A stretch of 64,000 bases of DNA from an uncultured Verrucomicrobiales bacterium. Lineage in GTDB: Bacteria > Verrucomicrobiota > Verrucomicrobiia > Verrucomicrobiales > DEV007. Positions 1 through 64,000 of this stretch are shown here, piece after piece. Within the stretch, counting starts at the first letter, position 1. Every line of letters begins with the position of its first letter. The position numbers were made by a program, and so were the translations under genes. The stretch covers positions 1 to 64,000 of the forward strand of contig CALAIY010000028.1 in assembly GCA_937922595.1 (NCBI GenBank), given 5' to 3'. Below the pieces are notes generated by a model. The model saw only the letters and a list, made by a program, of their open reading frames with translations. It was not told where the DNA came from and did no database searches.

Positions 1-26
1 TGCGGGTTCGATTCCCGCCGCCGGTA
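1..26 (+). tRNA. tRNA gene, 3' end only
   Basis: The first bases form a T-arm: stem GCGGG at 2-6, loop TTCGATT at 7-13, stem CCCGC at 14-18. The 3' half of an acceptor stem follows (CGCCGGT, 19-25), then discriminator A at 26. CCA is not encoded. The anticodon lies before the window, so the isotype cannot be named. Confidence 0.75.
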
Positions 27-65
27 CTTCTGCTTAATCAGGTTTTCGGATTTACTCGAAATGAT

Positions 66-1097
66 CTATTCAGAAATGACGAGATTGGAAAACGTGGCTT
101 CGAATGGTTCTGCCGATGTGCTGATGACGGCGACTCCGAGCTGGAGTTTCTCTGGCCAGCCCGAGGGAATCTCTTTGGACTCTAGATCAATCCAATCTCC
201 GGAATCATTTTTAATGCTGCCGCTGAGCGTGTTTCCACGGCGCTGAATGCGGAGCGTGGCCTCGCCAGCATTTGGCATTTCGGCGTCGCCGGTATTTCCC
301 ATCCTGACGAGTGCTCCTTTGTCGCGCATTTCGAAGTTGGCGTAGCCGCTGGCGGTGTCGCCACGCTGAAGGGCGGCGCGGGCTAGGGTGATGACGTTTT
401 CGCTGTCGTTTATGAGGACGAGCCCAGCACCATTGTAGGGAGTGCGGCCGCCAAGCATGGATTGGCTGCCGGGGGCAAATTCACCGGCAATTTTTACGGT
501 GGCGATGAAGTCCCCTTCTATTTCTTGGAGGCTGCGTGGCGAATTCACAACACCGATATCGGCGGCGAGATCGTGTGGGTTTTCACCACCTGGGGTGGTG
601 ATTTTCAGGGTATCGCCAGAGAGAACGAAGGTGCAATCACCGTCGGGATCTGAAGGGGTGCCCCAGCCTGCCGATTTCTTCTGGCTTCCAATTTTGGCAT
701 TAATATCGACGTCTGAAATGCGCGTCCACGTTTCGCTAATGCCAGTATCTATTTTCTCCCGAATCAATCGGTTGCCTTGAATGGTGAGAATGAATTCATT
801 CTTTTCACCGAGCACGGTTTTGGCTGATGCCGAAGCGAAATCAACGACTTCGGTGTAGGTATTTCCCTCGAGGCTGTAGCGACCTCCCTGGTGGAAAGTA
901 ACCACCCCATTGGGGCTAGTAGCTTGAGTGATCGCCCACATTCCGTCGGCGACGAATTTGTAGCGTGTGGAATGCTCAAGGTCGAGTTCCCAAGTGCCGC
1001 CAATGACATCTGCGAGGGGTAATTTATCTTCGTCTTGGGCGGATAGGACGGGGACAATAGAGGTGAGTATGGCAGTAGCAACGAGCGGAGCTTTCAT
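66..1097 (-). CDS. Secreted hypothetical protein with lipocalin-like and concanavalin-like regions
   Basis: 343 residues with a signal peptide (MKAPLVATAILTSIVPVLSA, cleavage near 20). Residues 30-130 are a beta-rich stretch (GGTWELDLEHSTRYKF, then GGRYSLEGNTYTE) of the kind seen in lipocalin-like stress or copy-number proteins. From about 185 the pattern (DFIATVKIAGEF, AGLVLINDSENVITL, GDWIDLESKE) resembles the jelly-roll DUF1349/LamG-type fold often seen on verrucomicrobial exoproteins. No catalytic motif is visible. It is the last gene of a minus-strand run after hldD and ends just before the tRNA. The fold assignments are inference and the function is unknown. Confidence 0.7.
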   Translation of the reverse strand: MKAPLVATAILTSIVPVLSAQDEDKLPLADVIGGTWELDLEHSTRYKFVADGMWAITQATSPNGVVTFHQGGRYSLEGNTYTEVVDFASASAKTVLGEKNEFILTIQGNRLIREKIDTGISETWTRISDVDINAKIGSQKKSAGWGTPSDPDGDCTFVLSGDTLKITTPGGENPHDLAADIGVVNSPRSLQEIEGDFIATVKIAGEFAPGSQSMLGGRTPYNGAGLVLINDSENVITLARAALQRGDTASGYANFEMRDKGALVRMGNTGDAEMPNAGEATLRIQRRGNTLSGSIKNDSGDWIDLESKEIPSGWPEKLQLGVAVISTSAEPFEATFSNLVISE

Positions 1098-1176
1098 AGC
1101 GGTGCTAATATTGTAGCACGGCGAGACTTGAGGAAGAAATACTCTTTTCGCTCAGGCTTGAGTCAATCGCCTTTCC

Positions 1177-2169
1177 TTATTCGTCGCCGAGGCGGGCGTC
1201 GGGGGTGAGGTAGTTTTGGACGTAGTCGGCTACGGAGTCTGGTAGGGGGGTGAGTTGTTTTTTGTAGCCGGTTTCGCGGAGTTTGCTGATGTCGGCGCAG
1301 GTGTAGTATTGGTACTTTCCTTGGAGGACTTCGGGCATGTCGATGAATTCGATGTTGGGCTCTTTTCCTAGAGCGCTGAAGATGGCGGTGGCTAGGGTGA
1401 TCCAGGTGTTGGCTTCGCCGGATCCGAGGTTGTAGAGGCCGCCGGCGGATGGGGTGTTGGCTAGGTGGAGGGTCATTTCTACGGCGTCTTTGACGTAGAG
1501 GAAGTCGCGCTTTTGCTCGCCGTGATTGTAGTCTTCCCGGTGGGATTTGAAGAGCTGGACTTTGCCGGTTTCTACGATCTGGCCGTAGGCTTTGTGGACG
1601 AGGGAGCGCATCTCGGATTTGTGGTCTTCGTTTGGCCCGAAGACGTTGTAGTATTTGAGGCCGACGATGTCTTTGGCGATGCCTTGGCGCTGGGCGAAGA
1701 GATCGAAGAGGTGCTTGGAGTAGCCGTACATGTTGAGTGGCCTGAGCTTGTGGAGGGCTTCGCCTTCAAGGCGATCGTCCATGCCTTGGGAGCCGTCGCC
1801 ATAGGTGGCGGCGGAGCTGGCGTAGACGAAGCGGGCACCTGTCTCTAGGGCGAGGGCGCAGAGGGATTTGGTGTAGCCGTAGTTGTTCCGCATGAGGTAA
1901 TCGGAGTCTTGCTCGGTGGTGGCGGAGCAGGCGCCGAGGTGGAAGATCTGATCGAATTTACCGAAGTGCTCGGGGTCGTCTTCGAGGGCGTCGAGGACGT
2001 CATCGGCGTCTTCGTAGTCGGTGAATTTGAGGGGGACGAGGTTGCGCCATTTTTCGTCGGATTGGAGTTTATCGGCGACGATGATGTCTTCGATTCCGCG
2101 TTGATTGAGCGCCCAGATGAGGGAGCTGCCGATGAAGCCGGCTCCGCCGGTGACTAGGATTTTGGGCAT
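1177..2169 (-). CDS. hldD: ADP-L-glycero-D-manno-heptose-6-epimerase
   Basis: 330 residues. A short-chain dehydrogenase-type epimerase that converts ADP-D-glycero- to ADP-L-glycero-manno-heptose for the LPS inner core; cytoplasmic and NADP-dependent. The N-terminal Rossmann motif TGGAGFIG spans 7-14. Ser118/119 (YASSAATYG) and the Y148-x-x-x-K152 pair (YGYSK) supply the usual catalytic residues. The segment IIVADKLQSDEKWRNLV is the HldD-specific early region. Length is close to the family's usual 310-330. It lies about 100 bases downstream of the antiporter gene on the same strand. Together with lpxI and lpxB elsewhere in the window it supports a true LPS outer membrane. Confidence 0.93.
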   Translation of the reverse strand: MPKILVTGGAGFIGSSLIWALNQRGIEDIIVADKLQSDEKWRNLVPLKFTDYEDADDVLDALEDDPEHFGKFDQIFHLGACSATTEQDSDYLMRNNYGYTKSLCALALETGARFVYASSAATYGDGSQGMDDRLEGEALHKLRPLNMYGYSKHLFDLFAQRQGIAKDIVGLKYYNVFGPNEDHKSEMRSLVHKAYGQIVETGKVQLFKSHREDYNHGEQKRDFLYVKDAVEMTLHLANTPSAGGLYNLGSGEANTWITLATAIFSALGKEPNIEFIDMPEVLQGKYQYYTCADISKLRETGYKKQLTPLPDSVADYVQNYLTPDARLGDE

Positions 2170-2267
2170 TACTGAGATTTAAGGTAAAAGTTTAAAGATT
2201 TAGGAGTTCTGGTGGGACTCGCTTTCTGACTTTAATTTTTTTGAGGGGCGTGACTGAATGGTGTTTT

Positions 2268-3236
2268 TCAAACGAGGTCGGCGCGTTGAGCTAGGAGGTA
2301 GATGTAGCTGACGTAGACGGCTAGGAGGAGGGCTCCTTCGGTGCGGGCGACGCGCCAGGCGGAGGTCATGACGGGGATGAGGAGGAGGGATAGGCCGAGC
2401 ATGTACCAGAGGTCGATGGGGTAGATATCGGCGACGATCATGGGCTTGAGGGTGGCGGAGGCTCCGATGATGAGGAGGATATTGAAGATGCAGGAGCCGA
2501 CGACGTTGCCGGCGAGGATATCGCCTTCTTTCTTTTTGGCGGCGACTACGGCGGTGGCGAGTTCGGGGAGGGAGGTGCCGAAGGCGACGATGGTGAGGCC
2601 GATGATGGCTTCGCTGATACGGAATTGGGTGGCGATGGTGATGGCTCCGGTTTCGAGGAGCTTGGCTCCTCCGGCGAGTACGGCGGTGCCGCCGAGGATG
2701 AGGAGAATACTGAGGCCGATGCCTCCTTTTTCTGGGGCTTGGGCGATTTCTTCGACTTCGGGGGCGAGGGCGGCGTCTTCTGGATGGGCTTTGGCGGTGC
2801 GCAGGCACCAGACGGTGTAGATGATGATGCCGAGGAGGCAGAGGATGCCTTCGAGGCGCCCGATGATGCCGTTTTCCATGGCGAAGACGAAGCCGAGGGT
2901 GACGAGGATGAGGATGGGGACTTCTCGTTTTACGAGTTTTTTCTCGATGGCGATGGGATAGAGCAGGGCTCCGAATCCGAGGACGAGGGCGATGTTGCAG
3001 ATATTGGAGCCGATGACGTTGCCGAGGGCGGCGGGGGTTTCTCCTGCGAGGATGTGGAAATTGAGGCCAACGAAGAGTTCGGGGGCGCTGGTGCCGAAGG
3101 CGACGACGGTGAGGCCGACGGCGAGGGCGCTGATACCGAGGCGGAGGGCGAGCTTTACGGCGCCACTGACGAGCCATTCGGCTCCGAAGTAGAGGAGGAT
3201 GAGGCCGACGATGACTTGGATGTAGGGGATGATCAT
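2268..3236 (-). CDS. Calcium/sodium (CaCA family) antiporter, YrbG-like
   Basis: 322 residues, almost wholly hydrophobic with about ten membrane helices. It carries the two inverted alpha repeats that define the CaCA exchangers: one near 39-62 (GLTVVAFGTSAPELFVGL, then GNVIGSNICNI) and one near 195-230 (GLTIVAFGTSLPELATAV, then GNVVGSCIFNILLI). The acidic residue in each xTSxPE motif is the cation-binding position in the family. An acidic cytoplasmic loop (about 135-155) separates the halves. It probably exports Ca2+ (or K+/Ca2+) in exchange for Na+ or H+; the ion cannot be told from sequence. Confidence 0.92.
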   Translation of the reverse strand: MIIPYIQVIVGLILLYFGAEWLVSGAVKLALRLGISALAVGLTVVAFGTSAPELFVGLNFHILAGETPAALGNVIGSNICNIALVLGFGALLYPIAIEKKLVKREVPILILVTLGFVFAMENGIIGRLEGILCLLGIIIYTVWCLRTAKAHPEDAALAPEVEEIAQAPEKGGIGLSILLILGGTAVLAGGAKLLETGAITIATQFRISEAIIGLTIVAFGTSLPELATAVVAAKKKEGDILAGNVVGSCIFNILLIIGASATLKPMIVADIYPIDLWYMLGLSLLLIPVMTSAWRVARTEGALLLAVYVSYIYLLAQRADLV

Positions 3237-3283
3237 TTGAGATTAAAGGTGGAAGATTTTAAGGCTTGGCCTTCTGCCTCTGT

Positions 3284-3982
3284 TTACTTGTCTCTACGGG
3301 AGAGGAAAGGGAGGGTGTTGTAAACCAAATGGGGGAAGGTTCTGAGGAGGGCTCCTAGGTCTTCTAGGGGGAGGGTTTTGAGGACTTTTAGGGTGAGGTC
3401 GCGGTGTTTGCCACGCTTGGGGAAGCTTTCGAGGGTGGCTAGGGATTCTTGGGGTCTTCGGGTGGCGGTGAAGTCGATGGAGACGGTGAGGATATTGTAG
3501 ACTTGGGCGGCGGCCCAGGCGAAGGCGGTGGCGATGATGGCGAGGCTGCCGGGAATGCGCTGGATTGCAGCGAGGAAGAGAAGGGTGAGGGCGAAGATAC
3601 CAGCTCCGGCGAGGGACATGCGGACGGCGGCGCGACGGTGCTGGTAGTGGCCGGGCTCGTGGCGGTGCTGGAGGGCTTTTCCGGCGAGGTAGGCTGCGGT
3701 GCCGTGGGCGGTGGCGGTGGCTCCGTGGAGGGTGCGGGGGTGGAAGAAGAGGACGTGCTTTTTGGGGTCGTAGTGGTCGGGAAGCATTCCGCGGTATTCA
3801 CGGATATCGACGCCGGCGGCTCCGCCTTCGTCGAGGATGTGACGCGCGATTTTGGAGCCGGGTGTTTCGCTGGAGGCGGTGGAGGTGAGGCCACGGGCGG
3901 TGATGGAGCGGACGCGGGCGCGGGCGAGAAAGGCGGAGATGAGCGCCACCGCGAGGAGGAGGATGGCGAACTTGAGGAACAT
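3284..3982 (-). CDS. YugP-family (Zn_peptidase_2) protein lacking the HExxH zinc site
   Basis: 232 residues: N-terminal membrane helix (2-20), a soluble part, then two or more hydrophobic helices (120-170). The order of motifs matches the membrane zinc peptidase family YugP: GSKIARHILDEGG, then LPDHYDPKKHVLFF, then a helix with AAYLAGKALQH. In active members that helix reads AAHEVGHALQH. Here the two zinc His and the catalytic Glu are Y98, L99 and K102, so the protein cannot be a standard metallopeptidase. A His cluster follows (HRHEPGHYQHRR, 106-117), but it does not form HExxH. The family match is from memory of the motif order. The start is 7 bases from a possible divergent start. Confidence 0.75.
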   Translation of the reverse strand: MFLKFAILLLAVALISAFLARARVRSITARGLTSTASSETPGSKIARHILDEGGAAGVDIREYRGMLPDHYDPKKHVLFFHPRTLHGATATAHGTAAYLAGKALQHRHEPGHYQHRRAAVRMSLAGAGIFALTLLFLAAIQRIPGSLAIIATAFAWAAAQVYNILTVSIDFTATRRPQESLATLESFPKRGKHRDLTLKVLKTLPLEDLGALLRTFPHLVYNTLPFLSRRDK

Positions 3983-4076
3983 GCGATGAATGGATACGGG
4001 GGTGCTTCGCTGGGTGCAATCTAGGATTCTTGGAGTATGGGGCGCGGTGCCTGATTTTCTTTCTCTCCCTATTCTA

Positions 4077-4991
4077 ATGCCGCTGATTGCGGGCGCGCTT
4101 TATACTTTGGGTGCGATGCTGCAGAAGCGGGCTTTTCATGAGGGGGCGGGGCTGCGGCAGGTGGTGCATGTGACGAATTTGACGCTGGCTGGGGTGTTTT
4201 TGCCTTTTATCTTTTTTGAGAAGACTGCGGTGCCGTGGGAGCTGGTGGGGTGGCCGCTAGGGTGCGGGATGGCGTTTTACTTGGCATCTATTTGCACGGT
4301 GCTGGCGATCAGGAAGGGGGATGTGTCGCTGGTGACGCCAGTGCTGGGGGCGAAGGTGGTGATCGTGGCGATTGGGTCGGTGGCGTTGATTGGGCAGCAG
4401 CTCTCGGGGGCGCTGTGGTGGGCGGCAGTGCTGACTTCGGCGGGGGTGTTTCTCCTGGGAGGAAACGCGTTTTTTCAGCGAGGCAAGGGGAAGCGCTCTG
4501 GGGCGATATTGAAGACGGTGGGGCTGACGCTCCTCAGTGCGATCTTTTTTGCGATGACGGATGTCTGGCTGGGCGGACACGCGAAAGAATTCGGGCCGCT
4601 GGCGTTCATCTCAGTAATGATCGTAAGTGTGGGGGTGTTTTCAGTGGCATTAAATCCTCTGCTTTTGCGCGGGGGCGATCCGGCAAAAAAGGGGCTGCGA
4701 ACGATCCCTGGAGGGGCTCGAAAGTGGGTGATCGGTGGAGCGCTTTTGGTGGCGCTGCAGGCGGTATTTTTAGGGCTCGCGCTGGCGCTTTTCCGAGACC
4801 CAACGGGGGCGAATATTCTCTATAGTTCGCGTGGGCTATGGGCGGTGATAGGAGCGTGGCTTTTGCCAGAGCTGGTGGGGATACCAGAATTCTCAAAGGA
4901 GAAGGGCGGGACGTCGCTTCTGGTTTGGCGATTTTCCGGAACGGTACTCCTGATGGCGGGAATTGTAGTGGCCGTGATAGCTCGCGAGTAG
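4077..4991 (+). CDS. EamA/DMT-type drug/metabolite transporter
   Basis: About 304 residues with roughly ten membrane helices in two repeats. The first repeat begins PLIAGALYTLGAMLQKRAF and the second follows the basic loop FFQRGKGKRSG. This is the topology of the drug/metabolite transporter superfamily; the substrate is unknown. The frame is open further upstream, to an ATG at 3990 with a GAGGAA 10 bases before it. That start would add 29 residues and leave 7 bases to the divergent gene, so the ATG at 4077, directly before the first helix, is preferred with moderate certainty. Confidence 0.8.
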   Translation: MPLIAGALYTLGAMLQKRAFHEGAGLRQVVHVTNLTLAGVFLPFIFFEKTAVPWELVGWPLGCGMAFYLASICTVLAIRKGDVSLVTPVLGAKVVIVAIGSVALIGQQLSGALWWAAVLTSAGVFLLGGNAFFQRGKGKRSGAILKTVGLTLLSAIFFAMTDVWLGGHAKEFGPLAFISVMIVSVGVFSVALNPLLLRGGDPAKKGLRTIPGGARKWVIGGALLVALQAVFLGLALALFRDPTGANILYSSRGLWAVIGAWLLPELVGIPEFSKEKGGTSLLVWRFSGTVLLMAGIVVAVIARE

Positions 4992-5017
4992 CGGCACTTC
5001 CCGAAAAAGAGGCGGCT

Positions 5018-5254
5018 TTAGTGCTTCTCGGCGTCGCCGTGGCTTTCTCCATGCTCTGCGTGGCCTTCTCCATGCTCTGCGTGCTCTTCACCATGATGGC
5101 TATGATCCTCACCATGCTCTTCGCCGTGATGACCGTGCTCTTCGCCGTGATGCTTGAAGAGAACTTTCGTATCCTCCCACTCATGGCGCTCGCAGGCACC
5201 AAGAGCGGCTACAGCGATGAGGGCGATGATGGGGCGAAGGTGGGGGAAAGTCAT
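5018..5254 (-). CDS. Small histidine-rich lipoprotein
   Basis: About 78 residues. MTFPHLRPIIALIAVAALGAC is a lipoprotein signal with lipobox LGAC, so the mature protein should be lipidated at Cys21. After a short HEWEDTKVLFKHH segment, the rest is built from seven-residue units of His, Glu and Gly (HGEEHGH, HGEEHAE, HGEGHAE, HGESHGD). Such tails bind Zn, Ni or Cu. A role as a periplasmic metal buffer is inference. The start at 5254 is chosen because it puts the signal peptide at the N-terminus; the frame extends 14 residues upstream. It is convergent with the transporter at 4991. Confidence 0.72.
   Translation of the reverse strand: MTFPHLRPIIALIAVAALGACERHEWEDTKVLFKHHGEEHGHHGEEHGEDHSHHGEEHAEHGEGHAEHGESHGDAEKH
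5045..5152. repeat. 21-bp tandem repeats encoding heptad His-rich units
   Basis: TTCTCCATGCTCTGCGTG occurs at 5045-5062 and again at 5066-5083. TGCTCTTCGCCGTGATG occurs at 5115-5131 and 5136-5152. The period is 21 bases in both pairs, with diverged copies between them. The repeat encodes the seven-residue units of the His-rich lipoprotein on the minus strand, so copy number could vary without breaking the frame. Confidence 0.7.
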
Positions 5255-5364
5255 TGGGTGCAGAGGGTCAGGTTTACTGGGGGTGGTGAAATACACGGCG
5301 GGGCGACAAAAATCAACGGGCGGTTTTTCCTGGGATTTTGTGGGGGAAACGGCTAGTAGGGTTG

Positions 5365-5748
5365 ATGCAATTCACTTCAATCATTGCGCTTCTCTGCGCC
5401 ATTACCCTTTCCGCCTGCGCTTCGCGTAAACAAAAGGGAGCCCTATATGGAGCTGGTGCTGGGGCGGCGATTGGCGCGGCGGTCGATCGAGATAATCCAA
5501 GGCGTGGAGCCGGAATCGGCGCTGCAGTAGGCGCTGCTGTGGGCTCGGTGATTGCCGAACGCTATGATTCGGGGACATCACGCGAGCAACCTCGTGGACG
5601 AACGCGTTTCCCAGTTGCGAAGCGAACCGACCAGCGTGGATATGTCTGGAGCCCGTACCCACCGCACCAGCCGGTGGATGTCCGTGGGTTCCGCTCAGGT
5701 GAGGTGGCCGTAGATCCGACGACTGAAAAACCGTTTATCATCCCCTGA
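5365..5748 (+). CDS. Glycine-zipper outer-membrane lipoprotein
   Basis: About 127 residues. MQFTSIIALLCAITLSAC is a lipoprotein signal (LSAC). Residues 26-62 form a glycine zipper (GALYGAGAGAAIGAAVD, then GAGIGAAVGAAVGSVIAE) like that of SlyB/OmpA-linked lipoproteins, which insert in or bridge membranes. The C-terminal half is polar and ends in PFIIP. The ATG at 5365, after AGTAGGG, is preferred over an upstream start because it places the signal at the N-terminus. Its TGA overlaps the proposed CTG start of miaA. Confidence 0.75.
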   Translation: MQFTSIIALLCAITLSACASRKQKGALYGAGAGAAIGAAVDRDNPRRGAGIGAAVGAAVGSVIAERYDSGTSREQPRGRTRFPVAKRTDQRGYVWSPYPPHQPVDVRGFRSGEVAVDPTTEKPFIIP

Positions 5749-6677
5749 GCGCTCTGAAGCCATTTTATATCGTAGGGGCGACGGGAAGTGGGAAGTCGTC
5801 GGTAGCCGTGGAGCTTTCGCGCCGCCGCGGTGGCGAGGTCATCAATGCGGATGCTTATCAAATCTACGAAGGGCTGGATATTCTTACAGCCAAGCCTTCG
5901 CGGGACGAATTGGCTGCCGTGCCTCACCGGCTTTTCAGCACACTTCCTTCGGGTGCTCCGTCGGATGCAGGGCGCTACTTGGAGCTGGCAAACGCCGAAA
6001 TCAGCGCGGTTTCAGCCGAAGGCAAACTACCAGTGGTGGTCGGTGGAAGCGGCCTCTACATCAAAGCGCTCACCCATGGATTGAGCGCACTGCCACGAGC
6101 GCAGCCCCATCTCCGAGCAGCGCTCGAAACGCTCCCCCTCTCCTCTCGCTTCACCTGGCTCACCCAAATCGATCCCACATCGGCAGCCACAATCGACCCT
6201 GCGAATCCACGCTATGTCGATCGCGCACTCGAAATTGCACTCACGAGCGGAGAGCGAGCCTCCGACCTACGGGCGACCTGGGGCGGCCCACCACACCCTG
6301 GGAGTCGTGGCATCTTCCTTCATTTCAATGACAGAGACGCGCTCTACCGTAGGATCGATGCTCGGGTGCACGCGATGGTAAAAGCTGGCGCGCTAGAGGA
6401 AGTGCGGGACACCCCCGGACGCTCGAAGACGGCAGCGTGCGCGATTGGATACAGGGAGTTTTCCGCGCATCTGCGCGGGGAGAACTCTCTCGACGACGCC
6501 ATCGCCGAAGTCCAACAAGCCTCACGCCGCTACGCAAAACGACAGCTCACATGGTTTCGCAAAGAGACCTGGATGCAGACGATTCTAGTCACCGAAGACG
6601 ATGACGCTGGCACGATTGCCGATTCCGTGCTCCGGCTGTTCCCCGATTTATCCGATGAGCACCCCCTCCCCCATTGA
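5745..6677 (+). CDS. miaA: tRNA dimethylallyltransferase (CTG start)
   Basis: About 310 residues. Adds an isopentenyl group to A37 of tRNAs that read UNN codons. The P-loop GATGSGKS is encoded at 5775-5798, and NADAYQIYEGLDILTAKPS (DMA-binding region) and GGSGLYIKAL follow. No ATG, GTG or TTG lies upstream of the P-loop in frame. The first GTG (5808) would delete it. Two in-frame CTG codons do fit: 5745, which forms a CTGA overlap with the previous stop, and 5754. The 5745 start matches the 4-base overlaps seen elsewhere in the window. The 3' end overlaps aroB by 23 bases. Confidence 0.9.
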   Translation: MSALKPFYIVGATGSGKSSVAVELSRRRGGEVINADAYQIYEGLDILTAKPSRDELAAVPHRLFSTLPSGAPSDAGRYLELANAEISAVSAEGKLPVVVGGSGLYIKALTHGLSALPRAQPHLRAALETLPLSSRFTWLTQIDPTSAATIDPANPRYVDRALEIALTSGERASDLRATWGGPPHPGSRGIFLHFNDRDALYRRIDARVHAMVKAGALEEVRDTPGRSKTAACAIGYREFSAHLRGENSLDDAIAEVQQASRRYAKRQLTWFRKETWMQTILVTEDDDAGTIADSVLRLFPDLSDEHPLPH

Positions 6678-7755
6678 AACCATCCACGTCGATCTCGGCG
6701 ACCGAAGTTACACCGTGCACGTCGGAGCCGGCGTCATTTCCATGCTCGGAGCCGAAGCGAAAGCACTGCCCAAGCGCGGAAGCAAATGCGCCATCATCAC
6801 GGACTCCAACGTCGCCCCGCTCTACTCCAGCTCCGCTGAAACAGCTCTCCGTGACGCCGGATTTTCCCCCATCACGATCACCGTCCCCGCCGGTGAAGCG
6901 TCGAAATCAATGGAAGTCGTCACCGACGTCTCCCGCCAGATGATCCGCGCGGGACTCGACCGCAGCGCATTTATCATCGCTCTAGGAGGAGGCGTCGTCG
7001 GCGACCTCGCCGGATTCGTCGCCTCAATCTATTTCCGTGGCATCCCCTTCATCCAAGTACCCACGACCATTGTCTCACAAGTCGATTCATCAGTAGGCGG
7101 AAAAACCGGCGTAAACGCCCCGGAAGGCAAAAACCTCATCGGAGCCTTCCACCAGCCCGCCACCGTCCTCGCTGACACCGAGACCCTCACCACACTTCCC
7201 CAGCGCGAATACGCCGAAGGATACGGTGAAGTGATCAAGCACGCAGCAATCCGCGACGGAGCAATGCTCGATCATCTCCCCTCCCCCACAGAAATCGATC
7301 CCATCGCACTCACCCCCCTGATCGCGCGCAATGTCGCCATCAAAGCTCGCGTCGTAGAAGAAGACGAGCGCGAGACAGCAGGCGTACGCGCCCTCCTCAA
7401 TTTTGGCCACACCATCGGCCATGGCATTGAAGCCGCCGGCGGCTATGGACGCTTCCTTCATGGCGAAGCCATTTCCCTCGGCCTTCACGCGGCGCTCGCG
7501 CTCTCCATCGACCACGCCGGACTCTCAGCATCCGACGCCCAAGCCCTAGCCTCCCAGCTCGATCACTTCGGCCTACCCGCCACTCTTCCCCCAGACATCT
7601 CCACCGCCAGCATCCTCGACGCCCTCAAGACCGACAAAAAATTCGCCGCTGGCGCAATCCGGTTCGTCCTCCTCCGCACCCTCGGCGACGCCTACGTCTC
7701 CGACGCCATCACGCTCGATCACATCGAAACCGCTATCGAAGCCCTCCGCGCGTAA
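6655..7755 (+). CDS. aroB: 3-dehydroquinate synthase
   Basis: 366 residues. Second step of the shikimate pathway: DAHP to 3-dehydroquinate, NAD- and metal-dependent, cytoplasmic. Visible motifs are the NAD-binding GGGVVGDLAGFVAS, the substrate segment DSSVGGKTGVN, and the metal ligands in EVIKHAAI, NFGHTIGHGIEA and HGEA. The ATG at 6655 (MSTPSPIETIHVDL) matches the family N-terminus and overlaps miaA by 23 bases; the frame itself is open further upstream. dprA begins 3 bases after the stop, so miaA-aroB-dprA is probably one transcript. Confidence 0.95.
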   Translation: MSTPSPIETIHVDLGDRSYTVHVGAGVISMLGAEAKALPKRGSKCAIITDSNVAPLYSSSAETALRDAGFSPITITVPAGEASKSMEVVTDVSRQMIRAGLDRSAFIIALGGGVVGDLAGFVASIYFRGIPFIQVPTTIVSQVDSSVGGKTGVNAPEGKNLIGAFHQPATVLADTETLTTLPQREYAEGYGEVIKHAAIRDGAMLDHLPSPTEIDPIALTPLIARNVAIKARVVEEDERETAGVRALLNFGHTIGHGIEAAGGYGRFLHGEAISLGLHAALALSIDHAGLSASDAQALASQLDHFGLPATLPPDISTASILDALKTDKKFAAGAIRFVLLRTLGDAYVSDAITLDHIETAIEALRA

Positions 7756-7758
7756 TCC

Positions 7759-8877
7759 ATGGCCGCCGCGGACTCCCTCACCAAGCGCGAAGCCTACGTC
7801 GCCCTCAATCTCCTCCCCCGCATCGGCCCCGTCCGCATTCGCCGCCTGCTCGATTATTTCTCCACGCCCCAAGCCATCCTGGCTGCGCCAGAAACTGCCC
7901 TCACCAAAGTAAAAGGAATCGAGCACAAGCTCGCCACAGTCATCCGCGATTGGGAATCCCTCACCGACCTCACCCTTGAGCGCCGTCGCGCCAAAGAAGT
8001 CGGAGCCCGAGTCATCATCCCCACCGATGAAGAATACCCCACACCACTCCGTGAAGCCTACGACCACCCGCACGTCCTCTACATCAGAGGCGCACTCACC
8101 GAAGCCGATCGCCACGCCATCGGCATTGTAGGATCACGTCGCATCACCACCTACGGACGTAGCACCACCACGAAATTTTCCCGCACCCTCGCCTCCGCCG
8201 GCTACACAATTGTCAGCGGCCTCGCGCGCGGAGTCGATACCCTCGCCCACGAAGCCGCCATCGCAGCCGGCGGGCGCACCGTCGCCGTAATCGGCTCCGG
8301 CCTCGGCGAACTCTACCCTCCAGAAAACCGCACCCTCGCCGAAAAAATCGCCACCGGCCACGGCGCCGTAATCTCCGAATTTCCCATCGATTTTCCGCCC
8401 GATAAACGCACCTTCCCCCAACGCAATCGCATCGTCGCCGCCTGGGGACTCGGACTCCTCGTAATCGAAGCCCCAGCCCGCAGCGGCTCCCTCATCACCG
8501 CCGAACAAGCCAATGGATACGGACGCCACATCTTCGCCATTCCCGGACCAATCGACCGCCCCACATCCGAAGGATGCAATAATCTTATCCGAGAAGGCTC
8601 CACTCTCGTAACAAAACCAGACCAAATCCTCGACGATTTAGGAAACCTGTTCCCCACGGAAAAACATACCCAAACCAACTCACCACCAACTCCTACCACA
8701 AATCTATCCCCCGAAGAATCCCTCATCTACGAAGCCCTCGCCGATGGCGAAACCACCCAAGACGCCATCGCCGCAACTACCGGGTTGACGATTTCCGCCG
8801 TCTCAACCACCCTCCTGCGCCTGGAGATGAAACGACTCATCGACCAGCTCCCCGGCGCTCGTGCTGCACGCCGTTGA
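7759..8877 (+). CDS. dprA: DNA-processing protein DprA/Smf
   Basis: 372 residues. Loads RecA onto incoming single-stranded DNA in natural transformation. An N-terminal helical SAM/HhH region (1-75: [16 protein letters not shown]) precedes the Rossmann-like core with [35 protein letters not shown] and [11 protein letters not shown]-terminal winged-helix segment (about 315-365: [18 protein letters not shown]) is present, as in full-length DprA. It is preceded by aroB and followed closely by topB. No other competence genes are in view. Confidence 0.94.
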
Positions 8878-8911
8878 GCGTGCCGCCACCCGCTCCCACT
8901 TTATAATTTCC

Positions 8912-11500
8912 ATGAAATCACTCATTATCGCTGAGAAACCCAGCGTCGCCACCGACCTCTCCAAGACCCTCGCCAAGGCTCCTGGCCAGACCAAATTTGA
9001 AAAGGTCACCGCCGGAAAAGAGAGTTTTTTCGAAAACGAGACCACCATCATCTCGTCCGCCGTCGGCCACCTTCTTGAGCTCTCCATGCCGAATCTTCCA
9101 AACGGCAAAAAACCCTCCTGGAAGATGGAATCACTCCCCATCATCCCCGAAAAATTTCAGCTCGAGCCCGTCGATCGGACCAAGACCCGATTCAATCTCC
9201 TGAAAAAACTCATCAAGCGCAAAGACGTCACCACCATCATCAACGCTTGTGATGCCGGTCGCGAAGGGGAGCTCATCTTCCGCTACCTCATCGAAGCCAT
9301 CGGCATCGAAAAACCCGTGAAGCGCATGTGGATGCAATCCATGACCACCGGAGCCATCATGAAAGCCTACGAAGACATGCGTGATGGCGAAGAGATGCTC
9401 CCCCTCTCCGACGCCGCCCACTGCCGCTCCGAATCAGATTGGCTCATGGGCATCAATGGCACCCGCGCCCTCACCGCCTTCAATTCACGCCACGGCGGCT
9501 TCAATAAGACACCCGTCGGTCGCGTCCAGACGCCCACCCTCAGCATCCTCGTCGAGCGCGAGAAAGCCATTCAAGCCTTCGTCTCCGAGCCCTACTGGGA
9601 AGTCCACGGCGAATTCAGCGTCGCCGCCGGCGGATACGCAGGCCGATGGTTCGACCCCGCCTTCAAGAAAAACGAAACCAAGCCCCACGCCCGCCAAGAG
9701 CGCATCTGGGAAAAGGAAACCGCCGAAGCCATCGTCACCCGCTGCCTCGGCAAGCCCGGTCGCATCGAAGAAACCAAAAAGCCCACCAAGCAAGGCGTCC
9801 CCCTCCTCTACGACCTCACCTCCCTCCAGCGCGAGGCCAACGGCCGCTTCGGATTCTCCGCCCGCCGCACCCTCCAGATCGCCCAAGCACTCTACGAGAA
9901 ATACAAAGTCCTCACCTACCCACGGACAGACTCCCGCTACCTTCCTGAAGACTACCTCGACACCGTAAAGGAAACACTCGGCACCCTCGCCGGAGCCCCC
10001 GACACAGGAGACGGCGGCTTCCCCACCGAACTCAAGCAGCACGCCAATGCCGCCCTCAATGAATACGGAATAAAGCCCAATAAGCGCATCTTCAATTCCG
10101 CCAAAGTCTCCGATCACTTCGCCATCATCCCCACCGGGCAGATACCGAAAAACCTCGATGAGACCGCCGCCAAGCTCTTCAAGCTCGTCACCCAGCGCTT
10201 CATCGCCGCCTTCTACCCATCCGCCGAATTCGAAGTCACCGCCCGCACCACCATCATCGGTAGCGACCACTTCAAGACCGACGGCAAAATCCTCATCAAG
10301 CCAGGCTGGCTCGCCGTCTACGGCAAAACCGCCACCACCCCAGCCGAAGGCGAATCCGAAGACGCAAAGAATCTCGTCCCCGTCGCCCCCGGCGAAGACG
10401 CCAGCACCGACTCCGTCCGCTTCGAAGACAAAGCCACCCGTCCCCCACCCCACTTCAACGAAGCCACCCTCCTCTCCGTCATGGAAGGCGCAGGAAAACT
10501 CGTCGAAGACGAAGAACTCGCCGAAGCCATGAGCGAGCGCGGCCTCGGCACGCCCGCCACCCGCGCATCCATCATCGAAGGCCTCCTCTTCGAAAAATAC
10601 GTCGCCCGCGAAGGCCGCGATCTCTACGCCAGCCCCAAGGCAATGACCCTCATCGACCAGGTGAAAGCCATCGGCGTCGAAGCCTTCACCAGCCCCGAAC
10701 TCACCGGCGAATGGGAATTCAAACTCAAGCAGATGGAGCAAGGCCTCCTCTCTCGCGAAGATTTCATGCGCGAAATCAAAGACACCACCATCACCGTGGT
10801 AAATAAGACCCGCGCCCACATGGAAAAGGTCATCTCCCAGGTCTTCCCTGATCTGAAAACTGTCTGCCCCCAGTGCGCCAGCACCCCGCTCGCCCAGACC
10901 GACGCCCACTACGCCTGCACCAATCCCGAGTGCAAATTCCGCATCGTAAAAGTCATCTCCTCACGCCCTATTCCACCCGAAGAAGCCAAGGATCTCATCG
11001 AAAAACGCTTCCTCGGCCCCCTCACCGGTTTCCGCTCACGCTTCGGTGCCGATTTCGAAGCCTCCCTCGAACTCATCGAAGAAAAAGGCAAATTTAAGAC
11101 CAACTTCATCTTCCCCCAAGACGAACGCGACGCCGAAGAAGTCCGCAATCTTAAGCCCGAAGACAAATTCATCGAGCACCCAGAAGGCATCATCTACTCC
11201 ACCCCCACCGCCTGGGCACTCCTCAAAGAAGGCGAGGAAACCTTCGATAAAAAAATCCGCCTCCCGAAAGAACTCTGCAAAATCGAGATCCCCGAAGAGC
11301 AGGCCATGAAATTTTTCAAAGACGGCAAAACCGACGTCATCGAAAACTTCATCTCCAAAAAAGGTCGCCCCTTCTCCGCCTCCCTCAACCTCGACCCCGA
11401 AGGCAAACGCGGAGCCATCCGCTGGGAATTCCCCCCACGCGCCGTGAAGAAAAAAGCAGCCAAGAAAAAGGCAGCTAAAAAAGTCGCCACAAAGACTTAG
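8912..11500 (+). CDS. topB: DNA topoisomerase III (type IA)
   Basis: 862 residues. Type IA enzyme that decatenates DNA through single-strand passage. The TOPRIM domain starts [10 protein letters not shown] and has the acidic motif DAGREGELI. The catalytic Tyr is Tyr336 in [27 protein letters not shown] marks the core. After the core are one zinc-ribbon (CPQCAS...CTNPEC), a Topo-C-type repeat ([15 protein letters not shown]) and a Lys/Ala-rich tail ([12 protein letters not shown]) suited to DNA binding. The ATG at 8912 opens directly on the TOPRIM strand, so it is chosen over the upstream start. Confidence 0.93.
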
Positions 11501-11560
11501 GAAAGGCCCGGGAGTTCGCTCGCGTTACTATGATTAACGAACCCCACCGTTTTTATCATC

Positions 11561-12748
11561 GTGAATAAACTCCCCCTCATCCTCGCAATCTACACGATTT
11601 CGCTACAAGCCCCCCTTTTTGCACAAACCACAGCGGATCCCACCACAAAAAAAAATCCAGGGATCCCCATTCCGGAAAACGATGATGAAATCATCGAAAC
11701 CCAAACCAGTAATCAGAATCCAAAAAATCTTGCCGCCGAAGCCGCTGCCACCATCAGCAAAACCAAGCGCGACGTCCTCTTCAAAAAAGTAGATTCCCTT
11801 CGGCGTAATTTTGTCGAAAAACGCAGCGCGCACACCTCCAGTGCCATCAAACGCCTGAATCAGGCTCTCGCCAGTGATGAAGCAGCCCTAGACCTCTATC
11901 TAGAAGCCGTCCAATTCCTCGACTTCGAAGAACGTGACCGCAAAGCAAGCGACTTCCAAAAGTGGAAAAAAGCGAACACCCCCTTGCTTCGCTCTCGCGA
12001 GGGCAAACAAGCCCTACGCCTTCAGCTCCTCCACCTCATGGCCGCATTCAAAGCCGGCCTCGCCGATGATATCCGCGATGCATTCCCAGCAGCAAATCGT
12101 TGGATCCAGTATTACAATGAAGTCGAGAGCAGCCTCTCTTACCCAAGGACAGACAACCGACGCGAAAGCGGCCGCGTCAGAAGCATCGCCAACCAAGGCC
12201 TCTACGGAACCTACTTCGCTCGCTACTTCGATCTGAAAAAAATCGTCACCATTCCAGATGGATGGCCACAATCCCCCAAAAACATTGATGGCTTCTTCAA
12301 CAACGTCCTTCTTCCAATCTGCCGAGAAAAAGGAGACTGGCCCGGCATCAACAAAGCCTGGACAGTAAGGCTCAACGCCATTCGCGCCGTCGCGCGTGAT
12401 CGCGAAGAGCGCGAGGATAAGATCGCCTGGGAAAAACTAATGAAACGCTCTTACCCCTCACTTCTTTGGGAGCGAGCAATCGATAAAATCGCTTTCGGCC
12501 CCAATCCTGAAGCCGGGCTCACAGACGCCTCCGACGTCATCACCACATATTTCGATCACCCTAATATGCCAAGCTGGTTCGAGCAATTCACCCGAATGAC
12601 CCACCCTCTAGAGCCAAGCGAAGACACCGAAGACAAAGACAAAATGCTCGAATCAATCATCTCATCCCTCCAGCCCCCCAAGCCCCCTTCGGTACTCAAA
12701 GAAAGCACAGAAGAGCCCCCCGAAGGAGAAGAAGAAACCTCCGAATAG
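11561..12748 (+). CDS. Secreted hypothetical protein, first of two tandem paralogues
   Basis: 395 residues, GTG start, signal peptide to about residue 22 (ISLQAPLFAQ). The mature part is mostly helical and charged, with an acidic C-terminus (EEPPEGEEETSE). Residues about 75-170 align with the next gene: S-A/S-x-x-RL-x-x-A-x-ASD-x-AA-x-x-LY-x-E-x-V, then a W-K pair. A conserved later segment (ITIPDGWP... near 230) also has a counterpart (ITIPSKFP). No known domain was recognised. Likely periplasmic; the function is unknown. Confidence 0.7.
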   Translation: MNKLPLILAIYTISLQAPLFAQTTADPTTKKNPGIPIPENDDEIIETQTSNQNPKNLAAEAAATISKTKRDVLFKKVDSLRRNFVEKRSAHTSSAIKRLNQALASDEAALDLYLEAVQFLDFEERDRKASDFQKWKKANTPLLRSREGKQALRLQLLHLMAAFKAGLADDIRDAFPAANRWIQYYNEVESSLSYPRTDNRRESGRVRSIANQGLYGTYFARYFDLKKIVTIPDGWPQSPKNIDGFFNNVLLPICREKGDWPGINKAWTVRLNAIRAVARDREEREDKIAWEKLMKRSYPSLLWERAIDKIAFGPNPEAGLTDASDVITTYFDHPNMPSWFEQFTRMTHPLEPSEDTEDKDKMLESIISSLQPPKPPSVLKESTEEPPEGEEETSE

Positions 12749-12763
12749 CCCCCCCCTCAAAGC

Positions 12764-13774
12764 ATGAAACCCCTCTCCCTCCTCGCACTCGTCTCCCTGT
12801 CGATAACTCACATCTCCCATGTAGCCGCGGCAGATGCCTCCCTCACCGAAGCGCAGAAAGAATCCATCATCAAAAGGCTCGATCAGCTTCTCAACCGCCG
12901 TGAAGCCGGCGCCACCAGCGGCTCCTCCGTCGCCATGAGCCGACTCAAATCAGCCACAGCGAGCGACTCCGCAGCCGTAGCCCTTTACATGGAATGCGTA
13001 AAACGCGAACGCTTTGAACGCGCCGAAAAGAAAGGCGGAGAATACACAGATTGGAAGCAATCCCACTCGGACGCCTTCCGCACCGACGCCGTAGGCATGT
13101 GCCTGAGAGCCAATGCAATGGGTCTCGCCTCCGCACTGCAAATAAATACTGCCGATAAAGCAAAGCCCGAGGATAAAGAATCTGCGTTCCTCAAAACTCT
13201 ACCAAATTTCCATTCATTCCTCGATCTTGCCAGCACCGGAGTCGCCCAGACAGCCGCCTTGCTCGAAGACAAAAAAATTAACCATCACGGAAGGATATCC
13301 AGCCAAGCGAATACAATCAAAAACCTCAATCTTTTCAGCTCAGTCATCGCAGACGCGCTCAACATCACAGCCTACATCACCATTCCCTCAAAATTCCCCG
13401 CAAAGCTCGATGAAGCACTTGATGCCACCGAATCGTTCATTCTTCCACGCCTCTACGCATTCGGAAAGCTCCCGCCCATCGACCAAGCCTGGGATCGCCA
13501 CATCAAACGCCTCGCCGATGGGGTAATTTTCTACAAAAAGGAAAAGCTCATCGTAAAATCGAAAGATCTCTTCGAAAAAGCACTCCCTCTCGCCCGCTGG
13601 GCGCAAGCACGCGACCGATTCCGCTACGGCACAGATAAAGTCGTCGGCGCCACCGCCATGCTCGACGTCATTAAAGCTCACCTCGATCATGAATTCTGCG
13701 TCACCTGGATCGAAGAATTCAAAGAACTCGTCAAAGAAGACGCCCCTGAGACCAGCGAAACTGCACCTCAATAG
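12764..13774 (+). CDS. Secreted hypothetical protein, second tandem paralogue
   Basis: 336 residues with a signal peptide (MKPLSLLALVSLSITHISHVAAA). It begins 15 bases after the previous stop and shares its layout: LDQLLNRRE near 40, the motif SRLKSATASDSAAVALYMECV (about 55-75), a W-K pair, a helical middle, and ITIPSKFP. The two look like an old tandem duplication kept as a pair, perhaps forming a complex. No catalytic motif is seen. rpoA lies downstream on the same strand after a 178-base gap. Confidence 0.7.
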   Translation: MKPLSLLALVSLSITHISHVAAADASLTEAQKESIIKRLDQLLNRREAGATSGSSVAMSRLKSATASDSAAVALYMECVKRERFERAEKKGGEYTDWKQSHSDAFRTDAVGMCLRANAMGLASALQINTADKAKPEDKESAFLKTLPNFHSFLDLASTGVAQTAALLEDKKINHHGRISSQANTIKNLNLFSSVIADALNITAYITIPSKFPAKLDEALDATESFILPRLYAFGKLPPIDQAWDRHIKRLADGVIFYKKEKLIVKSKDLFEKALPLARWAQARDRFRYGTDKVVGATAMLDVIKAHLDHEFCVTWIEEFKELVKEDAPETSETAPQ

Positions 13775-13815
13775 CACTCAATTTTTCCACAGAAGCACTG
13801 GCCGGAAGATTCCAG

Positions 13816-13843
13816 TTGCGAAGCGGCCTCATCTAGGGATACT
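13816..13843 (+). promoter_or_regulatory. Weak sigma-70-like promoter candidate before rpoA
   Basis: In the 178-base gap between 13774 and rpoA, TTGCGA (13816-13821) is followed after 16 bases by GATACT (13838-13843). Each box matches 4 of 6 consensus bases. The gap is the natural place for the rpoA-rplQ promoter because rpoA has lost its usual upstream ribosomal genes here. The match is weak and could be chance. Confidence 0.25.
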
Positions 13844-13952
13844 CCCCGCCCACAATCGCGGGAAATTATTCTGCCGTTGGTCCCTGGGTTTGGGCGCTAT
13901 TTCGCGCTCCAGCCATCCCGCCAGGGGGAACCCGGCAACCCAAAAACACACC

Positions 13953-15026
13953 ATGCCCATCCGACTAGCCAGGTTCGAAATGCCGAACCGCCTCACAAAA
14001 GTAGAGGAAACTGCCACTGATACCTTCGCCAAGTTTGTCGCCGAACCGTTTGAAAGCGGATACGGACACACACTCGGCAACTCATTGCGCCGCGTCCTCC
14101 TTTCCTCCCTCGAAGGAGCTGCCATCACGTCGGTAAAAATTTCCGGTGCCGATCACGAATTCACCACCCTTCCCGGTGTTGTCGAAGACGTCACCGATAT
14201 CGTGCTCAACCTCAAAAAGGTGCGCTTCGCACACCACGAGAACAAAGAGCCCAAAGTCCTCAACATCTCCGTCCACAAAGACGGCCCCGTCACCGCTGGC
14301 GACATCCAGGAAGACGCTTCCTACACCGTCATCAACAAAGACCTCGTCATCTGCAACCTGGACCGCAAGACCCGCTTCGATGCTGAGCTTGAAATCCGCG
14401 TCGGCCGCGGCTTCGCCACTGGCGACGAAAACAAGCGCCCCGATACTCCCATCGGCGTCATCGCAATCGACTCCGTTTTCTCCCCTGTCGTCCGCGTAAA
14501 ATACTTCGTTGAAAACACTCGCGTCGGCCAAATCACCGACTTCGATAAGCTCAACCTCGAAATCACGACCGACGGTCGCATCAGCCCGGAAGACTCCCTC
14601 CTCCACGCCTCCGCGATCCTCCGCCACCACCTCGATGTCTTCGTCAATTACGACGACGCCGCCATCGAATTCGAAGAGGCACCAGAATCACAAAGCGAAG
14701 AAAACGCCGAACTCAAAAAGCTCCTCAACATGAGCGTCAACGAGATCGAACTTTCTGTCCGCGCAGCAAACTGCCTCAACAACGCGAACATCGCCACCGT
14801 CGGTGCCCTCGCCATGAAATCCGAAGCCGAGATGCTCAAGTATCGCAACTTCGGAAAGAAATCCCTCAACGAGATCAAGGACAAGCTCCTCGAACTCGGT
14901 CTCGGCCTCGGAATGAACATCGACCCGAACCTTCTCGATCAGCCCTACGCTGGTCCCCTCATCGGAGCCCAAGAAGAAGGCCCATCCGGGCTCATGGATC
15001 TCATCAGCCAAAACCTCGACGAATAG
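13953..15026 (+). CDS. rpoA: RNA polymerase alpha subunit
   Basis: 357 residues. The N-terminal dimerisation domain contains GYGHTLGNSLRRVLLSS and the beta/beta'-contact regions. The C-terminal domain (about 270-335: ELSVRAANCLNNANIATVGAL, KFRNFGKKSLNEIK-type) binds UP elements and activators. The ATG at 13953 (MPIRLARFEMPNRL) is preferred; a second ATG at 13980 is possible, and the longer open frame upstream overlaps the previous gene. It is followed by rplQ but is not preceded by rpsM-rpsK-rpsD, which sit 24 kb away on the other strand. Confidence 0.95.
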   Translation: MPIRLARFEMPNRLTKVEETATDTFAKFVAEPFESGYGHTLGNSLRRVLLSSLEGAAITSVKISGADHEFTTLPGVVEDVTDIVLNLKKVRFAHHENKEPKVLNISVHKDGPVTAGDIQEDASYTVINKDLVICNLDRKTRFDAELEIRVGRGFATGDENKRPDTPIGVIAIDSVFSPVVRVKYFVENTRVGQITDFDKLNLEITTDGRISPEDSLLHASAILRHHLDVFVNYDDAAIEFEEAPESQSEENAELKKLLNMSVNEIELSVRAANCLNNANIATVGALAMKSEAEMLKYRNFGKKSLNEIKDKLLELGLGLGMNIDPNLLDQPYAGPLIGAQEEGPSGLMDLISQNLDE

Positions 15027-15064
15027 ATCCCTCCCGGATCGCACGCCCAAACCATTAATTAATT

Positions 15065-15490
15065 ATGCGACACCAACGCAAAGGAGGAAAACTCCAACGC
15101 AAGCCCGCCCACCGCGACGCGCTCGTGGCAAACCTTGCCGCTTCGCTCATCGAGCACGGCCAAATCAAAACCACACTAGGCAAAGCCAAAGCCCTCCGCC
15201 CCTTCGCGGAGAAGCTCATCACGCTTGGTAAAAAGGACACCGTCCACGCCCGCCGCCGCGCCGCCGCCCTCCTCAAGAACCAAAGCCAGCGCCAAAAGCG
15301 CTGCGTGACTAAGCTCTTCGGTAGCATCGCTCCAGCCTGCGCTGATCGCCAAGGTGGCTACACCCGCATCACCAAGCTCGGTGCCCGCCAAAGTGATTCC
15401 GCCCCCATGGCATTCATCGAATGGGTAGACGAAATCCCCTCAGACGAAGATCAGGACGACGCCGTCGCCCCAGCAGCAGCAGCTGAATAA
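15065..15490 (+). CDS. rplQ: Large ribosomal subunit protein bL17
   Basis: 141 residues. Starts MRHQRKGGKLQRKPAHRDAL, typical of L17, with the LIxHGxIKTTLxKAKALRPFAEKLITLGKK core. An acidic, Ala-rich tail of about 20 residues (DEDQDDAVAPAAAAE) extends beyond the usual end. Last gene of the rpoA-rplQ unit; a strong hairpin terminator follows within 35 bases. Confidence 0.95.
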   Translation: MRHQRKGGKLQRKPAHRDALVANLAASLIEHGQIKTTLGKAKALRPFAEKLITLGKKDTVHARRRAAALLKNQSQRQKRCVTKLFGSIAPACADRQGGYTRITKLGARQSDSAPMAFIEWVDEIPSDEDQDDAVAPAAAAE

Positions 15491-15520
15491 GCTAGCTTCC
15501 AGCTAAAACCGTTTCAAAAA

Positions 15521-15557
15521 ACGCCCTGACCACCACCGGTGGTCAGGGCGTTTTTTT
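15521..15557 (+). terminator. Strong two-way intrinsic terminator after rplQ
   Basis: A perfect 14-bp stem (ACGCCCTGACCACC, 15521-15534, with GGTGGTCAGGGCGT, 15538-15551), a 3-base loop, then a seven-T run (15551-15557). An A-run just before the stem gives a T-run on the other strand, so it should also stop transcripts of the convergent methyltransferase gene ending at 15567. Confidence 0.93.
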
Positions 15558-15566
15558 GTACCTCCC

Positions 15567-16781
15567 CTAGCTCACTCGCCGCCAGTAAACCGCCTTCAGA
15601 TACCGCATTTCATCAACAGTAACCCGATGATCCCGCGCATGCTCAGTACGCTGGACTTCGCGCCAGCTATTTTTATTGCCCACAATTTCACGAGCGATGG
15701 TCGAAAAGAATTCATCAGCAGAAATGTGTGCCGTGCACGAGCACGAAATCAAAGTACCGCCGATCCCAACAAGATTCATCGCGCTGCGATTCAACCGAGC
15801 ATACGCAAGAAGCGCGCCCTCACGCTCTGCCCCCCGACGCGCAAGAGCAGGAGGATCCACAATGACGGTCCCCCACGTTGTATCTGCCGGTGGATTTTTG
15901 ATCCACTTGAAAACATCCGCCTTGATCTCATCTCGGCGATATTTCCTAGGAAAACCGCTTCCCGGCGTCCGGTTGAGTTGGAAATTGCGAGCACCACTAG
16001 CAAGGGCATGAGCGCTAATGTCCACATCCGTCACCGAATTTGCCCCACCCGCCACCGCCGCTACCGAAAAGGCACCCGAGAAACTAAAGAGATTGAGCAC
16101 ATGCTTGCCTCGAGCAAATTCGCGGACGCGCTGCCGGTTATCCCGCTGATCGAGAAAGAACCCCGTTTTTTGTCCACGGAGGACATCCGCTTCAAAGAGC
16201 AGGCCATTTTCTTTAAAAATGACCGGCCCATCGGGAGCCTCACCAAAAAGCACCTCACCCGGCTCTCCATCCACACCACCCGCATTGCGCGAGCGACGAA
16301 GCACAATCCGCTCAATCCCCGGCAGCTCTTTGATTCGTGGAAGCACAGTATCCAACCACGGCAGCCAAGCCGGCGTATAAATTTTGATAACGGCCGTTTC
16401 CGCATAGCGGTCCAAAACGAAACCTGGCCAACCATCATTTTCGCCATTGATCAGGCGAAGCCCATTAGTCTCCTCCGGCTTCACCACTCCATCCCGCCGC
16501 TTCACCGCCTCGCGGAAACGCGTTTCCCACCAAGCATCATCGAGCGCAGTCGGCTTCCCCGAATGAAGCACACGAAGGCGAATCGGAGAATCGGGATCAT
16601 AGAGACCCACCGCGAGAAACTGCTTTTTACGATCGTAGACGATTCCCATCTCACCCGCCTCCCCCTCACGATTCGTCTCACGCACACTATCAGCGAAGAC
16701 CCACGGGTGCCCGCCACGGATTTTTGCTTCCGCCTTCGGGGCGAGCTTCAACTTAAGGCGGGGAAGTGATTGAGTAGTCAT
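15567..16781 (-). CDS. rlmI: Class I rRNA (cytosine-C5) methyltransferase, RlmI-like
   Basis: 404 residues. N-terminal PUA domain ([22 protein letters not shown]), a linker domain, then a Rossmann methyltransferase: [20 protein letters not shown] (SAM motif I), VTDVDIS, and [12 protein letters not shown] (motif IV, DPP). [10 protein letters not shown] near the end supplies the Cys of the SCS motif typical of RlmI/YccW. In E. coli RlmI makes m5C1962 in 23S rRNA; the same role is inferred. It lies 7 bases upstream of a second RNA methyltransferase in transcription terms. Confidence 0.88.
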
Positions 16782-16788
16782 GTGAAAA

Positions 16789-17547
16789 TTACGTAGGGCG
16801 TCCGAGAAATTCGTAGAGGGCGACAGCAGCGGAAGTCGCGACGTTCATCGAATCCACTCCTGCGGCCATGGGGAGTGTGGCGAGAATGTCGCAAGTATCC
16901 ATCCATTCCGCACCGAGCCCAGAACCTTCCCCTCCGAGTACAAGCAAGGTCTTACCAAAATGCGCAGCCTCCCAAAGTGGCACTGCACGAGGGTCGAGCG
17001 CAGTGCCAATCACCTGCCACCCCTCTTTTTGCAGCGCATGCACATCAGCCAAAAGCTCCGGACTTTCCCAGACTCGCGTGCGAAAGACCGTACCGGACGA
17101 AGCACGAATCGCTTTCCGTGCATAGGGCGAAGCCCCCTTCCCTTTTTCCACAGCGACGCCAGCAGCACCAAACGCCGCACTACACCGAATGATCGCCCCC
17201 AAGTTACTCGCATCAGCAAGCTCCGGGCAGATGACGATTAAGCCATCATCAATTCCATTCAGCCGCTGCGCCGCAGGTCGGCGAGCCCGAGCAAGAACAC
17301 CTCGATTAAAAGTGAAGCCAAGCGCATCTTGAAGCGCCTCTTTTTCCGGACGCAGCACGGGCACTCCAGCAGGGATCCGCGTCACCAAATCCTCATGCTG
17401 CCCCGCAGCCACCACAACAGATTCGATTTCAAACGCCTGCTCAAGCAACGCATCCACGACCCACCGCCCCTCAGCCACAAACCACTCGCCCTGATCCTCC
17501 CCACGCCGGGGTCGGTATGCCTCAAGCCGATCTCTTGTAATTTCCAT
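16789..17547 (-). CDS. SpoU/TrmH-family RNA 2'-O-methyltransferase
   Basis: About 252 residues. The SPOUT knot motifs are present: ELADASNLGAIIRCSAAFGA (motif 1, Asn and Arg), LLVLGGEGSGLG (motif 2), and LPMAAGVDSMNVATSAAVALYE (motif 3). An N-terminal substrate-binding region (FVAEGRWVVDALLEQ) matches RlmB/TrmH-type enzymes. The exact target nucleotide is unknown. The ATG at 17547 follows GGGGTGAG; an ATG 15 codons upstream is also open. It probably shares a transcript with rlmI. Confidence 0.87.
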   Translation of the reverse strand: MEITRDRLEAYRPRRGEDQGEWFVAEGRWVVDALLEQAFEIESVVVAAGQHEDLVTRIPAGVPVLRPEKEALQDALGFTFNRGVLARARRPAAQRLNGIDDGLIVICPELADASNLGAIIRCSAAFGAAGVAVEKGKGASPYARKAIRASSGTVFRTRVWESPELLADVHALQKEGWQVIGTALDPRAVPLWEAAHFGKTLLVLGGEGSGLGAEWMDTCDILATLPMAAGVDSMNVATSAAVALYEFLGRPT

Positions 17548-17648
17548 CTCACCCCATCGCCCTTTTCCCAACCAGTTGCGAATCCCGATCACCTACGAGC
17601 GACTACCTGAGGAAAAATCCTGATTTTAGGTGTAGGGGTTTCGCCTCT

Positions 17649-20063
<2,415 letters not shown>

Positions 20064-20081
20064 AACCGCCCCCAGCTCTTA

Positions 20082-20525
20082 TTACTCTGGACGCAGCCCT
20101 TGTAGCTCGCGCCAGCCGCCGCGAAGGAAATAGACATCCGGAATTCCGATTTCTTGCCTTAATCTCTCGGCTACTTTTAAACTCGCCTCACAGGCTTCCG
20201 AGCCGCAGTAAATGACGATAGGTTTCTCCATTGCGAGGAGCACCTCATTGTGCTCGTAGAGGGAATCTGTCCACACTTGGTCATTGAGCGGAATTGCTCC
20301 TGGCCAGTGCCCCTCTTGGAATTTTTCTTCAGGCCGGGCATCCACCCACACCACGCCATCAAGCCCCCACGTTTCAATTAAGAGAGGGAGGGTCGTTTCG
20401 CCTTCCGCCGGTGGCGCGGAATTAAGATAAAGCGCCGGAGCTTTCGGATTCAGCGCATATGAAGCGGCTCCCGCGATTGCGGCTATGGCGGAGATTGCGA
20501 GAGCTTGTAGGATGATATGCTTCAC
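20082..20525 (-). CDS. Exported rhodanese-domain protein
   Basis: 147 residues, GTG start directly after the stop of the DUF1573 gene with no gap. An N-terminal membrane helix (3-24) is followed by one rhodanese domain: WVDARPEEKFQEGHWPGAIPL and the active loop YCGSEACEAS with Cys107. It is probably anchored facing the periplasm and moves sulfur or handles cysteine redox there. Coupling to DUF1573 suggests the two act together. Confidence 0.85.
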   Translation of the reverse strand: MKHIILQALAISAIAAIAGAASYALNPKAPALYLNSAPPAEGETTLPLLIETWGLDGVVWVDARPEEKFQEGHWPGAIPLNDQVWTDSLYEHNEVLLAMEKPIVIYCGSEACEASLKVAERLRQEIGIPDVYFLRGGWRELQGLRPE

Positions 20526-21242
20526 CTAGGAATTTTTCGCCGTTTTTCTCGCAGCACGCGCCGCCTCCTTTTCCTGGCGGGTCTCTTTCACCACGCCAAG
20601 GAAAGCAAGTTTGCGGCTATGCTTTTTCACGTGGTAATCGGTACTGATTCTGAGAACCCCGAGAGAAAGAAGATCCGTCGTTTTCGGGGTGAGATGAATC
20701 TCGTATTTTTCGCCCTCTTTGATGGTGACGAGCTCGGACACGAAGTTATCACGTGACGTGGAGATCTCGGTGACGTTCACTTTCTGATCACCAACCACGT
20801 CGAATGTGACGATTTTCGTCTCGCCTTCCTCTCCCTGCTTCCATTCGGTGAGCTGGGGAGCGACCTCGTAAAGTTTAGGGACTGTGATTGCTACCGTGAG
20901 GCGCTGTAGGGGCTCTTTTTTTGCATCGGTCTGGAGGGTGACGAATTTCTCGACGAGCCCTTCAAAATTTCCCACTTTAAAATCAGCGTTCAGCAGTCCG
21001 GATTCACCAGGCGCGTAGGATTTCTTATCGGCAACCGCTTTGATGCACCCACAATTCGAGTGTACTTTCACCACATTGAGCGTGGATTCGGTGTCGTTTT
21101 TAAAGGGAAAACTGACTTTTACGACATCCTCATCAGGCTGCGCGACGACTGCGGCACGCGTCTCCACGAACGTCATCCCGGCAAATACCGGGGCTCCCGG
21201 AAGGAGCATTGCACAAAGGGTCGGAAGAAAAATGCGTTTCAT
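20526..21242 (-). CDS. DUF1573 exported protein
   Basis: 238 residues with a signal peptide (LPGAPVFAG). The first Ig-like DUF1573 repeat carries the signature SNCGCIKA, and the second half repeats the beta-sandwich. The family is widespread in Verrucomicrobiota and Bacteroidota; its function is not settled. A charged tail (QEKEAARAARKTAKN) ends the protein. The rhodanese gene starts at the very next base, so translation is coupled. Confidence 0.85.
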   Translation of the reverse strand: MKRIFLPTLCAMLLPGAPVFAGMTFVETRAAVVAQPDEDVVKVSFPFKNDTESTLNVVKVHSNCGCIKAVADKKSYAPGESGLLNADFKVGNFEGLVEKFVTLQTDAKKEPLQRLTVAITVPKLYEVAPQLTEWKQGEEGETKIVTFDVVGDQKVNVTEISTSRDNFVSELVTIKEGEKYEIHLTPKTTDLLSLGVLRISTDYHVKKHSRKLAFLGVVKETRQEKEAARAARKTAKNS

Positions 21243-21254
21243 GATGGGCGAAAG

Positions 21255-22760
21255 CTACTGCATCTCACTGCTTTTGCCAACTGGAGCAGTCGGTCCCTTG
21301 CCATTTTCAAAATCATCGAGGGCACGAGAAAACGCGTTTCTCCTGGGGACTTCAGGACTCTTTGGCTGAGCAGCTTTCCGGCGGAGGGCACGAAAATACT
21401 CATCAAACTCGCCTGAACGCTCGTCCCGCTGGGTGGCTTCGAACCAATCTAGGTAGGACGAGACGTCAGCAGTCGTCTCCAAAATCGATTTTCGCCGAAG
21501 TTCGAGCGCGGAGAGCGCCTCATCCACTCCAGTCTCCGAGCCAGAGCTGATCGTCTTCAGCACCTCGCGATAGCCTTGTACCACCGGCTTAAGAAGCCGA
21601 AACGCCCGCGCTTCAACGATAACCAAGCGATTTCGAACGAAATGGGTAAGTGCGCCGCGATCGGGGCGAGCCAGAATTTCACGAAATTCACCGATTGGAA
21701 TCACGGGAGTTTCGAGTCCCTCGGCATATTTTAGCGCGATTGAGGATTTTTTGCCGTTGGCGTCCTTCTCGTTCTTGCTGCGGAACCAACGGGCAATGCC
21801 TTTTTTCTCAGGTTCCGCAGTGCCGGCGACTTCCACTTCTTCGATTTCAGGAAGAGGGATGAGGAGCGCATTTTCGAGAGCCGCTTCGGTATCAGCGGCG
21901 CTCATCATTTCTTGTATCTCGGGCTCGGCGAGCGATGCCATTTCAAGCGCCCACCATTTTTCGAGGCTATTCCCCGAGAGCCTAAGAGTCGGGAAGTGCT
22001 TACGCAATCCTTTGCGTGAAGCTCGGAATGACGTGCCATTTTGCCCAAAATCTTCGAGAAGAAAGCCTAGGCGATCCGCACCATCGGACTGGCCAAGAAG
22101 AGCCAGCACAAGAGCTCCCGAAGAAGCGCTGTAAATAGCCTGCTCCACCGGGGAGCCTGAAGAGGAATCACCATTGAAAAGCGCTTCAATCTCAAGCAAA
22201 TCCCCACGCTCCATAATCGCGCGGAAGGTCGCTCCCGGGCGGCCGTTTTCCTGATATTCCAGCGCTTCGCCGACTCCCGAGATAAGCCAACCAGGGACGA
22301 TTTCCCCTTCCATGCGCGGCAGGCGCCCTTCAGGCAGTGCCATTTCCGCGAGCATCGTCCCCACAAGAGCTTCATCGAGCTGCCGCAAGCTAAAACCACG
22401 CCCAAAACCAATGGTGATGACTCCACGAAGCCCCATCCCATCGATGAACTCGATATTGCGAACCACTCCTCCCAGCCCAGAAAATTCATTCGGATGGAGT
22501 AATTTCACCCGCACCGGGAGAGACCACTCCGCGGAGCTCCGCTTCAGCAATTTTGCGACTGCTTTTTTCCGCCGCTCAAGGTAGGAAGAGACCGTGCCCC
22601 GAAGCTTCAGAGGCTGCCCAAATACAATGAATTGACCAGTCGAGCTCTCGCTCCGTCCCGGATCTTTGGGCGGGACAATCGGCGTGCCTGGGACCAATTC
22701 CGGTTGCTGTGCGAAGACAGAACCGATTAAAAGAAAGAAAATCGGGAGCGCACGCATCAC
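21255..22760 (-). CDS. Secreted protein with a gluzincin-like fold but no HExxH
   Basis: 501 residues with a signal peptide (FFLLIGSVFAQ). Residues about 75-260 follow the pattern of peptidase-MA-type gluzincins: a beta-rich start (PVRVKLLHPNEF), a helix where HExxH should be (LVGTMLAEMALPEGR), then PGWLISGVGEALEYQE, which resembles the (W)LsEGlAey motif after the zinc site. No HExxH is present, so it is probably inactive. The C-terminal half is helical. The fold call is inference from motif order. First gene of a likely three-gene unit with DUF1573 and rhodanese. Confidence 0.62.
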   Translation of the reverse strand: MMRALPIFFLLIGSVFAQQPELVPGTPIVPPKDPGRSESSTGQFIVFGQPLKLRGTVSSYLERRKKAVAKLLKRSSAEWSLPVRVKLLHPNEFSGLGGVVRNIEFIDGMGLRGVITIGFGRGFSLRQLDEALVGTMLAEMALPEGRLPRMEGEIVPGWLISGVGEALEYQENGRPGATFRAIMERGDLLEIEALFNGDSSSGSPVEQAIYSASSGALVLALLGQSDGADRLGFLLEDFGQNGTSFRASRKGLRKHFPTLRLSGNSLEKWWALEMASLAEPEIQEMMSAADTEAALENALLIPLPEIEEVEVAGTAEPEKKGIARWFRSKNEKDANGKKSSIALKYAEGLETPVIPIGEFREILARPDRGALTHFVRNRLVIVEARAFRLLKPVVQGYREVLKTISSGSETGVDEALSALELRRKSILETTADVSSYLDWFEATQRDERSGEFDEYFRALRRKAAQPKSPEVPRRNAFSRALDDFENGKGPTAPVGKSSEMQ

Positions 22761-22787
22761 AATGCATACTAGAGCCTAGTGGGCTCT

Positions 22788-23084
22788 TCAACTATCGGCC
22801 TTTTTCGCCGCAGGCTTTGATTCCGCCTTCTTTTCCACTTTTTTCTCAGTGCTCTTGGACCCCTCGTTGGCCTTCTTCTCGCCCGATTTGTAGGACTCAC
22901 TTCGGTAATCGGTCTGGTAAAAACCGCTTCCTTTGAAGATGATCCCAGCTCCCGTACCGATTTTGCGGCGGACACTGCCATCACAATCATCGAAGGTGCA
23001 CTCGGTGAGACGCGCGTCATTCATCGATTGAAATTTTTCAAAGTCGCGCCCGCACTTTTCGCAGACGTAATCGTAAGTAGGCAT
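22788..23084 (-). CDS. FmdB-family zinc-ribbon protein
   Basis: 98 residues. MPTYDYVCEKCG opens the FmdB/CxxC zinc ribbon with Cys8, Cys11, Cys29 and Cys34, then GTGAGIIFKGSGFYQTDYR, the family's conserved second half. The C-terminus is a Lys/Glu/Ala-rich tail (EKKVEKKAESKPAAKK). Small putative regulatory or nucleic-acid-binding protein. The ATG at 23084 fits the family start; the open frame runs 38 codons further upstream. Confidence 0.88.
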   Translation of the reverse strand: MPTYDYVCEKCGRDFEKFQSMNDARLTECTFDDCDGSVRRKIGTGAGIIFKGSGFYQTDYRSESYKSGEKKANEGSKSTEKKVEKKAESKPAAKKADS

Positions 23085-23206
23085 GGTATATTTCGTTTTT
23101 AAGCCCAAGCGGGCGGGGCGGACTTTGCGTCCTCGCCACCGTTCCCGCAAGACCCAACTTCTCATTGCCTCTTCTCTCCATCCCCCTTTTAATCTCACAT
23201 CCTACT

Positions 23207-23854
23207 ATGACGAAGCCGCTATCTCTCACTCTCGCCGCGCTCGCCTGTGCTACCACCCTCCCCTCATGCAGCTCCACCGACAATGGGGATGGCCTTGGCG
23301 ACGGCAGGACGCTCTTCCTTGGCGATTTCAATAAAAAGAAACGTGCCGCCGCTGCCGAAGAGAAAAAAAAGGCGGATACCAAGGCACCACCCAAAGCAGC
23401 CAACTCCTGGTGGAAGGGTGACGAACACACGGGCCGCCCATCGATCAAAATCGACCTGAGCGACCAAATCGCCTATTTTTACAAAGACAATCAGCTCGTG
23501 GGGCAATCCGCCGTTTCCACCGGAAAATCCACCCACCGCACACCAACCGGCTCATTCAAGATCACCCAAAAAGATCAGGATCACGCATCAAATCTCTACG
23601 GCAAAATTCTCGATTCTGATGGCAACGTCGTAAAACCCGACGCAGACACCCGAAAGGACAAAGTGCCTCCCGGCGGGAAATACATCGGTGCTCCGATGCG
23701 TAATTTCATGCGCTTCAATGGTGGGATAGGAATGCACGCGGGATATCTTCCCGGCTATCCAGCCTCGCACGGTTGTGTAAGAATGCCGGAATACATGTCC
23801 GCACATTTCTTCAAGCACGTGAATCATGGCACCCCAGTAAGTGTGGTGCCGTGA
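23207..23854 (+). CDS. Lipoprotein L,D-transpeptidase (YkuD domain)
   Basis: 215 residues. Lipoprotein signal with Cys21 (TLPSCSS). A charged linker (25-70) is followed by the YkuD domain: IKIDLSDQIAYFYKDNQLVGQ, TPTGSFKI, MHAGYLPG and the catalytic SHGCVRMP with Cys190. Such enzymes make 3-3 peptidoglycan cross-links or attach proteins to the wall; which one cannot be told. Its TGA overlaps the GTG start of the next gene (GTGA), so translation is coupled. Confidence 0.9.
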   Translation: MTKPLSLTLAALACATTLPSCSSTDNGDGLGDGRTLFLGDFNKKKRAAAAEEKKKADTKAPPKAANSWWKGDEHTGRPSIKIDLSDQIAYFYKDNQLVGQSAVSTGKSTHRTPTGSFKITQKDQDHASNLYGKILDSDGNVVKPDADTRKDKVPPGGKYIGAPMRNFMRFNGGIGMHAGYLPGYPASHGCVRMPEYMSAHFFKHVNHGTPVSVVP

Positions 23855-24210
23855 GCGCTTTTCCCGACCCAGAGGAGACGCTTGAAATTTCGCCTGAGAC
23901 AGTTTCCGCCCTGCGGGAAACTGCCAGTTCCGATTTCGTACTCGTAGATTGCCGTGAAGCCGATGAATTACTACTCTGCGAAATCAGCGGCCACGTCCCA
24001 CTCCCCCTCTCGCAATTTCCTGATGTGGCTCTGGCTTTCGCCAATTCGGACGAGCCAGAAAAGCCAGTGATCGTCTATTGCCACCATGGAATGCGCTCTC
24101 AGCACGCCGCACTTTTTCTCCGACAAGCAGGATTGAAAAATTCGTTTAGCATGAGCGGCGGAATTGATTGTTGGTCGCGCGAGATTGATTCGAATATTCC
24201 CCGTTACTAA
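23851..24210 (+). CDS. Small rhodanese-domain protein
   Basis: 119 residues. The GTG at 23851 overlaps the transpeptidase stop by four bases and begins MSAFPDPEETLEISPE. The single rhodanese domain has VLVDCREADELLLCEISGHVPLPL and the active loop VYCHHGMRS with Cys77. The CHHGMRS loop is of the GlpE/sulfurtransferase kind. No export signal, so it is likely cytoplasmic. The SOUL gene begins at the base after its stop. Confidence 0.87.
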   Translation: MSAFPDPEETLEISPETVSALRETASSDFVLVDCREADELLLCEISGHVPLPLSQFPDVALAFANSDEPEKPVIVYCHHGMRSQHAALFLRQAGLKNSFSMSGGIDCWSREIDSNIPRY

Positions 24211-24783
24211 ATGAAAAAAATAGGGAAAATTCTCAGCGGAATCGGAATGCTGATTGCACTCCCCATGACCTGGGTCGGCTGCCAAGCCACGCGTGCCGGG
24301 TATGAATCGCCCAAGTATTCAGTCGTCGAAAATGACTCGTCCGAATTCGAAATCCGCCGCTACCCAGCAATGGAAGTCGTCGCCACAAAATCAGGCGACA
24401 ATTCTGGCGGCGACGGAAGCTTCATGAGGCTCTTCCGCTATATCGATAAGGGGAATGAAGCAGAACAGAAGATCGCAATGACAACGCCCGTGCTGATGTC
24501 CGAAGGAAAGATGCACTTCGTCGTCCCCACTGCTGTAGCCGCAGATGGGACTCCAGCACCGGCCAATGATGCCGTGGTCGTTGAGACAATCCCCGCCGGC
24601 ATTTTCGCGACAATGCGTTTTGCCAAGCGCGAAGAAGCCCAAGCTTCTGCACGCACGCTAATGGAGTCGCTGAAAAAGGCAGGCAAAAACACGGAAGGTA
24701 AACCTATTTTCGCCTATTACGATCCACCTTGGACTCCGGCAATGCTAAGACGCAACGAAGTGCTCATTAGACTCGCCGAGTAA
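24211..24783 (+). CDS. SOUL heme-binding domain lipoprotein
   Basis: 190 residues. The N-terminus (KILSGIGMLIALPMTWVGC) looks like a lipoprotein signal ending at Cys24. The SOUL/HBP fold follows: YSVVENDSSEFEIRRYPAMEVV, FMRLFRYIDKGNEAEQKIAMTTPVLM, and IFAYYDPPWTPAMLRRNEVLI. SOUL proteins bind heme or related hydrophobic ligands. It is the third gene of a tight unit with the transpeptidase and rhodanese (overlap -4 and 0), so an envelope role is likely. Confidence 0.9.
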   Translation: MKKIGKILSGIGMLIALPMTWVGCQATRAGYESPKYSVVENDSSEFEIRRYPAMEVVATKSGDNSGGDGSFMRLFRYIDKGNEAEQKIAMTTPVLMSEGKMHFVVPTAVAADGTPAPANDAVVVETIPAGIFATMRFAKREEAQASARTLMESLKKAGKNTEGKPIFAYYDPPWTPAMLRRNEVLIRLAE

Positions 24784-24788
24784 CTTTC

Positions 24789-25667
24789 CTAAATTTCTCC
24801 GCGATAACCGAGCAACTCCGCCCGACGAGCCTCCGAAACTTCGGGATAGCCCATTTTCATATCTTCGAGGGTTTCGAGCACAATTTGAGCTGCGAGTAGA
24901 CGCATCCCTTTTTTGTCATCAGCAGGAAGGATATACCACGGAGAGTCCTCGGTATCCGTTTCCGCGAGGGTCTTATCGTAGACCTTCATGTAGGAATCCC
25001 AGTGGGAACGCTCCGCAACGTCGCCTTCATTGAACTTCCAATTTTTTTCCGGCTCATCGATACGCGCACGAAAGCGGTTTGCTTGCTCCTCTTTGGATAC
25101 GTTGAGGAAAAACTTAAGTACGCGCGTGCCATTCCGTGCGAGGTGCGCCTCGTGCTCGCAAATCGAGGCATATCTTCCTTCCCAAAGGCGCTTCATTGCG
25201 GCGCCGCTCGACGTCAATTCACGCGGCATTTTCTGCACATCGGTGATGATACCAGGATGAACTTGGCAAACGAGGACTTCCTCGTAGTAAGAACGATTAA
25301 ACACCCCAATCTGGCCGCGACGCGGGAGATCTCGGATCGTGCGCCAGAGAAAATCATGCTCCAATTCCTTATCGCTCGGTTTCTTAAAATCATGCACCGC
25401 GACGCCATGAGGATTCACCCCAGAAAAAACGCGCCGAATCGTACCATCTTTTCCAGCAGCATCCATGGCCTGAAAGACAACAAGTAAACTACGGCGATCA
25501 TCGGCATACATCGCTTGTTGCCGCTCATCGATTGCTTGCTGTAACTTCCGAAGCTTCTTTTTGTAATTGGATTTATCCGAATAAGGAGCCTCTTTAAAAG
25601 CCGTAAACTTCCCTGCGGTGCGCTTCCCGGAAAACCGGAAAGGAGCAATAGAATCAAATACACGCAT
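24789..25667 (-). CDS. Polyphosphate kinase 2 family protein
   Basis: 292 residues. PPK2 uses polyphosphate to phosphorylate nucleoside mono- or diphosphates, or the reverse. Walker A lies at FQAMDAAGKDGTIRR (about 65-79), the lid/Walker B regions at VFNRSYYEEVLVCQVHPG and RFRARIDEPEKNWKF, and DRDPEDSPWY-like SPWYILPADDK near the end. Single-domain length fits class I/III PPK2. It follows ilvD by 9 bases and is probably cotranscribed. Confidence 0.9.
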   Translation of the reverse strand: MRVFDSIAPFRFSGKRTAGKFTAFKEAPYSDKSNYKKKLRKLQQAIDERQQAMYADDRRSLLVVFQAMDAAGKDGTIRRVFSGVNPHGVAVHDFKKPSDKELEHDFLWRTIRDLPRRGQIGVFNRSYYEEVLVCQVHPGIITDVQKMPRELTSSGAAMKRLWEGRYASICEHEAHLARNGTRVLKFFLNVSKEEQANRFRARIDEPEKNWKFNEGDVAERSHWDSYMKVYDKTLAETDTEDSPWYILPADDKKGMRLLAAQIVLETLEDMKMGYPEVSEARRAELLGYRGEI

Positions 25668-25676
25668 AATTCGCGA

Positions 25677-27416
25677 CTAAAGGTTCTTGTCCGTGACGGC
25701 ACCTTCTGAGGCACTCGTGGTCAGCGCGGCAAATTTAGCAAGCACGCCGCGCTTGTAGCGAGGCTTTGGAGCCTTCCACTTCGCTTTGCGCTTCTTCATT
25801 TCCGCAGCGGTGACGTCCACGTCGATTTTACGGCGCTTAGCATCGATGGTGATGACATCGCCATTCTTAAGGAGCCCAATAGGACCGCCCACGTGAGCTT
25901 CCGGTGTAATGTGCCCCACGACGAATCCGTGGCTTCCTCCAGAGAAACGACCATCGGTAATAAGAGCGACCGTTTTCCCCAATCCTCTGCCCATTACAGC
26001 AGAAGTGGGGCCAAGCATTTCGCGCATTCCTGGCCCACCCTTCGGTCCTTCGCGGCGGATCACAATCACGTCACCATCTTTGATTTTCCCAGAGAGAATC
26101 GCATCCATGGATGCTTCTTCACTATCAAAGACACGGGCTTTACCAGTGAATTTCTCCCCCTCTTTTCCACTAATCTTCGCGACGCCACCACCGGGAGCAA
26201 GATTGCCATACATCACGACAAGGTGGCTTTCCTTTTTGATCGGATCGCTCAGCGGACGGATAATTTTCTGAGACTTCGGGTAGGCTTTAGCCTTAGCGAG
26301 ATTCTGAGCGAGCGTCTTACCAGTCACAGTGAGGCAATCGCCGTGAAGAAGCCCTTCCTTCCAGAGCGTCTTCATCATTGGAAGGGTGCCTCCGATATCT
26401 ACGAGGTGCGCCATTTCGTATTTGCCGCTCGGCTTAAGGTCCGCCAAAACGGGGACGCGTTTTCCGATCTTGGTGAAATCATCGATCGAAAGTTTCACCC
26501 CTGAAGCATGAGCCATGGCAAGAAGGTGGAGAACGGCGTTGGTAGAGCCCCCGAGTGCGATCACGACCGTAATGGCATTTTCAAAAGCCTCACGAGAAAG
26601 GATATCGGAAGGCTTGATCCCTTTCTTGAGGAGGTGAAGCACAGCGGCACCGGCATCGAAGCAATCGCGGAGCTTATCATCCGAAATAGCGGCCTGTGCA
26701 GAGCTATTCGGAAGGCTCATCCCAAGCGCTTCGATAGCAGAAGCCATTGTATTCGCCGTGTACATCCCACCACACGAGCCAGGACCTGGAATTGCGGCCT
26801 CCTCAATTTTCCGCAACTCAGCATCCGTCATCTTCCCCGCAGCGTGCTGCCCTACCGCTTCAAAGACGCTCACAATATCGAGTTCCTTCTTCTTCCCCTT
26901 AAGGGTCACACAACCAGGAAGAATAGTTCCACCATAAACAAAGACACTCGGGCGATCGAGACGCGCCATCGCGATGAGACACGCCGGCATATTTTTGTCG
27001 CACCCGCCAATCGCAACCAGCCCATCCATCCCTTCGCAACCTACCACCGTCTCAATCGAATCCGCAATCACCTCGCGGGACACGAGCGAATACTTCATCC
27101 CCTCCGTTCCCATTGAAATACCATCGGAAATCGTGATCGTATTGAAGATCACCCCTTTCCCTCCTGCAGCATCGGCTCCCTTCGAAGCTTCCCGAGCGAG
27201 ACCATCAATGTGGATATTGCACGGCGTCACTTCACTCCAAGTGGATGCTATCCCAATCTGCGGTTTCTTAAAATCTTTCCGGTTAAACCCCACCGCGTGC
27301 AACATCGCTCGGCTCGGTGCGCGATCAGGCCCATCTACGAGCGGACCTGAAAATTCACGGGGATTGGTCTTCGTTTTCGCTGAAGCTTTGCGGGAGGTCT
27401 TTTTCTTAGTCGCCAT
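25677..27416 (-). CDS. ilvD: Dihydroxy-acid dehydratase
   Basis: 579 residues. Third step of isoleucine/valine synthesis: dehydrates 2,3-dihydroxy acids to 2-keto acids. The Fe-S cluster ligands are Cys66 (TPCNIH), Cys139 (GGCDKNMPA) and Cys215 ([12 protein letters not shown]), followed by MGLSLPNSSA-type [10 protein letters not shown] and [19 protein letters not shown]. The first 18 residues are a Lys-rich extension ([16 protein letters not shown]) before the family start. Divergent from serA, with 127 bases between the two starts. Confidence 0.95.
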
Positions 27417-27543
27417 GATGAAGGTTCCTTAAACGCTGCCCGGCAAGTGCTCCACCGAATTTAGAGGCATCTGGGACAATGCTTGACCCACACCACTCTT
27501 CCCACCACCCTGCGACCCCAATTTTCTGAACCCCACGTTTTCA

Positions 27544-29145
27544 ATGCCCGAATCATTCAAAGTCCTCGTTGCCGATCCCATATCAGACACCGGCATCGCC
27601 GAACTCCAGGCAGATCCTCAGCTTGATGTGGACGTGAAGCTCGGACGCTCCGAAGAGGAAATCCTCACGGACATCGCAGAGTACGACGCCATGATCGTCC
27701 GCTCGCAGACCACCGTCACTCCCAAAATCATCGACGCCGCGGCAAAGCTTCGTGCCATCGGCCGCGCCGGAGTGGGAGTAGACAACATCGACCAGCCCTC
27801 GGCCACCAGCCGCGGAATCGTGGTGATGAACACCCCCACAGGAAACACCATTTCCACCGCAGAGCACGCGTTCACTCTCCTGGTCTCCCTCTGTCGAAGC
27901 ATCCCACAAGCCCACCAAAGCATCGTAGAAGGCCGCTGGGATCGAAAAAAATACAAAGGAAGCGAACTCAATGGCAAGACCCTCGCCATTCTTGGCATGG
28001 GTCGCATTGGCACTGAATTTGCCCGCAGAGCGATGGCTTTTGGAATCCGCGTGATTGCCTACGACCCCTATCTTTCCGAAAACCGCGCCCGCACCCTTCG
28101 TGTAGAGCTCGCCGATGATCTCGATGATGCCCTCAGGCAAGCCGATTTCATTACGATGCACATGCCCCTCACCGATGAGACGAAGCACATGATCAATGCG
28201 CATCGCATCCAAAACGTCCTCAAAGAAGGCGCCCGTATCGTAAACTGCGCCCGCGGTGGACTCATCGATGAAACCGCTCTCGCCGAAGCGCTCGTCTCCG
28301 GTCGCCTCGGCGGTGCCGCCATCGACGCCTACGAAGTCGAGCCACCCACCGCAGACAATCCCCTCCTCAAGCTTCCAAACGTAGTCCTCACCCCACACCT
28401 CGGAGCATCAACGAATGAAGCCCAAGAAATCGTCGGGATCGAAATTGCTCGTCAAATCCGTAATTACCTCGTCGATGGAGCCATCATCAATGCCGTAAAC
28501 ACCCCAAGCATCGACGCCGAGACCGCCGCACAAATCGGCCCCTATCTCAGCCTCTCCGAAGCCCTCGGCAAAGTCCTCGCCCAGCTCGCCCCTAGACGTC
28601 CAGATCACATCAAGATCAACTACAGCGGCAAAGTAAGCGACCTCGATACCACACTCATTTCCCGCTCCGCACTCAAAGGCTTTCTCGAAGCCACTTGCGC
28701 AGACTCTACCGTAAACACCATTAACGCCCCCGACATCGCATCAAATCTCGGCCTCACTCTCACCGAGTCCCGCGTCCCAGACCCGCAAGCCTTCTCAGAT
28801 CTCATCGAAGTTACTGCAGGTAACAGCGATGAAACGGCCAGCGCAGCCGGCACGATCTTTGGAGGAGAATCTCGCATCGTCCGTATCAATGGCCACAGCG
28901 TCGAAGCCGATCCCGAAGGCTCCGTCCTCCTCGTCGAGAACAACGACAGCCCAGGCATCGTCGGTGGCGTCGGAAACCTTCTCGGAGACGCCGGAATTAA
29001 CATCGCCCAGATGTCCCTCTCCCGCACCGTCGAAGGCGGCAAAGCCCTCGCCGTACTCAATCTCGATTCCTTCCCTCCTAAAGAGCTCAAGGCCATCATC
29101 GAAGCCCTCCCCGGCGTCATCTCCGCGAAAGCAATTCGGCTGTAA
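27544..29145 (+). CDS. serA: D-3-phosphoglycerate dehydrogenase
   Basis: 533 residues, the long (type 1) form: substrate and NAD domains, an intervening ASB domain, and a C-terminal ACT domain. NAD-binding: GMGRIGTEFARRAMAFGIRVIAYDP. Catalytic Arg, Glu and His are in NCARGGLIDE, AIDAYEVEPP and VLTPHLGAST. The ACT part (LLVENNDSPGIVGGVGNLLGDAGINIAQM) allows serine feedback. It makes 3-phosphohydroxypyruvate, the first step of serine synthesis. Confidence 0.96.
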   Translation: MPESFKVLVADPISDTGIAELQADPQLDVDVKLGRSEEEILTDIAEYDAMIVRSQTTVTPKIIDAAAKLRAIGRAGVGVDNIDQPSATSRGIVVMNTPTGNTISTAEHAFTLLVSLCRSIPQAHQSIVEGRWDRKKYKGSELNGKTLAILGMGRIGTEFARRAMAFGIRVIAYDPYLSENRARTLRVELADDLDDALRQADFITMHMPLTDETKHMINAHRIQNVLKEGARIVNCARGGLIDETALAEALVSGRLGGAAIDAYEVEPPTADNPLLKLPNVVLTPHLGASTNEAQEIVGIEIARQIRNYLVDGAIINAVNTPSIDAETAAQIGPYLSLSEALGKVLAQLAPRRPDHIKINYSGKVSDLDTTLISRSALKGFLEATCADSTVNTINAPDIASNLGLTLTESRVPDPQAFSDLIEVTAGNSDETASAAGTIFGGESRIVRINGHSVEADPEGSVLLVENNDSPGIVGGVGNLLGDAGINIAQMSLSRTVEGGKALAVLNLDSFPPKELKAIIEALPGVISAKAIRL

Positions 29146-29268
29146 TACAGCTCGCCAAGATCACAATCACCCCGCCCCCTTCCACACGGCATCAGCTTCG
29201 GGGGAAAACTCGCGATCTCTAAGCCCCATGGTTTGACGCCCCCCAAGCCCACGGCGAAGCTTCCCCCC

Positions 29269-30687
29269 ATGTCGGACTCTAACCTCGATGCCCTCCGCGC
29301 TGCGCTCGCCGCCTCGCCGGAAAACGTGCCTCTCCTGCTCCTCTTCGCCGAAGCCTGCATCAACGCATTCTCCCTCGACGAAGCAAAGCAGACTTTCGAG
29401 CGCGCCCGCACCATCCAGCCCACCCAAATCGAGCCCCGCCTCGGCCTCGCACGAATCGATCTCCTCACCGGAAACACCTCCGCCGCAGCCGTACGCACCG
29501 AGCAACTCATCAGCGAATTTCCCGACAACGCACCCGCCCATCTTCTGCTCAGCCGCGTCCACGCCGCAGAAAATGATCGGCTCGCCGCCATCGAAGCCTA
29601 CCAACGCGCCCAAGCGATTGATCCCCTCATCTCCGACGACGCCCTAGTCGCCGAACTTGGCATCAACGAAGAGCGCAAGCGCTTAAAACAAACTCCCCAC
29701 GGCATCACCGCCGAACAAGAAATTGCCGAAGAATTCGGCATGGAAGACGGCGAAGACGACACCCACTTTTTTGAAAACCTCGCCCCACTAAACGACGATT
29801 TTCCCACCGGAGTCCCCCTCAATCACGAGCAGCCCAAGACCGGTTTCAAAGCCGTCGGTGGCATGGATGTCCTCAAAGAGCAGATCCGAATGAAAGTGCT
29901 CTACCCCATGGAGAACCCAGAGCTCTTCAAAGCCTACGGCAAAACCATCGGTGGAGGAGTCCTTCTCTACGGCCCTCCCGGTTGCGGAAAGACCCTTATC
30001 GCCCGTGCCACAGCCGGCGAAATCAATGCCAATTTCTTCGCCATCGGCATCCACGACGTCCTCGATTCCTTCATCGGAGAATCTGAAAAACGCCTCCACC
30101 AAATCTTCGAGATCGCCCGCCAAAACACCCCCGCCGTCCTCTTCTTCGATGAAATCGATGCCCTCGCCGCAGATCGTCGCGACCTCCGCCAAAGCGCCGG
30201 CCGCAATCTCATCAATCAATTCCTCGCCGAACTAGACAGCGGCGATGGCGCAAACGACGGCATCCTCGTCCTCGGAGCCACCAACGCCCCCTGGCACATC
30301 GATCCCGCCTTCCGCCGCCCCGGCCGCTTCGACCGCACCATCTTCGTCCCCCCACCCGACGCCAGCGCCCGCGCAGCCATCATCGATGTGATGACCAAAG
30401 AAAAACCTATCGGCGAAATCGACATCCAAGCTCTAGCAAAGAAAACCCCTCACTTTTCCGGTGCAGACCTAAAAGCCATGTTCGATACCGCCACCGAAGC
30501 CGCCCTCGAGCAGGCAATGAAAAAAGGCCGCATCATCCCGCTCGACACGAAGACTCTCACCAAAGCCGCAAAACAACTAAAGCCCTCCACCAAGAGCTGG
30601 TTCGAAAGCGCCAAAAACTACGCCCTCTACGCCAACGCCGGCGGAGAATATGATGACGTGCTAGAGCACCTCGGATTGAAAAAATAA
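29269..30687 (+). CDS. TPR-AAA+ ATPase fusion
   Basis: 472 residues. Residues 5-125 are TPR-like helical pairs (AFSLDEAKQTFERARTIQP, RLAAIEAYQRAQAIDP). After an acidic linker, one classical-clade AAA+ module runs from about 192: Walker A GPPGCGKT (235-242), Walker B LFFDEIDAL, the second region of homology GATNAPWHIDPAFRRPGRFDR with two arginine fingers, then the helical lid (SGADLKAMFDTATEAALE). The module resembles single CDC48/katanin-like domains. Likely an unfoldase or remodeller whose substrates bind the TPRs; the partner is unknown. The ATG at 29269 is chosen over one 12 codons upstream, since the latter lies in non-coding-like Pro/Thr sequence. Confidence 0.85.
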   Translation: MSDSNLDALRAALAASPENVPLLLLFAEACINAFSLDEAKQTFERARTIQPTQIEPRLGLARIDLLTGNTSAAAVRTEQLISEFPDNAPAHLLLSRVHAAENDRLAAIEAYQRAQAIDPLISDDALVAELGINEERKRLKQTPHGITAEQEIAEEFGMEDGEDDTHFFENLAPLNDDFPTGVPLNHEQPKTGFKAVGGMDVLKEQIRMKVLYPMENPELFKAYGKTIGGGVLLYGPPGCGKTLIARATAGEINANFFAIGIHDVLDSFIGESEKRLHQIFEIARQNTPAVLFFDEIDALAADRRDLRQSAGRNLINQFLAELDSGDGANDGILVLGATNAPWHIDPAFRRPGRFDRTIFVPPPDASARAAIIDVMTKEKPIGEIDIQALAKKTPHFSGADLKAMFDTATEAALEQAMKKGRIIPLDTKTLTKAAKQLKPSTKSWFESAKNYALYANAGGEYDDVLEHLGLKK

Positions 30688-30709
30688 ACAGCTACCTAGC
30701 CAGTACAAA

Positions 30710-30740
30710 AATGATGCCGAGAACAAATCTCGGCATCATT
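30710..30740. terminator. Hairpin terminator between convergent genes
   Basis: AATGATGCCGAGA (30710-30722) pairs perfectly with TCTCGGCATCATT (30728-30740) around a 5-base loop. A short A-run precedes it and GCTTT follows. It lies between the TPR-AAA gene (stop 30687, +) and the selenoprotein candidate (stop 30795, -) and likely serves both. Confidence 0.85.
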
Positions 30741-30794
30741 GCTTTACCCGAAGTCGCGAGTGACTCGCCATCCAGATTCTGAACTGGGATTCGC

Positions 30795-32795
30795 CTATTC
30801 GGAATCGAAGAGCTCTTCGAGCGCTTTCTTCATATCGCTCAGATTTGATGACGTCGCGATACTCTCCCCTTTTCGATTGATAACGAAATAAGTGGGAAAT
30901 GCATTAATCTTCAATGCACCTACGTTTGTCCCTTCTTGATCAAGAATATTCGGCCATGAAAGCTCTCCGTTTTTCTTGATAAACGCCTTCATTGTATCCG
31001 ACTGATCATCAGCGACTCCAAGAATTTCGAATCCTTTATCTGCGTATTTCTTTTTGAGTTCCTTCAACTGAGGGAATGCGAGAATGCAACCGCGTCACCA
31101 AGTGCCCCAAAAATCAACTAACACGACCTTATCCTTATAATCAGACAAGGAAAGAGTATCACCATCGAGTGACTCACCCGAAATAGAGATATTCTTTTTT
31201 CCCCTCACCTTGTCTTCGTAAGCATCCATAGAATCGTGATCAATTCCTTTATAATTCCAACCAGACTCAGATTTGATGAACGAAAGTGGAAGCGTCTCTT
31301 CCCCATACATCTTACTTTTAAGCTTCACCCAGATAGTTCCAGGATCCACCGCAGGAGCCTCTTCAGGCGCTACAATTAGCGTCCCTCCAAACTCAGACTC
31401 GGTAATGCTTCCATGAAGCTCGACAAGAGCCTTCATAAAATGAGGCGCATCCTCAAAGCTCCGGATATGCTCAGCAAGATTTTTCCGATGAGTAGCCTCC
31501 ACCTCATCCGAGGCGAAAGGGCTTTCTCTAAGCCAATCGGGGATCTCAAAAGTATCGAGGCCAAGCGTCTTAACACCCAATTCAATCTCTTCACCACCTA
31601 CCGTGGCCGCAATATTTGGCACCTCATTCTCCAAAGCTAGCTCATCGACAATTATGCTGAGACGCTCGACAAGAAAAGCCTCTCTCGACTCCTTATTCAT
31701 TATCGCGACAGCAGCATCCGGATTCCCCTCAGTAAAGTGAGCAGACATCTTGGTGTAAATCTCTGCCGGAGTAAGAGCAGCCGAAGCAGTAGATGCATCT
31801 GCATCTGAAGCATCACCCACAGCAGCGAGCGCAATCACGCTACGAGCCGCAATAGCCGTGTGAAGAGTAATAAGAGGGGTCGAGCTATCAATATCGCTAA
31901 GAGTCGCCGGAGATGAGCCATCTTGACCATTCTTATATTCCTCTGAAGCATTAGAGAGAGGCATGATCTCAGAAACGTGGCCGATCACATTTCCGAATGG
32001 GTCTAGCACAGGAGATCCGCTGCTCCCTGGCGCCCATGGGGTGCTCACGTTCATCCGAAGGCTGCGCAGAGCTTCAAGAGATGTATCATCCCCGCCGCGA
32101 TCCACGCGTCCCCAATAAAATCGATTCACCATTCCACGGCTGAAGTAACCCATTTGATCCAAAGGAGAGCTGAAGCAAAATGCATCCTCTCCCGGCCTCA
32201 CATCTGCATTGAGAGCAAGAGGTGTCAGCTTGTGATCGACTTTCACAATCGCTGCATCCATCAACTCATCAAAGGCAAGAACCTTCGTCACCGGAAAAAC
32301 GTTTCCATCATGATCTGCCACCACCAGACTCGCCTTCTTCGAAGGCGGGGCATCGATTACGTGAGCACAAGTGGCCACTGCACCATCCGCAGAAATTGCA
32401 TATCCTCCAGCAAGCGAAAGGTGCCAATCATCACAAGAGTCGCACAGATAGCACCACCCAATACGCACGCTTCCGGCTCGCGCCACGCGAACAACCGCCT
32501 CGGGATCAAGGAGTTTATCAGACTTTTCCTTTAGCGTTATGGGCTCAGCTACAGGACTCTTCATCTGAGCCTCCAAAGTCTCCACGGAGAGAAGTTTCCC
32601 CTCTTCATGAAGAGCCGCAATCAGCTTGCCCAGCTTCGCCTCATCTAGATCAAACCCTTCAGGAGATTGCTCCACAATCGGAACACCAACAGCCTGAGCG
32701 TAAATTACCGAACTGCTAGCTCCCCAGCAGACGGCTCCTGCAAAAACAGCAGAAAAAACGGATTGGCTACATCGAGACGAAAAATTCAGACGCAT
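30795..32795 (-). CDS. Probable selenoprotein: exported trypsin-like protease fused to a thioredoxin-like domain (in-frame TGA at 31095-31097)
   Basis: Read through the TGA, this is 666 residues. Signal peptide to about 34 (AVCWGASSSVIYAQA). A chymotrypsin-fold protease domain spans about 100-290 with His145 (TCAHVID), Asp180 (LMDAAIVKVD) and Ser259 (PGSSGSPV), plus a Cys cluster WCYLCDSC (114-121). A middle region follows (330-530). The C-terminal TlpA/AhpC-like thioredoxin domain is VVLVDFWGTW-U567-RGC570-ILAFPQL, then FEILGVADDQ, INAFPTYFVI and a final helix. The TGA falls exactly on the first Cys of the CxxC redox motif, and 99 intact codons follow. A hairpin suited to bSECIS lies just after it. 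TGA is a normal stop elsewhere here. A nonsense mutation is the alternative, but hitting this codon by chance is unlikely. The gene is visibly less GC-rich than its neighbours. Confidence 0.82.
31059..31076 (-). promoter_or_regulatory. Candidate bacterial SECIS hairpin
   Basis: On the minus strand, 18 bases after the in-frame UGA, UUCC-C-UC / GA-A-GGAA forms a stem with one C-A mismatch and loop AGUU. The loop begins 26 nt after the UGA and has a G in its first two positions next to U. Both match what is known of bSECIS elements (loop 16-37 nt from UGA, early G). The stem is short; a folding run was not possible. Confidence 0.5.
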
Positions 32796-32947
32796 GAGCC
32801 AAGAAAACGGCTCATAGACAGCCCGTCAATAGCTAAGAGTCTACCCCGTCTAAAAAACAAATCCAAGCCTGGCCAATTGGCAATATCCATCAACGCCCCC
32901 CTAAATCGTGTGGCCGCAATCTGGTTTGCGCCTATCATTCTCCGCCC

Positions 32948-34228
32948 ATGTCTTTCTCGCCCCCATCTTCCCGCACCCAAATCTACCTCGATCAAGGGCG
33001 GTATGAAGAAGCAGCGAAGCTGCTCCGTGAGCAGCTAGCATCATCTCCAGATGATGTCGTGACGCTGCTCCAGCTCGCCACCTGCTACTACCAAGATGAT
33101 ACTGACGAAGGCAATACGAAACGCGGGCTCGAAGCCATCGAATCCGCGATTCGGCTTGAGCCCGAATTCTCCCCAGCGCACGGACTGCACGCCCGCCTCC
33201 TAGCCGACCAGAAAAAATACTCCCCCGCCCTCGCCGCCGCACAGCAAGCGATCGCACTCGATCCCTACGACTCAGATAGTCATGGAGCAGAAGCAGTCGT
33301 CCACGCGAAGCGCCAGCACTGGGCTCTCGCCGAAAAAGCAGCCAAACGCGGCCTCGCCATCGACCCCGAGGACAATCCCTGCTCCGCCATCCTCACTCAC
33401 GCCCTCCTCATGCAGGGTAAAACATCCGAGCACCAGGAAGAGCTCGGCTACCGAATGAGCCGTGATCCCGAGGATCCCTACACCCATTTTAATATGGGAC
33501 TCGCCGCACTCCGCTCAGGCGACCACCGCCAAGCCGAAGTCCACCTCAAGGAAGCCCTTCGCCTCCAACCCGATTTCGAGCCCGCTCGCCAACTCCTCCT
33601 CGAAGCATTTCGCTCCCGCTCGCCCGTCTATCGAGGATTCCTCAAATTCTCCTTCGCCCTAAGCAAGCTTCCCCCGCACTACCGAACAGGTGCGGTCATT
33701 GCGATTTACCTCGTTTTCCGCACCCTCCGCTCAGCGCTTGATACGGCCGCGCCCATCGCCGCCGCCGTTCTCACCTACCTCTGGCTCGCCTTCTCCCTCT
33801 TCTCATTCATCGGCCGTGGCCTGGGAAACCTCATCATCCTCTGCGACCCCTCCGCCCGCCTTGCACTCAATGCACGAGAAACTCAAGAAGGCCTCTGCGT
33901 AGGCCTCCCCATAGCACTCTCACTTCTCACCCTCATCGCAGGAATCGGCCTAAGCCTCCCACTACTCCTTATCCTCACCGCCTGCCTCATCGCCCCCGCC
34001 ATTCCTGCATCAGTTTACTTCCAAGCCGAAAAACGTGCCGGGCAAAAAATCTACGGCACTGCCGCCGCCATCACCACCCTCTGCGCCGCAATCGTCTTCA
34101 TCGGATCTTTTTTCTCTTCAGACGTCGCCCTTCCTCTCCATCCGCTAACCAGCCTTCCCCTACTCCTCGGAGCCGGCATCGCCTTCGCCACCACCTGGGC
34201 CGCACTCTTCAACTTCAAAACTGACTAA
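32948..34228 (+). CDS. TPR protein with C-terminal membrane domain
   Basis: 426 residues. Residues 8-220 hold five or six tetratricopeptide repeats (YLDQGRYEEAAKLLREQL, KKYSPALAAAQQAIALDP, RSGDHRQAEVHLKEALRLQP). From about 245 come roughly six membrane helices (TGAVIAIYLVFRTL, GLPIALSLLTLIAGIGLSLPLLLIL). The TPRs precede the membrane part without a signal peptide, so they should face the cytoplasm. Likely a membrane-tethered adaptor; partners are unknown. Divergent from the selenoprotein candidate, with 152 bases between starts. Confidence 0.82.
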   Translation: MSFSPPSSRTQIYLDQGRYEEAAKLLREQLASSPDDVVTLLQLATCYYQDDTDEGNTKRGLEAIESAIRLEPEFSPAHGLHARLLADQKKYSPALAAAQQAIALDPYDSDSHGAEAVVHAKRQHWALAEKAAKRGLAIDPEDNPCSAILTHALLMQGKTSEHQEELGYRMSRDPEDPYTHFNMGLAALRSGDHRQAEVHLKEALRLQPDFEPARQLLLEAFRSRSPVYRGFLKFSFALSKLPPHYRTGAVIAIYLVFRTLRSALDTAAPIAAAVLTYLWLAFSLFSFIGRGLGNLIILCDPSARLALNARETQEGLCVGLPIALSLLTLIAGIGLSLPLLLILTACLIAPAIPASVYFQAEKRAGQKIYGTAAAITTLCAAIVFIGSFFSSDVALPLHPLTSLPLLLGAGIAFATTWAALFNFKTD

Positions 34229-34235
34229 CCAGTCC

Positions 34236-34271
34236 ACAAAAAAGGGCACCCAGCGCTAGCCAGGTGCCCTT
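34236..34271 (-). terminator. Intrinsic terminator for the FKBP gene
   Basis: AAGGGCACC (34242-34250) pairs with GGTGCCCTT (34263-34271) around a 12-base loop. On the minus strand the stem is followed by a run of T (34241-34236). It lies 14 bases after the stop at 34285 and between two convergent genes. Confidence 0.88.
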
Positions 34272-34284
34272 AGTAATTCCAAAT

Positions 34285-35337
34285 TTACTCCGCCTTTTTT
34301 TCCTCAGGCTTAGCCGCCTCTTTTTTGCGTGGCGGAATATCAACAGCCACTGGAGGCGTCACTGCCGTGACTGGCTGCCGCTTTGGCCTAGCCGCAGCAC
34401 CTGGAGCAGGCTTTGCCGGAGCAGCCGTAATATTTACTAACTCCACATCAAAAATGAGCGTGTCCATCGATCCAATTTCCCCACCCTGACGTGGGTTTTT
34501 TCCATACGCAAGATCACCAGGAATCCAGAGGCGGAACTTATCCCCCTGATCCATCAGCTGAAGACCTTCCGTCCAGCCCTTAATCACGCGATTTACCCCA
34601 AAAGTCGCAGGCTTGCCTTCCGCAGACTCATCGAAAACAGTTCCATCAAGCAGCGTGCCCTTATAGTTCACTGTCACCCGATCCGTGGCCTTCGGCTTAT
34701 TCTCTCCCTCGCCCTTTTCGAGCACAAGATACTGAAGACCGCTATCGGTCGTGATCACGCCCTCTTTCTTGCCATTTTCTGCCATGAAAGCTTTACCAGC
34801 CTCCTCATTCTTAGGCCCCTCTTCCTCCATCTTCTTCTTCCATTCCTCAGTCTCTTTCTTCCTCTTCTCAGCAGCAGCTTCCTGCATTGCAGCACGAAGC
34901 GCATTCATCCCAGCCTGCATCTGAGGATCATCGAGCTTGGTCTCGCCGCCAGAAAGCTTTTCACGCATCCCTGTTGCGATTCCATCGAAGTCGACATCCA
35001 CCGCATTGCGAAGCACATCGAGCCCCACAGAAACACCAAATGCATAATCCTTCGTTTGCGCCTCCTTCAGCACATCCTGAAGACCGCGAATCACATCATC
35101 CACATTCACCTCAGCACCATCTTGGCCAAGAGTAGATGAAGCACGCTGCGCGAAAAACATCCCCAGCGCATAGCTATTCCGCTCCGCTTCCGAAGAAAAC
35201 CCATCTGGGAGTGCCTCCTTTTCAGCAGCCGGAGTCGGCATACCTGGAAGTTGCGGGGTCGCCGGGCCTTTCTGCCCGTATGCAGTACCACAGAGGGCAC
35301 CGGCCAAAGTAATTCCAAAAATCGCTCGTTTCGTCAT
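34285..35337 (-). CDS. Exported FKBP-type peptidyl-prolyl isomerase (Mip/FkpA-like)
   Basis: 350 residues. Signal peptide (LAGALCGTAYGQ). An N-terminal dimerisation region (48-130: SYALGMFFAQRAS) and a long charged helix (145-185) precede the FKBP domain (about 205-300): VTVNYKGTLLDGTVFDES, FGVNRVIKGWTEGLQLM, RLWIPGDLAYG, and LIFDVELV. This is the Mip/FkpA layout: a V-shaped dimer folding proteins in the periplasm. A Pro/Lys/Ala-rich tail of about 45 residues (KRQPVTAVTPP, KKEAAKPEEKKAE) is extra. Confidence 0.92.
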   Translation of the reverse strand: MTKRAIFGITLAGALCGTAYGQKGPATPQLPGMPTPAAEKEALPDGFSSEAERNSYALGMFFAQRASSTLGQDGAEVNVDDVIRGLQDVLKEAQTKDYAFGVSVGLDVLRNAVDVDFDGIATGMREKLSGGETKLDDPQMQAGMNALRAAMQEAAAEKRKKETEEWKKKMEEEGPKNEEAGKAFMAENGKKEGVITTDSGLQYLVLEKGEGENKPKATDRVTVNYKGTLLDGTVFDESAEGKPATFGVNRVIKGWTEGLQLMDQGDKFRLWIPGDLAYGKNPRQGGEIGSMDTLIFDVELVNITAAPAKPAPGAAARPKRQPVTAVTPPVAVDIPPRKKEAAKPEEKKAE

Positions 35338-35444
35338 GGGTTTTAAAGTGGTTTATATGTTTCCAGCACGGCTGGGTAGCCACCTTATCCACTCCCCTGC
35401 ACTCCGCAATTTCAGATCGGCTCCACTTTCTTAATATCCCTCCA

Positions 35445-36455
35445 ATGCTCTCAGAAAATCTCCAGCGCGAAGCCCAGCTTCTCCAACACTCCTGGGATCG
35501 CCACACCCCGGAGCACCTCGATGAATACCTCATCACTGCCACCGAAGACCCACGAATTAATATTCCCAGCATCCTCACCCGCGCCCTTTTTGCCGACACC
35601 CTTTTCCCCGATCAATTCGCCGCACTCTGCGACGAAGAACTCCGCTTTGGCCTCTGCCTCACCTGGCTCACCGACGCCCTCGAATCCCACCCACGAAGCG
35701 AACTCGCCGCCACCTCACCCGAATTCCCTGATGCGCCCCCCTTCCTCACGGAAACCGCCCAACTCCTCCAAGACCCCGCATTCCCCCTAATCGATTACCT
35801 CACCGAAGCCCTCGCCCTTGAGCCCGATATCGGCACCAACGACACCTTCGCCTCCTCCGTCCTCGACACCTTCGCCAACGTCTGGCAAGCCGAACTCCCC
35901 GAGCACAAACACACCCTCCCCGCCTCCCCAAAGCCCCGCGTCATCGAACTCGCCTGCGGCTCAGGAAACGACTATCGCTTCCTCCACAACTTCGGCTTCG
36001 CCCCCCTCCTCGATTACACCGGCATCGATATCGCCGGGAAAAACACCGCCAACGCAAAACGCCGTTTCCCCCAGATCGATTTCCGCACCGCCAATGCCTT
36101 CGCCACCGGCCTCCCCGACGCCTCCGCCGATATCATCTTCGCCCACGACCTCTACGAGCACCTCTCCCTCGAAGCCCTCGAAGCAGCCCTCGCCGAGACC
36201 GCACGCCTCCTCCGCCCCGGCGGCCAAGCCTGGCTCCACTTCTTCAATCTCGCCGATACCACCCAGCACGAAGCACGCCCCCACGAATCCTACCACTGGA
36301 ATCTCCTCAGCCAGAGCCGAATCCTAGAGACCCTCGCCTCCCACAATCTCACCTGCGACGCCCTCCCCATCCGCGACCTCATCCACGAAAAATTCGCCTT
36401 CCCCGGCTACTACAATCAGGAAGCCGTCCTCATCACTGCTGAGAAAATGAGATAA
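35445..36455 (+). CDS. SAM-dependent methyltransferase, class I
   Basis: 336 residues. A helical N-terminal region (1-160) is unassigned. The methyltransferase core has motif I VIELACGSGNDYRFL, the acidic loop YTGIDIA, motif IV IIFAHDLYEHLS and LLRPGGQAWLHFF. The substrate is unknown. The kamA-like gene starts about 75 bases downstream on the same strand. Confidence 0.85.
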   Translation: MLSENLQREAQLLQHSWDRHTPEHLDEYLITATEDPRINIPSILTRALFADTLFPDQFAALCDEELRFGLCLTWLTDALESHPRSELAATSPEFPDAPPFLTETAQLLQDPAFPLIDYLTEALALEPDIGTNDTFASSVLDTFANVWQAELPEHKHTLPASPKPRVIELACGSGNDYRFLHNFGFAPLLDYTGIDIAGKNTANAKRRFPQIDFRTANAFATGLPDASADIIFAHDLYEHLSLEALEAALAETARLLRPGGQAWLHFFNLADTTQHEARPHESYHWNLLSQSRILETLASHNLTCDALPIRDLIHEKFAFPGYYNQEAVLITAEKMR

Positions 36456-36530
36456 ATCCTATACTGGCGGGAAGAATCGCCTCCGTTGACTCTCCCAAGC
36501 GTATCCCTACCCTCTACGCCCCCAGCAACG

Positions 36531-37739
36531 ATGGAATTCCCCCTCTCAGAACAAAACCAAGCTCGTCTCGACGACCTAAAAAAATTCCACTCCCACGCCT
36601 TCGGCCACTGGGAAGGCCAAGTCACTCAAGACGAATGGGATTCCGCAAAATGGCAGCTGAAAAACCGCGTCAGCAGCCTCCAAGACATCGAAAGCCGCAT
36701 CCCCCTCTCCGATGAAGAGCGCGCCGGCATACTCCTCTCCGGCACCAAGCTCGCCACCGCCGTCACCCCCCACTACTTCAATCTCATCGATCCAAGCGAC
36801 CCGCTCGATCCCATCCGTAGACAAGTCATCCCCCGAATCGAAGAGACCTGGGAAGACCCCGCCGAAATGGCCGACCCCTGCGGCGAAGACTCCCACATGC
36901 CCGTACCCGGCCTCGTCCACCGCTACCCCGATCGCGTCCTCTTCCTCGTCACCGACCGCTGCGCCGCCTACTGCCGCTACTGCACCCGAAGCCGCGTCGT
37001 CAGCGGAGCCGGCGATCAGCAGCTCGAAATGAACCACGAAGCCGCCTACCAATACCTGGAGAAACACCCTGAGATCCGCGACGTCCTCCTCTCCGGCGGC
37101 GACCCCCTCCTCCTCTCCACCGGGAAACTCGATAAAATCCTCACCCGCCTCCGCCAAATCCCCCACCTCGAATTCGTTCGCATCGGCTCCAGAATCCCCA
37201 TCTTCCTCCCCCAGCGGATCGACGACGAACTCTGCCAAATGCTCCAAAAGCACCACCCCCTTGGCCTCAGCATTCACACCAACCACCCCCGAGAGCTCAC
37301 CACCGAAGTCCGCACCGCCCTCGAGCGTCTCGCCAATCACGGCATCATGATCGGCAACCAAAGCGTCCTCCTCAAAGACGTAAACGACGATGAAATCGTC
37401 ATGCGCGCCCTCGTGCAAAAACTCCTCCTCTGCCGCACCCGCCCCTACTACCTCTACCAATGCGATCTCATCCAAGGCTCCTCACACCTCCGAGCCTCCG
37501 TCCGTAAAGGCGTCGAAATCATGGAATCCATGCGCGGCCACACCACCGGCTACGCCATCCCCCAATACGTCATCGACGCCCCAGGAGGCGGAGGCAAAGT
37601 CCCCATAAACCCCGAATACGTCCTCCAGCACGATGACGAACGCGTCATCATCCGGAACTACGAAGGCGAAGTCTTCGAATACCCCGAGCCAATGCCCGAA
37701 CGCATCGCCGAAGCCCAAAAAGCACCCGCAGTAATATAG
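36531..37739 (+). CDS. Lysine 2,3-aminomutase-family radical SAM protein
   Basis: 402 residues. The radical SAM cluster motif is CAAYCRYC; VLLSGGDPLLL and IRIGSRIP-type VRIGSRIPIFLPQRI follow, then GNQSVLLKDVND and the PLP region CDLIQGSSHLR with a C-terminal segment (GYAIPQYVIDAPGGGGKVPI). The layout and length fit lysine 2,3-aminomutase (beta-lysine synthesis, PLP and SAM). The shorter EpmB relatives lack the C-terminal part, so EpmB is less likely. A TTG at 36486 gives 15 extra residues; the ATG at 36531 is preferred. Confidence 0.85.
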   Translation: MEFPLSEQNQARLDDLKKFHSHAFGHWEGQVTQDEWDSAKWQLKNRVSSLQDIESRIPLSDEERAGILLSGTKLATAVTPHYFNLIDPSDPLDPIRRQVIPRIEETWEDPAEMADPCGEDSHMPVPGLVHRYPDRVLFLVTDRCAAYCRYCTRSRVVSGAGDQQLEMNHEAAYQYLEKHPEIRDVLLSGGDPLLLSTGKLDKILTRLRQIPHLEFVRIGSRIPIFLPQRIDDELCQMLQKHHPLGLSIHTNHPRELTTEVRTALERLANHGIMIGNQSVLLKDVNDDEIVMRALVQKLLLCRTRPYYLYQCDLIQGSSHLRASVRKGVEIMESMRGHTTGYAIPQYVIDAPGGGGKVPINPEYVLQHDDERVIIRNYEGEVFEYPEPMPERIAEAQKAPAVI

Positions 37740-38080
37740 CTGTCGGCACCAAAAACTTCCTCCCGATTGCCAGCACCACCGTGAAAGAATTTACTGCAGT
37801 TTCGTAGAGCTGCATTCGGTGTCCCGCGTAAATGGTCCATGGCTCATACTCACATTGGGATTCAACGTGATCGGATCGCTAATGTATTACCCTACGAAGT
37901 ATCAAGACTTCAGATCACATAGGATGGGTGGCTTCATTCGCCCACGGAAAAATAATGCCCATTCGAGAGCCAAGCAAATCAGACAACACGCGCGAAAACT
38001 TAAACCTCCAGAGAGCCAATTCCAAAATCGGCCTCCTATTCTCATCGACGGCTTCGACCTATTTACGGTAAGCTTTCTTC
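37740..38080. other. Intergenic stretch, no recognised gene
   Basis: 341 bases between the aminomutase gene and the PH-domain gene. An open frame of 89 codons from a GTG at 37819 runs through it, but it overlaps the next gene, has no recognisable motif and has an odd, basic composition (RAKQIRQHARKLK). No tRNA, hairpin or promoter stands out. Confidence 0.5.
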
Positions 38081-38605
38081 ATGTTTAAAAATACAGAACA
38101 GGTCGTCACAAACGCCAAGTTCAACCCAAAAACGGGAACTTACTGGCTCTTCTCTGGAGCAATCGTGATGACGCTTACGATCGTCGGAATCCCATTTGCG
38201 ATTCTCCACGTCCTTATCGGATCAATCTTCGTGAAACGCTATATAGCAAGCCTCGAATGCACACTCATGGAACGAAAGCTCATCGTGAAGCGGGGAATTC
38301 TAAACCGCGTGGAGAAGACCATTCCCCTCGATAAAATCACCGATGTTGGCATGGTGCAGGGGCCAATCATGAGGATATTTGGCATCCACGGCCTCAGCTT
38401 TGAAACTGCCGGCTCCGCCAGCCCCGGCGCACTCGTAACAATGCAAGGGATTGTCGATGCTCCCGGCTTCCGCGAAAAAGTGCTCAAGCAGCGCGACCGC
38501 GTCGTCGGAGACGGATCTAAGCGAGAAGGCGACGAAAGCGTGCTTTCTGTCCTCACCGAAATCCGCGATTCACTCAAGCGGCTCGAAGGGAGAGCAAACT
38601 CATGA
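38081..38605 (+). CDS. Bacterial PH-domain (YdbS/bPH2) membrane protein
   Basis: 174 residues. One or two hydrophobic helices near 20-55 (WLFSGAIVMTLTIVGIPFAILHVLIG) precede a bPH2/DUF304 beta-barrel (CTLMERKLIVKRGILNRVEKTIPLDKITDVGMVQGPIMRIFGIHGL). A charged helical tail ends it (VLTEIRDSLKRLEGR). The function of the family is unknown. Its TGA overlaps the ATG of the next gene (ATGA), so the two are translationally coupled. Confidence 0.85.
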   Translation: MFKNTEQVVTNAKFNPKTGTYWLFSGAIVMTLTIVGIPFAILHVLIGSIFVKRYIASLECTLMERKLIVKRGILNRVEKTIPLDKITDVGMVQGPIMRIFGIHGLSFETAGSASPGALVTMQGIVDAPGFREKVLKQRDRVVGDGSKREGDESVLSVLTEIRDSLKRLEGRANS

Positions 38606-39048
38606 TCGCACGCTTCCGCCGCTACCGCCTCCGGCGTGCTACAAGCAAAGTTTCCGACACGCTCACGGAACAATTCGGAAGCAAGAAGTTCTATTCGATC
38701 ACCGAGATGGAAGAAGCTTGCACCCTCGTAGGCGTCACGGGAAAACAACGTGAACTAGCGTATGCCATGTTTTCAGAAGAAGAGGTATGCAACGGCTTCC
38801 TGAGCCGGATCGGCTGCTCGAAAACAGCGAGAGACCTCCGATTCTTTGCAGCAAGCACCCTTTTTGGAACCGGAACGACAGTGGGATACGACTCTCTCTG
38901 GAACAGATTTCACGACTACAACGATTTGGTGGTAGGAGGAATTCAGAATACCGGCTCGTTTTCCGATTCAGGTGGAGCAGGCTCCGGCGGCGATGACGGC
39001 GGCGGATTCTCTGATTTCGGGGGCGGTGATGGCGGGGGCGGCGATTGA
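38602..39048 (+). CDS. Small basic protein with Gly-rich tail, DUF6559-like
   Basis: 148 residues, ATG overlapping the PH-domain stop by four bases. A basic helical N-terminus (RFRRYRLRRATSKVSDTLTEQFGSKKFYSITEMEEAC) is followed by a helical part, then a Gly/Asp/Ser-rich tail (GGGFSDFGGGDGGGGD). The N-terminal pattern recalls DUF6559, which is only a weak match by eye. Coupled to the PH-domain gene, so they may work together. A two-way terminator follows. Confidence 0.6.
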   Translation: MIARFRRYRLRRATSKVSDTLTEQFGSKKFYSITEMEEACTLVGVTGKQRELAYAMFSEEEVCNGFLSRIGCSKTARDLRFFAASTLFGTGTTVGYDSLWNRFHDYNDLVVGGIQNTGSFSDSGGAGSGGDDGGGFSDFGGGDGGGGD

Positions 39049-39064
39049 GCAATAAGAACACAAA

Positions 39065-39094
39065 AAAACGGCGACCGTTTCCGGCCGCCGTTTT
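39065..39094. terminator. Two-way intrinsic terminator after rpsD
   Basis: AAAACGGCG (39065-39073) pairs with CGCCGTTTT (39086-39094) around a 12-base loop. Runs of A and T on the two sides suit both strands. It separates the gene ending at 39048 (+) from rpsD ending at 39110 (-). Confidence 0.85.
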
Positions 39095-39109
39095 GAAATT
39101 GGGAGTCTA

Positions 39110-39721
39110 CTAGCGGGAGTAGAATTCGACGATGAGCTGCTCGTCTACGAGCGGATCGATCTCTTCGCGGGTTGGTGGGCGAACCACCTGGCCTTTGAGG
39201 TTTTCCTTGTCGAGCGTCACCCAATCAGGAACTGGGACGCCTTGGGTGCTGTCGAGCCCCTTCATTGCGAGGTGCTGGGAGCGAGCGGCGGCGGTGATGG
39301 TGATTTCGTCGCCGGACTTACAAGCGTAAGAACAGATGTCTGTCTTTACTCCATTGACCACAACGTGGCCGTGGTTCACGAGCTGACGAGCACCGCGGCG
39401 GGTATTTGAGAGACCCATGCGGTAGCAGACGTTGTCGAGACGGAGCTCAAGAAGTTCGAGGAGGATTTCACCAGTGACACCGCGACGGCGGGCTGCTTCG
39501 GCGAAATAACGGCGGAATTGCTTCTCCATGACGCCGTATTGGAAGCGGAGCTTCTGCTTCTCACCGAGTCCGATGGAGTAGTCGCTCTTCTTGCGGCGCA
39601 TTTGACGCGCACCATGCTGCCCGGGAGGGAAGTTGCGCTTGTCGAAGGATTTGGAAGGACCGAAGAGGCTGACGCCGAAACGGCGGCTGATCTTGGTGGT
39701 TGGTCCGGTGAGTCTGGCCAT
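39110..39721 (-). CDS. rpsD: Small ribosomal subunit protein uS4
   Basis: 203 residues. Starts ARLTGPTTKISRRFG, with KRNFPPGQHG and the S4 RNA-binding domain (LELRLDNVCYRMGLSNTRRGARQLVNHGHVVVNG). No Cys-based zinc site at the N-terminus, so it is the zinc-free form. It primes 30S assembly and regulates its operon in E. coli. Last gene of rpmJ-rpsM-rpsK-rpsD; rpoA-rplQ, which usually follow, are at 14-15.5 kb on the other strand. Confidence 0.96.
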   Translation of the reverse strand: MARLTGPTTKISRRFGVSLFGPSKSFDKRNFPPGQHGARQMRRKKSDYSIGLGEKQKLRFQYGVMEKQFRRYFAEAARRRGVTGEILLELLELRLDNVCYRMGLSNTRRGARQLVNHGHVVVNGVKTDICSYACKSGDEITITAAARSQHLAMKGLDSTQGVPVPDWVTLDKENLKGQVVRPPTREEIDPLVDEQLIVEFYSR

Positions 39722-39755
39722 GATTCTAAAAAGGAAAGAGGGTCGGGGGAAAAAA

Positions 39756-40364
39756 TTAGACGCGACGTGCTTTAGGTGGGCGACATCCGTTGTGCGGAAT
39801 TGCGGTGACGTCTTTGATGAGGCTTACTTCGAGGCCGACGGCCTGGACTGCGCGAACGGCGGACTCACGGCCGGAACCTGGTCCTTTGACGCGGATCTCA
39901 ACCTCTTTGAGGCCGTGACCCATTGCCTGGCGGCAAGCGTCTTGCGAAACGAGCTGGGCGGCGTAGGCAGTGCTTTTGCGGCTGCCTTTGAAGCCCATCT
40001 TACCGGCACTTCCCCATCCGATTACGTTGCCCGAAAGATCGGTGACGCTGACGATGGTGTTATTGAAGGTCGCGAGGACGTGGACGATGCCAACCTGGAC
40101 GTTTTTATTTACCTTTGATTTGTAGACCTTTACTTTGGCATCTTCACCATCGCTGCCGTCAAGCTCTGCGAAGAGCGCTTCGGAGACGGCTTTATCACCA
40201 CCACCGCGAACTTCTTCTTTTGGCTCTTCAGCGGCAACTACAGGAGTTGCTTCAGCTTCTGGAGCGGCGCCTTCTGCGGGCGCGGCGGTTTCAGCGGCAG
40301 CTGCTGCTTCAGGAGCAGCGGCGGTTGTTTCCTCTTCAGGAGCGGGAGTCTCTTCGTCGGCCAT
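39756..40364 (-). CDS. rpsK: Small ribosomal subunit protein uS11 with acidic N-terminal extension
   Basis: 202 residues against about 129 for typical S11. The core from about residue 77 is normal: [54 protein letters not shown], and [14 protein letters not shown]. The first 75 residues are Glu/Ala/Pro-rich ([21 protein letters not shown]), with no basic residues until 49. The start codon comes right after the rpsM stop, so the extension lies inside the operon and looks translated. Role unknown. Confidence 0.93.
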
Positions 40365-40403
40365 CTTTATTTATCGTAAAATTGTAGGGTGCGGGCGAGC
40401 CGA

Positions 40404-40772
40404 TTATTTGGTGACGCCGACAGTGCGACGGCCACCTTTGCGGGTGCGGGCATTGGTTGAAGTGCGCTGCCCACGAACGGGGAGCCCACGGCGGTGGCGG
40501 ATGCCACGGTAGGATTGAATCTGCTGGAGGCGCTTGAGGTTGAGACCAAGCTCACGGCGAAGGTCGCCTTCGATTGTGATGTTTGCGCCGGTGATAGCGT
40601 TGGTGAGCGCAGCGAGCTGCTCGTCGGTAAGTTTACCGGTGCGGGTATTTGGATCGATCCCTGCGCTGGCGAGCACTTTATCGCCGAGGGTGGGTCCGAT
40701 ACCGTAAATGTAGCGAATGGAAGCTTCTACGCGCTTCTCGTTTGGGATTTCTACTCCGAGGATTCTGGCCAT
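40404..40772 (-). CDS. rpsM: Small ribosomal subunit protein uS13
   Basis: 122 residues. [25 protein letters not shown], then NIKRLQ-type [37 protein letters not shown], all diagnostic for S13. Between rpmJ and rpsK. Confidence 0.96.
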
Positions 40773-40804
40773 GGTAATATAAAAGGAAAAGGGAACCGGG
40801 CGAA

Positions 40805-40918
40805 TTAGCCCTGACGCTGCTTGTGACGAGGGTTTTTGCAGATGATCCGGACGACACCTTCGCGGCGGATGACACGGCAGGACTCGCAGAGGCGCTTTAC
40901 AGACGGGCGGACTTTCAT
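40805..40918 (-). CDS. rpmJ: Large ribosomal subunit protein bL36
   Basis: 37 residues, found by translating the gap before rps[37 protein letters not shown]. The zinc ligands are Cys11, Cys14, Cys27 and His32, so this is the zinc-binding form. Typical position directly before rpsM; infA is not beside it. Confidence 0.95.
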
Positions 40919-41113
40919 GGGTCTAGGTTAGGAAAATTACTGGGGAAACGTGTGTTTGCTAAAGAAGCGACCGCACCTTGTGGAGACAAGAACACCCGGC
41001 TTTTGAGGTGGAGCCAATCACTGATACAATATCGGCGAAGACCCACAGGCCGGGAGAGCGGGGAGGGAGCTTTAGCACGATTCACTGGGGGCGCAAGCGC
41101 GGTTTAATCAATT

Positions 41114-42136
41114 TCAGTGGCTTTTCAAATGCTCGGCGAGAACATCGCGGCCAAAATCGCCTTCAAAATCGCGCCAAACGGCATGGGCGTGGTTCGCGCC
41201 GCCCTGAGTATTGGCATATTCCATGAGAAAAGTTGGCCCCTGAATCCTAAAATAACAAGGCTCGCCGGGAGCTGTGGCTCCCCCCCAACCAAAGTGTATT
41301 TTATCGAAGCCTGCAGCGTCGATGGCGGCAAGTTCCACACCTGCGACCTCATGGCGGTAGCGATGAGTGAAATGAGTGACGAGCTTGCGTAGCGCAATCT
41401 TGTGCTGATTCGGGAGTTTTGCGGCAGCAATCCCCACTTCCTTGAGCGGCTTTATGGCACGATCAGCGCCGGTGAGAATTTCGCGCGGCGGCTTATCAGA
41501 AAAGACAACGCCAGGAAAACCTTCGGCCACGAGAGCAATAACTAACGCACGGGCAGCATCTTCATCCACCCCAAGGACGCGTAGATCTTTATAATTACCA
41601 CCACGGACTTCGGCGGGATTCGCCCCAAAGAACGACGGTGTGAGGCTGACGATCAGCCCTCCCGAGATTGTAATATTGATGGATAGATGATGCCCTTCGA
41701 TCCGCCAGCCCCAGGGAGCTTGCCCTCCAGGCTTGCCAAAGATACTGAAGGCGTATTTTTTAGGATCCCGCAGGGCTGGATCCCCTCCCCTATCACGGAG
41801 AATTTGCTCAAGAAGCATAATATTTTCCGCCTGCTCAAATCCTTTGCTACTCATCGTGGCGCGAAGTAGGGCGCGAGCGTTTTCCCGCTGAACGGAAGTC
41901 ATCCCTGAAAGGTAGAGACCATCACGCTTTTTGGGAATATAATGCCAGTCTTCGCGGGAATCAGTATCCTCCCACTCGAAGGTGGCGGATTCGCTCTGCT
42001 CAGGGGTGAGTGACGCCAGAAACGCATTGGCGGCGCTCGCTACATCCTTAGAAACCGCACTGGTAACAGGAGGGACTGCCGTCACCATATCGGCAGTAAT
42101 AAGAAAAGCGCACGCAGTGAGAACAAGGGATTTCAT
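41114..42136 (-). CDS. DUF3500 secreted protein
   Basis: 340 residues with a signal peptide (TACAFLITADMVTAV). DUF3500 hallmarks in order: AFLASLTPEQSESATFEWEDTDSREDWHYIPKKRDGLYLSGM, YAFSIFGKPGGQAPWGWRIEGHHLSINITI, SFFGANPAEV, and LATRFTH-type THFTHRYRH. A final FRIQGPTFLMEYANTQGGANHAHAVWRDF matches the end of the family. The function is unknown. Confidence 0.87.
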   Translation of the reverse strand: MKSLVLTACAFLITADMVTAVPPVTSAVSKDVASAANAFLASLTPEQSESATFEWEDTDSREDWHYIPKKRDGLYLSGMTSVQRENARALLRATMSSKGFEQAENIMLLEQILRDRGGDPALRDPKKYAFSIFGKPGGQAPWGWRIEGHHLSINITISGGLIVSLTPSFFGANPAEVRGGNYKDLRVLGVDEDAARALVIALVAEGFPGVVFSDKPPREILTGADRAIKPLKEVGIAAAKLPNQHKIALRKLVTHFTHRYRHEVAGVELAAIDAAGFDKIHFGWGGATAPGEPCYFRIQGPTFLMEYANTQGGANHAHAVWRDFEGDFGRDVLAEHLKSH

Positions 42137-42281
42137 CTACTGGAAAAACGCTAGGGGGCTAGTGATTCTATCAAATGAGCGAAAATCTGGATGCCCCGGC
42201 AAGAATGATTCAAACTAAAGGGTCGACAAGACTCTCAGAATTGATTAAGAAATCTGAACCATCTTTTTTCGGTTCGTCGAG

Positions 42282-45200
42282 ATGTCCGACACTCCTCCGC
42301 CAAATCCTCCTCAAGAACACCCGCTACTCGCCACTTTTCGGACGCTTTTTCCGGAGCTTGGCGCGCGGTCCGTCGTCTCGGCGACCACCGAATGCGCCAG
42401 CGCCTGGTGTATCCCAGCTTCAGCAGAAGGCGAGCCCGTATCGGCTAGACTTGTGTATGTGCTCGCGCCGTTTGCGTCGGATGCGCTGAGGGATCGCTTC
42501 GTGGCAGTGGTCGAGCGGCTTCACAAGATCGAAACGCCAGGCATCGTGCCCTTGATTGATGCGGGCGAGCGCGGCGGCTATCCATATCTCACGTATGCTT
42601 GTCCTGCGGGCACGACACTCCGCCAACTTTTCGATCCAAAGACAAAGAAGATAGAAGGCCAGAAGGCACTGGCGATCGGCAAAGGCCTGGTTCGCTCCGT
42701 GGCATTTCTTCACGCGGCAGGAATCCACCACGGCTCGATCCACCCGGACAATATCATTATCGATTCGAAGGGGGATCCCTGGCTCATTTCCTCAGCCTTG
42801 GAAATGCTCTTTGAGCACCCGCCCGAAATTCGGACGCGCCGCTACGCAGGAGTCCCCGCCTCTCAGCGAGCTCACCTCGCTCCAGAGCAAACTGATCCGT
42901 CCGTAACTTCACCTAGTTACAAAAGCGACATTTACGCGCTCGGCTCGGTTATCTACACCATGCTCACCGGCGGGCAGGTCGGCGGTTTCTTTAAGCTCCC
43001 ATCGAAAGAAGCTGATCTCGCCCACGAGATCGATGATATCGTCACCTCCTGTCTTCAGCCGAAGCCCGAGGATCGCAATTTCGACGCCCCTTCGCTCTAT
43101 GCAGCTCTCGACAATGTAAGAACCGGCTACTTCCTTCGCGATGTCGAGAAGAAGAAGCTTGAGGACAAGGCGGCGAGTAAATCCGCCCCCGCCAGTTCGG
43201 TCTACAGCACGCACGACCTTGAGGGACGCACGCTCTGGCAAAAGCACCGGATGAAAATCATTGCCCCAGCGGCAGCGGCTCTCGTCGCGCTTGGCTGGTG
43301 GAGCTATGAGAATTACATGCGGCCACCGACGCCCATCGCCCCCATCCTCGCCGAAGCACAAGGGCACATCTCCCTCGCCGAACTCGTGGAGGCGATGCAG
43401 AAAATCAACGAAGCCTTCGAGGCTGCGGGAGTTGATCCCCAGAAATTGAAAACTATCGTGATGTTTCTCGTGCAAAACGGAATGCCTGAAGATGCCGGTG
43501 ATTTGCTAAAGCGACATCTGGGGAAAATGGATCCCGACGACGAGGACGTGCTCGCCGCTCTCGCCTTTCAAAAGGCATTCGAGGTAGATCTCGCCGCCTA
43601 CAAAGATGCCAGCCTCCAGGCAAGTGCCGCTCTCGATGCTGGTGATGACAAAGCAGAACGCCTCGCATTAAACGCCGCTCAATCGGCACTTCCTGGCGAG
43701 CCAGATGTGGAACGACGCCTTGCGGTAAATCCAATCGAGATCGAATTCCGCCTTGAAAGGGCGCTCTCAGCCGTCCAAAAACAACTCCCTTCCGGAGTAA
43801 AACTCCTCCACAATTCCTCAATCGTACGCAGTGCCGCCTACCTCGATCTATCGAGTAATCCATCGCTCACTTCGCTTGAGCCGCTCCGGGGAGTCCGCAT
43901 CAATGAACTCGATATCAGCGGTACCTCAGTCTCCGACCTCGCCCCTCTGGAGAACATGCTCCTCCGTCGGCTGTGGCTGGACGACACGAAAGTCACCAGC
44001 CTTGAGCCTATCTCAAGATCACTCCTCGAATCACTAGCATTCGAAAACACCCCCGTCGCAGATCTCGCTCCAGCTGCCAATCTCCAGCACCTTCAATACC
44101 TCCGCCACACAGCACCTGAAGATGGTTCTCGCGTGGCACAAATTACCCCGCCTGCGGATAATAATTTCTGGGAAAACGCGGTAGGAATGCGATTCCAGCG
44201 TTTAGCTGAATATCCCGACATCTTCTTTGCCACGACAGAACTCAAGGTTGGTGAATTTGCCCAATTCATCGCGGAATCTGGACATCAAGTCGCACCGGCT
44301 CAGGCGGTTTCTGCCGAAGGCGAAGAAGAATCTACAGTCTCTTGGGACGATTCCCTCCTTGCTCCCGGCACCCGCTATTCCGTGGCTGGGCTCTCCGCCG
44401 ATGACGCGAGCGCATTCTGCAGTTGGCTCACTGCGCGCGACCGCGCAGCCGGCAATATCCCGCCGACGGCGCTCTACCGGATGCCGACCGACGCCGAATG
44501 GGGCTCTGCCGCCAGTCTTTCCGAGCACCCATTCCAGCAGCCATCCGCCCGCACCCTAGAAGGCCGCCCTGCACTTTTCGAGAAAGACCCTCCTCTACGA
44601 ATCCCCGCATCTCATGCCGCCGGAATCGGGAGGTATTCCGGCCTCATCGCAGGCGTCCGCGAGTGGTCCGGCTCCCCCTACGAAGACGGCTTCCCTGCCC
44701 TCTCCGTCCGTGGCGGCTCGTCCGATGTGAGCCTCACAGCTCCCCCGCTTGCACCCGAGCCCATCGCCGAGCCCAATCCAAATCCAGCGACAGGCTCCTC
44801 CACCGAAGCGGCAATGCCCACGGTCCCCTCCACCGGATTCCTCGCCCCACGCGTTCCGATCCCTGAGGCAACGCCTGAAGGAAAAATCGATCTTCGTGAT
44901 CGCATTGCCCTCGCTCCCGATGTGCGGCGGAGCGATATTGGCGTCCGCGTCGTCCTCTCCCTCTCACCAAATCGCGGCCTCGATCCCATCGTCCAGACGC
45001 TCGAATCCGGCGAAGATATTAGCGAGGCTGTAGAGCGCGCCCGTGCCCTCATCAATCTCTCCCAAACGGCCTCCCTCGAAGCCGACATCAACCCTCGTAC
45101 CCTCGACTCCGCAAAATCACTCGTCGTCTACGCCGACCTTCGCGAAGCCTACAAAAAAGACCGCCGCGCCCCAAGCACACTGCGCCGCGTGTTTGAATAC

Positions 45201-45665
45201 TACAAAGGCCGCCGCTACCTCCACCTCAAAGTCCCCGTCTCATTCGACACCGCAGATCGCCTTGCCCGCGCCGTCGGCGGCCACCTCGTCACCCTCACCG
45301 ACGACGGCGAACTCGATTGGGTCTCCGAAATCGTCCTCCCTCGAGGCACCCTACCTCCGACCTCGATCTGGCTTGGAGCCACCATCGACACCTCAGTCTC
45401 GCCGATCTATTCCTGGGGTGGCGGCATCAGCACCAATCTCCCAGATTTTGTGCCCTTCACCCCCGATCACCGGCTACTACTTGCCCCCTTCCCTGCCCCC
45501 ACGCCGAAGGCTCCCTCTTCAGCAGACCCGGATGGCACTGGAGAAACTCCCCTCCCCGCCCCGGACGCCTTTGAGCGTTTCTCAGCAGGAAATCCGCCAG
45601 TCTATCTCGACTGGCACGAACGCCCTCGCACCGAGCGCCACGGTTTCCTCATCGAATGGGGCTAA
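42282..45665 (+). CDS. Membrane receptor-like protein: pseudokinase, LRR-like, SUMF1-like and lectin-like domains
   Basis: 1127 residues. Residues 12-285 have a Ser/Thr-kinase fold, but the HRDLKxxN loop is HGSIHPDN (150-157), the DFG is LIS (168-170) and no VAIK Lys is seen; APE (200-202) and SDIYALG (215-221) remain. One membrane helix at about 325-341. A helical region follows, then leucine-rich-repeat-like units (about 520-610: LDLSSNPSLTSLEPLRG, LDISGTSVSDLAPLENM). Next an FGE-sulfatase/SUMF1-like domain (about 630-925: ELKVGEFAQFIAESG, LYRMPTDAEWG, ending RSDIGVRVVL). Last, a C-type-lectin-like domain (about 990-1127: YKGRRYLHLKVPVSFDTADRLARAVGGHLVTLTDDGELDWV, ending HGFLIEWG). The pseudokinase faces the cytoplasm. 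A potassium-channel gene follows after 3 bases. Confidence 0.85.
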   Translation: MSDTPPPNPPQEHPLLATFRTLFPELGARSVVSATTECASAWCIPASAEGEPVSARLVYVLAPFASDALRDRFVAVVERLHKIETPGIVPLIDAGERGGYPYLTYACPAGTTLRQLFDPKTKKIEGQKALAIGKGLVRSVAFLHAAGIHHGSIHPDNIIIDSKGDPWLISSALEMLFEHPPEIRTRRYAGVPASQRAHLAPEQTDPSVTSPSYKSDIYALGSVIYTMLTGGQVGGFFKLPSKEADLAHEIDDIVTSCLQPKPEDRNFDAPSLYAALDNVRTGYFLRDVEKKKLEDKAASKSAPASSVYSTHDLEGRTLWQKHRMKIIAPAAAALVALGWWSYENYMRPPTPIAPILAEAQGHISLAELVEAMQKINEAFEAAGVDPQKLKTIVMFLVQNGMPEDAGDLLKRHLGKMDPDDEDVLAALAFQKAFEVDLAAYKDASLQASAALDAGDDKAERLALNAAQSALPGEPDVERRLAVNPIEIEFRLERALSAVQKQLPSGVKLLHNSSIVRSAAYLDLSSNPSLTSLEPLRGVRINELDISGTSVSDLAPLENMLLRRLWLDDTKVTSLEPISRSLLESLAFENTPVADLAPAANLQHLQYLRHTAPEDGSRVAQITPPADNNFWENAVGMRFQRLAEYPDIFFATTELKVGEFAQFIAESGHQVAPAQAVSAEGEEESTVSWDDSLLAPGTRYSVAGLSADDASAFCSWLTARDRAAGNIPPTALYRMPTDAEWGSAASLSEHPFQQPSARTLEGRPALFEKDPPLRIPASHAAGIGRYSGLIAGVREWSGSPYEDGFPALSVRGGSSDVSLTAPPLAPEPIAEPNPNPATGSSTEAAMPTVPSTGFLAPRVPIPEATPEGKIDLRDRIALAPDVRRSDIGVRVVLSLSPNRGLDPIVQTLESGEDISEAVERARALINLSQTASLEADINPRTLDSAKSLVVYADLREAYKKDRRAPSTLRRVFEYYKGRRYLHLKVPVSFDTADRLARAVGGHLVTLTDDGELDWVSEIVLPRGTLPPTSIWLGATIDTSVSPIYSWGGGISTNLPDFVPFTPDHRLLLAPFPAPTPKAPSSADPDGTGETPLPAPDAFERFSAGNPPVYLDWHERPRTERHGFLIEWG

Positions 45666-45668
45666 GCC

Positions 45669-46523
45669 ATGTCTGAGCACCCACCACAGTCTCTTCGCCT
45701 CAAGGTGCACGACATCATCTTCGGCCACCGCACCCGCCCCGGTAAAACCTTCGATGTCATCCTCCTCATCTTGATCCTTGGCAGCGTCGCCACCATCTCT
45801 CTCGAAAGTGTCGCCTCGATTCGCGCGAACTATGCCAATGCACTCCGCACCGCAGAATGGCTCTTCACAATCATCTTCACCATCGAATACCTCGTGCGCC
45901 TCTGGGCAAGCACAGCCCCCCTGCGTTACGCCCGTTCATTTTACGGAATTATTGATCTAGTCTCGATCCTTCCCGCCTACCTCACCTTGCTCATCCCCTA
46001 CGGCCCACAATATCTCGCAGCGGTTCGAGTGCTTCGCTTCGTTCGGATGTTCCGCGTCCTCAAAATGGCGCGCCACGTCACCGAAGCCAATATCATTGTG
46101 CGCGCCATCGTCGCATCCCGCGCGAAAATCACCGTCTTCCTCATCGCCCTCATGAGTGCCGTTTTCGTCCTCGGCACCCTCATGTATCTCATCGAAGGAG
46201 AAGAAAGCGGTTTCACCAGCATTCCGAAATCCGTCTACTGGGCGATCGTCACCATCACCACCGTCGGCTACGGCGACCTCTCCCCCATCACCCCGCTAGG
46301 CCAGCTCATTTCCGCCATCACCATGGTTGCCGCCTACGGCCTCATTGCCGTCCCCACCGGGATCGTCGGAGCTGAAATCTACCGCGAAGCTCAGCGCGGT
46401 AATCATGCCATCCACAATCTCAATCTCACAACAGACAGCCGAATCTGCCCAGATTGTAATACTCGCGAGCACCGCACTGGAGCCAATTTTTGCTTCTCTT
46501 GCGGCTCCAAACTGGACGTCTAG
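45669..46523 (+). CDS. Voltage-gated potassium channel with C-terminal zinc ribbon
   Basis: 284 residues. Helices S1-S6, with an Arg-rich S4 (VRVLRFVRMFRVLKMAR, about 119-135) and a selectivity filter TTVGYGDLSP (197-206). After S6 there is a short linker and a treble-clef-like ribbon CPDCNTREHRTGANFCFSCGSKL (about 260-283), rare in bacterial Kv channels. It starts three bases after the receptor stop, so it may be in one operon. Confidence 0.9.
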   Translation: MSEHPPQSLRLKVHDIIFGHRTRPGKTFDVILLILILGSVATISLESVASIRANYANALRTAEWLFTIIFTIEYLVRLWASTAPLRYARSFYGIIDLVSILPAYLTLLIPYGPQYLAAVRVLRFVRMFRVLKMARHVTEANIIVRAIVASRAKITVFLIALMSAVFVLGTLMYLIEGEESGFTSIPKSVYWAIVTITTVGYGDLSPITPLGQLISAITMVAAYGLIAVPTGIVGAEIYREAQRGNHAIHNLNLTTDSRICPDCNTREHRTGANFCFSCGSKLDV

Positions 46524-46546
46524 CTCCCCATGGATTAGGCGAGGGG

Positions 46547-47704
46547 ATGCCATCTCAGCAATTCGATTCCGCTCCCGAACGCCGCAATACCCAATCCATC
46601 AAATGGGATAAATACGCCGGCACCGACATCCTTCCATTCTGGATCGCCGACATGGATTTCGTATCGCCACCCGAGGTCATCGATGCCCTACACAAACGCC
46701 TCGAGCACGGCGTCTTCGGCTACGGCACCAAAGAACCCGCTAAAATCACCGCGACGGTTCTCACCTACCTCCGCGACAGCCATGATGTTCACGCCGCCGC
46801 CGAAGATCTCGTCTGGCTCCCCGGCCTCGTCTCTGCGCTCAATATGGCCTGCAAAGCCTCCGGCGAAACAGGCTCCTCCGTCATCACCTGCACCCCCGTC
46901 TACCCTCCCTTTCTCAGTGCTCCTGCCAATAGTGGACGCACTCTCATCGACGTCCCCCTCATCACCGTAGGAGACCGCCTCACCTTCGATTGGCCAGCCC
47001 TCGAAGCCGCCCTCCGCCCCGATACCGGCATCTTCCTTCTCTGCAATCCGCACAATCCCACTGGCATCTGCTACACCCAGGACGAACTCGAAAAACTCTG
47101 CGCCTTCTGCATCAAGCACGATCTCATCCTCTGCTCCGATGAAATCCACTGCGACCTCATCCTCTCCCCCGATACCAAGCACCACTCCGCCGCGTGCTTC
47201 TCCGAGGAAATGCACTCCCGCACCATTACCCTCATGGCGCCAAGCAAGACATACAATATCGCCGGCCTCGGCTTTAGCTACGCCATCATTCGAGATAAAA
47301 AACTACGCCAAAAATTCTGCCAAGCCGGCGTTGGATTCCTCCCCGACGTCAATGTCCTTGGCGGCGAAGCCGCGGAAGCCGCCTACAGCCAATGCGAGCC
47401 CTGGCGCCAAGACCTCATAAGTTATCTCCGAGAAAACCGCGACACCCTCTACAATTTCGCCGAAGCCCACCTCGCCCCACTCACCATCAAGCCCATGGAC
47501 GCCACCTATCTAGCCTGGTTCGATGCCCGGCCTCTAGGTCTCAAAGAAAATCCCGCCACCTTCTTCGAAAAACACGGCGTAGGCCTCTCCGATGGAGCCC
47601 CCTTCGGAAACCCCGGCTTCGTAAGATTCAACTTCGGATGCACAAAAGCACTCATGCTCGAAGGCCTCCAGCGAATGAAAACGGCAATCGCAAGTATTGC
47701 ATAA
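46547..47704 (+). CDS. PLP-dependent aminotransferase/C-S lyase (MalY/PatB type)
   Basis: 385 residues from the ATG at 46547 (GGCGAGGGG just before it). Fold type I: FWIADMDFVSPPEVIDAL and GVFGYG are the MalY/PatB signature, followed by CNPHNPTGICYTQDEL, SDEIHCDLIL and the PLP lysine in APSKTYNIAGLG. C-terminal ATYLAWFD and FVRFNFGCTKALMLEGLQRM. Probable cystathionine beta-lyase activity; MalY-type regulation is also possible. Confidence 0.88.
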   Translation: MPSQQFDSAPERRNTQSIKWDKYAGTDILPFWIADMDFVSPPEVIDALHKRLEHGVFGYGTKEPAKITATVLTYLRDSHDVHAAAEDLVWLPGLVSALNMACKASGETGSSVITCTPVYPPFLSAPANSGRTLIDVPLITVGDRLTFDWPALEAALRPDTGIFLLCNPHNPTGICYTQDELEKLCAFCIKHDLILCSDEIHCDLILSPDTKHHSAACFSEEMHSRTITLMAPSKTYNIAGLGFSYAIIRDKKLRQKFCQAGVGFLPDVNVLGGEAAEAAYSQCEPWRQDLISYLRENRDTLYNFAEAHLAPLTIKPMDATYLAWFDARPLGLKENPATFFEKHGVGLSDGAPFGNPGFVRFNFGCTKALMLEGLQRMKTAIASIA

Positions 47705-47764
47705 ATTCTCCCAAACAGACCACTATCCTTCATTCATTCAGGCTCATACCCCGGCACACTTTTC

Positions 47765-49102
47765 ATGACCGCCAAACAAATTCTCGCCTCCGATACCGCC
47801 CACCCCGAAATCACCATCGGTGGATGGGTACGCACCCGGCGCGATTCCAAACAATTCTCATTCCTTGAAATCAACGATGGCTCCTGCTTGGCCAACGTCC
47901 AAGTAATCGCCGACTCCGGAATCCCAGGCTACGACGCTGTCCCACAGCTCACCACCGGAGCCTCAGTCGAGATCACCGGCAAGTTAGTAGAATCACCTGG
48001 GAAAAACCAAAAATGGGAGCTCCACGCAGCATCCCTAAAGCTCCTAGGCACCGCCGACGACTCCTACCCCCTGCAGAAAAAAGGGCACGGCGCTGAATTC
48101 CTTCGCACCATCCCCCACCTGCGTTCGCGAACGAATCTCTTTGGCGCTGTTTTCCGCGTGCGGAGCAAAATCAGCTTCGCTGTGCACCAATTCTTCCAAG
48201 AACGCGGCTTCCACCACGTTCACACCCCCATCATCACCACCTCTGATTGCGAAGGCGCGGGTGAGATGTTTCGCATCACCGCTGGCGAAGAAGAATTTTT
48301 CGGTGCCCCCGCCTACCTTACCGTCTCCGGCCAGCTCGAAGGGGAAACTCTCGCCTGCGGTCTCGGCAGCATCTACACCTTTGGCCCCACCTTCCGCGCC
48401 GAAAATTCGCACACCACCCGCCACGCCTCCGAATTTTGGATGGTCGAGCCCGAAGTCGCCTTCGCCGACCTTGAGGCAGACATGACTCTCGCCGAAGACA
48501 ACGTCCACTACCTTATCGATTACGCCCTCGAGCATTGCGCCGAAGACCTCGCCTTTTTTAATAAATTCCTCGATAAGTCACTCATCGAGCGCCTCACCAA
48601 GTTATCCAAAACGCCATTCCAGCGAGTCACTTACACCGAAGCTGTCGATATCTTACTCAAGAGCGGCAAGAAATTCGATTACCCCGTAGAATGGGGGACA
48701 AACCTACAATCCGAGCACGAACGCTTCCTCACCGAAGAGCACTTCAAAACGCCCGTCACGGTCTACAACTATCCGAAAAAGATAAAGCCATTCTACATGC
48801 GTCAGAACGACGATTGCTTCGATGGCAGCGATCGCCCCACCGTAGCAGCCATGGACCTACTCGTCCCCGGCATTGGAGAACTCATCGGCGGCTCCCAGCG
48901 TGAAGAGCGCGGGGAAATTCTAGATGAAGCCCTTCGCGCCCACGACCTAGATCCAGAAGCTTACAAAGGCTATACCGACCTTCGCCGCTACGGCACCGTA
49001 CCCCATGCCGGCTACGGACTCGGCTTCGAGCGCATGCTAATGTTCCTCACCGGTGTCTCAAACATCCGCGACGTGCTCCCCTACCCCCGCACCCCGGCGT
49101 GA
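47765..49102 (+). CDS. asnS: Asparaginyl-tRNA synthetase
   Basis: 445 residues. N-terminal OB-fold anticodon-binding domain ([22 protein letters not shown]), then class II core: motif 1 [27 protein letters not shown], motif 2 [24 protein letters not shown], motif 3 [15 protein letters not shown]. The NSHTTRH loop and end (LPYPRTPA) fit AsnRS rather than AspRS. Its last 45 bases overlap the 3' end of the convergent TPR-CHAT gene. Confidence 0.95.
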
Positions 49103-51739
49103 TCGCGCAAAACTAAGCACACCAAGTCCGATCCCAGCAAAGACGAAGCCAAGCCCAAGAATCACCCGCCAGTGAATCTGCTTTTTGGCTGGCGCGACCA
49201 ATTCCAAGGGAACCGATTCTTTCACCGCTCCGCGATGGCTTAGAATATACGAACCGGCAAGGAAGACGGCGCGAGCTAGCTTTTCCTCGTCCATTTCTCC
49301 CTTGGGAAAGTGCCGCCGGAGTTCCTCCCTCTGGAGCGACCAAAGTGCGCCAGGTGGGTTCTGCGATTGTTGCACCGTCTTGTAAAAGCGGTGCATGAAG
49401 TGCGGGCTCGCAGCATCCGATACCGGCCAGAGAGTGAGGAGCACATTGCGGGCTCCGGCACTGGAAAGCGCACGGCGAAGCCCGACAACGCCCTCGCCCG
49501 AAGCCGTCATCCCCAGAGCAGAGCTGCACGAAGAGACCGTGGCGATCCAAGTATCCGTAAGATCGAGATCCGCAGCTTCCTCGGCGAATAGAATATCCGA
49601 TCCACTCAAAACAACGCCGCTTTGATAGTAAGGAGCCGGATCGATATCAAAATCGAATTGGGTATCATCCTCTTCACCTAGATAAAATCCATGAGCAACG
49701 AGATGAAGAACACGAGGGGAAGAAAGCTCTTTTAAAGCAGCTTCCGTCGCCCCTTCCCCAGAGCTTACTTCGGACCACGCAAGATCCCCCACCAATCTTG
49801 CTTCGCGATGCGCCCCTTTGAGATCCGGCATATTCGCAATTTCCGCGGCAAGACGCGGGTTCATATCAACAGGCAAACTTCTACCCGACTCATAATCCGA
49901 AACCGCAAAAATCTGCCACGGCTGATCTGCTCGCGCCGCTGGCTGGGGTAAAAGGTCGCGAGCAGAACCTACCGTAACCACTTGGGAAAAACGCTCACAA
50001 AGAAAATCCCCATTTTCACCTAACAAGGTAGAGAAAGGAAGAAAGTGAAGGCCCGCATCAGGAGCCAGGATGAGGGTTTCTGTGTTTTCGGGCAGGATTT
50101 CTTCAATAGGTTCCCAAAAAGTTTTAGAAAGCCCACGAAGAACACCGTGAAGAGTAAGCGCTCCAGGGCGAGAGCCCCGAACCTTTCGTCCATAAGCAGC
50201 GAGCCAGCGCTCAAGGCGGGCATCGGAGCCAAGAGGCACCCAGATTGGCTCGTGACCTTTTGGCGTTACCATTGCCCCATAGTGGCGAGTCGGTGGATCA
50301 GCCGCGTAATCGGTATAAGCTAGAAAATCGATAAACACGCCTCGCTCGGGAAGAAGCTTTTGGAGAGCCTGCCAATCACTCGGCCCGGGAGGAAGCGCGC
50401 TATCCACCGCAGCTTCGAAAGCGGCGAGATCCTCTAAAAGCACCGGTTTTCCCGCGAGCCGTAGTTGGTCAATTTTAAGCTGAAGGGCGCGGAGTTCTGG
50501 ATTCTGTTTTTTGGTAGGTGTGGCCAGGCCTTTTGTCCGGATGAGAAGATTTGCAAGATCCAAAGTCCGTGAGCCAAGCGTCGCGGGGAGGGAAAGAATA
50601 TCGCTGCCTGACCGGTAATTTAGGCGTTGCCGGTTATTCCCCGCAGCAATTGCGCGGCGCATTACTACTTCACCTGCTTTGGTAGCGCGGAAGGCATAGT
50701 CCGATGCAGAAGATTGATCCCCGCGAAGGTGGGCGTTGAGCCCAAGAGCCCGGAGAATCTGCACCGTAAGGACGTGTTCTTCGGGAATGCCGGAACCCGC
50801 AGCAATGCCAAGTGCAGTCGTGAAAGCCTGATTTGCGGAATCGACCTCACCGATGGATTGAAAAACTTCACCGAGATTATACTCAGCACGCGCGATGGCA
50901 GGGTGCCCCTCTCCGAAGCGCATTCGAAGGAGCCGTGCTGCTTGCGTAAATGCATCGATCGCGGCTTCAGGATCTCCCTCAGCAAGTGCGAGCTGCCCAA
51001 GATTGCTAAAGACTTCTGGGCGATCTTCCTCAGGAAGAGTATCAAGAGCTGCAAGAAACCGCTGACGGGCGGCGGCGAAATCGCCAGAGCGGAAGGCCGC
51101 AAACCCTTCATTCGCAGCGAAACTAGAATCTTCGGAAACTAGCTTACCTGCGGCAACAAACTGCTCGCGCGCGAGGCCATAACTACGAACTGCGAGAAAA
51201 AGGCGACCTAGATAGCCATGTCGCTGAGCGCGCAAGGCAGTTTCATCTTCAGATGTTTCCGATAGAGTTTTGCGAAAGAATGCGCCGGCTTCATCATGCC
51301 TGCCCCACGCTAGATAGAGAAGCCCCAGATGATCCTGGCTCGCCCGCAGCCACTCGGGTGAGTTTTCCCGCAGTCTGATCGCTTGCTTGAGAGTAACCTC
51401 GGCTTCTCCGAAACGGTAGGCGTGCTGATAGGCACGACCAAGAGCGTCTGCGATATCGCCCTGGAGCTGTAAATCCTCTGTAGCGGCCACTTCGAGCACT
51501 GCGATGGCTCCCTCGGAATCCCCCAGAGCATCACGAACCATTCCAAGAGAAAGGAGAACGGGCGCGGAAGGCGTTGTCTCAGCGAGAGATTCTAGAAGCG
51601 GGGCGGCCTCAGCAAATTTCCCCTGAGATAGATACGTCTGAATCTTAGCTGGATCAGCTTGAGAACTTGTAAGCCCTAGGAGCAGCCCTGCTGCAATGGA
51701 GCGCAGCCCCCCACGACACTTCGCGCCCCGAACCTTCAC
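49058..51739 (-). CDS. Exported TPR-CHAT caspase-fold protease
   Basis: 893 residues, GTG start at 51739 overlapping the subtilase stop by four bases (GTGA). A signal or anchor near the N-terminus ([18 protein letters not shown]), tetratricopeptide repeats over about 30-370 ([31 protein letters not shown]), then a linker and a CHAT domain (about 545-850). The catalytic dyad is complete: His683 (HLVAHGFYL) and Cys738 ([10 protein letters not shown]). [26 protein letters not shown] is the family's closing motif. One C-terminal membrane helix (about 860-882) precedes a basic tail, so the protease part should be outside the cytoplasm. Cleavage specificity is unknown. Confidence 0.88.
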
Positions 51740-54700
51740 GAACCGGGAGTGATATGGAGACGCACGAAGCCAGTTTCTGAACCAGCCTGCATTGGAAAAG
51801 TAGCGCGTACCTTCATCTGTATCGGGGAAATTTCGGATTTCACATCATAGCTAAGACCTGCTGGAACTCCCCAGGATTCTAAGTCCGTGGACCACTGAAG
51901 CTGAAACTTACCACCATCTCGAAGGTCTGATGGGGACTCGGGATCGAAAAGGTACTTAGCAGCAAGGAAATCAAATTCGATTGCCGTGTTATCTAATGAA
52001 ATGGCGACGATATTATCCTCAAGATCACGCGTATTGGGGATGAGGCCGGAGAAGTATTCTTGAGCATTGGGAAGACCATCCGCATCGAAATCAGCAGCGG
52101 CAGCGAGGCCACTCCCGGTGTAGCGCGCGCCCCACTCGGCAAAGCCAAAAAATGTGGGGGAGGATTCCCCTGCAATGTGTGCGACCCGATCAGTCGTGCC
52201 CGCAGTGGGATTCGCGAGAGTCGAGGATGATGAAACCGTGAGGAATGTCTCGATAGCCCCAGGATCAGCGTAGGGATTCGCCGCGAGGCATTCTAGAGCA
52301 CAACCAGCAACGAGCGCGGAGGCTCCGCTGGTGCCACTGAGAATCACATTCCCTGCGCCAAGGGTGGGCTGAAGAATATCTTCGCCGGGGGCAAGAAGTT
52401 CGATTCCTGGGCCGCGGTTTGATCCCGCCCATAGCTTGTCGAATTTATTCATCGCACCTACGGTAATCACTCCGGAGGTAGCAGCACCGTTGGATGCAGG
52501 AAGATAATCGGAGGCTTGGCCTCCACCATTTCCTCCCGCGACAATGACGGTAATTCCACGCGCGACAGCATCTTCAATCGCGGAAGAGAGTGCCGCACTC
52601 GTGGCGGGAGTAGATGATGACAGCGCGAGAAGCATCACAGCGGGATTAGGAACGCCAGGCTGAGCAGCCGTGCGAGCCTCATGAATGAGCGTCGCTCGGG
52701 TAACTGCCGAAACAAGGTAACTCACATAAGTCGGATCCCCTGCACCATTGGGAAAAACATCATAAGGGAAGATATCAAGTGCAAGGTTCGGGACGACGCC
52801 AAGACTTGAGCCTCCTACAAGGCTGAGCATCTGAGTGCCATGAAGAAACCGGGTGGATACAAGCGGCTCGCCAAAGGCTCGAATAATCTCGGTGGGAAAA
52901 ATGTTTTTGTTACTCGATAGGCCTGAAATTACGGGAGCCGTGCGATCAATTGCAGTGTCGATGATGTAGAAATCAATCGGAACACATGCGTCGCCCGGAC
53001 AGAAGCTATAAGGACCAGATGGAGAGATCGGCGCTGTCGTATTGAGCCGGGCAAGCGGCCAATCTACGCCGACTTTGTCTGAGGTGTTTCCCAGGGAGTG
53101 ATCGACTTCGACTGCTGAAACGTCGTCATTTTCAGAAAGGCGATTGAATTGCTCATCGGTGAGAAAGGCGGCGATAGCCTCCCGACCATCAGGAAGCTGA
53201 AGGGGAAAGTAGATAAAGCTGTCTCCATCGGCGACGAAAGGTTTGATGCTGCGCCCCATTTCAAAGGCCTCCCTACTCTGCGTAGCAATGTAGCGAGCCT
53301 GCCCGGTGAGCAGACCGGTGCGCGCGAGGAAACCACGAGAGGCAGTGGCGTCATTCGATAGGGCCGTGCTGCCAAAGATTGTAGGAGCCCCGAAAAATGA
53401 GCCTCCCACATACACGGTGTCCGGGCGCTGGCTGACGCGCACGGCATTAGGCTGAGTGCCGCCTCCTTGCTCGCTGAAGCGCGAATAAAGGAGGCGCCCT
53501 TCATCATCAATCTGAAGGAGCGCCGCATCGGCGTTGCTGCCTTGATCGCGAATGATATCGCATTGATAGCGGGAGGAGCCTCGAGCCGAAGCTCCGACCC
53601 AAGTATTGCCTCTCGCGTCCGTATCAATTGCTCCCACACGAATCTCGGAACTGTCGTCGATAGGATTCGCAATGGGAACTGCCCAGATTGGGCTGCCACT
53701 CCGGGAGATTTTCGCAAGGAAGCTGGCATTACCTCCGGCTTGGGGAGCAGGAAGAGCGTCTCCTTGGATTTGAGGGTTTGCGCCATCGGCGTCGAAAGCG
53801 AATCGCACGGTTCCATCAGCGGCCACGGCAACGTCATTCGCGAAATTGAAATCCCCACCACCATCGGACCTTGTAGTGATGATGGATTCGAGCTTGCCAG
53901 TTTCCCGGTCCAACTGTGCAAGGAAAACCGCGTGCTCGCTCAAAGAGGGAAGATTTACATCAGGTGGGGCAAAGGTGCCGAGCTGGCCGCTTCCTGTATC
54001 GCCGCCAAACTCGAATACGAGATCAACCCCGCTCCCTCCGACGTTGGCTACGGGAACCGAGGTATTCAGCGGGTAAGGAGTGCCTTCAATTGTGCTTGGA
54101 AAAGTGATCGCCGATGTTTCGCCGGAGGAGGTAGTAATCGTCGAGAAGAGAAATTCGTAATCGGGACGGGAGCTCCCCGGTGATGCTGCAGACGGATCGA
54201 ATTTGAGGCTAAACCTCAGATTCGTGACCCCATTGGCACGGAGTCGCCAGGTATCACTCTCGCTCACCTGAATTCCGGTAGCGGTCAAAGGTGTCACAAG
54301 AACGCTTTTGCCTTCGGGACCCGCACTAAAGCCTGGTGAGCTAAGGGGCACAAGATTCCCTCCCTCAACCGAACTCGCTACCACTGATCCTCCAGTGAAG
54401 CGTCGAATTCCAATCGAGATATCGATGGGAGTATTGGAAAGAATTCGCAGCTCTCCATCGACAACACCAGCCACGGGAGGAGCCGCATCTATGAGCAGCC
54501 GGGCTGGTGAGCTAGGCTGCGGGTCCCCTCCAGAAATCGCTCCCGTGACGGCGACCTGCCCACCGGCCTGATCCCCCACATCGAGCGCTTTCATAAAAAC
54601 AGCCCCTGGAGCAACTTCAGAATTCCAAACGAGCTGCCCATCCACCTGATAGCGGCGAGCGAGCGACGCCGTGCCATTGTCCCCACCGGTGACGAATACA

Positions 54701-55236
54701 TCGCCGCCCGATCCGGCGGCAATATCCACGACGGGAAAACGAGGAATCTGAAAACCACTAACGAGATCCCCAGATGGGGAGAGCTGGAAGACAAAGCCAT
54801 CGCGCGAATCCGGCACTGCTACCGGGTCAGATCGGAAAAAACTAATCTCCTGACCTCCCTCTGCCTCCATCGATCCACCGAACGAACCTCCCACGATGAG
54901 CCCCCCATTGGGAAGCCGAGCAATTCCAGCGACGTCGATCCTTCCGGTGAAGCCACGCATGAAAAATGGTTTCGCCCAATCTGCCGTGCCGTCATCCTTC
55001 AGGCCGACGACAAATCCATCCGTATCACTTCCGCTTCCCTCACCTTCAAAAATTCCCGTAAACGTCCCCGCCACGGCGACTTCGCCAGCGGTGCCGAAGA
55101 TGCTATCTGCAATGCCTACTACATCAGCACTGCCTGTATCGCCGAGCGAAACCGCACGGTTCCATTCATAGATCTGCGCCTCAGCGCCCGCACCGAGGGC
55201 GAGCCAGAGGAAGGTTTTCAGAAGGAGGTTTCTCAT
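51736..55236 (-). CDS. Secreted subtilisin-like (S8) protease with N-terminal propeller-like region
   Basis: 1166 residues from the ATG at 55236, preferred because MRNLLLKTFLWLALGAGAEA is a signal peptide. Residues 20-730 have repeating beta units with DGFVVGLKDDGTADW, typical of SBBP-like propellers. The S8 domain follows: Asp760 (IIDTAID), His799 (HGTQM), the oxyanion Asn903 (VAGGNGGGQ) and Ser970 (SGTSGASALVAG). A final module (about 1030-1166) has ADFDADGLPNAQEYFSG and STDLESW...FVRLHI, shared with the lamin-tail protein at 56-58.8 kb. The triad is complete. Coupled to the downstream TPR-CHAT gene by GTGA. Confidence 0.9.
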   Translation of the reverse strand: MRNLLLKTFLWLALGAGAEAQIYEWNRAVSLGDTGSADVVGIADSIFGTAGEVAVAGTFTGIFEGEGSGSDTDGFVVGLKDDGTADWAKPFFMRGFTGRIDVAGIARLPNGGLIVGGSFGGSMEAEGGQEISFFRSDPVAVPDSRDGFVFQLSPSGDLVSGFQIPRFPVVDIAAGSGGDVFVTGGDNGTASLARRYQVDGQLVWNSEVAPGAVFMKALDVGDQAGGQVAVTGAISGGDPQPSSPARLLIDAAPPVAGVVDGELRILSNTPIDISIGIRRFTGGSVVASSVEGGNLVPLSSPGFSAGPEGKSVLVTPLTATGIQVSESDTWRLRANGVTNLRFSLKFDPSAASPGSSRPDYEFLFSTITTSSGETSAITFPSTIEGTPYPLNTSVPVANVGGSGVDLVFEFGGDTGSGQLGTFAPPDVNLPSLSEHAVFLAQLDRETGKLESIITTRSDGGGDFNFANDVAVAADGTVRFAFDADGANPQIQGDALPAPQAGGNASFLAKISRSGSPIWAVPIANPIDDSSEIRVGAIDTDARGNTWVGASARGSSRYQCDIIRDQGSNADAALLQIDDEGRLLYSRFSEQGGGTQPNAVRVSQRPDTVYVGGSFFGAPTIFGSTALSNDATASRGFLARTGLLTGQARYIATQSREAFEMGRSIKPFVADGDSFIYFPLQLPDGREAIAAFLTDEQFNRLSENDDVSAVEVDHSLGNTSDKVGVDWPLARLNTTAPISPSGPYSFCPGDACVPIDFYIIDTAIDRTAPVISGLSSNKNIFPTEIIRAFGEPLVSTRFLHGTQMLSLVGGSSLGVVPNLALDIFPYDVFPNGAGDPTYVSYLVSAVTRATLIHEARTAAQPGVPNPAVMLLALSSSTPATSAALSSAIEDAVARGITVIVAGGNGGGQASDYLPASNGAATSGVITVGAMNKFDKLWAGSNRGPGIELLAPGEDILQPTLGAGNVILSGTSGASALVAGCALECLAANPYADPGAIETFLTVSSSSTLANPTAGTTDRVAHIAGESSPTFFGFAEWGARYTGSGLAAAADFDADGLPNAQEYFSGLIPNTRDLEDNIVAISLDNTAIEFDFLAAKYLFDPESPSDLRDGGKFQLQWSTDLESWGVPAGLSYDVKSEISPIQMKVRATFPMQAGSETGFVRLHITPGS

Positions 55237-55405
55237 GGTCAAATCAAAGGAACGTGGAAGCGGAACCCTAACACGCAACTTTCAAAGACCGCAGAAAAAT
55301 GGGGAGTCCCGAATGCTCCTCCAAGCCTTCGAGACTCCCGCTTTCCATAAATACTGCCGACTACCCACCTCCATGGGTAATCGTACAGAGGGTATTTTAG
55401 AGAGC

Positions 55406-55421
55406 ATGTGGGAATTCCCAC
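55406..55421. promoter_or_regulatory. Perfect 16-bp palindrome upstream of the protease operon
   Basis: TGTGGGAATTCCCACA (55406-55421) is its own reverse complement. It lies 170 bases before the ATG of the S8 gene in the 291-base gap upstream of it. A second palindrome, GATTTGCAAATC, follows about 30 bases further on. It has the size of an operator; no regulator is known. Confidence 0.4.
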
Positions 55422-55502
55422 ACAGATAGGAGCGCACTGCCGTCCTGTGATTTGCAAATCTTCCCAAGAAAAAGGGAAATTAGCAGGCGCTCTATTCTCT
55501 CA

Positions 55503-55520
55503 TGCGGGCAAAAGCCCGCA
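55503..55520. terminator. Short GC hairpin after the DUF3127 gene
   Basis: TGCGGGC (55503-55509) and GCCCGCA (55514-55520) pair over a 4-base loop, 8 bases after the DUF3127 stop on the minus strand. No T-run follows on either strand, so termination is only weakly supported. Confidence 0.4.
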
Positions 55521-55527
55521 ATTGGGA

Positions 55528-55914
55528 TCAAAATGGAATATCGTCCTCATCTTCCTGGCCGTAGCCAGGAGGCATTTCATCAATCGGCTCCGCTGCTGCC
55601 GCAGCGGCTGCTGGAGCAGCTGCCCCGCCGCCGCCTCCTCCTCCTGCACCGCCGGTGACTTTCCACGCATTGAGGTTCACGTAATAGCGCCCATTATATT
55701 CGTTTCCACGGACATCGAATGTCACGTTCACCGTGTCCCCCTTGGAGATTCCATCGAGGAGTGCGGTCTTATCGCGCACGGTTTCAAATTTGATGTCGTT
55801 GCTGTATTTACCGTCTTCCGTCGTGACGACGAATTCACGCTTGGTGAATCCACTCTGAAACGTCTGGATATCGAGAATCTCTTTTACAGTGCCTGAAAGT
55901 TCGTAACCTGCCAT
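55528..55914 (-). CDS. DUF3127 OB-fold protein with SSB-like tail
   Basis: 128 residues from the ATG at 55914. MAGYELSGTVKEILDIQTFQSGF, REFVVTTEDG, IKFETVRDKTALLDGISKGDTVNVTFDVRGNEYNGRYYVNLNAWKV is the OB-fold DUF3127 core. A Gly/Ala/Pro linker (GGAGGGGGGGAAAPAAAAAAA) leads to an acidic end, GYGQEDEDDIPF. That matches the C-terminal tip of single-strand DNA-binding protein (DDDIPF), which recruits repair and replication proteins. SSB-like DNA binding is inferred. The upstream open frame is discarded because the family starts at MAGYEL. Confidence 0.85.
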   Translation of the reverse strand: MAGYELSGTVKEILDIQTFQSGFTKREFVVTTEDGKYSNDIKFETVRDKTALLDGISKGDTVNVTFDVRGNEYNGRYYVNLNAWKVTGGAGGGGGGGAAAPAAAAAAAEPIDEMPPGYGQEDEDDIPF

Positions 55915-56010
55915 GGCGCGAGGGTAGAAGTGGACCTTTGCAGTCTCAACAAAAAAGAACCTCTCCCGCGCCAGAATCAGCACGCTGGAGTATTTTTTTG
56001 GGAAACCGCG

Positions 56011-58758
56011 TTACGGCGTCGTCATTACACTGACTCGGAAGAAGACGACTTCAGAATCTCCCGTGTAGTCTAGAATGAGCGAAGTATCATCGTTCGCAAT
56101 TTCCATAGTTTCCATCGTGCTCCAATTCACGAGGTCTGTAGAAATTTCGACGCTAATCTCGGTGTCCGGATCGCTTCCAGCCTCAGCGGACTTTGGGATA
56201 CTGATCCTATTTCCCACGGGAAGCGGTAGGGAGTCCGCAGTTCCAGGCTCAAAGCCCATGATGGCGAACTCGACGGCGTTTGGAATACCATCTCCATCAT
56301 CGTCATCCGTGGGACTTCCGGTGATGCCTTTGGCTGAGGCAAAGGTTTCATAGGCAGCGGAGCCCATGATATTGCGTCCGCTTCCATTCGCTGCGTTCGG
56401 GGTGGGAATCGCCGCCTGGAAATTCGAGCTATTCTGCCGCTCTCCCCCATCGGGAATTCTTTGGATCGAATTTCTGGAAGAATCTGAAGGCCCAGCATCT
56501 GCGGGAGTCACGCCAAGTAGGTTCGCCAGAGTTTCATCAGAGCCTTTATAGACTACCGCATCGATCACGAATATTGCGGCTGGCGGAGGAGTATTATTCG
56601 GAAAGTCTGTGGCATCTCCCAAAACAAGGGCGACAGCATCCGGACCGCCTTGGATGAGGCTTGAGCCTGCCTTCCCAGGAAGTGCAGCGGCTAAGCCCGG
56701 GACATTCGCGGCTCCTGCCACGAAGAAGCCCGATGCATTGGTCGTGAATCCATCGAGATCCAGGACGCTGTATGAGACATCGCCGTTTCCATTAAAGAGC
56801 ACCAGAGAAGTGCCGGTGAGAGGGGTATTCCCGACACCCCCATCGTAAAGCTCGATAAATTCTAGCTCGCTCGCGCCCGTGGCCGCCGCGTGAATTTCAT
56901 TGATGAATATATTGATGTTTAGCGCATCACCATCGTCCTCGACCACAAGTGTCCCGCTCCCATCGACGAAGCCTGGAGTGAAAGCCCTGAAGCGAACCTC
57001 GATATCGCCATCAAGTAAGGTATCGTTTACCGCATTTACAGTGGTGGTCGCGGTGGTCTCACCTGCCAAAATCGTAAGCTCTTCTACGAGGGCGACCTCG
57101 GAAGAGGGATCTGCTGCGAGCGCAATTGAAAGAGCGGCATCAATATTGCCTCCACGAGAGACGGTGAGGGTAGCGGCTCCAGCATCTTCCGAGATTGAGG
57201 CGACATCGAAGGAAAGAGTGAGCGTTTCGCGAGGGCAAAAAGGAGTGCCTCCATCCACTTCGTAGCCGGGTGAAAACGATTGGTTCCCTTCCCCAATACT
57301 AATATAGGCGACAAATTCTCCAGTAATGTCGGGATTTCTCACGAGAGATCCACCCCCTCTGATCTGAGAAGAATAAGTGGCACCGGATATTTCAAATCCC
57401 ATTACATCGAGAATTCGAATCGAATCACTGGAATCATCAAAACCTAGCCCTTCAGAAACTAATTCATTGCCATTCTGAACGCTCGCTCCACCAAAAATTG
57501 CGGGATTCCCCTCGATGGCTCCTCCACCAAAGACTACGATGGCACATCCTGGATCGAGAATTGTCCCTGAGGGGAAGACATGGCGTAGCGCCTCGGAATC
57601 AAGTAAGGAATACCCCGAGAGGTCGAGTGCTGTTTCCCCTGAGTTTACTAGTTCAACAAATTCTTCAATCCCTCCTGCATCGACGATTCCATTCCTATTC
57701 GCGTCCGCAAATTCAGGAGAATCGGTTTCCCGGTATGCTGCGTGAATCTCATTCACGACTAAGATCGGCTCGGCATCGGAATCGTCTTCTACTGTGATTG
57801 TTTCAGAAGCGGAAGTGGCACTGATGCTTGTGGTCGAAAATTCAAGGGTTACTCGTTGGTCTCCGTCATTCCATCCATCGTCGATAACGCTAAGCACCAC
57901 GGGAATTGAGGTGGCTCCAGATGGTATCGTGATGCTCTCGCTAATGGCTAGCTCCGAGGGGTCGCTAATTTCGATCTCAATGATGAGATCGACATCTGCG
58001 GCACCATCAAGTAAGCGCAAGGTTCCTTCTACGAACTGCGATCCAACGGATTCAGAGACTGACCTTGGGAAATCAATCGCAAGCCTGTTTTCCGGGATAT
58101 TAGATATACCAGGGGATGGTGCTGAGGCTTTGAATTCCCCAAAGGCACTTCCACCATCGCTCTCACGCCCAAGCGAAAACTCTGTCGAGGCATTGGTATC
58201 ACCGGATTCGTTGAAAAGTGAGAGCGTTATTCCATCGGGAGCCAAGGCTTCTCGTAGTTCGAAATCGTCTTGAGGGGGGCTTCCGTTAAATTCATTTTTA
58301 CCGTAGACCACCGCATCGAGAATCGGACTGAGCGTCACTGGATTCACGGCTCCCGGGAGGGTGCCATTCGGAAAATCCTCGGAGGATCCGATATAGAGAG
58401 CGATCGCATCGGTTCCATTTTGCAGTGCTCCGGGAAGCGCTAGATCAGCACCGAGGAGAGCTGAATCAGCAATGAGGAAGAAGCCGTTTTCGTTAGTCGT
58501 CCCGGTGAGGGGGATTCTATTGTAGGATGCGTTGCTGCTCGAATTTCCGTTGAAGAAAACGAGGACTAAGTCTTCAAGCGATTGATTCCCGATGAGATTG
58601 CCGGAGGCATCCACTGATACGATTTCAACAAATTCGGAGGCGTCCTCGGAGTCGGCAGTGTCGGGGTCAAACTCGTTGATAAGAAACGTTTGTGCAGGAA
58701 GGGAGTAGATTAGCCCGAACAACGCGAAGGTGGAGAAAATTCCGAAGGTTGGTGACAT
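56011..58758 (-). CDS. Secreted lamin-tail / Calx-beta exoprotein
   Basis: 915 residues with a signal peptide (STFALFGLIYSLPAQ). Three lamin-tail-like domains begin LINEFDPD (about 27), VVNEIHAAYRE (about 335) and INEIHAAATG (about 625). Two Calx-beta-like regions lie between them (about 230-330 and 510-610). It ends with DDDGDGIPNAVEFAIMGFEP and ISTDLVNWS...FFRVSV, the same module as at the end of the subtilase. Likely cell-surface or extracellular and Ca-binding. No catalytic motif. Confidence 0.85.
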   Translation of the reverse strand: MSPTFGIFSTFALFGLIYSLPAQTFLINEFDPDTADSEDASEFVEIVSVDASGNLIGNQSLEDLVLVFFNGNSSSNASYNRIPLTGTTNENGFFLIADSALLGADLALPGALQNGTDAIALYIGSSEDFPNGTLPGAVNPVTLSPILDAVVYGKNEFNGSPPQDDFELREALAPDGITLSLFNESGDTNASTEFSLGRESDGGSAFGEFKASAPSPGISNIPENRLAIDFPRSVSESVGSQFVEGTLRLLDGAADVDLIIEIEISDPSELAISESITIPSGATSIPVVLSVIDDGWNDGDQRVTLEFSTTSISATSASETITVEDDSDAEPILVVNEIHAAYRETDSPEFADANRNGIVDAGGIEEFVELVNSGETALDLSGYSLLDSEALRHVFPSGTILDPGCAIVVFGGGAIEGNPAIFGGASVQNGNELVSEGLGFDDSSDSIRILDVMGFEISGATYSSQIRGGGSLVRNPDITGEFVAYISIGEGNQSFSPGYEVDGGTPFCPRETLTLSFDVASISEDAGAATLTVSRGGNIDAALSIALAADPSSEVALVEELTILAGETTATTTVNAVNDTLLDGDIEVRFRAFTPGFVDGSGTLVVEDDGDALNINIFINEIHAAATGASELEFIELYDGGVGNTPLTGTSLVLFNGNGDVSYSVLDLDGFTTNASGFFVAGAANVPGLAAALPGKAGSSLIQGGPDAVALVLGDATDFPNNTPPPAAIFVIDAVVYKGSDETLANLLGVTPADAGPSDSSRNSIQRIPDGGERQNSSNFQAAIPTPNAANGSGRNIMGSAAYETFASAKGITGSPTDDDDGDGIPNAVEFAIMGFEPGTADSLPLPVGNRISIPKSAEAGSDPDTEISVEISTDLVNWSTMETMEIANDDTSLILDYTGDSEVVFFRVSVMTTP

Positions 58759-58801
58759 GGAGATACGATAGGTTCAATACATTAGGCCAATATTAGAATA
58801 C

Positions 58802-58836
58802 AAAAAAAGCGCCGGGATCGAATCCTGACGCTTTTT
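58802..58836. terminator. Two-way intrinsic terminator
   Basis: AAAAAGCG (58804-58811) pairs with CGCTTTTT (58829-58836). An inner stem CGGGAT/ATCCTG (one G-T pair) with loop CGA completes the hairpin. A- and T-runs on both sides. It lies between two minus-strand genes, just after the DUF3597 stop at 58863. Confidence 0.85.
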
Positions 58837-58862
58837 GAGTAATTTCTGGTGGAAACAATTTT

Positions 58863-59294
58863 TTAGACAAGACCGTCCGGAAGTTTCCCGCCGTTGGCGG
58901 CAAATTTGTGGAGGACTTTTTTGTGGAGCCACATGTTCATTTCTGCGGAGCCGTCTTTTTCAATTTGCGCTTCGGTGTAGCCGAGTTCGAGAGCCATTTC
59001 TTTGCGGGCGGCGTAGCTGCTGTCCATTTCCATCGTCTTGAGGAGGTCGACAATAGAGCGCTTCCAATCAAGGTCTTCAGGATGCGCCTTTTCTTTGGCG
59101 TCCATGATGGCGGTGACGTCTACCTCGGAGATCGAAGCAGGCGTCGCGGTGACCGGGGCAGATACCGGGAGGGCATCTTCGCCTGGAATGGCGCTGGGGG
59201 CTGGGGTGGATTCGGCGGAGGAGACCGGGGTCTCGGCGGTGTCTTGGTCGTCGCGACCGAAGACTTTGTTCATTAGGTTGGAGAATAATCCCAT
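58863..59294 (-). CDS. DUF3597 protein
   Basis: 143 residues from the ATG at 59294. MGLFSNLMNKVFG starts the family, followed by a Pro/Ala/Ser-rich linker (20-60). The conserved C-terminal half is VDVTAIMDAKEKAHPEDLDWKRSIVDLLKTMEMDSSYAARKEMALELGYTE, ending MWLHKKVLHKFAANGGKLPDGL. The function of DUF3597 is unknown; LysM-adjacent members suggest a cell-wall link. Confidence 0.88.
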   Translation of the reverse strand: MGLFSNLMNKVFGRDDQDTAETPVSSAESTPAPSAIPGEDALPVSAPVTATPASISEVDVTAIMDAKEKAHPEDLDWKRSIVDLLKTMEMDSSYAARKEMALELGYTEAQIEKDGSAEMNMWLHKKVLHKFAANGGKLPDGLV

Positions 59295-59364
59295 GGTGGT
59301 TGATATTACGGTGAAGAGGTTGTGGTTGGCTAGAAAAATCGTTGCGATGGGAGGAGATTGCCGG

Positions 59365-59943
59365 TTATGGGGTTTTTGCTTTTTTAGCAGCTGCGCTTGC
59401 GGATCGAAGAGGATTCTCGCCGTCGAGGATAATGGCGTTTTCCGGCGGAGCCGGGGTGGCGGAGAGGATGGTTTCTTGAGGGAGGGCTTCGCCGGCAAAG
59501 TCGGCGGCTAGGGCGAGAAGGGCGGCGGCGGTGCCGGGCTGGGTGTAATCAGCGGCGATGGTGAGGGATGGCTTTTTGCCTTCGATAATGGCTTGGACGA
59601 TGGGCTCTCCGTCTGCGGTCTCGCTGCGGGCGGTGCGGTAGCCGAGATTGCTCTGGCCAAGGGTGCCTTCGATGTAGTTGGTAGTTTTGGTGAGAGCATC
59701 GCTATCACCGGGGGCTGGGAGACCGAGAATTTCTTCGAGGGTGCGACGAAATCCGGCGATGGAGGGCTCGCTGAGCGGGACGCGAAAGGTGGCTTGAAGG
59801 CGGCGGTCGATCCCTGCGGCGGCGCGTTCGGCTTCGGCATTGCGGTTTCCGTAGAAGATGAAGATTGAGGCGACTCCGAGGATCCCGATGCCAAGAGGGA
59901 GGCCGATGAGGCAGAATCGTATGATTTTCGCGGGGGTAGGCAT
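59365..59943 (-). CDS. Membrane-anchored hypothetical protein with a degenerate M28-like core
   Basis: 192 residues. One N-terminal membrane helix (8-30) and a soluble region. The segment NYIEGTLGQSNLGYRTARSE, then EPIVQAIIEGKKPSLTIAADYTQPGTAAALLALAADFAG (about 89-151) matches the order of M28 aminopeptidases: (N)VIaelpG, vvvgaHyDs, and GvaallelAr. The zinc-binding His-x-Asp is replaced (AADY), and the DNaSG loop is absent. It is shorter than any M28 enzyme and should be inactive. The M28 link is inference. Confidence 0.6.
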   Translation of the reverse strand: MPTPAKIIRFCLIGLPLGIGILGVASIFIFYGNRNAEAERAAAGIDRRLQATFRVPLSEPSIAGFRRTLEEILGLPAPGDSDALTKTTNYIEGTLGQSNLGYRTARSETADGEPIVQAIIEGKKPSLTIAADYTQPGTAAALLALAADFAGEALPQETILSATPAPPENAIILDGENPLRSASAAAKKAKTP

Positions 59944-59965
59944 GAGAGGAATGAGGGTTTAAGGG

Positions 59966-61072
59966 CTATCGCCGGCTGATGTCTTCGAGGATGGATTTGG
60001 CGGCGCGGTGGTGGGCGTTGCCTTCGCCGAGCTTTTTGAGAGTTTCCTGGAGGGCGGATTGCATTTGCTGGCGTGAATCGGGCTGGAGGAGGCTTTCGAG
60101 GGTAGTGGTGAGTTTTTCGGGAGTGAGATCGTTTTGGATGAGCTCAGGGACGATTTCTTTGCCGGCGAGGACGTTTACGATGCCCAGGTGGTCTACTTTA
60201 ATGACGGCTTTGCCGATGGCATACGTGAGCGGGGCGACTTTGTATACGAGGCAATAGGGCATTCCGGCGAGGGCGGCTTCCATGGTGGCGGTGCCGGAGG
60301 CGATAGCCCCGGCCCAGCATCGCTTGATGAGCGGGCGGAAGGTGCCGATTTCGATGGGGCAGAAATCGCCGGAGATGGCGCGCATTTGTTCGGCGCGGGC
60401 GTCGGTGACGGCGGAGGCGACGAATTTGAGGTGGGGGTGTTTCGCTGAAAGCTGTTTCGCAGCAGCGAGCATTATGGGGAAGTGCTTTTCGACTTCGCGG
60501 GCGCGACTGCCGGGGAAGAGGCCGATGAGATTGGGATCACGCTCGGAATCAGCAGTGGGCGCAGGGTATTCGTCGGCAAGAGGGTGGCCGACGCATTCGG
60601 TGGGAAGGCCGCTGGCTTCGTAGAGGGGAACTTCGAAGGGAAAGATGCAGAGCATACGGTGGAGGACGCGCGCCATGCCGGGAATGCGGCGGCGATTCCA
60701 GGCCCATACTTGGGGGCTGATGTAGTAGATGCGGCGGGCGGGATCGGATTCGGTGGCGAGGGCGCGCGCCATGCGAAGATTAAAGCCGGGGTAATCGATG
60801 AAGATGACGGCGTCGGGCTTTTCCTGGCGGATGCGACGCTGGGTCTCGCTGAATTTGCGCTTGAAATATGGGTAGTTTTTCAGGACTTCCCAGAGGCCAA
60901 CGACGCCGGCGGCTTCGGTCCAATTGTCGAGGCTGGAGCCGATTTCTTCTTCCATTTCGGCTCCGCCTAAGCCGCTGAGTTGAATCCCAGGGGCGCGCTC
61001 TTTCAGCGCGCGCACGAGCTGGGCTCCGTGGGCGTCGCCGCTGCGCTCGCCGGCGATGAGGAAGAGTTTCAC
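59966..61072 (-). CDS. lpxB: Lipid-A-disaccharide synthase
   Basis: 368 residues from the GTG at 61072 (VKLFLIAGERSGDAHGAQLV). GT19 family: joins UDP-diacylglucosamine and lipid X. Visible motifs: GLGGAEMEEEIGS, VIFIDYPGFNLRMA, YYISPQVWAWNRRRI, FPFEVPLYEASGLPTECVGHPLAD, LFPGSRAREVEKH and ASGTATMEAALAGMPYCLVYKV. The GTG overlaps the stop of the oxidoreductase gene by four bases (GTGA). Confidence 0.95.
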   Translation of the reverse strand: MKLFLIAGERSGDAHGAQLVRALKERAPGIQLSGLGGAEMEEEIGSSLDNWTEAAGVVGLWEVLKNYPYFKRKFSETQRRIRQEKPDAVIFIDYPGFNLRMARALATESDPARRIYYISPQVWAWNRRRIPGMARVLHRMLCIFPFEVPLYEASGLPTECVGHPLADEYPAPTADSERDPNLIGLFPGSRAREVEKHFPIMLAAAKQLSAKHPHLKFVASAVTDARAEQMRAISGDFCPIEIGTFRPLIKRCWAGAIASGTATMEAALAGMPYCLVYKVAPLTYAIGKAVIKVDHLGIVNVLAGKEIVPELIQNDLTPEKLTTTLESLLQPDSRQQMQSALQETLKKLGEGNAHHRAAKSILEDISRR

Positions 61073-61992
61073 GCGTTTGATTCCGTGATCTGCCGAGTGA
61101 TTTCGAGGGCGAGTTCGAGGGCGGCGAGGCCATCGTGGCCGGAGACTTTGGGCTGCACGCCGGCGGCGGCGCATTCGAGGAAGGCTGCGAGTTCGAGCTT
61201 GAGCGGCTCATCTTTGGCGACGGCGACCTCATCGCGTTTGATCTCAAGGCCATCTTTTTTGTAGAGGAAGCCTGCTTGCTCGCCGTAATCGAGCGAGAGG
61301 TAGCTATCACCTTGGAAGACGCGAAGCTTACGCATCTTTTCGGGGCTGATGCGGCTGGCGGTGACATTGGCAACACAGCCGTTTTCAAAGCGAATTCGAG
61401 CGTTGGCGATGTCTTCACGATGGGTGAGGACGGGGACACCTACGGCATCGACGTGGGCGATGGGCGAGCGGACGAGGTGGAGGATGATTTCAAGGTCGTG
61501 GATCATGACGTCGAGCACAACGCCGATGTCCATGCTCCGCTTGGGAAAGGGCGAGAGGCGGTGGGCTTCGATGAATTTCGCAGCAGTGAGCTGGGCTTCG
61601 AGCGGAGCCATCACGGGATTAAAGCGCTCGATGTGGCCTACCTGAAGCACGCGTCCCGCGTCCCGCGCGGCGTCGACAAGAGCTTGTGCACCTCCGACTG
61701 AGGGCGCGATGGGTTTTTCTACGAGGACGTGCTTACCTTGCCCAAGAAGGAACGTCCCTACCTCGACGTGAAATGCCGTAGGCACCGAGACACTGGCCGC
61801 ATCGACTAGAGTGGCGAATTCCTCGAGGGTGGCGGCGGCTTTGCAGCCAAACCGCTCGGCAGCCTCGGCGGCACGTGCCGGGTCGTTATCGAATACCGCG
61901 GCGAGCTCGACATCGGGGAGCTCCGAGTAGATGCGGGCGTGATTGATTCCTATGGCGCCGACTCCGGCGACCCCTGCTCTGATAGATGGCAT
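61069..61992 (-). CDS. Gfo/Idh/MocA-family oxidoreductase, probable GnnA-like UDP-sugar 3-dehydrogenase
   Basis: 307 residues from the ATG at 61992. Rossmann start GVAGVGAIGINHARIYSEL, then CKAAATLEEFATLVDAASVSVPTAFH, HVLVEKPIAPSV, and VLQVGHIERFNPV; a substrate domain with MDIGVVLDVMIHDLEIIL. The lpxI-oxidoreductase-lpxB order is a recurring lipid A cluster; in such clusters the oxidoreductase is GnnA-like, oxidising UDP-GlcNAc at C3 so an amino group can be added. GnnB is not in view, so the substrate is inferred. Confidence 0.87.
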   Translation of the reverse strand: MPSIRAGVAGVGAIGINHARIYSELPDVELAAVFDNDPARAAEAAERFGCKAAATLEEFATLVDAASVSVPTAFHVEVGTFLLGQGKHVLVEKPIAPSVGGAQALVDAARDAGRVLQVGHIERFNPVMAPLEAQLTAAKFIEAHRLSPFPKRSMDIGVVLDVMIHDLEIILHLVRSPIAHVDAVGVPVLTHREDIANARIRFENGCVANVTASRISPEKMRKLRVFQGDSYLSLDYGEQAGFLYKKDGLEIKRDEVAVAKDEPLKLELAAFLECAAAGVQPKVSGHDGLAALELALEITRQITESNA

Positions 61993-61997
61993 GAGGC

Positions 61998-62828
61998 TTA
62001 TTGCCCCGCCTCGGCGTGGATGGCCACCTTCTTTTCTTTGCAAAGAGCGCGGATTTCATCAAGTCCCAGAAGGAGCGTTGATTTCGCTTCGACGACGATT
62101 GCGTCCACACCGGCTTCCGCGCAGGTAAGGATTGTCTCCGGCCCCACCACTGGGACATCAAAGCGAAAGTCCTGATTGGGCTTCGAGACCTTCACCAGCA
62201 TCGCGCCCCCTTTGCCCAGCTTACCCCCACGCTTGATCGCTTCGTTGGTGCCTTCGAAAGCCTCGACGGCAAGGACAGTCCCCTTCTTCACCACGACGGT
62301 CTGCCCGATATCCATCCGGCTGACCTCTTTCGCGATGCGAAAACCGAACGCAACGTCATCACGGCGTTTCTCCGATAATGCCGGACCACAGACGTGGCCG
62401 GAGGCTGGCAGAAGATCGTCGAGATAGGTGGTAGCGGGCAAAAGCGTGATGCCATCTTTTGCCATTTCTTCGCCCACGGCATTGAAAAGGCTTTCTGCAT
62501 TGCGCTCCTTGAGCTTCCCGATCATGACGAGTGTGCGCATATCGGGCACGAGATCGAAAAGATTACGTGGAGCAATCTGGCCGACCATGACAGCCTCTTT
62601 CACCCCCTCTTTTTTGAAGAATTTGAGCATCTTACCAAGCTGCCCGACGCGGAACCAGCCACTGGTATCAACAAGATCCGAAAGCTCCGGCTTCGTCTCA
62701 CCCTCAAACGCGGCAGCAACGAGCCTGACACCAGGGACGTGTTTCCGCGCAGCAGCTGCGAATGTTTCTGGATAAATCCCGTTGCCGGAGATCATCCCAA
62801 TGGTCTTTGTATGCGTAGGCGCTTCCAA
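61998..62828 (-). CDS. lpxI: UDP-2,3-diacylglucosamine pyrophosphatase LpxI
   Basis: 276 residues from a TTG at 62828. DUF1009: TIGMISGNGIYPETFAAAARK, FRVGQLGKMLKFFKKEGVKEAVMVGQIAPRNLFD, TTYLDDLLPASG, DIGQTVVVKKGTVLAVEAFEGTNEAIKRGG and FDVPVVGPETI. It makes lipid X for LpxB. A GTG start at 62867 is also open, but it would overlap the divergent photolyase gene, so the TTG after GGAGGAGAGGG is preferred. Five bases separate its stop from the next gene. Confidence 0.92.
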   Translation of the reverse strand: MEAPTHTKTIGMISGNGIYPETFAAAARKHVPGVRLVAAAFEGETKPELSDLVDTSGWFRVGQLGKMLKFFKKEGVKEAVMVGQIAPRNLFDLVPDMRTLVMIGKLKERNAESLFNAVGEEMAKDGITLLPATTYLDDLLPASGHVCGPALSEKRRDDVAFGFRIAKEVSRMDIGQTVVVKKGTVLAVEAFEGTNEAIKRGGKLGKGGAMLVKVSKPNQDFRFDVPVVGPETILTCAEAGVDAIVVEAKSTLLLGLDEIRALCKEKKVAIHAEAGQ

Positions 62829-62857
62829 GATTTCATTAGAGCCCCCTCTCCTCCCCC

Positions 62858-64000
62858 ATGGCAACACGATTTAAAACAGCCCTCGTCTGGCACCGCCGCG
62901 ACCTCCGCCTCTCCGATAATCCCGCGCTGCACCACGCGGCCAAAGAAGCCGATCAGGTAATCCCGGTCTATGTGCTGAGTTCGTGGAAAAAAAATCACGA
63001 CTGGTGCGGTGCTCCGCGACAAAAATTTCTCTGCGGGTGCCTCGAAAGCCTCGAAAAAAATTACGAGGCCGCTGGCGCGAAACTCATCATTCGCCAAGGC
63101 GACGCGGCCAAAGAGCTCGAAAAGCTCGTCCTCGAGACCAAAGCCGATGCCCTCTACCTCAACCGCGATGTCGATCCATTTGGCATCGCAAAAGAAAATG
63201 AAGTAACAGAGAGACTAGGCTCCATGGGCTGTAAAATCTCGAGCTTCAAAGACGTGGTGCTTCATGAGAAAGACGAAGTGCTCACTGGCTCAGACAATCC
63301 CTACAAAGTCTACACGCCGTATTCGAATAATTGGTTGAAGCAGCCCAAAGAAAAACCTCTCTCACGCCCCAAGAAACTATCTTCACCAGAAGGCATCAAA
63401 TCACTCCCCCTGCCAACACTCAAGACGTGGGGGCTTAGCGAGCCAAATGCAGAGATCCTTGAGCCAGGCGAGCGTGCAGCGCGAGCACGCCTCAAAGCCG
63501 CTGTCTCCAAGATTATTCCTAGTTATGAGGCGACACGAAATACACCCCACGGCCACACCACTTCACGGCTCGGGCAAGATCTGAGATTCGGGCTCGTTTC
63601 CGTTCGCGAAGTCTACGCTGCAGCCGATTCCGCGCCGAATTCACTCATCTATCGAAAAGAAATCGCATGGCGTGATTTCTACATGGCACTCCTGGGCCAT
63701 TTCCCAGAGGTGCTCGATGGAGAATTCAAAGAAGATTGGCGCGGACTTGATTGGCAAGAAGGGGCTGGCGAAAACTTCGAACGCTGGCAAAAGGGAGAAA
63801 CCGGTTTCCCCATCGTCGACGCCGGGATGCGAGAACTAGCCGCCACAGGATTTATGCACAATCGCGTGCGCATGATCGTCTCGATGTTTCTCACCAAAGA
63901 CCTTCGCATCCATTGGATGGCAGGTGAATCACATTTCATGCAGCAGCTAGTCGATGGCGAAATCGCATCAAACAATGGAGGCTGGCAATGGTCCGCAGGG
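62858..64000 (+). CDS. Cryptochrome/deoxyribodipyrimidine photolyase, 3' end beyond the window
   Basis: 381 residues visible, running off the end. ALVWHRRDLRLSDNPALHHAAK opens the photolyase alpha/beta domain. The FAD-binding domain starts near 215: SRLGQDLRFGLVSVREVY, SLIYRKEIAWRDFYMALL, GETGFPIVDAGMRELAATGFMHNRVRMIVSMFLTKDLRIHW, then FMQQLVDGEIASNNGGWQW, which holds the Trp and Asn near FAD. Class I CPD photolyase or a close relative; repairs UV dimers with blue light. The ATG at 62858 is 29 bases from the lpxI start. Confidence 0.93.
   Translation, partial: MATRFKTALVWHRRDLRLSDNPALHHAAKEADQVIPVYVLSSWKKNHDWCGAPRQKFLCGCLESLEKNYEAAGAKLIIRQGDAAKELEKLVLETKADALYLNRDVDPFGIAKENEVTERLGSMGCKISSFKDVVLHEKDEVLTGSDNPYKVYTPYSNNWLKQPKEKPLSRPKKLSSPEGIKSLPLPTLKTWGLSEPNAEILEPGERAARARLKAAVSKIIPSYEATRNTPHGHTTSRLGQDLRFGLVSVREVYAAADSAPNSLIYRKEIAWRDFYMALLGHFPEVLDGEFKEDWRGLDWQEGAGENFERWQKGETGFPIVDAGMRELAATGFMHNRVRMIVSMFLTKDLRIHWMAGESHFMQQLVDGEIASNNGGWQWSAG

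Follow-up and report, generated by a model that had tools for sequence, protein, structure and literature searches.

The YugP2 gene of an uncultured Verrucomicrobiales bacterium, which belongs to the YugP zinc-peptidase family, was found to lack the HExxH motif and the third-ligand glutamate of that family. Its product is probably a non-catalytic pseudoprotease, kept for a job that does not involve cleavage, such as the holding of a partner protein. The window analysed was the whole stretch of 64,000 nucleotides in which the gene lies (contig CALAIY010000028.1, positions 1 to 64,000), and the features discussed below are collected in Table 1.

Table 1. Position of the YugP2 gene, its altered and retained motifs and its neighbours in the window
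Feature	Position	Strand	Basis
Putative YugP2 pseudoprotease gene	3284..3982	minus	ORF of 232 aa, PF04298, AlphaFold2 model
Former HExxH, now Y98-L99-A-G-K102 (TAC CTC GCC GGA AAA)	3677..3691	minus	codons and conservation
Former third-ligand stretch E-x-D, now D170-F-T172	3467..3475	minus	conservation in 91 HExxH rows
Retained flanking motif LPDHYDP (67-73)	3764..3784	minus	conservation
Off-register HEPGH (108-112), inter-helix turn	3647..3661	minus	sequence; helix break in two models
Na+/Ca2+ exchanger gene (PF01699), 47 bp downstream of YugP2	2268..3236	minus	Pfam, E 2.8e-57
NAD-dependent epimerase gene, conserved near neighbour, beyond the exchanger	1177..2169	minus	Pfam

The reading frame starts with an ATG at position 3982 and stops at 3284, and residues 7-188 of its product matched Zn_peptidase_2/YugP (PF04298) with an E-value of 2.8e-25; the score of 89.6 bits was well above the curated cut-off of 27. 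The preliminary description had placed a YugP zinc peptidase here, and both the family and the coordinates were correct, with the strand now given as minus. An N-terminal hydrophobic helix was present in the protein. Pfam revealed no AAA+ ATPase domain, and there was no match in NCBIfam up to E 1 or, by sequence, among solved structures up to E 10. An AlphaFold2 model of the protein, for which 35 homologues were supplied, was confident and helical (mean pLDDT 94.4, pTM 0.89), although a decaying copy would model well too; it included helices at residues 90-108 and 110-139. A Foldseek comparison with solved structures gave nothing at E 0.001, and VIA-align gave only middling matches to many helical chains, with Z values of 4.3 for jannalysin and 4.0 for abylysin.

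To score the motif columns, 121 sequences were read, including the window protein and its own paralogue. One was a fragment without these columns, which left 120, a sample weighted to the best matches and not a census. H, E and H occupied the motif columns in 91 of the 120 sequences, the window protein being included in the total, and the window protein reads YLAGK. This analysis confirmed the earlier proposal that Y98, L99 and K102 replace all three metal-binding and catalytic residues. If the original codons were CAC, GAG and CAC, no fewer than six of their nine bases must have been substituted to give those of the window copy, with no change of frame. The LPDHYDP and GKALQH sequences that flank the lost motif were retained, as had also been described: D69, Y71 and P73, each at least 97% conserved, were all kept, and G101, A103 and Q105 stayed in register in an ungapped alignment.

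Changes beyond those in the preliminary description were detected at residues 170 and 172. All 91 sequences with HExxH (100%) have Glu at position 170, where the window copy has Asp, and D172, conserved in 90% of them, is replaced by Thr. Since the 91 intact rows were chosen by their HExxH, the motif is fully conserved there by definition, and it is E170 and the other columns that are informative. Glu170 is taken to be the third zinc ligand, in keeping with its full conservation. HExxH at the conserved position and the third-ligand Glu, both of which are required of an active PF04298 zinc peptidase, were absent from the window protein, the latter being replaced by Asp170. The combination that marks a pseudopeptidase, in which the catalytic residues are lost and the fold is kept, was found here, the fold being a prediction at the pLDDT given above.

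A third additional feature was the off-register HEPGH string, which would be compatible with an active site that has moved, either because HEPGH now works as the HExxH or because the longer QHRHEPGHYQH forms a new metal site. An off-register HExxH occurred in the window copy alone among the 121 rows, and shuffling of the window protein produced any HExxH string in 350 of 20,000 cases. Against such a move, the alignment was ungapped, with the G101, A103 and Q105 columns in register, and HEPGH lay in both models at a turn between helices, at the end of the active-site helix; in the model of a dead copy from genus g2 (described below) the matching residues lay in the gap between helices 88-105 and 110-137. 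Furthermore, the related sequence L014 has RDTPGEF at the corresponding site, and the Pro-Gly turn therefore probably predates the HEPGH string. A proline within the motif would be unexpected for a zincin. Relocation of the active site was therefore considered very unlikely, and HEPGH is probably a chance string; at the most it would form a small loop that binds metal.

The altered residues could also reflect an assembly or sequencing error in the metagenome-assembled genome, given that the window copy is represented by a single genome and that a close relative of it was not found. Such an error would have had to change three codons by at least six in-frame bases, together with D170 and T172, and the same Lys arose independently in another group, which has 25 members. 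Error is accordingly an extremely improbable explanation of the motif loss.

On the basis of gene order, the window gene is the orthologue of the second paralogue of the family, YugP2, which lies upstream of a Na+/Ca2+ (CaCA) exchanger gene and an epimerase gene, the position that the window gene also occupies. The YugP2-exchanger pair was found in eight other genomes (G007, G015, G005, G028, G020, G029, G023 and G035), which span four other genera of the family, and epimerase homologues with 62-68% identity were located near YugP2 in G002, G005, G007, G015, G020, G029 and G035. The gene order in G002 was helicase HrpB, YugP2, epimerase. No exchanger match was found on the contig of the dead copy in any of the 25 genomes of the g2 dead group (0/25); intact YugP2 loci, for example those of G009, G012 and G022, were also without an exchanger neighbour, and an exchanger of this kind was present somewhere in 56 of the 74 genomes of the family (E 1e-40). 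A neighbour with an NYN domain was common to five dead-group loci and to the second YugP copy of G076, a genome from another family. The genome that contains the window (G000) also encodes a second, intact YugP (G000:C36:12258-12887, HEAGH). In phylogenetic trees this copy fell in the canonical clade (YugP1), and the window copy fell outside it.

The preliminary description had suggested a possible role as scaffold or regulator, as opposed to a worn-out gene. The alternative, that YugP2 is no longer needed in this lineage and that the copy is decaying, its frame still open only for want of time, was examined by comparing divergence, conservation and frame survival. Among nine YugP2 proteins compared, the window copy had diverged furthest: its mean identity to the eight others was 27.5%, and the mean among those eight was 48.5%. 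The corresponding values were 46.7 and 61.7 for the exchanger and 65.2 and 69.8 for the epimerase, so the drop in identity was larger for the window copy than for its operon neighbours. Its branch was long (1.4 to 1.59 changes per column). The best-scoring match to the window protein (G002) was 33% identical, and no listed match exceeded 35%. No close relative was found among 190 relatives or in 386 genomes of the order, and a scan of genome contigs with the window protein, which may leave out very near records, gave no match. Of 30 columns conserved in at least 85% of sequences, the window copy kept 18 (18 of 27 when the three motif columns were left out); the 12 lost columns comprised five catalytic or ligand positions and seven others. 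For comparison, it kept about 9% of the 32 columns that were less than 30% conserved.

The greater divergence, and the loss of seven conserved columns outside the active site, would fit decay, as would the outcome of a neutral, substitution-only simulation at 0.1 changes per site, where the frame of 232 codons stayed open in 1337 of 4000 runs; recent decay is possible at that distance. However, the frame survived in only 243 of 4000 runs at 0.3 changes per site and in 43 of 4000 at 0.6, and the three motif codons alone show six or more changes in nine bases. In addition, the intact orthologue of G002 was nearly as far from the other YugP2 proteins (28-36% identity, compared to 24-33% for the window copy). 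The base composition at the three codon positions was that of a coding gene (GC1/2/3 of 0.65/0.48/0.79, with 0.63/0.41/0.80 for the exchanger and similar values for the epimerase). As judged from the sequence, the open frame, the operon position, the coding composition and the kept columns speak against a worn-out gene. The earlier suggestion was supported in these respects, and the larger divergence of the window copy relative to its neighbours counts against it; decay was judged to be unlikely.

The preliminary description had allowed for the case that the homologues all carry HExxH. This proved not to be so, as the motif was absent from 29 of the 120 sequences, the window copy included. Of these, 25 form a single group within genus g2, and the other four are the window copy, L043, L007 and L079. 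In L043 (HVAGH) only the Glu was lost and in L007 (QEVGH) only the first His; L079 (RAATQ) is a distant protein from another family of the order. Glu170 was kept in L007, L043 and L079. An acidic residue was present at the third-ligand position in all 29 rows, as Glu in 28 and as Asp in the window copy. In a tree of 74 rows, degenerate motifs were found in 16 of the 36 sequences outside the canonical clade and in none of the 38 inside it. A second tree of 52 rows, from which the motif columns were left out, required five changes of state, at least four of which were forced by well-supported branches. Separate losses are the simple reading of these trees, counts of this kind being unable to tell losses from regains.

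A single origin for the loss in the window copy and that in the g2 group was tested as one clade and rejected (p-AU 0.0003), in a test that took in 13 of the 25 dead-group members. By this evidence the motif of the window copy was lost independently of that of the g2 group, with the same Lys as the outcome. A clade that united the window copy with the 13 dead-group members and 12 other YugP2 sequences was absent from the best tree, in which the window branch is long, and it was not rejected (p-AU 0.154); the tree therefore does not contradict the gene order. Outside the family, the best matches in a search of 384 genomes of the class with the dead-group profile included 29 loci from other families, all of which had HExxH.

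Several of the other degenerate or bordering sequences were examined individually. L007 (positions 1477-2172, G008) sits beside an intact sister, L006 (HEVGH); their branches were 0.12 and 0.043, and the NG86 estimates were dS 1.08 and dN 0.10. The QEVGH of L007 may be a recent, single-residue loss. L079 (positions 176-871, G077), in which RAATQ replaces HExxH, belongs to the YugP family but has diverged greatly, and it represents a further, distant loss in another family of the order. The motif of L063, NLAGH, resembles an early step in the loss. Two sequences of genus g2, L054 of G018 and L061 of G063, are intact YugP2 copies that lie next to the dead group in the tree but outside it (support 92/67), and the loss is therefore bracketed within that genus.

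The g2 dead group (n = 25, one genus) had the motif [LQN][QL]xG[KH], with HExxH in none of its members. Position 98 was Gln in 16 of 25 and Leu in 8 of 25, Gln occupied position 99 and Lys position 102 in 24 of 25 each, and none of the 25 had lost the third-ligand Glu or D172. A C-terminal sequence, NLDERVGVERV, was conserved in the group and was absent from the window copy. When the proposed dN/dS measurement was applied to the 25 members, an omega of 0.067 over 227 codons was obtained with the IQ-TREE codon model. The values for intact genes were 0.038 for YugP1, taken from 17 of these 25 genomes, and 0.043 for a set of 11 YugP2. By the NG86 method, the closest pair (dS 0.31) gave an omega of 0.048, and the 14 next-closest pairs gave 0.10 to 0.33. 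As dS was below 2 in only 141 of 300 pairs, and is thus near saturation over much of the tree, the omega is to be read as a tree-wide average. One member (G052) had a TGA within the profile match. A scan of the genome contigs with the dead-group profile yielded 25 loci, 24 of which were dead copies already found; the other, L174, was a fragment. These rates indicate clear purifying selection on the dead group, which would keep an inactive protein.

A dead copy might be retained because it regulates the intact YugP1 of its own cell or joins it as an inactive subunit, either in a hetero-oligomer or as a dominant-negative brake. An intact YugP1 is available for this purpose in the genome of the window, with its HEAGH motif, and 17 of the 25 dead-group genomes have one too. 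However, the dead copy was the only PF04298 match in seven dead-group genomes, each at least 90% complete (G047, G064, G053, G052, G058, G044 and G062). By estimate from the completeness values, assembly gaps would explain one or two of these seven single-copy genomes but hardly all seven. As the only family member there, the dead copy is hardly likely to assist an active YugP in most of them. Regulation of YugP1 was thus considered quite unlikely. With respect to the preliminary description, a scaffold or regulator role may be proposed for the window protein, and the version in which an active YugP is the regulated partner is disfavoured for the dead group by the single-copy genomes.

The preferred reading, that of a pseudoprotease kept for a non-catalytic job, can be set out as follows. 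The window YugP2 would be made and folded as an integral-membrane protein that is unable to bind zinc or to cut peptide bonds; neither activity is expected, because the zinc ligands and the catalytic Glu are gone. Its old protease groove would hold a membrane partner or client without cutting it, so that the protein may still bind the former target of YugP2. The best candidate for such a partner is the Na+/Ca2+ exchanger, which is encoded directly downstream in the operon. This step is a weak one, because the g2 dead group is without an exchanger neighbour, and the partner may be a different protein or there may be none. The Lys at the position of the second His probably fills the emptied metal site, where its ammonium group would pair with the third-ligand acid; the repeated appearance of Lys and the retention of the acid suggest that a salt bridge has taken over from the metal. 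A bolder version, in which YugP2 became a metal-free, lysine-locked membrane adaptor for an ion transporter, its Lys paired with the old third ligand, and did so at least twice in one bacterial family, is regarded as doubtful.

The window protein shares with YugP/Zn_peptidase_2 (PF04298, COG2738) its family, its length, the N-terminal hydrophobic helix, DHYDP and G-x-A-x-Q, and differs from it in that HExxH and the third-ligand Glu are gone. According to the available text of the reports on Bacillus, yugP of Bacillus subtilis adjoins a K+ channel gene (PMC1471793, PMC3667857), much as the window YugP2 lies next to an ion exchanger. YugP is described in the parts available as a putative spore-membrane protease, and germination is slightly delayed in a mutant that lacks both yugP and htrC (PMC13393411); YugP itself appears there only as a putative protease (PMC1471793, PMC3667857, PMC13393411).

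Inactive zincins are a known general kind, and the loss of HExxH reported here is not limited to one gene. In the accessible portion of a survey of HExxH families, replacement of the second His by Lys and of the Glu by Leu or Gln was over-represented, with roles described as unclear, and five independent losses of HExxH were noted in CLCA (PMC3650047). These inactive zincins, CLCA among others, resemble YugP2 in the types of substitution and in the repeated losses and differ from it in family, PF04298 being named in that portion only as a neighbour of CLCA_X (PMC3650047). The FtsHi pseudoproteases of chloroplasts (M41) offer a close analogy as membrane metalloproteases that were kept without the motif, FtsHi5 having WAAGR where the window protein has YLAGK; FtsHi is described as having an AAA+ ATPase domain and a role in the chloroplast import machinery (PMC11266112), and Pfam showed no such domain in the window protein. 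A further comparison is the g2 dead group, which is of the YugP family and, like the window copy, has Lys at the second-His position and an acid at the third-ligand position; it differs in its separate origin, its other gene neighbours and its conserved C-terminal motif. No report of a YugP pseudoprotease was found in the open-access literature searched, a body of text that leaves subscription papers mostly uncovered.

For YugP, a family of bacterial membrane proteins without a settled biochemical role, the repeated loss of catalysis in a lineage that retains the protein points to a second function that is not catalytic, and the natural dead mutants described here are offered as material for finding it. 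The recurring lysine also suggests how a zinc site may be stabilised once it is empty, a rule that can be tested.

Two other features of the window were recorded. A gene at positions 5018-5296 on the minus strand encodes a putative lipoprotein of 92 amino acids with a His/Glu-rich tail (HGEEHGHHGEEH...), in which LGAC is presumably the lipobox; 21-bp tandem repeats overlap the gene, and the protein looks metal-binding from its sequence. At positions 1-26, read by eye, there is an apparent 3' end of a tRNA gene that is cut by the edge of the window.

Follow-up and report, generated by a model that had tools for sequence, protein, structure and literature searches.

A probable membrane pseudokinase receptor of a small bacterial family, encoded beside a potassium channel gene

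The window, a stretch of 64,000 nucleotides from an uncultured Verrucomicrobiales bacterium, encodes a protein that is probably a single-pass membrane receptor from a small, conserved bacterial pseudokinase family, serving as a non-catalytic, ligand-sensing scaffold that recruits partners. A scaffold of this kind had been raised as a possibility in a first-pass annotation of the sequence. It is the best reading of the residue losses together with the conservation of the kinase part. The receptor, its domains and the channel encoded next to it are located in the window as follows.

42282..45665, plus strand: pseudokinase receptor open reading frame, 1127 amino acids (open reading frame, Pfam Pkinase and FGE-sulfatase matches, full-length relatives)
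42321..43181, plus strand: pseudokinase domain, about residues 14-300 (alignments, AlphaFold, Foldseek)
43251..43307, plus strand: probable membrane-spanning segment, about residues 324-342 (hydropathy; weak here, strong in relatives)
43329..43803, plus strand: TPR-like helical region, about residues 350-507 (model of residues 350-1127, weak TPR_14 match)
43839..44118, plus strand: short leucine-rich repeats, about residues 520-612 (LRR_4 below cut-off here and above it in the relative L091; model)
44169..44950, plus strand: SUMF1/FGE-like domain, about residues 630-890 (Pfam; a single Cys, 713)
45189..45662, plus strand: C-type-lectin-like C-terminal domain, about residues 970-1127 (aligned to the Lectin_C region of the relatives L092 and L094)
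45669..46523, plus strand: six-TM voltage-gated-type K+ channel (P0002), 284 amino acids (Pfam, TVGYGD filter)

Kinase domain, membrane segment and ectodomain

The two reading frames are present as the first-pass annotation described them, the channel starting three bases after the receptor (TAA GCC ATG). The N-terminal domain of the receptor is a member of the protein kinase fold, matching Pkinase (PF00069; 8e-13) with 48.8 bits against a cut-off of 31.7. AlphaFold modelling, suggested along with the annotation, gives a complete and confident two-lobed kinase fold (AlphaFold2, 20 aligned sequences, mean pLDDT 87). The best Foldseek matches of this model are PknB-type kinases (E 2e-15).

The glycine loop, the VAIK (beta3) Lys, the alphaC Glu, the HRD Asp and the DFG Asp are all lost from this fold, and the HRD His, the catalytic-loop Asn, the APE Glu and the F-helix Asp are kept. 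The motifs read HHGSIHPDN at residue 149, LISSALEML at 168, APEQ at 200 and DIYALG at 216. HGS replaces HRD at residue 150, with Ser for Asp, and SSA replaces DFG at 170. The first Lys of the receptor is residue 82, and because none precedes it the VAIK Lys is impossible under any alignment. None of the three residues that define an active Ser/Thr kinase (VAIK Lys, HRD Asp and DFG Asp) is therefore present. The domain instead has what defines a pseudokinase, a kinase fold with at least one of the three motifs lost and conserved in that state. Motifs and alignments alike confirm the annotated absence of the HRD Asp (HGS), DFG (LIS) and VAIK Lys and the retention of APE and DIYALG.

The receptor's own membrane segment is weak (Kyte-Doolittle 1.25 across the 19 residues from 324), whereas the segments aligned with it in seven relatives are strong (1.75-2.63). 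From these sequence features we infer a single-pass membrane protein. Its N-terminal pseudokinase would be cytoplasmic, and the LRR, SUMF1-like and lectin-like domains would lie outside the inner membrane. The earlier view of a kinase joined across the membrane to such domains is supported.

The model of residues 350-1127 is confident mainly in the TPR-like helices and the short LRRs, with the lectin-like end poorly modelled, and a Foldseek search with it returned nothing significant. By sequence, the receptor matches FGE-sulfatase (1.5e-8), and LRR_4 falls just under its cut-off (3.2e-5). The SUMF1-like domain holds one Cys (713) in place of the active-site Cys pair of FGE, and therefore formylglycine chemistry is not expected. 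The corresponding region of L091 matches, by sequence, SUMF2 and PorK/GldK of the same superfamily in the PDB. The lectin-like end has no direct Pfam match in the receptor itself. The receptor C-terminus aligns to that of L092, where Lectin_C passes the cut-off (2.3e-5), and this end is common to the receptor, L092 and L094. Diversification of the lectin or FGE domains by a diversity-generating retroelement was considered and rejected, the receptor's own genome (93% complete) having no RVT_1 match.

Members and conservation of the family

The receptor is present in 7 of 75 genomes of the same bacterial family, which hold five intact full-length relatives with 22-27% identity and one split copy, in G053. 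A profile search of 289 genomes of the order found two further members in another family (G095 and G120) as well as the G053 copy, with a wide score gap between the receptor family and ordinary kinases. The G053 copy is divided between two contigs (L142 and L143), contains in-frame stops and is likely a broken gene or an assembly fault. At E 1e-62, 388 genomes drawn from across the phylum yielded no additional member, and a scan of genome contigs with the receptor found only two planctomycete kinases. Counting the window receptor, nine members were found, spread over two families of a single order.

The VAIK Lys and the DFG Asp are missing in all nine members as against none of 56 other kinases, the Lys position being a gap in the incomplete G053 copy and in rows with an unaligned N-lobe. 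The HRD Asp is lost in six of the nine and kept in L091, L117 and L118; the HRD position reads HGS, HRC, HGH, HGR, HRA, HCD or HRD across the family. Five tested catalytic residues are all kept in 55 of the 56 background kinases, which are the best search matches with near-copies included, and the one exception is without only the Lys at HRD Asp+2. In an alignment that spans the N-lobe, the VAIK Lys occurs in 0/8 family rows versus 12/12 intact rows. The alphaC Glu is likewise found in none of the eight, and the 12 intact rows have Glu or a near-neighbour replacement only. The HRD His, the APE-motif Glu, the F-helix Asp and a late-helix Arg (R265) are invariant in this alignment, whereas the catalytic positions vary freely.

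In the domain tree, a branch supported at 83/90 separates the receptor kinase domains from the other kinases; the tree has long branches and one weak fork inside the receptor group. Between G120 and G095, the kinase part is 63% identical versus 44% for the rest (dN 0.30 versus 0.56). Between G051 and G052, the values are 50% versus 40% (dN 0.46 versus 0.61). Synonymous sites are at or near saturation, so we claim no dN/dS, while constraint is still supported. The stronger conservation of the kinase part speaks for a maintained pseudokinase family and against decay.

The catalytic loss in nine of nine relatives points to a purposeful non-enzyme scaffold, and the pattern of conservation fits selection for fold and surface rather than for catalysis. 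The eight other kinase loci analysed in the receptor's own genome keep the Lys, the HRD Asp, the Asn and the DFG Asp. When 10 active kinases were scanned for the same ectodomain, none had an LRR or FGE match, several of their reading frames being incomplete.

The adjacent potassium channel

The downstream gene encodes a Kv-type channel with a voltage sensor and a TVGYGD-bearing pore, which matches Ion_trans (2.5e-35) and has Kv1/Kv4 as its best solved relatives. Its C-terminal CxxC...CxxC zinc ribbon is kept in 25 of the 25 orthologues read. Channel orthologues (E < 1e-60) occur in 50 of the 75 same-family genomes, and their contexts vary by genus. Since only three bases part the receptor and channel genes, which share a strand, their co-transcription is possible in the window genome. 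The channel is followed on this strand by an aminotransferase gene (in-frame ATG 46547) and then an asnS-like class II tRNA synthetase gene (47765), which gives the run the look of an ordinary directon. Promoter-like sites are no commoner here than in shuffles.

The first-pass annotation went on to suggest that the receptor controls the channel. The two would then form one module, the pseudokinase serving as a scaffold that gates the channel or holds it in position. The short gap on one strand is consistent with this, and so is the presence of the channel in all seven same-family receptor genomes, one of them with the split, interrupted receptor (hypergeometric P=0.05 without phylogenetic correction). 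However, 43 of the 68 same-family genomes without the receptor carry the channel as well. In all six remaining receptor genomes of the family, which belong to other genera than the window genome, channel and receptor are on separate contigs. Flanking genes are on the contig for five of these six receptors and the channel is among none of them; L094 has only 530 bases upstream. No channel orthologue was found in G095 and G120, which are outside the family and 86% and 68% complete, and no receptor stands beside the roughly 30 other channel loci inspected. A search for the pair in other genomes had been advised, and in terms of gene adjacency it found no co-occurrence in the six same-family and two same-order genomes, which leaves the suggested control unsupported.

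The closest analogy to channel control is the pairing of MRH1, an Arabidopsis receptor-like pseudokinase, with the K+ channel AKT2 (PMC5353636). There a physical interaction of the plant proteins was shown but no functional regulation of the channel was reported, whereas here the pairing is one unconserved gene adjacency. We regard a joint module as highly improbable, and the channel is probably an incidental neighbour outside any conserved module.

Signalling role, alternatives and related systems

The remaining alternatives concern what the degenerate domain itself does. Decay into a functionless kinase gene would agree with the presence of the receptor in so few same-family genomes and with the broken state of the G053 copy. 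It is largely refuted by the 1127 open codons, by the loss of the same residues across genera and two families, and by the kinase part being the more conserved part, and we give it almost no credence. The degenerate kinase may instead have another enzyme activity, like SelO (AMPylation) and SidJ (polyglutamylation), which are precedents among the bacterial pseudokinases (PMC12599244), and the receptor does retain the catalytic-loop Asn and, close to it, Asp 156. However, the positions of the VAIK Lys, HRD Asp, Lys+2, Asn+5 and DFG Asp all vary in the family and no substitute set of conserved polar residues is seen, so this activity is very unlikely. Some pseudokinase families without the beta3 Lys (DYD and DLHK) are modelled to bind ATP (PMC12599244), and ATP or another ligand in the pocket could set the conformation of a non-catalytic switch. 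Such a switch is unlikely here with the glycine loop, beta3 Lys, alphaC Glu and DFG Asp lost together.

In the preferred reading of a ligand-sensing, non-catalytic scaffold, the LRR, SUMF1-like and lectin-like domains would bind an external ligand, perhaps a sugar or a protein. The binding would alter the oligomeric state or conformation of the receptor. The pseudokinase would then relay the signal by docking a partner such as a catalytically intact Ser/Thr kinase of its own genome. Alternatively, trans-phosphorylation may come first and an adaptor then be recruited as the partner, on the model of FhaA recruitment by M. tuberculosis MviN. The analogy with MviN and EssB (PMC12599244) is what suggests docking either to intact kinases or to a phospho-adaptor. 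More tentatively, these proteins might be a new receptor family with LRR/pseudo-SUMF1/lectin-like sensing, in which the pseudokinase allosterically controls the active PknB-type kinases of the cell without catalysis.

Bacterial pseudokinases are largely unexplored by experiment (PMC12599244). That review of them makes no mention of SUMF1, lectin, leucine-rich or Verrucomicrobia. A literature search for pseudokinase and Verrucomicrobia, which covered open-licence papers and so leaves novelty unproven, gave no title or abstract that describes the receptor family. The family is compact with a clear boundary, its kinase fold is confidently predicted and its ectodomain type is missing from the review. 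A compact, bounded family with a confident fold makes a receptor-type non-catalytic signalling role directly testable.

EssB/YukC and MviN are bacterial membrane pseudokinases that act as scaffolds, in the case of MviN as proposed (PMC12599244). MviN (ActPs3, Mycobacterium tuberculosis) resembles the receptor in being a membrane protein with a PknB-like pseudokinase that has lost all three motifs. However, its pseudokinase is C-terminal to the membrane domain (residues 710-942), whereas that of the receptor is N-terminal and followed by the LRR-SUMF1-lectin domains. The ActPs3 family is also actinobacterial, a different bacterial group, and has activation-loop deletions. A deletion of this kind is not evident for the receptor in its alignments, a comparison made with the description of ActPs3. 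EssB/YukC of type VII secretion similarly crosses the membrane once and uses a cytoplasmic pseudokinase as scaffold, but LRR, SUMF1 and lectin domains are not described for it.

The DLHK and GLW families have also lost the beta3 Lys and DFG (PMC12599244). DLHK keeps the HRD Asp, as do some members of the receptor family, and in GLW a TM follows the kinase, as in the receptor layout. However, DLHK is without TM regions, and both are described mainly from proteobacteria. The receptor stands outside the DLHK class, with HGS at HRD and a TM in its relatives. Its family stands outside the GLW class, where GLW replaces HRD, a variant absent from the family. The PknB-type receptor Ser/Thr kinases are alike in having the closest solved folds and the same order of N-terminal kinase, TM and ectodomain, but the receptor is without their catalytic residues and its ectodomain is not PASTA.

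Gene neighbourhood points to no partner or conserved operon, and the neighbours of the receptor relatives differ. A MoxR-vWA-beta-propeller (bpX4) system was rejected as a partner, being on other contigs or absent elsewhere and absent from the receptor's own genome. The bpX4 protein of this ternary system (L091 9837-10484, in G064) adjoins the receptor relative there and was seen beside no other relative, and a CotH/LTD protein adjoins the relative in L095. In the window, the divergent upstream gene (41114-42136, minus strand) encodes a DUF3500 protein, and a large protein with a lamin-tail domain is encoded at 56011-58758 (minus strand). Between them, a TPR-CHAT caspase-like gene (49058-51739, minus strand) and a subtilase (Peptidase_S8) gene (51736-55278, minus strand) overlap by four bases at the end of the latter, and the two are possibly a protease pair.
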